Positions 1-20,635 of a stretch of DNA of 20,635 nt are shown here, in pieces. The position numbers were made by a program, and so were the translations under genes. The notes under the pieces were generated by a model, which saw nothing but the letters and a program-made list of their open reading frames with translations, had not been told where the DNA came from and did no database searches. The DNA is from a virus. Within the stretch, counting starts at the first letter, position 1; every line of letters begins with the position of its first letter. The stretch is taken from the IMG/VR virus record IMGVR_UViG_3300032087_005353, positions 1 through 20,635 of that record. One strand, written 5' to 3'.

Positions 1-660
1 AAGTAAGTGGCTCGGGGGCGCTTACAACTGGTGGAGTTGTACTATCCGGATCAGGAACCGTTGGAGCAGTTATAACAGGCTCTGGCGCTTTAAGTATTCC
101 GGCAGCTGTTTTGTCGTCTACGGGCGAGCGGAGCATTACCGGGACCGGAGCCTTGCTTCTAGGTTCTACCGCGCTTTCTGGTTCTGGGTCAGTTGGTGGA
201 AATATTACAGGGTCTGGTGCGCTCACAGTACCTGCCGCAATCCTGGCCTCTACAGGCGAACGCCTTGTTACAGGGTCTGGTGCGCTACTTATACCCGCTA
301 CAGTTCTCGCTTCGACGGGCGAAAGAGGTATAACAGGCTCGGGTGCATTACTGACAGGCGCAACCGTGCTCGCTGGTTCTGGCACTGTAGGTGGTGTGAT
401 CTCGGGGTCCGGCGCATTGACTGTTGGAGCGGCTTTCTTGGCTTCGACTGGTGAACGAACGGTAACAGGTTCAGGAGCATTTACGGTAGGCGGCGCGACC
501 CTTTCCGGCTCTGGTACTGCACTTGGAAATATAACTGGTTCCGGCGCTCTGACAATTGGCAGTGTGGCTTTGGCGGCTACTGGCGAACGCGCAGTGACAG
601 GTGTCGGAGCATTACTACTTGGCTCTACGGCACTGTCTGGAACTGGGACACTTACTCCAG
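1..660 (+). repeat. Coding tandem repeats, alternating 69-bp and 63-bp units
   Basis: Units of 23 and 21 codons follow one another without gaps in the plus-strand frame. From the first complete unit the order is long, short, long, short, short, long, short, long, short. Each carries the core GSGAL or a close variant. DNA divergence between units is mostly at third positions, so the protein repeat is being maintained. Confidence 0.8.
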
Positions 661-785
661 CGGGCTTCGTCTATCGTACTATTATTATAATTGGCGACCC
701 TGAGCAACTCTCAATAACGGGCAATCCCACAACTGCCTTTACTATCATTGGCGCACCTGCCTTAAACACAATTACAGGATCATAG
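1..785 (+). CDS. Gly/Ser-rich repeat protein, probable virion (tail/fibre) protein, 5'-truncated
   Basis: The frame is open from the left edge of the window, so the true start lies outside it; the TTG at 111 is an internal codon. At least 260 residues are visible. Most are nine complete imperfect repeats of two alternating kinds: a 23-residue type (LSGSGTVGGxITGSGAL, then six residues) and a 21-residue type (LASTGERxVTGSGAL, then six residues). A non-repetitive tail of about 40 residues, rich in Ile and Thr, follows and ends at TAG 783-785. Regular Gly/Ser/Thr repeats of this kind suit a beta-solenoid or fibrous phage surface protein, but no named domain was recognised. It is on the plus strand, two bases ahead of another likely structural gene. 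The structural role is inferred from composition and position. Confidence 0.75.
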   Translation, partial: VSGSGALTTGGVVLSGSGTVGAVITGSGALSIPAAVLSSTGERSITGTGALLLGSTALSGSGSVGGNITGSGALTVPAAILASTGERLVTGSGALLIPATVLASTGERGITGSGALLTGATVLAGSGTVGGVISGSGALTVGAAFLASTGERTVTGSGAFTVGGATLSGSGTALGNITGSGALTIGSVALAATGERAVTGVGALLLGSTALSGTGTLTPAGFVYRTIIIIGDPEQLSITGNPTTAFTIIGAPALNTITGS

Positions 786-787
786 TT

Positions 788-1141
788 ATGGCTACTAAAG
801 TTGACATTATCGGGTTTCACAAAGGTGAAGCTGTTTCTATTACGCTGCTTGCCAAAGAACCGGATGGCACCGTTTTGGCTAATGCGGCGTCTACGGTAAT
901 TACTATGAGGATTGGTACTTCGGTAGGCGGTGACGCTGATTTGATCTTCTCGACTACAGAAGGCTCAATCACGCTGACGGATGGACCGACTGCTGAGTTC
1001 GCTATCTTACTCACACCGACAGGGCTGACAAACGCGATTGAAGGAAAACTGTACAAGCATAATATTTGGTCAGGGACCGGCGCGACTTCGCTCTTGCAGG
1101 CTAAGGGCGCTTTCTTACTGCAGCAGTCAATGGAAAGCTAA
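788..1141 (+). CDS. Small beta-rich phage protein, probably structural
   Basis: This 117-residue protein begins ATG GCT two bases after the stop of the repeat protein, so the two are probably co-transcribed. It has no signal peptide, membrane segment or cysteine. It reads as alternating short beta strands (VSITLLAKEPDGTVL, ITMRIGT, AEFAILLTP, YKHNIW) separated by Gly/Thr loops. That pattern is like the Ig-like or beta-sandwich accessory proteins encoded beside phage tail and baseplate genes. No specific family was recognised, so the structural role is inferred from context. Its last 15 bases overlap the end of an opposing small membrane-protein ORF (1127-1243). Confidence 0.75.
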   Translation: MATKVDIIGFHKGEAVSITLLAKEPDGTVLANAASTVITMRIGTSVGGDADLIFSTTEGSITLTDGPTAEFAILLTPTGLTNAIEGKLYKHNIWSGTGATSLLQAKGAFLLQQSMES

Positions 1142-1243
1142 AGACAAGAGGTAGGCAAATACTGCTATAAGTAAAATTATACCTATAACGAGTATCGTTC
1201 CGAGCATAGTTACTTCTTTTAATTTCTCATCATCGTCATTCAT
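1127..1243 (-). CDS. 38-residue single-pass membrane protein
   Basis: The ATG overlaps the stop of the ATPase gene as TAATG (1241-1245), a coupled arrangement seen at many junctions in this operon. The 38 residues comprise an acidic/charged N-terminus (MNDDDEKLKEVTM), then about 20 hydrophobic residues (LGTILVIGIILLIAVFAYLL) and a short tail ending AFH. That predicts one membrane helix with the charged end in the cytoplasm. The stop (TGA, 1127-1129) lies inside the 3' end of the opposing plus-strand gene, so the two transcripts overlap tail to tail. It could be a holin-like or envelope-acting phage peptide, but nothing identifies a function. The gene call rests on coupling and hydrophobicity. 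Confidence 0.6.
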   Translation of the reverse strand: MNDDDEKLKEVTMLGTILVIGIILLIAVFAYLLSLAFH

Positions 1244-2430
1244 TACTTGACTCCTTTGCCTCGCGGTTTGTACGCTGAGCCTCCGGGCGTCAACATTTTC
1301 TCAATCATCTTACTCTGTTCCATCATGTTGATAGTAGTCTCAATGTTGTGGACCGGAACACGTTCCTGAAGAAACTTGATCAGACGATGTTTCTGAACGG
1401 GTGTTTGTTCTTTCGAGTATGTGGTGAAGATGTAGTACCATGCCTCTTCCATAATCTTACCCGCGCCGCCTTGCGACATTGCCTTGAAGATATCAGGCAT
1501 CATGTGTTCGGCCTCGATCAGCCAGTTAAACCCTCGCTCGAAATCTTCCGCAGTTACTAAAAGTTCGTCGGATCGGCTCATGCTCGACACGATGCAAAGT
1601 TTGAGTAAGTGGACTGTGCGGCGAATTGTATATGATACGAGTTTTGGATGCTCGGGTTTCGGCGCTCCGTCAGTGAGATGAAAGCGGTCCATCATCTCGG
1701 CGGCATCTTCCGTGAATTTTATCTCGCCATAGACGTTTGAAATTTGCGTTAGCTGTTCCTTCAAGACATCAAGTTCGCTCTGATCGAAAGCATGTTCTGC
1801 GAAGAGGGAGCGAAGTTGACGATCGCCTGAATATATCAACATGGTACGAGATAGGAAGCCCTGATCCCACGCACCTTCTGGCAAGACGTGCATTAGGTAG
1901 GAGGGGGTACAAGCCGCGAGTAAGTTAAGCTGAGGCTTGTCAATGTCTATTTCAAGTTTGGATGTTCTGCGTCGTTCTGAGTAATGCTTACAATCCCAAA
2001 GGTCTGTCAGGGTGTTCATGAAATCGTTTTCGTAGGCTGGAAGAAGAACACCTAGCTCGTTGATGCAGAGAAGGAGAGAGTTGAAATGCTCAACCGGGTT
2101 CGTTACGTTCTGCGTTATGATACGTCGATTGGCGTCAGCAAGCTCGTCAATTAGGCTGGCTTTGGTCACAGAGGTTGCCGCGATATGGTGTTCCTCAAGG
2201 TTCTCCCATAAGTCACGGACACGCCAAGTCACCTCGGTTTTACCAACACCCGGAGGAGCTACTAGTACAACATAGAAATTTGGATACAGTTTTGAACCGA
2301 GACTAGTCACCCAGACCTTTCGTTCAAGCGCTCCCGCAATTGCGCTAATCGCCGCCCACTTACGAAACAGGGGCGGCGATGTTATATTGTCGGTGTGGGC
2401 TATAAACCCATCAATCCAATCAGGTCTCAC
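1243..2430 (-). CDS. P-loop ATPase, DUF3987-like (putative phage helicase/primase-associated)
   Basis: This 395-residue protein has a Walker A motif APPGVGKT near residue 60 (APPGVGKTEVTWRV). A hydrophobic strand ending in acidic residues follows near residue 121 (LLLCINELGVLL), a likely Walker B. A sensor-like segment NLLAACTPSYL and an Arg-containing region (GFLSRTMLIY) come next. The order resembles the DUF3987 ATPases of phages and plasmids, which usually sit with replication genes. The start is GTG, overlapping the polymerase stop as GTGA and preceded by AAAGGATT. Its position directly after the DNA polymerase suggests a helicase or loader role at the fork. The ATPase call is firm; the exact function is inferred. 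Confidence 0.75.
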   Translation of the reverse strand: MRPDWIDGFIAHTDNITSPPLFRKWAAISAIAGALERKVWVTSLGSKLYPNFYVVLVAPPGVGKTEVTWRVRDLWENLEEHHIAATSVTKASLIDELADANRRIITQNVTNPVEHFNSLLLCINELGVLLPAYENDFMNTLTDLWDCKHYSERRRTSKLEIDIDKPQLNLLAACTPSYLMHVLPEGAWDQGFLSRTMLIYSGDRQLRSLFAEHAFDQSELDVLKEQLTQISNVYGEIKFTEDAAEMMDRFHLTDGAPKPEHPKLVSYTIRRTVHLLKLCIVSSMSRSDELLVTAEDFERGFNWLIEAEHMMPDIFKAMSQGGAGKIMEEAWYYIFTTYSKEQTPVQKHRLIKFLQERVPVHNIETTINMMEQSKMIEKMLTPGGSAYKPRGKGVK

Positions 2431-4016
2431 AAATAATCCTTTAACCTTTTACGAGGGCTGGGTTTGTCGCGGGTCTCCGAGCCTTTCCAGCCTTTGAGTC
2501 CGTGCGGGTTCTGCTTGTCAGCGTATCCCCAATTCCAGCCGCCCGCCGCATCAAGTGGAACTGTGAAGTCTCGTCCGCCCTTGAGTTGCAGAGTGACTTT
2601 CATTTCTTCCATGATGCGAGGGGCCAGGTCTTCGACTTCACTGAATGGAAGCTGAAGGAGGATAGAGTCATGGACTTGGTTTAAGAGTTGGACTTGAGGA
2701 AACGCGCGCCAGACTTGAAGAAGGCCTCGGTCGATTTGTTCTCCGGTTGGAGACTGGCCGCAAAATGCGATTGCCTTGCGGTGAGTGGACGCGTCATTAC
2801 CTCGCCCAAAGAAATGCCTGCGCCGACCGAAGATAGATGTAATAACTCCAGTTTCGCGGACTTGCCGAATTGTCTCGCCGTGAAATGCTTTGATACAGGG
2901 GAATTTAGCAAAGTACCCCTTCTGAAAGTACTCCATGATTTTAATGGTAGTGTGGAGGTGTTTTGCCATTGTAGGTGGGGTGCCGTAGTAGTTTGTGCCA
3001 TGTCCGCCTTTCTTAGACAACTGTCGATAACTGTCTTGGCCGTGAGCGATGATACCGTCGCAAAACTTTTTCCACTCAGAAACGTCTTCGGGCCACTCGA
3101 GGTCCGGCCAAACCATATTGCAGACTGTGGTATGCAAGTCTTCACCTTCAGCCGCGTTGAGGTAGGTTCCGGCAAATTCAGCGCCAACGGGTCCAGTCCA
3201 CTCATCCACGCCTAACGCTTTGGCTATGTCTTCGGCAGTTGCGTCGTAGAATAGGTTCCAACATACCGCTCCAATATTCCGTCCATCGGATTGCTCAAGG
3301 TCGATGTTGAGAAGGTACATGCCTGGATCGGCAACGAAGGGGAAACGGAGCTGACGGTTGACGTTCTGCAAATTCGTTCCTGTGCCGAAATCAGACATCG
3401 AGGAACTGAGTCGCCCGGTGTTTGTCCCGGCGATGTTATAGCTGGTTCGCATCCGGTGATCATCATCGAGTTCGGTTTTGAGAAAGGTTATTTGTTTATG
3501 GAGGTCGCGCAAGACGAGGATCATCTTGGCGAGGGGTCGGGCGTGAAGGTATATTTGAAATTGCTCAAGGGCTTCGCGGTTTACAGTAGCAGTGTATTGG
3601 CCTTTCGTATTCCGTTTCTTCACCTCCTTGACGCCGAGCATACCGTAGAAAAGGTTCTTCAATTGCAAGGGCGAATTCCAATTAAGTTCGCCACCGAAAC
3701 ACGCTACCATTATTCGCTGAAACTTTGCGTCGAGGAGTCGCCGCATTTCGGAAAGCTCGATGATGGAACGCTGACGAGAACCCTCATCAATGAGTGTCCC
3801 GCGCATAGTCATTTCCATGATCGGGGCGAGTTTGGCCAAGCTGCCCGCGTAAGTTCGCTGGACGTTGGGTGGTTCCTCAGCAAGCTGCTCGATCAAGACA
3901 TTGTAGACTTCAGCCGTCACTCCCACATCAAGTCCATTGTAGACCCATGACGCCTCGTCGGCGTTCATAGTTTTCATAGATGTTTCGTTAAGATCGGCTG
4001 TGTTGAATATCTTCAT
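2427..4016 (-). CDS. Family A DNA polymerase, polymerase-domain polypeptide (split PolA)
   Basis: The 529 residues carry the family A polymerase core. TGRLSSS lies near 200, motif A is at D239 (DLEQSDGR), the O-helix at R331-K335 (RQLSKKGGHGTNYYG) and motif C at H449-D450 (QVHDSI). The N-terminus holds only the last piece of a 3'-5' exonuclease domain: Y26-NGL-D30 matches Exo III (YxxxD). Exo I and Exo II are in the gene at 4608-5633, so the enzyme is in two polypeptides. The Klenow Glu710 position is Asp (D244) and the Phe762 position aligns with His339. Both are read by eye from motif alignment. The ATG overlaps the DUF1937 stop (ATGA). Without a partner this chain should lack proofreading. 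Confidence 0.93.
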   Translation of the reverse strand: MKIFNTADLNETSMKTMNADEASWVYNGLDVGVTAEVYNVLIEQLAEEPPNVQRTYAGSLAKLAPIMEMTMRGTLIDEGSRQRSIIELSEMRRLLDAKFQRIMVACFGGELNWNSPLQLKNLFYGMLGVKEVKKRNTKGQYTATVNREALEQFQIYLHARPLAKMILVLRDLHKQITFLKTELDDDHRMRTSYNIAGTNTGRLSSSMSDFGTGTNLQNVNRQLRFPFVADPGMYLLNIDLEQSDGRNIGAVCWNLFYDATAEDIAKALGVDEWTGPVGAEFAGTYLNAAEGEDLHTTVCNMVWPDLEWPEDVSEWKKFCDGIIAHGQDSYRQLSKKGGHGTNYYGTPPTMAKHLHTTIKIMEYFQKGYFAKFPCIKAFHGETIRQVRETGVITSIFGRRRHFFGRGNDASTHRKAIAFCGQSPTGEQIDRGLLQVWRAFPQVQLLNQVHDSILLQLPFSEVEDLAPRIMEEMKVTLQLKGGRDFTVPLDAAGGWNWGYADKQNPHGLKGWKGSETRDKPSPRKRLKDYL

Positions 4017-4336
4017 GGCTTCACCATCTTTACTGGGAGGCCCAAACGAGCGGAATATCGTAATTCTATATCAACGCCTTTGCTGTCGGCTACTCCGTCA
4101 ATATCTAGTACGTGCATCTCGGTGGAGTGTTTAAGCATGTGCGTGTTGAACGCAAGCCAGGTTACGTGATCGCCCGCAATTTTTCCGCTCATAGTAAACT
4201 GATGTCCGTATGCTATTGGTGAGAATATGAGAATGCCGCGAGACTTTTGAGCGGCAGCGTAATCGCGCGCCAACTCATAGCGGTGCTGCATGACGCGCGG
4301 GTCTGGGTGCGAATACGGACTTGCTAAGTAGATCAT
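4013..4336 (-). CDS. DUF1937 family protein (nucleoside deoxyribosyltransferase-like fold)
   Basis: This 107-residue protein opens with MIYLASPYSHPDPRVMQHRYELA, the typical DUF1937 start. WLAFNTHMLKHSTEMHVL and the terminal DSKGVDIELRYSARLGLPV complete the family pattern at its usual length. DUF1937 resembles nucleoside 2-deoxyribosyltransferases in fold, and such proteins occur in many phages, but their substrate is mostly unknown. A role in nucleotide metabolism or base handling is inference. The gene overlaps both neighbours by ATGA and lies between the two halves of the DNA polymerase, so it is part of the insertion that splits it. It has no membrane segment or signal peptide. Confidence 0.85.
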   Translation of the reverse strand: MIYLASPYSHPDPRVMQHRYELARDYAAAQKSRGILIFSPIAYGHQFTMSGKIAGDHVTWLAFNTHMLKHSTEMHVLDIDGVADSKGVDIELRYSARLGLPVKMVKP

Positions 4337-4608
4337 TTGTTATCCCCAAATCTCATTTTCATTGTATTTCGGTTAGCGCAGGTTCGGCAGGTATGACCCT
4401 TCCCTGCACGTAAACTCTCGGCGCGAATTTCGGACGTGATCCCACACTCACAAACGCAGAGCCAGTAGGGCGTCTTGCGTTGGGGATGCACTGGAAGTAG
4501 TCCTTTTACCGTGCGAGTGCCGAATACGTCATCTGTGTGATCGTAGCCTACGCGACGGAGGTTACCGTCTAAATCTAATATCTTATGAGTTTTTCGCGGA
4601 TACGCCAT
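4333..4608 (-). CDS. Small zinc-finger protein, homing-endonuclease-associated type
   Basis: The 91 residues start at the ATG overlapping the exonuclease stop (TAATG, 4606-4610) and end in an ATGA overlap with the DUF1937 gene. A longer upstream extension in this frame would run inside the exonuclease gene and was rejected. The core is VFGTRTVKGLLPV followed by WLCVCECG (C51, C53, C55), then SLRAGKGHTCRTC (C74, C77), a likely zinc knuckle. This FGxxTV, WxCxCxCG, LxxG, C pattern is common at the N-terminus of phage HNH or AP2-type homing endonucleases and in free-standing relatives. No HNH nuclease motif is present. It lies exactly where the polymerase gene is split, so it may be a remnant of the mobile gene that caused the break. 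That is inference. Confidence 0.7.
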   Translation of the reverse strand: MAYPRKTHKILDLDGNLRRVGYDHTDDVFGTRTVKGLLPVHPQRKTPYWLCVCECGITSEIRAESLRAGKGHTCRTCANRNTMKMRFGDNK

Positions 4609-5633
4609 TAATCGTCTCCCTGTTTTAATGTTGAGTGGTCGGTACGCATGAATTTCCAGCTTGGCTCGTTGGTGTAGATCGAACCGAGAAACCCGAGAGA
4701 TTTTTCCATTTCCGGCTGGAGTGCGTGGTGAAGGAGCATAGTATCGCCAAGGAAGGTTGGGCATGGTATGCGAACTGTACGCCAAAGATACTGCATGTCG
4801 TAAGAGAAGTTTTGACCGACTGTTGGGAGGAGGCAAATGCGTCGGACCCAGCGCCACGCCTCAGCTTCTTCTGCATGAGTCTTCCAATAGTTTCCGTCAG
4901 CTGCGGCTCGGTGATAGAATGGAATGACCATAATGTGAGCGCCATCGGCAGTCCCAACGCCAACTTCGGTAATTGAGAGCATCTTGGTTTCGATGTCTAA
5001 TGACACATAGGGGCTGGGGACGAGGTGGGTGTAGTAGAACTCTTCAATGTCGGTCACGGAAGGCTCGAGGTAGATCAAATGTTCTGGTCGCTTGATCTCT
5101 GGGTAAGCGGACTCAGAGCGGGCTTTTGCGCAATCTGCAAGTGTTATGACTCGAAGTTCCCATTGCCGCTGAATGGAGAGCGGACCCCACGCCGGAATAA
5201 CTTTGGCTGATCCGTCGTGAGTTGGGAGAGGACTGCCCCTATATTTTTTAATTCCAGTCTTCTTGCACAACGCCCATAAGGCGAGGTTGCCGAGAGCGAT
5301 GATTACGTTAGGTTTGACTCGCTCTATCTCAGCAAAAAGCCTGTCGAGTTCTGGTTGGTAACGGCGATGAATGAATTTGCCAGGGGCAAGCGGTCTGTAG
5401 TTTGCAACGGCCTCGGACTTAGGACCACAGAAATAATCAAAGCGATTTCCATGTGGCCGCTCACTGATTGCGTTTGTAAAGTGGACCTCGCGCGGGTCGA
5501 TGCCAGCCTGACGCAGGATGCCGAACAAAATGCCGCCAGTAGGACCGTCGAACGGCTTTCCAGTCTGTGCTTCGAGTTCGCCGGGAAATTCGCCTACGAT
5601 CATTATAGGTTTGTGAGTTGTTGTGGGTAGCAT
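4608..5633 (-). CDS. UDG-like domain fused to 3'-5' exonuclease (N-terminal part of split PolA)
   Basis: This protein has 341 residues. Residues about 10-165 look like a family 4/5 uracil-DNA glycosylase: GEFPG at 14-18, GKPFDGPTGG at 25-34, LGNLAL at 114-119. The later His-Pro motif reads PAWGPLSI (147-154), lacking the usual His. Residues about 205-341 are a DnaQ-like exonuclease with Exo I D213-I-E215 and Exo II N275-FSY-D279. Exo III is missing here and sits in the downstream polymerase gene. The chain ends KQGDD, just before where an intact PolA would continue. The start is the ATG at 5633 with GGAGAAAAC upstream; a TTG at 5684 overlapping the previous stop has no such site. It probably pairs with the 529-residue chain to form a proofreading polymerase. 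Confidence 0.85.
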   Translation of the reverse strand: MLPTTTHKPIMIVGEFPGELEAQTGKPFDGPTGGILFGILRQAGIDPREVHFTNAISERPHGNRFDYFCGPKSEAVANYRPLAPGKFIHRRYQPELDRLFAEIERVKPNVIIALGNLALWALCKKTGIKKYRGSPLPTHDGSAKVIPAWGPLSIQRQWELRVITLADCAKARSESAYPEIKRPEHLIYLEPSVTDIEEFYYTHLVPSPYVSLDIETKMLSITEVGVGTADGAHIMVIPFYHRAAADGNYWKTHAEEAEAWRWVRRICLLPTVGQNFSYDMQYLWRTVRIPCPTFLGDTMLLHHALQPEMEKSLGFLGSIYTNEPSWKFMRTDHSTLKQGDD

Positions 5634-5680
5634 GTTTTCTCCAGCTCGGTATGGTTGGTTTAGTGTCTGAACGCGCCATA

Positions 5681-6982
5681 TCAACTCAAATCAAGATTAT
5701 CTTTGGCTCCCAGGGCAAATTCTGTATCCCGCTCAAGACCAAGGCTGTGGGCCGCCCCAAGGGCCTCGGCTACCTTCACTGCCATGCCGGAGCCACATGT
5801 CGGATCAAGCATCCGCGTGGACTCGTCAACAAGCATACGGAAGAAATGAGTGAGCATGACTTCGCTCTTTTCACTCATGTGGTAGTGTTTGGTAGTCGGA
5901 GCGCCAATGGCGTTTCCAACGGCCTTGACAACTTTTCGATCGCCGCGAGTGCAGAAGAAAGCTGTCTCATAGATGCGGCGCGGACCTCGGTTGGAGTCAG
6001 GCAAAATTCCAGTATTGTCGGATTTGTACCAAATGAGCGGAAAGGGACTAACGCGCCAACCGCCTCCCTCAAGCTTGGCTTTGGTTTCCGTGTAGAAGTC
6101 CATGCTGAACCAGAAGACGAGATGAGCTGAGGGTCCGGTGAAGTTATCCTGTCGCTCGATAAACTTGTCGATGAGGTTAAAATAATCTTCTGGCTTATCA
6201 TCATATCCTCCAGTATGCTTGGCCGCGCTTTGTCCTTTGGTATCTCCGGCGTTGACTCCATATGGAAAATCGCAGTGAATGAGGTTGTATGGCTCGGTTT
6301 GGACAGTCTGGGACCAAACCCCAAAATCGACGTTTTCAATGGCGGCAAAACGGGTCAAAAGGGGCGGTTTTCCGGCGATTTCATGGCCATCATCGCCGCC
6401 CGTGGGTGCCGGGTCCGGTTTGACCAAATCGGCCATTAGATCACGTTTTGCTGCAGTCTTACTCCGTTCTTGTTTCCTTTCAGCGAAGTTCGCCGCCGTG
6501 CTAAATTTAGGTGCCTCAAGGACTTCTGGCACTTCCTCATCAAGCATTTTGTTTACGAGGGTAAGTTTTGACATCTGCGCCGAGGATATACCAAGGGCCT
6601 CGGCGGTCTTGTTCTGGGACCATTCGGGTTCTTTGTCCGAGCGGATTTTGTGGAAGGTAGCTACGGCGCGAACGTGATCTTTCCAGTCGAGTTCGTCACG
6701 CTTAATGTTCTCCTCAAGCTCGATCATGTGAAGTTCCTCGGTGTCGAGGTCTTCGGCGTATTGGACTGCGATCTGATCGAAACCGAGGAGTTTGTGTGCG
6801 GTGAGGCGACGTTCACCTGCGACAAGAGTAAGGTCGCGCGTGACTACGATAGGGTTGATCAGGCCGCGTTCCCGAATGGACTGGGCTAGTTCTTCTATGT
6901 TCTTGAGGTCGCGCCGCTGACGGTTCTCGCGGTCGATAGTGATGGAGGCTGTTGGGATTAAGTCGAAGTTACCAGAAGTCAC
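5681..6982 (-). CDS. ParB-like nuclease domain fused to DNA N6-adenine/N4-cytosine methyltransferase
   Basis: The 433-residue fusion begins with a ParB/Srx-type domain: a recognition segment at 21-50 and the ParB box VAGERRLTAH at 54-63. A helix-turn-helix stretch (NKTAEALGISSAQMSKL, 124-140) follows. Residues about 215-433 form an SAM-dependent methyltransferase with motif IV D238-FPY (variant of DPPY) before motif I DPTCGSG (393-399), the beta-class order. ParB-methyltransferase fusions are known in phages, where they may protect DNA from host restriction or modify it for packaging. The target sequence cannot be read from the gene. The start is GTG overlapping the DUF6378 stop (GTGA), with GGAGGA seven to eight bases upstream. 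It is 47 bases ahead of the UDG-exonuclease gene. Confidence 0.88.
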   Translation of the reverse strand: MTSGNFDLIPTASITIDRENRQRRDLKNIEELAQSIRERGLINPIVVTRDLTLVAGERRLTAHKLLGFDQIAVQYAEDLDTEELHMIELEENIKRDELDWKDHVRAVATFHKIRSDKEPEWSQNKTAEALGISSAQMSKLTLVNKMLDEEVPEVLEAPKFSTAANFAERKQERSKTAAKRDLMADLVKPDPAPTGGDDGHEIAGKPPLLTRFAAIENVDFGVWSQTVQTEPYNLIHCDFPYGVNAGDTKGQSAAKHTGGYDDKPEDYFNLIDKFIERQDNFTGPSAHLVFWFSMDFYTETKAKLEGGGWRVSPFPLIWYKSDNTGILPDSNRGPRRIYETAFFCTRGDRKVVKAVGNAIGAPTTKHYHMSEKSEVMLTHFFRMLVDESTRMLDPTCGSGMAVKVAEALGAAHSLGLERDTEFALGAKDNLDLS

Positions 6983-7296
6983 AATGCTTCCTCCTCACTG
7001 GCACACTCACCTGCGATGGCGGAATATGCTGCGGCGTCTATGTATGTGTCGGGTTTCGGCTCTCCGAAGAAAGTACGGGCGATCTTTTGCTGGACATTTA
7101 GCCATGCTACGTCCTCAGCAGTGATCTGGTAATTATTTACAGCATTGCCAATTGAGCGGCCCTTAGTTTTGCCTACAAGATAGGCTTGCCATAGCTCGGC
7201 TATGTTGGTAAGGTTGACCCAGGGTTCTCCGTATTCTTTGTTACGATCATTGCCTGTGATATTGATGGCGTCTTCGAGAAGTTTTACGCGGTTCAT
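6979..7296 (-). CDS. DUF6378 family phage protein
   Basis: The ATG at 7296 gives 105 residues and is preceded by AGGAAAGATATCATT; an upstream in-frame Met at 7362 lies inside the neighbouring gene and was rejected. The protein shows the DUF6378 pattern: REYG-like NKEYGEPWVNLTNIAELW, then ITAEDVAWLNVQQKIAR, then PDTYIDAAAYSAIAGE. It is a small, acidic-ended, all-helical protein found in many phages near replication and methylation genes. A nucleotide-pyrophosphohydrolase-like helical bundle has some resemblance, but catalytic residues were not confirmed. It overlaps the methyltransferase start by four bases (GTGA), so the two are probably coupled. Function unknown. Confidence 0.75.
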   Translation of the reverse strand: MNRVKLLEDAINITGNDRNKEYGEPWVNLTNIAELWQAYLVGKTKGRSIGNAVNNYQITAEDVAWLNVQQKIARTFFGEPKPDTYIDAAAYSAIAGECASEEEAL

Positions 7297-7309
7297 AATG
7301 ATATCTTTC

Positions 7310-7540
7310 CTATCTTTGCTCGCTGGGCGCGTATTCGCCTGTCCAAGGCCACTTCCCCGCAACTTTCATTTCGAGACTGAAAGCGCCAACTTCTGTAGAT
7401 TTTGTTCTATCTATCGGCTTTGTCCCCGGCGGGTCGTACCAAACCATGAAGCATGGGCTACATATAGGATATGAACCATGGAAGGGGCTGTGTCTCAAGT
7501 GTTCAGTCCCTCCACACGCGCTGCAATTCTGGTCTGTCAT
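7310..7540 (-). CDS. Small zinc-ribbon-like protein
   Basis: The 76 residues start at ATG 7540 behind GAAAGGATTATCAA, the leader used across this phage. Two cysteine pairs, CSACGG (C6, C9) and CSPCF (C27, C30), are separated by about 17 residues with two histidines, a typical zinc-ribbon arrangement. The remainder (WYDPPGTKP..., EMKVAGKWPW) has no recognisable domain. It may bind nucleic acid or protein, but nothing specifies a partner. The terminator-like hairpin at 7565-7585 lies just upstream, so this gene may begin a separate transcript that continues into DUF6378 and the methyltransferase. Confidence 0.75.
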   Translation of the reverse strand: MTDQNCSACGGTEHLRHSPFHGSYPICSPCFMVWYDPPGTKPIDRTKSTEVGAFSLEMKVAGKWPWTGEYAPSEQR

Positions 7541-7564
7541 TTGATAATCCTTTCAGTGGTTAAA

Positions 7565-7585
7565 AGGGGGCCATGACAGCCCCCT
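7565..7585 (-). terminator. Rho-independent terminator candidate
   Basis: A perfect 7-bp stem, AGGGGGC / GCCCCCT, encloses a 7-base loop. On the minus strand the stem is followed by TTTTAA, counting the last stem T. It lies 18 bases after the stop of the gene at 7604-8071 and before the start at 7540, the right place to end the recombination transcript. The U-tract is short, so termination may be partial. Confidence 0.6.
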
Positions 7586-7603
7586 CACTTGATTTAATTC
7601 CGC

Positions 7604-8071
7604 TCAGACTTCCGCTGTACGACCGATCTCGGCGTAGATGATCTCTGGATCATTTGGGTCAGCGCGGTGAGTGATTTCGCCCACGCACTGCGCGCCGACT
7701 GAGGCAGACAGGGCTTCGGAGATTGACAGCGATTCGTCAACACCGAGGTGGCCGAGGAAACGGCGCAGGTTGAACATGGAACGCTCGAAGGCGGCCTTAT
7801 CATCTTCGTCAGTTGAAAAGAGGAAAGACTTCCGATTGAGCGCGCCTTGAACATTGCCGAAATCACCCAGCTCATCAGGGTCCACATCGTCACGTGCCTC
7901 GACGCAAGTCATTTGGAAAGTGACACGCTCGAAGGATGTTCCGGTGCGAGCGCTGTCGAACTCGTCATGCTCTGGCAACTTGTTGACCTGCCAAACGTAG
8001 TGGCCGACAGGGAGGTTTGGCGGGCGCTTGATGTCTTCGAGGTTGCGGTCTAGTGCATCTGAAAATTTCAT
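7604..8071 (-). CDS. Conserved phage protein, possible ssDNA-binding partner of the recombinase
   Basis: The 155-residue protein is acidic and opens MKFSDALDRNLEDIKRPPNLPVGHYVWQVNK. Strand-rich segments (FERVTFQMTCVEARDDV, GALNRKSFLFSTDED, CVGEITHRADP) follow. The central layout, a beta strand pattern followed by an acidic insert and an FxRxLxxLG-like helix (SMFNLRRFLGHLG), resembles the small proteins (DUF669-like) that accompany phage annealing recombinases. The match is by general appearance only. It is directly downstream of the Sak4-like ATPase, with a structured 77-base gap between, and a terminator candidate follows it. The start ATG at 8071 has AGAAAG about ten bases upstream, a weak form of the leader. 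Confidence 0.6.
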   Translation of the reverse strand: MKFSDALDRNLEDIKRPPNLPVGHYVWQVNKLPEHDEFDSARTGTSFERVTFQMTCVEARDDVDPDELGDFGNVQGALNRKSFLFSTDEDDKAAFERSMFNLRRFLGHLGVDESLSISEALSASVGAQCVGEITHRADPNDPEIIYAEIGRTAEV

Positions 8072-8100
8072 TGTATTTGCTTTCTGTTGTTTAGGTTAAT

Positions 8101-8149
8101 GGCGACATTCGCAGTCGAGGTGTCGCCGTGCCGGGTTATGACTGCGAAT
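8101..8149 (-). promoter_or_regulatory. Two mutually exclusive hairpins in an intergenic leader
   Basis: Arms GGCGACA (8101-8107) and TGTCGCC (8121-8127) form one perfect stem. Arms ATTCGCAGTC (8107-8116) and GACTGCGAAT (8140-8149) form a second perfect 10-bp stem. The second left arm lies inside the first hairpin, so both cannot form together. They begin at the stop of the Sak4-like gene and precede the start at 8071. Neither is followed by a clear U-run. Confidence 0.55.
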
Positions 8150-8937
8150 TAGGTGCCTTTCAGGGCTTTAAATATATCCGCCAAACCAGTCTCGATAGGG
8201 TAATCGGCCTCAATCCGCATCGGTGCTGGGTTTTTGAGGTCGATCATCGAGGTCGGAAAAGTTTTGATCCGGCGCTTGACGTTCTTGCCGCTGCCACTGG
8301 TTTCTGAGAGGATCATGGTGTTGAAGAAGCTGGGGAGTTTTGGGCCAAGCGCCTTACCGATAGAGCTGGCATAGCCTTTGGTCATTCCCGTGGCTGTCTC
8401 GGTCATTTCAACATGCGAGATCACTATGACGTTAGTGCGGAAACCCTCCGAGGTAAGATTGGCCATGAGGTCCATCAGGAGGTCTTGCGCCATCTTATAC
8501 CACTGGCGAGGGTCTTTTGATCCGGCGTTGGTTGCTCTCGCCCATTGGAAGGCCGCTCGACCGAGGTGCGTCAAGCTGTCAATTACTACAATGGTGTTTG
8601 CGCCCCACTCGGCAGGGTCCGAGCCGTCGTCGGGCCATTTTTCGAGGCAGGTGAGAGTGTCCATATATGCTTTAGGGGAACCTGCCAGCTTCGGACCCAT
8701 TGAGGTCATTTTCATTTTGTCACGGAAGGTTTGATACTGGATGTTGTCAAGTTTATCAGGACATTCCTCTTTGACATGGTTTATGAGGGCGTCGAGTCCT
8801 GCGTCGAGGTCGATGATACGGAGTTTGTACCCGGCGGCAACAAGGCTGGTGAGTGCGCCCGTTTTCCCTGCTCCTGAGTTACCGATAAAAAGGAGTCTCG
8901 CAAACTCGGAGGAAGTGTGTTCTGAAGCGCTGGCCAT
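8149..8937 (-). CDS. RecA-like P-loop ATPase, Sak4/AAA_24 type recombinase
   Basis: The 262 residues carry Walker A G19-NSGAGKT-26 in the first 30 residues, preceded by the strand ARLLFI. IIDLDAG follows at 41-47 and Walker B NTIVVIDSLTHL ends at D120. A later IVISHVEMTE segment is like the sensor strand of RecA-fold proteins. This order and size fit AAA_24/Sak4 phage proteins, which act with ssDNA-binding proteins in single-strand annealing recombination. The flanking PD-(D/E)XK nuclease (9027-10025) and the small acidic protein (7604-8071) support a recombination module. The start ATG has AAAAGGTATTACAC upstream. Sak4 function is inferred from motifs and context. Confidence 0.8.
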   Translation of the reverse strand: MASASEHTSSEFARLLFIGNSGAGKTGALTSLVAAGYKLRIIDLDAGLDALINHVKEECPDKLDNIQYQTFRDKMKMTSMGPKLAGSPKAYMDTLTCLEKWPDDGSDPAEWGANTIVVIDSLTHLGRAAFQWARATNAGSKDPRQWYKMAQDLLMDLMANLTSEGFRTNVIVISHVEMTETATGMTKGYASSIGKALGPKLPSFFNTMILSETSGSGKNVKRRIKTFPTSMIDLKNPAPMRIEADYPIETGLADIFKALKGT

Positions 8938-9026
8938 GTGTAATACCTTTTATGGAGCCATGTTGCGATGGCGTGGAGGTGGAGAGGCTCGACGTGCGAG
9001 CGGAAGCGAATAGAGCTGGGGCGCAT
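8938..9026 (-). other. Gap between nuclease and recombinase genes
   Basis: These 89 bases hold the recombinase ribosome-binding leader (AAAAGGTATTACAC) and a 5-bp hairpin GCTCG/CGAGC at 8987-9001. A frame opening right after the nuclease stop (TAAATG) runs through here, but most of it lies over the recombinase gene and is not supported. Confidence 0.4.
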
Positions 9027-10025
9027 TTAGCGGGCTTTCAGAGGGTCCCAATTATGGGGGATGAAATCGCTCTTGAGGTAGTTTTCCCGGACCGAGGGGC
9101 TGCGGGCGCAGATGTAGCGAAACTCACAGCCGCCGTAATTGCCACAAGCTGTCAGGTTCATAGGGAATTTCTCTGCACGAACATACTCGTTCATTTTGTA
9201 AATGGTTTCGAGGGTGGACTCATACCATTCGGCCAGTTGATCTTTGGAGCGTGTTGTGATGCCACGCTCAAAGCGTGTGAAATTTACAGCGATCTGCGCG
9301 GCGTCAATTATCACACCTCGGATTGGCGTATGCAAGACTTGCTGCCCGGCCCATGAGTACATTGACATCTGATTGTTGGGCGAGAACTGCTCGAAGAAGT
9401 ACGTGCCGACAGTTCCGCCTGTAGTTTTTTGGTCTGCGATGAATAGGTGACCGCCCATTTCAACCACACGGTCGAGGTGTCCGCAGAATACGAAATCATC
9501 GTTTGCCTCGATGGTGAAGGATAGCTCGACGGCAGGTTTGCCTGAAGTCAGGTGGTATGTTGTCAGGCCCTCGTGTTCTTCATCACCGAATTGCTCAATG
9601 TACCAAACGATTGTACGGATCAGGGCTGGGCGAGTTTTCTTGGCGTCATTGAAATCTCGGACATGACCGACTCGAGCGCCATTCTCATCTCGTTTGATAT
9701 TGGACTCCTCTGGGACTTCCCGCTCACCCGCGACTGGTTCGATGGTTTCATACTGCCAGGAGGTAAGCATGGCTTCGCGGACTACCTTGCGGAGTGCCTC
9801 GTCAATTGAGTCGCCTTCGGCGCGGTGGAGGTAGAAATGCTCAAGGCATGATGCGTAGATGCCGCCGAAGAGTAGGTGGACAGAGAGACGTTTGGGCTGA
9901 AGGCCGCAGATCATTTTGTAATAGTATTTGCGCGGGCATGTTTGGGCAAGTTCGAGGGAAGTAGCATCCCACGCCATCTGGACTCCGTTCTCGACGGAGC
10001 GCTTCGAGTTGAATAGTGGTGTCAT
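9027..10025 (-). CDS. PD-(D/E)XK nuclease with probable Fe-S cluster (Cas4/AddB-like)
   Basis: The 332 residues show the Cas4/AddB exonuclease pattern. A conserved opening SLELAQTCPRKYYY has C30, then H63 (LEHFY), D185 (GHLDRV), D198-QK-200 (IADQKTTGG) and Q219-MSM-Y223. A C-terminal set C294, C300, C306 follows. C30 with the three late cysteines is the usual four-cysteine iron-sulphur signature of this group. Such enzymes resect DNA ends 5'-3' to make single strands for an annealing recombinase; the Sak4-like gene is next downstream. The ATG overlaps the preceding stop as ATGA. No helicase domain is attached. The catalytic assignment is by motif reading, not structural alignment. Confidence 0.87.
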   Translation of the reverse strand: MTPLFNSKRSVENGVQMAWDATSLELAQTCPRKYYYKMICGLQPKRLSVHLLFGGIYASCLEHFYLHRAEGDSIDEALRKVVREAMLTSWQYETIEPVAGEREVPEESNIKRDENGARVGHVRDFNDAKKTRPALIRTIVWYIEQFGDEEHEGLTTYHLTSGKPAVELSFTIEANDDFVFCGHLDRVVEMGGHLFIADQKTTGGTVGTYFFEQFSPNNQMSMYSWAGQQVLHTPIRGVIIDAAQIAVNFTRFERGITTRSKDQLAEWYESTLETIYKMNEYVRAEKFPMNLTACGNYGGCEFRYICARSPSVRENYLKSDFIPHNWDPLKAR

Positions 10026-10267
10026 TCTATTAGCTTTCCAAATTTATCTACGGTCAGAACCTGGACGGGTGGGTGGGTAGTGCCGCAGACGCAGAGCACG
10101 ACATGGCCACCGTCGATAATGGCCTGACGCTCAAAGGCATTAGGTTTCCACATGGATTTCATCATATTGACTCCATCCACATTCTCATCCTCGATAGGTA
10201 AAGTGACGTATTCTGGCTGAGCTTTTGCCAACTCGCGAGTCTTATTGGTGATGTCTACGGGGATCAT
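10022..10267 (-). CDS. Hypothetical phage protein, 81 residues
   Basis: This protein has no recognised domain. A charged, helical N-terminus (NKTRELAKAQPEYVTLPIEDENVDG) leads to a C-terminal half with the segment WKPNAFERQAIIDGGHVVLCVCGTTHPPVQVL. The GGxVxLxVxGxxHPP motif recurs in many small phage proteins I have seen described only as hypothetical. Two cysteines two residues apart (CVC) do not make a full metal site alone. It overlaps the nuclease start by ATGA and the upstream 73-residue gene by ATGA, so it is an internal member of the recombination operon. Confidence 0.75.
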   Translation of the reverse strand: MIPVDITNKTRELAKAQPEYVTLPIEDENVDGVNMMKSMWKPNAFERQAIIDGGHVVLCVCGTTHPPVQVLTVDKFGKLIE

Positions 10268-10485
10268 AGATCAAAGTCCAATTTCAAGCCGCTGACCTTC
10301 TTCTGCGCTGCCGTGAGTTTTTTCGGTGCGCCCGATTTGGAGACTGGTGTGGAGTTATATAGGACACGACGCTCGCGCATGTGCGTTATGATCTCGTCGA
10401 TGTCGTCATTAGTTAAGTCGAGCGGATCAATGGAAAAGAGTCTGTTGATGTCAGTTTTTGGCGGCTCGTCTGTCGGGTCAGTCAT
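10264..10485 (-). CDS. Hypothetical phage protein, 73 residues
   Basis: The start is taken as the ATG at 10485, because AAAGGA then ends eight bases before it. The nearer in-frame ATG at 10494 lies inside that same AAAGGATG site and could not use it. The protein is acidic at the N-terminus, then FSIDPLDLTNDDIDEIITHMRERR, predicted to be helical, and finishes with a basic Ala/Lys-rich stretch. No catalytic motif is seen. It may be a small adaptor or DNA-associated protein; the family is unknown to me. The stop overlaps the next start as ATGA. Confidence 0.75.
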   Translation of the reverse strand: MTDPTDEPPKTDINRLFSIDPLDLTNDDIDEIITHMRERRVLYNSTPVSKSGAPKKLTAAQKKVSGLKLDFDL

Positions 10486-10503
10486 GCTGGTCATCCTTTG
10501 AAA

Positions 10504-10692
10504 TTAGAGTTTGGCGTCAACGTCAGGCAGCTCGCTTGCCTCTTCTTTTTTCCACCGATCAACGAGGTCGCGGACAAGAGTGCGGATTACCTCGGAGGTT
10601 GCTATACCTTTCGGCTTGCAGACCGACTCAATGTAATCCCAATCACCTGCGCGCAGGTTCAAGGTATGTTTTTGGATGTTCGAGTTTGTCAT
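10504..10692 (-). CDS. Ribbon-helix-helix (Arc/MetJ-like) DNA-binding protein
   Basis: The 62 residues start at the ATG overlapping the previous stop (ATGA, 10689-10692); longer frames upstream cross the neighbouring gene. QKHTLNLRAGDWDYIESV forms a beta strand and first helix, then PKGIATSEVIRTLVRDLVDRW forms the second helix. This is the usual ribbon-helix-helix layout. The C-terminal tail is acidic. Such proteins act as dimers binding short inverted repeats, often as repressors of their own operon. A plausible target is the dyad at 11913-11929, but the link is only a guess. The fold call is by sequence pattern. Confidence 0.78.
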   Translation of the reverse strand: MTNSNIQKHTLNLRAGDWDYIESVCKPKGIATSEVIRTLVRDLVDRWKKEEASELPDVDAKL

Positions 10693-10883
10693 TTTTTCAC
10701 TATCCATAGTTCGCCTTGAGGGTCTGTGGGCGAGATTGTAAAGGAGAGGCAAGCTAAATCCTGATCGACCTTGCGCTCGGCATAGAGTTTCTGACGCAAG
10801 CGTTCCGGCGAAGTAGTTTTGACTACGATACCGGATTGCGAGTTCAGGGCTTGATAGAGAAGGTCGATCAGTGGAATTTGCAC
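10689..10883 (-). CDS. Small hypothetical phage protein, 64 residues
   Basis: The start is GTG at 10883, immediately after the TAA of the HIRAN gene (TAAGTG) with GAGGAAAG about six bases upstream. The sequence reads MQIPLIDLLYQAL, then SGIVVKTTSPERLRQKLYAERK, then CLSFTISPTDPQGELWIVKK. It is a compact alpha/beta protein with no known catalytic motif. The pattern KTTSPERLRQKLY is one I associate with small conserved proteins of alphaproteobacterial phages, without known function. It ends in an ATGA overlap with the ribbon-helix-helix gene, suggesting shared expression. Confidence 0.75.
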   Translation of the reverse strand: MQIPLIDLLYQALNSQSGIVVKTTSPERLRQKLYAERKVDQDLACLSFTISPTDPQGELWIVKK

Positions 10884-11207
10884 TTAGCTTTCCTCGGGGG
10901 TGAGGGTGCAGATTGGATGGATGTTGCGGCCACGCTGCTCCATGTATTCTACAGTGCAATGGTATTTTTGGCCGTCGTCGAGTTGCGCTGCGAGGAAGGG
11001 AGCCGCGCCGCCATTGGCCGACTCAATGTATCCGATATGCTCGCCGTTGTATAGAACCTTCACAGCGAACTCGTCGTACTGGTTGTCAGGCTCCCGTTCG
11101 AGGTCAAGGGAAAGTGGAGGCACGAAATTTGCGACCATAGACTTAATGTCCTGGCCACGAAAGTGCATACCTACTACAGCAACGTCGTTAAAGATAGGTG
11201 CGGTCAT
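10884..11207 (-). CDS. HIRAN-domain protein
   Basis: The 107 residues are essentially one HIRAN domain: VVGMHFRGQDIKSMV, then LSLDLEREPDNQYDEFAVKVLYNGEHIGYIESA, then APFLAAQLDDGQKYHCTVEYM. The hallmark REPDNxYDxxAV and the GYI element are both present. HIRAN domains in Rad5/HLTF helicases bind 3' single-stranded ends at stalled forks, but free-standing bacterial and phage versions are less well understood. Near a Sak4-like recombinase and a nuclease, a role with DNA ends is plausible. The ATG at 11207 follows GAAAGGTTTCCAA, the phage leader. No nuclease or helicase domain is attached. Confidence 0.85.
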   Translation of the reverse strand: MTAPIFNDVAVVGMHFRGQDIKSMVANFVPPLSLDLEREPDNQYDEFAVKVLYNGEHIGYIESANGGAAPFLAAQLDDGQKYHCTVEYMEQRGRNIHPICTLTPEES

Positions 11208-11271
11208 TTGGAAACCTTTCTGAGTGGTGGGGTGGGATAGAGCAACTACCGGGTAGGTGGCTGTTCAATCC

Positions 11272-11306
11272 CGCGAGCCTCTGGGGATGTGGGGGAGTGG
11301 CTCGCG
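11272..11306 (-). promoter_or_regulatory. Hairpin in the HIRAN gene leader
   Basis: Perfect 8-bp arms CGCGAGCC (11272-11279) and GGCTCGCG (11299-11306) enclose a 19-base purine-rich (plus strand) loop. It lies in the 150-base gap 11208-11357, which carries no supported gene. There is no U-run after it on the minus strand, so a processing or stabilising structure is more likely than a terminator. Confidence 0.5.
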
Positions 11307-11314
11307 AGAAAGTA

Positions 11315-11350
11315 TCCGGCGGGAAAGGATTACCAGTCAAATCCGCCGGA
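11315..11350 (-). promoter_or_regulatory. Hairpin whose loop is complementary to phage ribosome-binding leaders
   Basis: Perfect 8-bp arms TCCGGCGG (11315-11322) and CCGCCGGA (11343-11350) enclose a 20-base loop. Plus-strand bases 11323-11335 read GAAAGGATTACCA, so the leftward RNA carries the complement, UGGUAAUCCUUUC. The same 13 bases form the leaders of the genes starting at 15896 and 20596. It begins 7 bases after the stop of the 162-residue gene. Confidence 0.55.
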
Positions 11351-11357
11351 ATGCTGC

Positions 11358-11846
11358 TTAGAGTGCGATGTCGGAAAGTTTCTCGCGCTCTTTGATGTTT
11401 TTCTTGGCTGCAGCAACGACTGCCTCGTTTTCGGCCAACTCGGCAATCTTGTTTTTGATCGCGTCCTCGCCATTTTCGGCCAAGTATTCCTTCTGCGTCT
11501 TGCCCATTTCTTTGAGCTTGCCGCTGATCCATGCGCGGGCAATAGAGTGTGCCTCTTTTTCGACTGGATCAAGACGAGTGCTGCCGCCGCCGACTGACGC
11601 CAAGGTGAACTCGTAGGTCGCATCGTAGTCTTTGACGATGGCCTGTGCTTCGGCCTGAACTGACTCTTCGGTCGCGCCTTCCGCTTCGAGCATCTCTTTG
11701 ATCTCTTTGCGCTTGTTGTTGGCGATGTTCTCGGCGCGTGTCTGGTTCAGCGATTTTGCCTCGGCCTCGGTGATTGTGTGGCCAGCGGCATATGGCAGTG
11801 AAACGTCAACTTTGACGCCCTGAACTGTGATGGTTTTGGTATCCAT
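11358..11846 (-). CDS. Conserved hypothetical phage protein with coiled-coil character
   Basis: The 162 residues begin with a small strand region (ITVQGVKVDVSLPYAAGHTITE). A long, strongly charged helical part rich in Ala, Glu and Lys follows, likely coiled coil: EAEAKSLNQTRAENIANNKRKE, then an acidic stretch and KIAELAENEAVVAAAKKNIKER. A central GGGSTRLDPVEKEAHSIARAWI segment breaks the helix. There is no catalytic motif, cysteine or membrane segment. It is isolated by regulatory gaps on both sides, so it may be expressed at high level from its own promoter (see 11913-11941). A scaffold or DNA-associated role is possible but not shown. CGGAG lies 12 bases upstream of the ATG. Confidence 0.78.
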   Translation of the reverse strand: MDTKTITVQGVKVDVSLPYAAGHTITEAEAKSLNQTRAENIANNKRKEIKEMLEAEGATEESVQAEAQAIVKDYDATYEFTLASVGGGSTRLDPVEKEAHSIARAWISGKLKEMGKTQKEYLAENGEDAIKNKIAELAENEAVVAAAKKNIKEREKLSDIAL

Positions 11847-11912
11847 TTTGGAAACTCCGTTTTCTGTTTGGGTTATGTGTTGGCCGGGCCAACTTCTGCG
11901 GTTCGTGTCTGT

Positions 11913-11941
11913 ACCGTATCCGATACGGTTTCGGGTGTCAA
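11913..11941 (-). promoter_or_regulatory. Promoter candidate with overlapping operator-like dyad
   Basis: On the minus strand TTGACA (11936-11941) is followed after exactly 17 bases by TACGGT (11913-11918), a weak -10. A near-perfect dyad, ACCGTATC-C-GATACGGT (11913-11929), covers the -10 and most of the spacer, as repressor sites often do. It is about 70 bases upstream of the start at 11846. Confidence 0.4.
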
Positions 11942-11979
11942 GGTCAAAATGACCAATCTGATTGAATTATTGGCGGATG

Positions 11980-12004
11980 TTGGGGGTGAACTTGCCGCCC
12001 CCAA
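11980..12004 (-). promoter_or_regulatory. Hairpin after the 20-codon ORF
   Basis: Perfect 7-bp arms TTGGGGG and CCCCCAA enclose an 11-base loop. On the minus strand it begins 7 bases after the stop of the ORF at 12012-12074. There is no run of T after it, so if it ends transcription it does so weakly. Confidence 0.45.
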
Positions 12005-12011
12005 ACGCGGT

Positions 12012-12074
12012 TTAGAAGTTGGCGCTTTCATTAGGGCCGGGAATGTCGCGGACGAGGGTGAAAAATTTAAACAT
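12012..12074 (-). CDS. 20-codon ORF, possible leader peptide
   Basis: The ORF encodes MFKFFTLVRDIPGPNESANF. It is called mainly because its ATG sits eight bases after GAAAGGA, the leader that marks real starts throughout this strand. It is followed by a 7-bp hairpin and then by the promoter candidate of the 162-residue gene. A longer alternative frame (start 12091) uses an ATG without a leader. It could be a leader peptide controlling downstream transcription or the shortened start of a decayed gene; the sequence does not decide. Confidence 0.35.
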   Translation of the reverse strand: MFKFFTLVRDIPGPNESANF

Positions 12075-12095
12075 TGTGTAGTTCCTTTCATGGGA

Positions 12096-12129
12096 GCGGA
12101 ATTGCTCCGCGCAACAGCCGGGTAGGCTG
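12096..12129 (-). promoter_or_regulatory. Two adjacent small hairpins
   Basis: Stem GCGGA/TCCGC (12096-12110) and stem CAGCC/GGCTG (12115-12129), each with a 5-base loop, fill the gap after the stop at 12140. The second can extend outward with one wobble pair. They are GC-rich but lack a U-tract. Confidence 0.4.
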
Positions 12130-12139
12130 CTGGCCGGAA

Positions 12140-12340
12140 TTATTCCATCTTAGCGTTGATTTCGTCCTCACGATCCTCGATCAGTTGGCGCAAGGCTTTG
12201 AGGGCTGTTTGGACTTCGTGATCGAGGGCGGGGGTCGGGAGAGGTACGGCGAGGCCCGTGGGCTGATGAATTAGCTCACCCTTGTGCATGACGTATGTAG
12301 GGATTTCGCCTCGATTATCTCGAATAGGCTCGCGTGGCAT
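12140..12340 (-). CDS. Small hypothetical protein, 66 residues
   Basis: The ATG at 12340 has an ideal leader (CTGAAAGGAACTAAAC). The N-terminal half is MPREPIRDNRGEIPTYVMHKGELIHQPTGLAVPLP, polar and probably strand-rich. The C-terminal half, ALDHEVQTALKALRQLIEDREDEINAKME, is an amphipathic helix that could form a coiled coil. No domain was recognised. The start region lies inside a second overlapping frame (12315-12509), which is one of the few places here where two plausible frames compete. Function unknown. Confidence 0.72.
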   Translation of the reverse strand: MPREPIRDNRGEIPTYVMHKGELIHQPTGLAVPLPTPALDHEVQTALKALRQLIEDREDEINAKME

Positions 12341-12509
12341 GTTTAGTTCCTTTCAGGCTGGGTATGGTCTGTTCAGAGTGTGAATGGACCACATGTACCT
12401 CATCCATGTTCACGGCTATAGCGAGGGAGGTGATGCGGTCCTCCAAATTGGCTGATGTTAGGAGAGCCAGATTGGCTTTCAGTTGGTTCATTACTTGGGA
12501 CATCTTCAC
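12315..12509 (-). CDS. Overlapping ORF candidate, 64 residues
   Basis: This frame overlaps the end of the 95-residue gene by 110 bases and the start of the 66-residue gene by 26. It contains a well-structured-looking sequence, MSQVMNQLKANLALLTSANLEDR followed by ITSLAIAVNMDEVHVVHSH. By contrast the 95-residue gene ends in a low-complexity Ser/Pro/Gly/His-rich tail. Its start (GTG 12509 or ATG 12503) has only a weak ribosome-binding site. It may be a real overlapping gene, the original C-terminus of the upstream gene after a frameshift, or chance. Confidence 0.33.
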   Translation of the reverse strand: MKMSQVMNQLKANLALLTSANLEDRITSLAIAVNMDEVHVVHSHSEQTIPSLKGTKHATRAYSR

Positions 12510-12687
12510 GAGCTTTCATATGGGCGATGCGCCCGAGCCGGTTCGCGAACTGGTCGAGTTCATCTGGGTTGACTGGGCGTTCCTCGAAAAATGCCTCGAG
12601 AACGTCGTAGAGTTGCTGATCTGAGAGTGGGTGAAGAAATTCTGTTGCTGCGAGTGCGTTGTTCTGCTGGGATGATGTGAGTTTCAT
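12400..12687 (-). CDS. Small hypothetical protein, 95 residues
   Basis: The ATG overlaps the previous stop as ATGA, and AAGGAAAAGAG provides a site upstream. The first 60 residues (MKLTSSQQNNALAATEFLHPLSDQQLYDVLEAFFEERPV, then DELDQFANRLGRIAHMKAR) are predicted helical and acidic. The last 35 are Ser/Pro/Gly/His-rich and look disordered. No domain was recognised. The change in character coincides with the start of the overlapping frame at 12509, so a frameshift late in this gene is possible. Function unknown. Confidence 0.65.
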   Translation of the reverse strand: MKLTSSQQNNALAATEFLHPLSDQQLYDVLEAFFEERPVNPDELDQFANRLGRIAHMKAREDVPSNEPTESQSGSPNISQFGGPHHLPRYSREHG

Positions 12688-12911
12688 CTCTTTTCCTTAC
12701 GAGCTGGAATAGTTTTACCTGTAACTGGATCACGCTTGTCTTTGCACATGGACTCGGAAAGTTCGTTGAGTAGGTTCCATATGTGATAGGCTTTGTCACG
12801 CTGTTCTGCCGTTGACATCTCGTGATTTACGATATTTCGCATTGCGGCGCAGCCCATACCGATACCACCAAGGAAAGAATTACGTTTCCACTGTTGTTCG
12901 CGTCTGCTCAT
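12684..12911 (-). CDS. Small basic hypothetical protein, 75 residues
   Basis: The start is the ATG at 12911, overlapping the previous stop as TGATG; an earlier in-frame start (12965) would run inside that gene. The sequence is [32 protein letters not shown], then TAEQRDKAYHIWNLLNELSESMCKDKRD and a basic C-terminus. It is helical and positively charged at both ends, so it may bind nucleic acid, but no known domain is visible. Coupling to genes on both sides suggests a shared transcript with the 103-residue and 95-residue proteins. Confidence 0.72.
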   Translation of the reverse strand: MSRREQQWKRNSFLGGIGMGCAAMRNIVNHEMSTAEQRDKAYHIWNLLNELSESMCKDKRDPVTGKTIPARKEKR

Positions 12912-13222
12912 CAGTCGCACCTCGTAACCATGAAGGAGGAGTCTGGTTGCACGATGCAGACCCAATCGTAGGGGAAGAGGAGGATTAACTCGTCGCGAAG
13001 GTAGGCGAAATCGCGAGCGATGAATGGAGGGTCGCCGGGATAGTGAAGCTCAAACTCGAGAGGTTTCAGTTTACTCCCGACCAGCTTAAAACCTTCGAAT
13101 GGATTTACGCCTCCGCCATGCGCGTAGTTTTCGTGAAGCTGCTCTTTGGCGGGCCGTGGATCGAGTTGGCTGAAAAACTGCGGGAGCAATCCGGCGTGTT
13201 CATTGTTCTGAAAGCTGATCAT
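12911..13222 (-). CDS. Hypothetical protein, 103 residues
   Basis: The protein begins [34 protein letters not shown] Gly-rich loop and a strand-rich second half ([41 protein letters not shown]) follow. ELHYPGDPP and the late hydrophobic strand suggest a compact alpha/beta domain, but no family was recognised. Its ATG overlaps the stop of the 47-residue membrane peptide (ATGA), with GGGAGAGACGAA upstream, and its stop overlaps the next start as TGATG. There is no signal peptide. Confidence 0.75.
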
Positions 13223-13362
13223 TTCGTCTCTCCCTTCCCTTTGAGGATTGCGGCGATGATCAGTCCAATCGGGCCGAGTAGGCCGCCCCAGAGTGCGCCA
13301 GCGCCTTCGTCAATTGCGTAGCCGATTGCGGCGAAGATGAGTATAAAGATGATATATTCCAT
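13219..13362 (-). CDS. 47-residue membrane peptide, two hydrophobic segments
   Basis: The gene starts at an ATG overlapping the preceding stop (TAATG, 13360-13364) and ends in an ATGA overlap with the next gene, so coupling on both sides supports it. The sequence is [20 protein letters not shown], then a Gly-rich turn (AGALWGG), then [20 protein letters not shown]. That predicts two short membrane helices with a charged tail, a size and layout like small phage holin-like or immunity peptides. No specific family was recognised. Confidence 0.72.
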
Positions 13363-13745
13363 TAGAGTTCTCCTTCTGCTGTAAGTAATTGCGTAAGGGC
13401 TGCGATACGCGCACCCTCAGTTGCGTGATATTTCTTTCGTGAACCGAAACGGCGCAGCCACCCATTAAACGCTTTCTGCTTAGTAGGATATGCCCACTTT
13501 TTAATATGAGAGTGTATGATGAGTTTCGGTGTGCCGAACCAATCTACGTAGAGGCCTTTGGGAGTACGGTGAGTTATGGCATAAGTGTTGATGTAGATAT
13601 ATGCACTGGTACTGCCATCAGCGTAATGTGTGCAGGTTGAGTCAAAGCGCCAATATAAATGATCGGCCTCGGGTAGGTCAGTTCGCCAGTCTATAGTGGA
13701 GTTATTCTCTATCCAATCTAATTTATCATCTGTGAATGGGGTCAC
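13362..13745 (-). CDS. Hypothetical protein, 127 residues
   Basis: The N-terminus, [41 protein letters not shown], leads to a strand-rich, aromatic middle ([36 protein letters not shown]). A basic C-terminal half ([21 protein letters not shown]) follows. The aromatic/basic mix is compatible with RNA or DNA contact, but no domain was recognised. It ends at TAA overlapping the next ATG and starts in an ATGA overlap with the helicase stop, so it is an internal operon member. Codon use looks AT-richer than that of its neighbours by eye. Confidence 0.75.
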
Positions 13746-15187
13746 TCTACCATTCCTTCCGTTGTGATGTAGGTGAGTTGTTTCTTTGCCCGCGTTTCGC
13801 AGACGTATTTGAGGTTCGCGTCTTGATCTTTCTCAATTCGGCAAAGATGCTGGTCGAGGAAGAATACGTTTTCATATTCCAGGCCTTTTGACTTATGAAT
13901 AGTCATCAGATGAATACGACCATCGCGCTGAAGGAGGTGTTTGAGGTAGATGATAGCGTCTCCGATAGTCGCGGTTTTGCGCAGCATGATGCGGATACAC
14001 TCGGCGCGATCCCTGATGCCACCTTTCGCTCCTTCGCGAGCGCGTTTGAGCTGCGCCTGTTCCCAAGTGTCAATGGCGTCGAGAGCCGCGATCTGTGGCG
14101 TTGCCTTACCGCCGAGCTTTTCCATGATCTTGATCAGGGGCGCGGCGAGGTCTTTTCCGGCAATCTCTGGAAGCATGTCGAACTCGAGAAGCCGCATAGC
14201 CATTGAGAAGATTGGAGCGTTGTTGCGGCAGATGATTGCATCGCCTTCAGATATTTGGGACGGTTCCCAGGTGACTGGGCGTAGGACTTCACCCTCGGGC
14301 GCCCACTCGGGGCTGCGCATGTCAGGGGCAAGCCAATGCGCGTTCTCGGTGATCTTCTTTGCGCACCGGAAACTGACGGTGAGGTAGAGGGTGTGCATCG
14401 AGAATTTGGCTTTGAGTTGATCCATCGAGTCAGTCAACGCACCACGAAAACCGTAGATAGCCTGAAGGGGGTCGCCCACGGCGATTATTCTGCGGTTCTT
14501 TACAAGTTTCTTGAGGATGTGGTGATTGATCGGCGCTAGGTCCTGGGCTTCGTCGATTAGGGTGAGGGTAGGTCGAGGCCATGACACGGAGCAGAGGGCG
14601 GGGCAGAGAATCATATCGTCAAAGTCTACGAAGCCGTCAAGGGCTTGGCGGAAAGACTCGGCGGATACATCTTGGACGAGTGCGATCTGGAGTCCCGTGG
14701 GTTCGAGTGGGAGGCCCGCAAAAAAGTCGGCATCCCCGATCAGAGGCTTCCAGTGGCCTATGAACTTGTCGGGAAGATAGCCCTCTTGTTTACCTGATGC
14801 AATGATCTGAAGGGTCTCGGTCAGCGTGTCGTAGGCCTCAGCCTTGTCGTCGCCCTCAAGCAAGTCGATACGAGTCTTGAGCATCTTGTAGCACTTGCCC
14901 GAATTTACCTGCATCCGTTTGCGCGTGAACTGTTGCCACGCTTTGAAGCCGAGGCCGTGGAGAGTTTTGGCTTCGCAATTGGTTGGAAGGCGTTCAGTCA
15001 TCTCAGTGGCGATGGCTTTATTGAAGGCGAGGCATAGGATGTCAGTTTCGGGGAGGGCCTCCGCGATCAGGACGAGGGTTGAGGTTTTGGCAGCCCCGGC
15101 CCGCGCAATAACTGCGAAGTTTTCCGTGGACTCGCGAGCCATTTGGGTGATGGCATCTTGCTCTGGGGTAGGTTTGAAATCGGTCAA
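13742..15187 (-). CDS. UvrD/Rep-like superfamily 1 DNA helicase
   Basis: The 481 residues carry SF1 motifs in order: Q-like motif TPEQDAI (7-13), motif I ARAGAAKT (28-35), motif II IDEAQD (211-216), motif III VGDPLQAIYGFRGA (237-250), VSFRC near 271, a late TIHKSKGLEYENVFFLD (motif V), and CETRAKKQL near the C-terminus (motif VI). In motif I the usual second Gly is Ala (AAKT), as in some phage helicases. The protein is shorter than UvrD, with small 1B/2B parts. It likely unwinds DNA during replication or recombination. The start is TTG at 15187, preceded by CAAAGGAAACACTCCA and overlapping the previous stop. Confidence 0.9.
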   Translation of the reverse strand: MTDFKPTPEQDAITQMARESTENFAVIARAGAAKTSTLVLIAEALPETDILCLAFNKAIATEMTERLPTNCEAKTLHGLGFKAWQQFTRKRMQVNSGKCYKMLKTRIDLLEGDDKAEAYDTLTETLQIIASGKQEGYLPDKFIGHWKPLIGDADFFAGLPLEPTGLQIALVQDVSAESFRQALDGFVDFDDMILCPALCSVSWPRPTLTLIDEAQDLAPINHHILKKLVKNRRIIAVGDPLQAIYGFRGALTDSMDQLKAKFSMHTLYLTVSFRCAKKITENAHWLAPDMRSPEWAPEGEVLRPVTWEPSQISEGDAIICRNNAPIFSMAMRLLEFDMLPEIAGKDLAAPLIKIMEKLGGKATPQIAALDAIDTWEQAQLKRAREGAKGGIRDRAECIRIMLRKTATIGDAIIYLKHLLQRDGRIHLMTIHKSKGLEYENVFFLDQHLCRIEKDQDANLKYVCETRAKKQLTYITTEGMVE

Positions 15188-15384
15188 TGGAGTGTTTCCT
15201 TTGAAGCTGTATGGCGATGGTGGTTTTCACAGATACACACTGTAGCCAAAGCCATCAAGTTGGTAGAATCTTCCGGGCAGTCTGTGTACATGAATACGAT
15301 GCGAGCTACCAGGTTGACAAGGTCCTCGTTAGTTAAAGCGGCTGGCATACCATTAATAAGTGTTTGCATTTCTTCCGGGGTCAT
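15184..15384 (-). CDS. Small helical hypothetical protein, 66 residues
   Basis: The sequence MTPEEMQTLINGMPAALTNEDLVNLVARIVFMYTDC is strongly helical and followed by NLMALATVCICENHHRHTAS. Three cysteines and two adjacent histidines (CICENHHRH) could in principle bind metal, but the spacing is not that of a standard finger. It overlaps the preceding gene by ATGA and its stop overlaps the helicase TTG start. The end of its frame also contains the helicase ribosome-binding site (AAAGGA), so translation of the two is probably coupled. Function unknown. Confidence 0.68.
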   Translation of the reverse strand: MTPEEMQTLINGMPAALTNEDLVNLVARIVFMYTDCPEDSTNLMALATVCICENHHRHTASKETLH

Positions 15385-15896
15385 ACGCTCGCCCTCGGTG
15401 CTGCGAGCAACTTTTTCAAGTCGACGCTTTTGTCCATGAGGTCCTGAACGAACTGCTTGGCTTGCGCGGACTGGACCTGAGAAAGAAGTTCCGGGTCAGT
15501 TGATACTTTTGCGGCCATGACGTGAAGTTCGCGCATTTCGCGGCTGATCCAGGTTGACCAATCACTAAACAGGCGTTCACAAGAAATGGAGATCAGGCCA
15601 GACTCGCAACGATCCTCGCGGGGGATGTTCTTCTGGAAGTCGTCTTCGAGCATCAAGTAGACAGTCACGCTGTGATTGTATGCTTCGAAAGAGGAAAATG
15701 ACGCACTGTTGTAGCCACGAAATTTCTCAAGGAAATTGCAAAAGCGAATAGCTTGTTGACGGATTTCAGCAATGGTGAGGAAGTGTTCAGTGTCGCCACT
15801 AACCGGAACCTCTACGCACTGGATATCGTCCCCTGTGATAGGTTCGCGGGCGTAAAAAGAAGTGGCATTTGCTGGGGTGATTTTATAAAACTGCAT
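15381..15896 (-). CDS. Hypothetical phage protein, 171 residues, first gene of a promoter-driven unit
   Basis: The ATG at 15896 follows GAAAGGATTACCAA; an in-frame ATG at 15962 lies at the promoter itself and was rejected. The protein starts MQFYKITPANATSFYAREPITGDD and continues with ECV/EVPVSGDTEHFLTIAEIRQQAIRF, then a helical C-terminal half (SDWSTWISREMRELHVMAAKV, LDLMDKSVDLKKLL-like). Several aromatic residues and Cys are scattered without motif. No domain was recognised. It is about 50 bases downstream of a strong promoter (15947-15975). Its position at the head of an operon suggests early or abundant expression. Confidence 0.8.
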   Translation of the reverse strand: MQFYKITPANATSFYAREPITGDDIQCVEVPVSGDTEHFLTIAEIRQQAIRFCNFLEKFRGYNSASFSSFEAYNHSVTVYLMLEDDFQKNIPREDRCESGLISISCERLFSDWSTWISREMRELHVMAAKVSTDPELLSQVQSAQAKQFVQDLMDKSVDLKKLLAAPRASV

Positions 15897-15946
15897 TTGG
15901 TAATCCTTTCGGGATTGGCTGGCTGATTGAGTGGTGTCGTGCCTTA

Positions 15947-15975
15947 TATATAAAGGGTGCATTGGGTTTTGTCAA
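15947..15975 (-). promoter_or_regulatory. Strong sigma70-type promoter (leftward)
   Basis: On the minus strand TTGACA (15970-15975) is separated by exactly 17 bases from TATATA (15947-15952). It lies in a 114-base gap, just upstream of the start at 15896. Two copies of a 13-base element sit directly upstream of the -35 (15979-16011). All features fit a functional early promoter. Confidence 0.8.
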
Positions 15976-15978
15976 CCC

Positions 15979-16011
15979 GGTTTTGTTCAGTCAGGGAAGG
16001 TTTCGTTCAGT
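15979..16011 (-). repeat. Direct repeat upstream of the -35
   Basis: GGTTTTGTTCAGT (15979-15991) and GGTTTCGTTCAGT (15999-16011), plus-strand view, differ at one base. Their starts are 20 bases apart, close to two helix turns. A third relative is upstream of the promoter at 18249-18277. They may be binding sites for a regulator. Confidence 0.65.
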
Positions 16012-16289
16012 TAAAGGGTGAAACCGGAAAGGTTGAGTGAGTCCGCCGTGAACTCCGGGAGGGTAGCACGTTTTGCGGCCTCATCGGCACGGGTCTTTGC
16101 CCAATGAAGCTCGGCTTCGCGAAACATACGCTCGGCTTCGGTGGTTAGTTGCTCAGGTGTTCCGATAATGATAAGCTCGCGGGTTCCTCCGGTTTGGTGA
16201 AATAAGGCGAACTCCCCATCAACAGGGATAATGGTGAGAAGTGGCCCTACCCAGACATGGGAGCGAGCAAGTTGTTCGCGTGGGGTCAT
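16011..16289 (-). CDS. Hypothetical protein, 92 residues
   Basis: MTPREQLARSHVWVGPLLTIIPVDGEFALFHQTGG is followed by RELIIIGTPEQLTTEAERMFREAELHWAKTRADEAAKRATLPEF. The first half suggests beta strands and the second an amphipathic helix ending in a flexible tail. No known domain was recognised. The start ATG overlaps the 58-residue gene's stop (ATGA), with AAGGAGAGTTCAGA upstream, a strong site. Its stop coincides with the edge of the direct repeats upstream of the next promoter, so it is probably the last gene of its transcription unit. Confidence 0.75.
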   Translation of the reverse strand: MTPREQLARSHVWVGPLLTIIPVDGEFALFHQTGGTRELIIIGTPEQLTTEAERMFREAELHWAKTRADEAAKRATLPEFTADSLNLSGFTL

Positions 16290-16462
16290 TCTGAACTCTC
16301 CTTTTTTGCTAGATACTCACGGCCCCGTACCGTAGGTTCACCACCCGGCATGATGTAGCCCAGCGTTATGGCCGACTGCGTAAGTTCCGCAAGCTCCAAC
16401 CCCACCCGCAGGCGGTCAATTTTTCCATCTATTGCGGTTTTTACGATATCCGAAAGCATCAT
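16286..16462 (-). CDS. Small hypothetical protein, 58 residues
   Basis: Two adjacent ATGs (16462 and 16459) overlap the stop of the previous gene as ATGATG; the stop overlaps the next start as ATGA. The sequence MMLSDIVKTAIDGKIDRLRVGLELAELTQSAITLGY is helical and ends MPGGEPTVRGREYLAKKESSE. No domain was recognised. The interlocked start and stop, the absence of any competing gene in the 170-base space, and normal amino acid use support it as real. Confidence 0.7.
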   Translation of the reverse strand: MMLSDIVKTAIDGKIDRLRVGLELAELTQSAITLGYIMPGGEPTVRGREYLAKKESSE

Positions 16463-16827
16463 TTGATTGGCTCCTTTAAAGTACCGTCCATTTTCGACAG
16501 CATGTCTTCAATTTTAAGAAACACCGGATCGTCACTGGCGCGGTAAAAATCCTCTTCCCATAGCGATACGCGCAGGTCTAGCAGGTCATTTTTCAACTCC
16601 CCAAAGACCTCACGCGCAATTGCCCGAACAGCTTTCTTGCGCATATCTGGAATGGCCGCTTCAGGTCCTGTGCTTTCAAATGCAACAGTGACTTCGTGCC
16701 GCACCCGCCAGTGGCAGTCTAGGGCCATTGAGCCCATCGGCTCAGTGGTAGCCACAGACTGCACACGGCCAACCCGTGCTGGAACTTTGCTTTTATCTGC
16801 AAGTCTGATTGCGACGAATACCTTCAT
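16459..16827 (-). CDS. Hypothetical protein, 122 residues
   Basis: The protein opens with MKVFVAIRLADKSKVPARVGRVQSVATTEP, strands rich in Val. A middle part (WRVRHEVTVAFESTGPEAAIPDMRKKAVRAIAREVFGELKNDLLDLRVSL) and an acidic C-terminal helix (FLKIEDMLSKMDGTL) follow. It resembles small phage alpha/beta proteins of unknown function. The ATG directly follows the stop of the 125-residue gene (TGAATG), and its stop overlaps the next start. No metal site or nuclease motif was found. Confidence 0.75.
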   Translation of the reverse strand: MKVFVAIRLADKSKVPARVGRVQSVATTEPMGSMALDCHWRVRHEVTVAFESTGPEAAIPDMRKKAVRAIAREVFGELKNDLLDLRVSLWEEDFYRASDDPVFLKIEDMLSKMDGTLKEPIK

Positions 16828-17205
16828 TCAGATTTGCTCCTTTATTACCTGTGCGCCAAGATCAATTTCGATCTCTTTACCAGTTTCGGGGTCGATCAGT
16901 TTGCCGATTGGGTCTTGGTGGCGGAAAACTATTCGGCGGCCCTGTCGGTCAGGCTTACCGTCGATGTCTGTTTGCGAAATCACGAGGATATCGTAGGATA
17001 TCTCGGGCCGGAAGCCTGGAGTCAGGCCCGCGAGTTCGGTGGCTTGTTCTCGGAGCATCTTGCGGTAGGTATTGCATCGCTGTTTGAAGTGGACAGCCTT
17101 GCCGACTGATTCGAGTTCATAAATCAGGCCTGGCATTTCAAGGGCTTTGTTCAGAACGTAGATTACGTCGCCGTAGGCGAGCGGGGTGTCTTTGCGGGCG
17201 GTCAT
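16828..17205 (-). CDS. Hypothetical protein, 125 residues
   Basis: MTARKDTPLAYGDVIYVLNKALEMPGLIYELESVGKAVHFKQRCNTYRKMLREQATEL is a helical N-terminal half. A strand-rich segment (YDILVISQTDIDGKPDRQGRRIVFRHQDP) and a C-terminal IDLGAQVIKEQI follow. No catalytic signature was seen. Its ATG overlaps the previous stop (ATGA) and its end abuts the next start, so it is an internal operon gene. A role in DNA or nucleotide handling is possible but not supported. Confidence 0.72.
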   Translation of the reverse strand: MTARKDTPLAYGDVIYVLNKALEMPGLIYELESVGKAVHFKQRCNTYRKMLREQATELAGLTPGFRPEISYDILVISQTDIDGKPDRQGRRIVFRHQDPIGKLIDPETGKEIEIDLGAQVIKEQI

Positions 17206-17420
17206 AAGAGTTGTTCCATTCTTTCTTCAATATGCTGGTAGGCGAAGGATGCGGCTTGCGCGGCCTCGCGAAGGTGGAAAGTTTGATTGAGGTGTTTGTT
17301 TATTACATTGATAGCCCTGAAGGCTTTGAGGCGCGGGTCGATGGAGTCGTGTTTAAGGTGGGCGCGTAGGATTAGCACCGCCATGAACAACTCCATCAGA
17401 TTGCGTTCTTGTTTACGCAT
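17202..17420 (-). CDS. Small helical hypothetical protein, 72 residues
   Basis: The protein reads MRKQERNLMELFMAVLILRAHLKHDSIDPRLKAFRAINVINKHLNQTFHLREAAQAASFAYQHIEERMEQLL. It is nearly all helix, with a hydrophobic face near residues 11-19, and without a clear membrane segment. Its start overlaps the previous gene by eight bases and lacks an obvious Shine-Dalgarno, so it probably depends on coupling; an internal ATG at codon 9 is an alternative. The stop overlaps the next start (ATGA). Function unknown. Confidence 0.62.
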   Translation of the reverse strand: MRKQERNLMELFMAVLILRAHLKHDSIDPRLKAFRAINVINKHLNQTFHLREAAQAASFAYQHIEERMEQLL

Positions 17421-17697
17421 TTCGTAGTTTCGTTTCGACTAGTTTCGCCTCGTGTCGGTTAAGTAGCATTTTCGCTATCTCGGGATCAATTGATGGTGAG
17501 AGATATTCGTAGGGTTCTTTGCCGTAGCGAATACCGAAAGAGTGCCAACCGGACGGCTGGCGCAAGATGTAGGCATCGAGCTTTATGCCGTATTCGTTGA
17601 AGATACGAGTTTCGGCGGCTAGACCAATTGCCTCGGCGATGGAACTGATATAGACCAGTTTGTGCGCCCAAGGATTGTATGAGTGAAAGTGTGCCAT
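17413..17697 (-). CDS. Hypothetical protein, 94 residues
   Basis: MAHFHSYNPWAHKLVYISSIAEAIGLAAETRIFNEYGIKLDAYILRQPSG is followed by WHSFGIRYGKEPYEYLSPSIDPEIAKMLLNRHEAKLVET. The first half has several His and aromatic residues; the middle looks strand-rich and the end helical. No domain was recognised. The ATG overlaps the KTSC gene stop as TAATG, so it is coupled to that gene. Nothing in the sequence points to a specific partner or reaction. Confidence 0.72.
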   Translation of the reverse strand: MAHFHSYNPWAHKLVYISSIAEAIGLAAETRIFNEYGIKLDAYILRQPSGWHSFGIRYGKEPYEYLSPSIDPEIAKMLLNRHEAKLVETKLRNA

Positions 17698-17939
17698 TAT
17701 TTTTCTTCCTCCTCCTTGATGACTTTAGTCGCGGGGTACTGGTCTGGATGTTGTTTTACGAGGATGTGGAAAGCTTTGCCGACTGACAAGCCGGTTTTAT
17801 CTGCGGCAAGCAGTGCGTGGTAAATCTCAATCGGCGCGTCTGGGTAGATGTAGCTCGCGCCGCTTTTGAAATAGACGCGGAGGCCCCACTCAGGTTTCCA
17901 GCCGACTGCGCGAATGTTTGATGAGGTTACAGGGGTCAT
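17697..17939 (-). CDS. KTSC-domain protein
   Basis: The 80 residues match the KTSC domain: VTSSNIRAVGWKPEWGLRVYFKSGASYIYPDAPIEIYHALLAADKTGLSVGKAFHILVK. The usual start SSxIxxVGYD and the strand-turn YxYPxVPxxVY are both present, giving a near-complete single domain. KTSC domains occur alone in phages and fused to replication proteins such as lysyl-tRNA synthetase-like or primase-associated proteins, and their role is not settled. The C-terminus is acidic. The start is ATG in an ATGA overlap with the 94-residue gene; the stop overlaps the next start (TAATG). Confidence 0.85.
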   Translation of the reverse strand: MTPVTSSNIRAVGWKPEWGLRVYFKSGASYIYPDAPIEIYHALLAADKTGLSVGKAFHILVKQHPDQYPATKVIKEEEEK

Positions 17940-18220
17940 TTTGAGTCTCCTTGAAGTTTTTTCAATTGTATCAATTTTGACAACACCTGACCTATGTCAG
18001 CGTGGGCGTCAAACAAATGAAAAGGTATGTATTGATTATCTGATCCGTGGCCGTCCCCTGCAGGACTATCGCCGAGTTCATCATAAACGCCTTGGTAGCC
18101 TCCATTACGAATACGGCGTGATATACTGTCAAGGTGGTCAGCCACATATTTACGTAACTGCGTTTCTTGCTCGAAAGCTAGATTCTCGGGCGTGGTTGCG
18201 AGGAGTTCGGAAAGTTTCAT
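17936..18220 (-). CDS. Hypothetical protein, 94 residues, first gene after the 18.27-kb promoter
   Basis: The start is the ATG at 18220, preceded by CTGAAAGGAATACCAAA; a longer frame would begin inside the promoter. The sequence is MKLSELLATTPENLAFEQETQLRKYVADHLDSISRRIRNGGYQGVYDELGDSPAGDG, then HGSDNQYIPFHLFDAHADIGQVLSKLIQLKKLQGDSK. It looks helical, with a central flexible loop. No domain was recognised. It sits about 30 bases downstream of the strong promoter at 18249-18277 and overlaps the KTSC gene by ATGA, so it probably leads that transcript. Confidence 0.75.
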   Translation of the reverse strand: MKLSELLATTPENLAFEQETQLRKYVADHLDSISRRIRNGGYQGVYDELGDSPAGDGHGSDNQYIPFHLFDAHADIGQVLSKLIQLKKLQGDSK

Positions 18221-18248
18221 TTTGGTATTCCTTTCAGTTTCTCTTATG

Positions 18249-18277
18249 GTTATATCATGGCGCGTTTGGTTTGTCAA
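18249..18277 (-). promoter_or_regulatory. Strong sigma70-type promoter (leftward)
   Basis: On the minus strand TTGACA (18272-18277) is separated by exactly 17 bases from TATAAC (18249-18254). An upstream element ACTGACCGAAACC (minus strand; 18280-18292) overlaps the previous stop and matches the repeats upstream of the promoter at 15947-15975. It precedes the start at 18220. Confidence 0.8.
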
Positions 18278-18287
18278 ACGGTTTCGG

Positions 18288-18551
18288 TCAGTCGCCAAGT
18301 GTCCCGAAGCGTTTAATATTACTCACCACGTCTTCTGGATCATCCGCTGAGGTTTCTTCAATCCAAAGGCCGCCGCCTGTGTTTCCGTTGAAATGATCCT
18401 CGAAGGCCTCTGCGGCGGGCCACGACGGGAACAGTCGGCGCTTAACTACGTGGCCACTGTTGCGGAGGTCCGCGATGTGATCAGCTGCGTGGCTGTCCCA
18501 ATCGCAGATGAGGTCAATTTCGTTGTCGGCTAATATTACGGCTACTTGCAT
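18288..18551 (-). CDS. Hypothetical protein, 87 residues
   Basis: MQVAVILADNEIDLICDWDSHAADHIADLRNSGHVVKRRLFPSW is followed by AAEAFEDHFNGNTGGGLWIEETSADDPEDVVSNIKRFGTLGD. The N-terminal half looks like alternating strand and helix; the C-terminus is acidic. No family was recognised. The ATG follows GAAAGGAAACTGAG, the shared leader, placed inside the end of the preceding 47-residue gene. The next promoter's upstream element overlaps its stop. Confidence 0.75.
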   Translation of the reverse strand: MQVAVILADNEIDLICDWDSHAADHIADLRNSGHVVKRRLFPSWPAAEAFEDHFNGNTGGGLWIEETSADDPEDVVSNIKRFGTLGD

Positions 18552-18552
18552 C

Positions 18553-18696
18553 TCAGTTTCCTTTCAGTTCTTGCTCGGCAAGGCGGATATCGCGTTGACA
18601 GGCCCTGGCCTCGATTTGGGTTTTTGCCACTGCGAACCGCTCACGGGCCGCGCGAAGACGAATTTGCCAGTAGGTTCGGTTGAGGCTCTGGATCAT
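18553..18696 (-). CDS. Small basic helical protein, 47 residues
   Basis: The ATG overlaps the previous stop (ATGA, 18693-18696) and the stop is one base from the next ATG. The sequence MIQSLNRTYWQIRLRAARERFAVAKTQIEARACQRDIRLAEQELKGN is basic and strongly helical. Its last codons also contain the ribosome-binding leader of the next gene. The tight fit and the helical composition support it. It could bind nucleic acid, but no motif identifies it. Confidence 0.65.
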   Translation of the reverse strand: MIQSLNRTYWQIRLRAARERFAVAKTQIEARACQRDIRLAEQELKGN

Positions 18697-18938
18697 CCGA
18701 TATTCCGCTCAGGGGTTGGTTGGTTGGCTCCGTCTTCGATATTCCGCTCAGGGGTCTGTCTGTCCTGCGCCTCCGCGATCCGGTTTTTGTGTCGGTCGAG
18801 GAATAGGCGACGCGCACCAAGCTCGGTTTTGGCAAAGGCGACGGTCCAGGGGAAGGGGTGAAAGCCGCATGTCCCGAGGTTGCCGGATGGGCGGCAGGCC
18901 CACCCCTCATGCACACGAAAGGTTTCTAACTCAATCAT
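18693..18938 (-). CDS. Hypothetical protein, 81 residues, with C-terminal 13-residue duplication
   Basis: The ATG at 18938 has GAAGGAGAACACAGA upstream and overlaps the previous stop. The sequence MIELETFRVHEGWACRPSGNLGTCGFHPFPWTVAFAKTELGARRLFLDRHKNRI suggests a small alpha/beta core with two cysteines. The end carries TPERNIEDGANQP and then TPERNIG, made by two 19-base identical DNA repeats 39 bases apart (18698-18716, 18737-18755). This tail looks like a recent in-frame duplication. Function unknown. Confidence 0.7.
   Translation of the reverse strand: MIELETFRVHEGWACRPSGNLGTCGFHPFPWTVAFAKTELGARRLFLDRHKNRIAEAQDRQTPERNIEDGANQPTPERNIG
18698..18755 (-). repeat. Two 19-bp direct repeats, 39 bases apart
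   Basis: The sequence CGATATTCCGCTCAGGGGT (plus strand) occurs at 18698-18716 and again at 18737-18755 with no mismatch. The 39-base offset equals 13 codons and keeps frame in the 81-residue gene. Confidence 0.85.
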
Positions 18939-19141
18939 TCTGTGTTCTCCTTCATTAGGGTTAGGGTGAGAGCTTTTATCGCTGGGCCGTGTTTTTTGGT
19001 TTGCGGGGAAACTCCAAGATGAGACTTTGCCTCGAACCAAAGGATTGCGAGGAAGGCTCGATCTTCCGGCCACGGCTCGCTCCAAGTTCTTTTGTATCGG
19101 GAGTAAAGTTCGGCGGCGACTGAGCGCGATAGCTGGGTCAC
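18935..19141 (-). CDS. Small hypothetical protein, 68 residues
   Basis: The start is GTG at 19141, overlapping the previous stop (GTGA), with an ideal GGAGGTAACTAA immediately upstream. The sequence MTQLSRSVAAELYSRYKRTWSEPWPEDRAFLAILWFEAKSHLG is helical and rich in Trp and Arg, then a basic Lys-rich tail (SPQTKKHGPAIKALTLTLMKENTE). No domain was recognised. It overlaps the 81-residue gene by ATGA. The strong site shows it is actively translated. Confidence 0.7.
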   Translation of the reverse strand: MTQLSRSVAAELYSRYKRTWSEPWPEDRAFLAILWFEAKSHLGVSPQTKKHGPAIKALTLTLMKENTE

Positions 19142-19293
19142 TTAGTTACCTCCACCAGTTTTTCGTGTGCATCTGTTACTTTTTGCAGGGCGACGCCAGC
19201 TTCCTCATCCCGGCCTGTCATTTGCATGAGGAGGAAAAACTCGAGTTGGAATTTTGCGTGTTTGGCTAGTTTGTGGATTTCCTGTTGGGTCAT
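19138..19293 (-). CDS. Small helical hypothetical protein, 51 residues
   Basis: The sequence MTQQEIHKLAKHAKFQLEFFLLMQMTGRDEEAGVALQKVTDAHEKLVEVTK is amphipathic and predicted all helical. Its ATG overlaps the stop of the 54-residue gene, and its own stop overlaps the GTG start of the next gene (GTGA). GGAGCC lies seven bases upstream. The last codons encode LVEVTK and simultaneously form the next gene's GGAGGT site. No domain was recognised. Confidence 0.7.
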   Translation of the reverse strand: MTQQEIHKLAKHAKFQLEFFLLMQMTGRDEEAGVALQKVTDAHEKLVEVTK

Positions 19294-19454
19294 TTCGGCT
19301 CCATTTCACATACAAAGTTTGCGTAGATTTTTCCGGCGTGTACTTCTGCCATTTGGATACACTCCCAACCAGTGAGGTCTTTGGCTTGCGTTTCGCGGAC
19401 AAGCTCACCGTTTGGCTGGAGGAGGATTAGGATTAGGGTCCAGGTTGGGGTCAT
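19290..19454 (-). CDS. Small hypothetical protein, 54 residues
   Basis: MTPTWTLILILLQPNGELVRETQAKDLTGWECIQMAEVHAGKIYANFVCEMEPK has a hydrophobic start of 12 residues that could be a strand or a short signal-like segment, without a clear cleavage site. Two cysteines lie in the second half. It starts two bases after the stop of the L7/L12-like gene, and its stop overlaps the next ATG (ATGA). Function unknown. Confidence 0.68.
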   Translation of the reverse strand: MTPTWTLILILLQPNGELVRETQAKDLTGWECIQMAEVHAGKIYANFVCEMEPK

Positions 19455-19456
19455 GA

Positions 19457-19789
19457 TTATGTCTTTGCTGAGTTAAAAATGGTTATTGCGTGGTCAACGG
19501 CCTCTTTGGATTCTTTCAAGCCCGCGCCTGAAGCATTACGCACAGCCTTAACCATGTTTATTTTCCTGACTGGAGTATCTTCAGGGCTGAAACACGCAAT
19601 AAGATTCATGGCCGCCACTGTTGCGTTAGGCCGTTGGATCACATAGCCGCTCATACCCGAAAGAAACTCCCCGGCACGCTCAATGCTGTCACAAGCGTGT
19701 AGTAGGATTTCCCTGCTAAAGACATCTTCCTGATCGGTGATCGCAAATCCGCCTTTTAGGACTTCGTAAATCGTGATAACTCTAGGCAT
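19457..19789 (-). CDS. Protein with C-terminal ribosomal protein L7/L12-like motif
   Basis: The 110 residues start at ATG 19789 behind GAAAGGAATACCA, the shared leader. The first 75 residues match nothing I recognise (ITIYEVLKGGFAITDQEDVFSREILLH, then SGYVIQRPNATVAAMNLIACF). Residues about 76-102, KINMVKAVRNASGAGLKESK and EAVDHAI, match the bL12 C-terminal domain core KIxVIKxVRxxTGLGLKEAKxxV. In cells this surface contacts translation factors such as EF-Tu and EF-G. The second half of that domain is missing. It may bind host translation factors, or the match may reflect only a common helix-turn-helix shape. The resemblance is seen directly; the role is inferred. Confidence 0.7.
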   Translation of the reverse strand: MPRVITIYEVLKGGFAITDQEDVFSREILLHACDSIERAGEFLSGMSGYVIQRPNATVAAMNLIACFSPEDTPVRKINMVKAVRNASGAGLKESKEAVDHAITIFNSAKT

Positions 19790-19814
19790 TGGTATTCCTT
19801 TCGCTCCATGGGAA

Positions 19815-19838
19815 GGGAGGCAAGTTTCCCTACCTCCC
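19815..19838 (-). promoter_or_regulatory. Hairpin between small genes
   Basis: Perfect arms GGGAGG (19815-19820) and CCTCCC (19833-19838) with a 12-base loop lie 7 bases after the stop of the 56-residue gene. A second pairing, GGGAA with TTCCC, overlaps it. There is no U-run on the minus strand. It may be a weak terminator, or an RNA-processing or stability element. Confidence 0.45.
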
Positions 19839-19845
19839 GTTTTGT

Positions 19846-20016
19846 TTAGCCTTCGGAAAGACTCATCGCCGCCGAATTTATGAAGGCAAGGAGTATGTCG
19901 CGATCCGACAACCCTACATCGCTTTCGGGATATTCGAGAATGAATTTGTTGATCAAATCATCAACAGCCTTTTCCATTGCAGCTTGTGTATCGCTGATGT
20001 GAATTGTTTTTGGCAT
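19846..20016 (-). CDS. Small acidic hypothetical protein, 56 residues
   Basis: MPKTIHISDTQAAMEKAVDDLINKFILEYPESDVGLSDRDILLAFINSAAMSLSEG is acidic and helical, with an N-terminal strand. It was found in a 312-base stretch otherwise without a gene. GGAGCGAAAT directly upstream of the ATG is a clear site, also used by the gene starting at 20278. No domain was recognised. It is flanked by hairpins on both sides. Confidence 0.72.
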   Translation of the reverse strand: MPKTIHISDTQAAMEKAVDDLINKFILEYPESDVGLSDRDILLAFINSAAMSLSEG

Positions 20017-20057
20017 ATTTCGCTCCGTGGTTGGTTTTGATGGCTAAGTCCATCGCG

Positions 20058-20091
20058 AAACGGACCGAGTGTTTATTGACTCGATCCGCTT
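20058..20091 (-). promoter_or_regulatory. Imperfect hairpin
   Basis: GGACCGAGT (20062-20070) pairs with ACTCGATCC (20079-20087) with one mismatch and an 8-base AT-rich loop. A few outer pairs extend it. It fills the gap after the stop of the 58-residue gene at 20102. Confidence 0.45.
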
Positions 20092-20101
20092 TCCGCTGGG
20101 C

Positions 20102-20278
20102 TTACTTAATTATCCCTTTCAGGTGTTCTGTGCAAACCCAATACTGAACGTATTCATAAACGTCATACATAGCTTTGAATTTGGCTTCCGCCTCTTCAGG
20201 CGAATCCGCCGTTATCGGTTCCATCATCATATTCCCATGGTTCTGAAACCGATAATACACTGCAAATCGTTTAGACAT
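20102..20278 (-). CDS. Small hypothetical protein, 58 residues
   Basis: The ATG at 20278 has GGAGCGAAATA upstream; an earlier start at 20326 would run over the 33-residue membrane peptide. The sequence MSKRFAVYYRFQNHGNMMMEPITADSPEEAEAKFKAMYDVYEYVQYWVCTEHLKGIIK looks like an alternating strand-helix-strand domain with many Tyr. It resembles small phage proteins of the beta-alpha-beta type, without a family assignment. Confidence 0.72.
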   Translation of the reverse strand: MSKRFAVYYRFQNHGNMMMEPITADSPEEAEAKFKAMYDVYEYVQYWVCTEHLKGIIK

Positions 20279-20291
20279 TATTTCGCTCCGA

Positions 20292-20393
20292 TCAAAAAGT
20301 GCGGTAAGGATTGCCTCGCATGGCAATTGCGCTTACGGTTAGGGTGATGATGATGTAGGCCACCGGAATGGCTAGGATGTAAAGGAAGATCAT
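20292..20393 (-). CDS. 33-residue membrane peptide
   Basis: The ATG overlaps the preceding stop (ATGA, 20390-20393) and the stop is 13 bases from the next ATG. The sequence MIFLYILAIPVAYIIITLTV is almost entirely hydrophobic, followed by SAIAMRGNPYRTF with a positive tail. That predicts a single short membrane helix with a positive end in the cytoplasm. No family was recognised. It is one of three small membrane peptides in this window. Confidence 0.62.
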   Translation of the reverse strand: MIFLYILAIPVAYIIITLTVSAIAMRGNPYRTF

Positions 20394-20596
20394 GGTGCAC
20401 TCACAATCACAAATGGAGGCATATCAGTGTCAAATAACACTTCAGTCCAGTTATGTTCAAGTATCAATATCAGTGCCGCTTCTGGACTGATTGACTGACG
20501 CTCTCCTTTGTTATCTTCAATGAAGTAGGGCAAAGAACCAAAAGCAGACTCATAATCTGCTATGGCCAAAGCCGTTTCTATATTACTGCGTGACAT
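20390..20596 (-). CDS. Hypothetical protein, 68 residues
   Basis: The ATG at 20596 is preceded by GAAAGGATTACCAAC, matching the leader of the gene at 15896; an in-frame ATG at 20632 is upstream of that site. The sequence MSRSNIETALAIADYESAFGSLPYFIEDNKGERQSISPEAALILILEHNWTEVLFDTDMPPFVIVSAP mixes an N-terminal helix with strands in the C-terminal half. No domain was recognised. Transcription enters from beyond the right edge. Confidence 0.72.
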   Translation of the reverse strand: MSRSNIETALAIADYESAFGSLPYFIEDNKGERQSISPEAALILILEHNWTEVLFDTDMPPFVIVSAP

Positions 20597-20635
20597 GTTG
20601 GTAATCCTTTCGTAGATGCTGGATTGCATCATAAC

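Follow-up and report, generated by a model that had tools for sequence, protein, structure and literature searches.

The window analysed here, i.e., the whole stretch of 20,635 nucleotides of the IMG/VR virus record IMGVR_UViG_3300032087_005353, contains four consecutive genes on the minus strand, the first and last of which code for the two parts of a family A DNA polymerase. In the direction of transcription, the genes and the features within them are as follows.

4608..5633, minus strand: UDG and 3'-5' exonuclease chain (P0001, 341 aa), the N-terminal part of a family A polymerase
4986..4997, minus strand: Exo I, DIET, residues 213-216 of P0001 (D213, E215), invariant in 94 aligned exonuclease chains
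4797..4811, minus strand: Exo II, NFSYD, residues 275-279 of P0001 (N275, D279), with N and D invariant in the 94 exonuclease chains
4611..4625, minus strand: KQGDD, the C-terminal end of P0001, equivalent to the KTGED of unsplit linkers (junction comparison)
4333..4608, minus strand: small zinc-cysteine protein (P0002, 91 aa), matching columns 193-257 of phrog_374 (E=5e-10)
4013..4336, minus strand: DUF1937 / nucleoside deoxyribosyltransferase-like gene (P0003, 107 aa; PF09152, E=2e-11; phrog_355)
2427..4016, minus strand: polymerase chain (P0004, 529 aa) with Exo III, thumb, palm and fingers (PF00476, E=3.5e-34)
3957..4016, minus strand: N-terminal extension of P0004 of about 20 residues, MKIFNTADLNETSMKTMNAD, absent from unsplit relatives
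3927..3941, minus strand: Exo III, YNGLD (Y26, D30), within a helix of the AF2 model (residues 19-46 of P0004), with Y and D invariant in 90 polymerase chains

The overlaps can be read directly from the sequence: TAATG between the exonuclease and zinc-cysteine genes, ATGA between the latter and the DUF1937 gene, and ATGA again between DUF1937 and the polymerase gene, which is also joined to the next gene by a GTGA overlap. No promoter or terminator internal to the four-gene run was found on the coding strand. An earlier note on this DNA had described these ATGA or TAATG overlaps, the DUF1937 gene between the halves, and the location of Exo I and Exo II in the 341-residue gene with Exo III at residue 26 of the separate 529-residue gene, and all of these are found as described.

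Both chains matched colinearly the profile of intact polymerases phrog_17 (1445 columns), P0001 at columns 480-788 and P0004 at columns 808-1232, and both aligned without loss to this profile and to bacterial PolA, the colinearity with intact relatives that the earlier note had asked about. In the alignment with the bacterial PolA L202, the exonuclease-chain profile (DiET/QNglYD) falls on DTET/GHHLKYD, and the Exo III of the polymerase chains (YngLDccvT in the profile of 90 chains) on YAAEDAHVT, a segment located within the PF01612 exonuclease domain (329-515). The best matches of P0004 in a structure search (Foldseek) were PolI of the Bst/Taq/Klenow type (E about 1e-21), and the family A motifs A (D), B (R...K) and C (HD) are present, with D239, R331, K335 and D450 invariant over 90 chains. 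Motif C of P0004 reads HDS, not HDE. The relatives of P0001 are 38-70% identical to it. The exonuclease part was matched weakly in a sequence-only PDB search with this chain alone, and profile searches were needed for its recognition. AF2 predicts a well-folded structure for each chain alone (pLDDT 92.9 for P0001, with the final 7 residues disordered, and 94.6 for P0004, with Exo III on a confident helix).

All the DEDDy exonuclease motifs are thus present, but not on one polypeptide: the upstream chain carries the metal-ligand residues of Exo I and Exo II, and the downstream chain the Exo III helix and, after it, the complete polymerase domain. The earlier note had proposed that the gene split cuts a single catalytic site in two, and had set against this either a complete Exo III on the upstream protein or a YNGLD segment not aligning with Exo III. 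Neither was found; the Exo III on the polymerase chain aligns to that of PolA, and a substitute YxxxD in the tail of the exonuclease chain was absent from all 169 loci split at the Exo II/Exo III linker. The single exonuclease chain with a YxxxD, L198, belongs to a different split, located after Exo III.

In unsplit relatives, the interval between a conserved WK and the Exo III tyrosine is mostly 17 residues, whereas in split members the median is 14 residues on the exonuclease chain and a further 23 on the polymerase chain, with 20-27 residues preceding the tyrosine on the latter in nearly all of them. Compared with the single-chain relatives, nothing has been lost, and about 20 residues have been gained at the polymerase N-terminus. 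The stop and start codons at the chain ends are conserved in position. The earlier picture of a polymerase that just resumes after the cut is to be corrected for this extension.

The UDG part of P0001 has the family 4/5 fold and motif 1 (Foldseek 1l9g/1vk2, E=1e-12; PF03167, E=1e-16), but the catalytic histidine of motif 2 (HPS/HPA) is missing, the sequence there being WGPLS. This histidine is kept in 63 of the 94 aligned exonuclease chains and lost in 31, and the domain is retained; since it stays when the histidine is gone, the upstream chain may well contribute structurally as well.

Among the relatives found, at least 169 distinct loci are split at the Exo II/Exo III linker, and in every one of them (169/169) the polymerase chain starts with the Y-x-x-x-D of Exo III. 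The close unsplit relatives that the earlier note suggested looking for do exist (L004, L005 and L180-L192); scans seeded with the window chains gave only split relatives among the matches listed, and the unsplit IMG/VR contigs come from a scan seeded with L004. The gene neighborhood, a methyltransferase upstream and DUF3987 downstream, is common to the split locus and the unsplit relatives. The split rows form one clade in an IQ-TREE phylogeny of 125 rows (101 split, SH-aLRT 99) and in another with a mixture model on the concatenated exonuclease and polymerase chains (69 rows, 50 split, SH-aLRT 95); a FastTree phylogeny of 177 rows leaves the base ambiguous (support 18), the intact clade being placeable beside or between the two main split groups. 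Judged by these trees, the split loci make up one old clade plus one independent later case (L194). The split is no peculiarity of this virus, but ancient and clade-wide. No re-fused member was seen among the 169 split loci found.

D213, E215, N275 and D279 are among the 15 invariant columns of the exonuclease chains (94 chains), and Y26 and D30 among the 19 of the polymerase chains (90 chains), being as invariant as the polymerase residues D239 and D450. The dN/dS values were about 0.02-0.19 in both chains (26 close pairs), and strong purifying selection acts on both. Distances of the two chains were correlated (r=0.74), more than those of either with the intervening DUF1937 gene (0.26-0.39), a comparison weakened by the fast evolution of DUF1937.

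The content of the gap between the halves is variable. A DUF1937 homologue is present in 101 of the 169 split loci, HNH endonuclease genes in 18 loci (17 members of the clade plus L194), and 87 other gap proteins were mostly without a common family in a Pfam scan. In three loci (L258, L269 and L283) there is no gene in the gap, and the exonuclease stop and polymerase start overlap (TAATG/ATGA); they remain two chains, so persistence of the split does not depend on the insert. The insert of the window can therefore be rejected as a constant cause of the split. Within the HNH family phrog_374, P0002 corresponds to the zinc-finger part (193-257) and the insert of L194 to the adjoining part (267-355). 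No HNH nuclease motif is found in the 91 residues of P0002, whose match is limited to the zinc-finger segment, and it is the zinc-finger module of an HNH homing-endonuclease family lacking the nuclease module. The earlier assignment of this gene to a homing type is strengthened by the phrog_374 matches, but the intervening genes are replaceable and do not keep the halves apart. In L194, located within the unsplit sister clade, an HNH-type gene has recently interrupted the polymerase gene at the Exo II/Exo III linker, pointing to homing endonucleases as the cause of the cut. Of the close relatives L263 and L283, the former carries an HNH gene at the junction and the latter does not. HNH genes may also have entered the gap when the gene was already split, and the origin step thus leans mainly on L194.

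The unsplit phage UDG-PolA proteins of phrog_17 (MW202489; Microcystis phage Mel-JY34, PP438425) have the same UDG-exonuclease-polymerase order, Exo I-III, polymerase motifs and gene neighborhood, but are single polypeptides with the short linker and no extension before Exo III; a solved example of these polymerases is that of phiLo (9qhs). Replication genes cut by a homing-endonuclease gene or other insertion into two colinear, reassembling chains are known from the NrdA of Aeromonas phage Aeh1 (with a MobE insertion), which is fully active, and from the T4-like gp43A/43B, which co-purify and polymerise (PMC2988022). These are a ribonucleotide reductase and a family B polymerase, each known from single or few phages, whereas the present cut runs through the proofreading site and has become fixed throughout a large clade, even in members lacking any insert. 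Here the conserved residues make reassembly of the two chains likely. In the OM43 phages MEP401 and MEP402 (PMC10580990) and Vibrio phage VS-ABTNL-3 (L006), a family A polymerase likewise occupies two ORFs that flank a small one, but the cut is inside the PF00476 domain, the whole exonuclease site remaining on the first chain. The cultured Caulobacter phage Kuura (OQ067476) has the Exo II/Exo III split and belongs to the same clade (exonuclease chain 38% and polymerase chain 32% identical), with two other small genes between the halves; its exonuclease chain is annotated "hypothetical protein" and the split is unmentioned in the paper (PMC9959647). In the open-access papers searched, this split is nowhere described. 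Proofreading exonuclease and polymerase are likewise on separate chains in DNA polymerase III (epsilon and alpha), but there the exonuclease has a complete active site within its own chain.

Very probably, we are dealing with one replicative family A polymerase (UDG-like, 3'-5' exonuclease and polymerase) made as two polypeptides, with the exonuclease site completed across their interface. Since both halves keep every catalytic residue, proofreading most likely works only when both proteins meet. The exonuclease chain would dock onto the polymerase chain at its thumb side and Exo III helix, the DEDDy site would be completed in trans by Y26 and D30, and the resulting heterodimer would both polymerise and proofread; the N-terminal extension and the overlapping, probably co-transcribed genes may help co-translational assembly. 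As to the origin, an HNH homing-endonuclease gene would have entered an intact polymerase gene at the linker, DUF1937 and other cargo genes later taking its place or settling beside it, and some lineages would have lost all inserts with the chains still separate.

Proofreading can be dispensable for some phage polymerases, and the split might have inactivated the exonuclease, the upstream chain being kept for UDG-like DNA binding or processivity. The loss of the motif 2 histidine in P0001 and in 31 of the 94 chains with retention of the domain would fit this, but the exonuclease residues would be expected to drift over such divergence if function had been lost, whereas throughout a deep clade none of the Exo I-III catalytic residues varies and dN/dS is low, making this reading improbable. 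It is formally possible that each chain works alone, the invariant Y and D being kept for folding or DNA binding, and likewise that the exonuclease chain acts with a different partner. That the halves are rejoined by an intron, a trans-splicing intein or a programmed frameshift into a mature single chain is very improbable. Related polymerase genes do contain group I introns (SPO1) and in-frame LAGLIDADG-bearing inserts, probably inteins (L147 and L174), but no Rfam intron or other match was found anywhere in the window, the halves are separated by two complete overlapping genes that are ordinary ORFs, the ends of the two chains have their own positionally conserved stop and start codons, joining the chains would give a linker exceeding the usual intact one by about 20 residues, and members without insert show ordinary TAATG/ATGA overlaps.

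The two-chain polymerase admits a refinement that does not exclude it, in which the split is adaptive: the UDG-exonuclease chain would be dissociable and separately dosed, and the polymerase would run with or without proofreading. The single old clade without re-fusion in 169 loci, the persistence of the split with no intervening gene and the new conserved N-terminal extension favor it; however, re-fusion requires the insert, the stop and the new start to disappear together, and for this reason neutral, ratchet-like evolution would likewise be expected to show no reversal. We consider this refinement a tentative possibility. Doubtful, too, is the wider proposal of a clade-wide replicase with its proofreading center only at the subunit interface, kept by selection as the UDG-exonuclease chain comes and goes, i.e., switchable or regulated proofreading.

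Annotation readily leaves the exonuclease chain as a hypothetical protein, Kuura being an example, and the proofreading half of the replicase is then hidden. The split is found in a large and widespread group of bacterial viruses that offers a natural experiment, with a recent split (L194), old splits with an insert and old splits with the insert gone. How an exonuclease site can be divided yet still evolve, whether proofreading can be switched by subunit exchange, and whether a homing-endonuclease scar can turn into a permanent enzyme architecture are thereby made testable. If the chains assemble, this would be a natural polymerase with a proofreading active site built from residues of two proteins and kept in many viruses over deep divergence.

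The four overlapping genes of this 20.6 kb virus record lie on the minus strand and run from 5633 down to 2427. As the earlier note had claimed, Exo I and Exo II are found on one gene of the window and Exo III on the separate polymerase gene:

4608-5633, minus strand: first gene, UDG and exonuclease chain, 341 aa
Residues 213-216 of the exonuclease chain: Exo I, DIET
Residues 275-279 of the exonuclease chain: Exo II, NFSYD
Minus strand: second gene, zinc-cysteine protein, 91 aa
4013-4336, minus strand: third gene, DUF1937 protein, 107 aa
2427-4016, minus strand: last gene, family A polymerase chain, 529 aa
Residues 26-30 of the polymerase chain: Exo III, YNGLD

Successive genes overlap by TAATG, ATGA and ATGA, and a DUF3987 gene is joined to the polymerase gene by a GTGA overlap. 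Since no promoter or terminator interrupting the four genes was found on the coding strand, they probably form one translationally coupled transcript.

The profile of intact phage UDG-PolA proteins (phrog_17) is matched in order by the two chains, columns 480-788 by the exonuclease chain and then 808-1232 by the polymerase chain. Against a bacterial PolA (L202, exonuclease domain at residues 329-515), the profiles of the two chains aligned at 342-451 and from 490 on, respectively, and the Exo III of this PolA, YAAEDAHVT, was aligned to the polymerase-chain profile. In a PDB profile search, position 20 of the latter matched the Klenow chain from position 170 onward; taking this chain to start at residue 324, the profile Tyr and Asp would fall on Klenow Tyr497 and Asp501. 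The distance from the conserved WK to the Exo III Tyr is mostly 17 residues in unsplit phage relatives, e.g., WKDEGKDWDAKTGEDQLWFYN, versus medians of 14 residues after WK in the exonuclease chain plus 23 before the Tyr in the polymerase chain of split members. Therefore, nothing is missing at the cut, whereas about 20 residues have been added to the N-terminus of the polymerase chain. The earlier reading of one chain cut through its proofreading site is supported, with two corrections, this extension and the replaceability of the inserted genes.

Viral contigs were searched with the window chains, their profiles and a basal set (Kuura, L025, L178 and others). Among the best 80 matches per scan, relatives were split wherever both parts were present, which is valid for the sampled neighbourhood. 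At least 169 distinct loci (i.e., differing in the last 120 residues of the exonuclease chain, with no identity-threshold clustering) are split at the Exo II/Exo III linker. Among them are Kuura, a cultured phage of Caulobacter, and two MAG contigs, from Sphingomonadales (L178) and Acidobacteria (L179). In all 169 split loci listed, the polymerase chain carried YxxxD at its start and the exonuclease-chain tail had none. The unsplit sister clade comprises L004, L005, L180-L192 and L196. In the IQ-TREE polymerase tree 101 split rows formed one clade (SH-aLRT 99), with L194 and L198 outside, and so did the 50 split rows sampled for the concatenated tree of both chains (SH-aLRT 95), in which two changes suffice, the old split and L194. 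FastTree with more rows did not resolve the base of the tree. L198 (MW202554, 1658-4361) is a more distant UDG-PolA split just after Exo III, and in its gap a different reading frame contains a zinc-ribbon ORF resembling NrdR.

A divided gene of this kind could have lost proofreading or be decaying as a pseudogene. Both are very unlikely, because the catalytic residues are invariant, dN/dS is low and both chains are predicted to fold confidently. The 15 invariant columns of 94 aligned exonuclease chains include D213, E215, N275 and D279, and the 19 of 90 polymerase chains include Y26 and D30 alongside residues of the polymerase domain such as D239, R331, K335 and D450. The dN/dS of both chains was ca. 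0.02-0.19 (26 close pairs). AlphaFold2 models of each chain alone had pLDDT of 92.9 (exonuclease, with disorder confined to the last residues) and 94.6 (polymerase, with Exo III on helix 19-46). Foldseek matched the polymerase chain to PolI large fragments, and the exonuclease chain to UDGs, the UDG-containing phiLo polymerase 9qhs and, weakly, PolI/exonucleases. We infer that the two chains assemble. Their pairwise distances correlated at 0.74, versus 0.26-0.39 with the intervening DUF1937 gene, which is supportive only, because DUF1937 evolves faster.

In UDG motif 2 of the window (WGPLSI, 4608-5633, minus strand) the His is replaced by Gly; this His is missing in 31/94 aligned exonuclease chains with the fold retained, which suggests that the role of the UDG domain is not catalytic. 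In the polymerase chain, the O-helix residue equivalent to E. coli 762 (within 331-345) seems to be an invariant His, H339. Motif C (449-451) is HDS, not HDE, in nearly all members.

The gap between the chains ranged from -4 to 5080 bp (median 555, 169 split loci). DUF1937 was found there in 101 loci, adjoining the polymerase in 89 of them; this nucleoside deoxyribosyltransferase-like gene persists beside the polymerase start, often with an ATGA overlap (spacing -4 in 30 loci). HNH endonuclease genes occupied the gap in 18/169 loci, L194 included, and other gap genes were MazG-like, HD-domain or unknown. Three members have no gap gene, L258 and L269 (TAATG overlap) and L283 (ATGA overlap). Precisely the junction that is empty in L283 (3990-4000) is occupied by an HNH gene in its close relative L263 (3562-3990; polymerase distance ca. 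0.2). Hence the insert varies between loci and is not required to hold the halves apart. In the 5 kb gap of L045 (1203-5638) two long ORFs (697 and 785 aa) had no Pfam match. Within the polymerase chain itself, in-frame inserts of ca. 280 aa in L147 (4671-6419), L174 (8794-11235) and L141 (3780-6185) are probably inteins, as those of L147 and L174 match LAGLIDADG_3.

L194 belongs to the unsplit clade, yet it is cut at the same linker. Its exonuclease chain ends in QWKPDKTTWKVGG. Next comes an HNH-type protein of 142 aa (phrog_3377, E=8e-28; phrog_374, E=2e-25), after which the polymerase resumes shortly upstream of EEDLWKYNCLD. The 91-aa protein of the window corresponds to the zinc-finger segment of the HNH family profile phrog_374, and the L194 insert to the part directly after it. 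These sequences are consistent with a homing-endonuclease gene having inserted beside conserved Exo III codons, as MobE did in nrdA (PMC2988022), and such an insertion may also have caused the old split. The HNH genes might instead be later guests in an old split.

Reassembly of split phage enzymes has precedents in Aeh1 NrdA and gp43A/B (PMC2988022). The family A polymerases of MEP401/402 (PMC10580990) and Vibrio phage ABTNL-3 are likewise split, but within the polymerase domain. The open-access literature searched yielded no description of a large clade in which a cut dividing the proofreading site has become fixed. By sequence this is a family A polymerase with DEDDy exonuclease whose exonuclease motifs, exceptionally, lie on two chains: one catalytic site divided between proteins, an arrangement that is ancient, widespread and directly testable.
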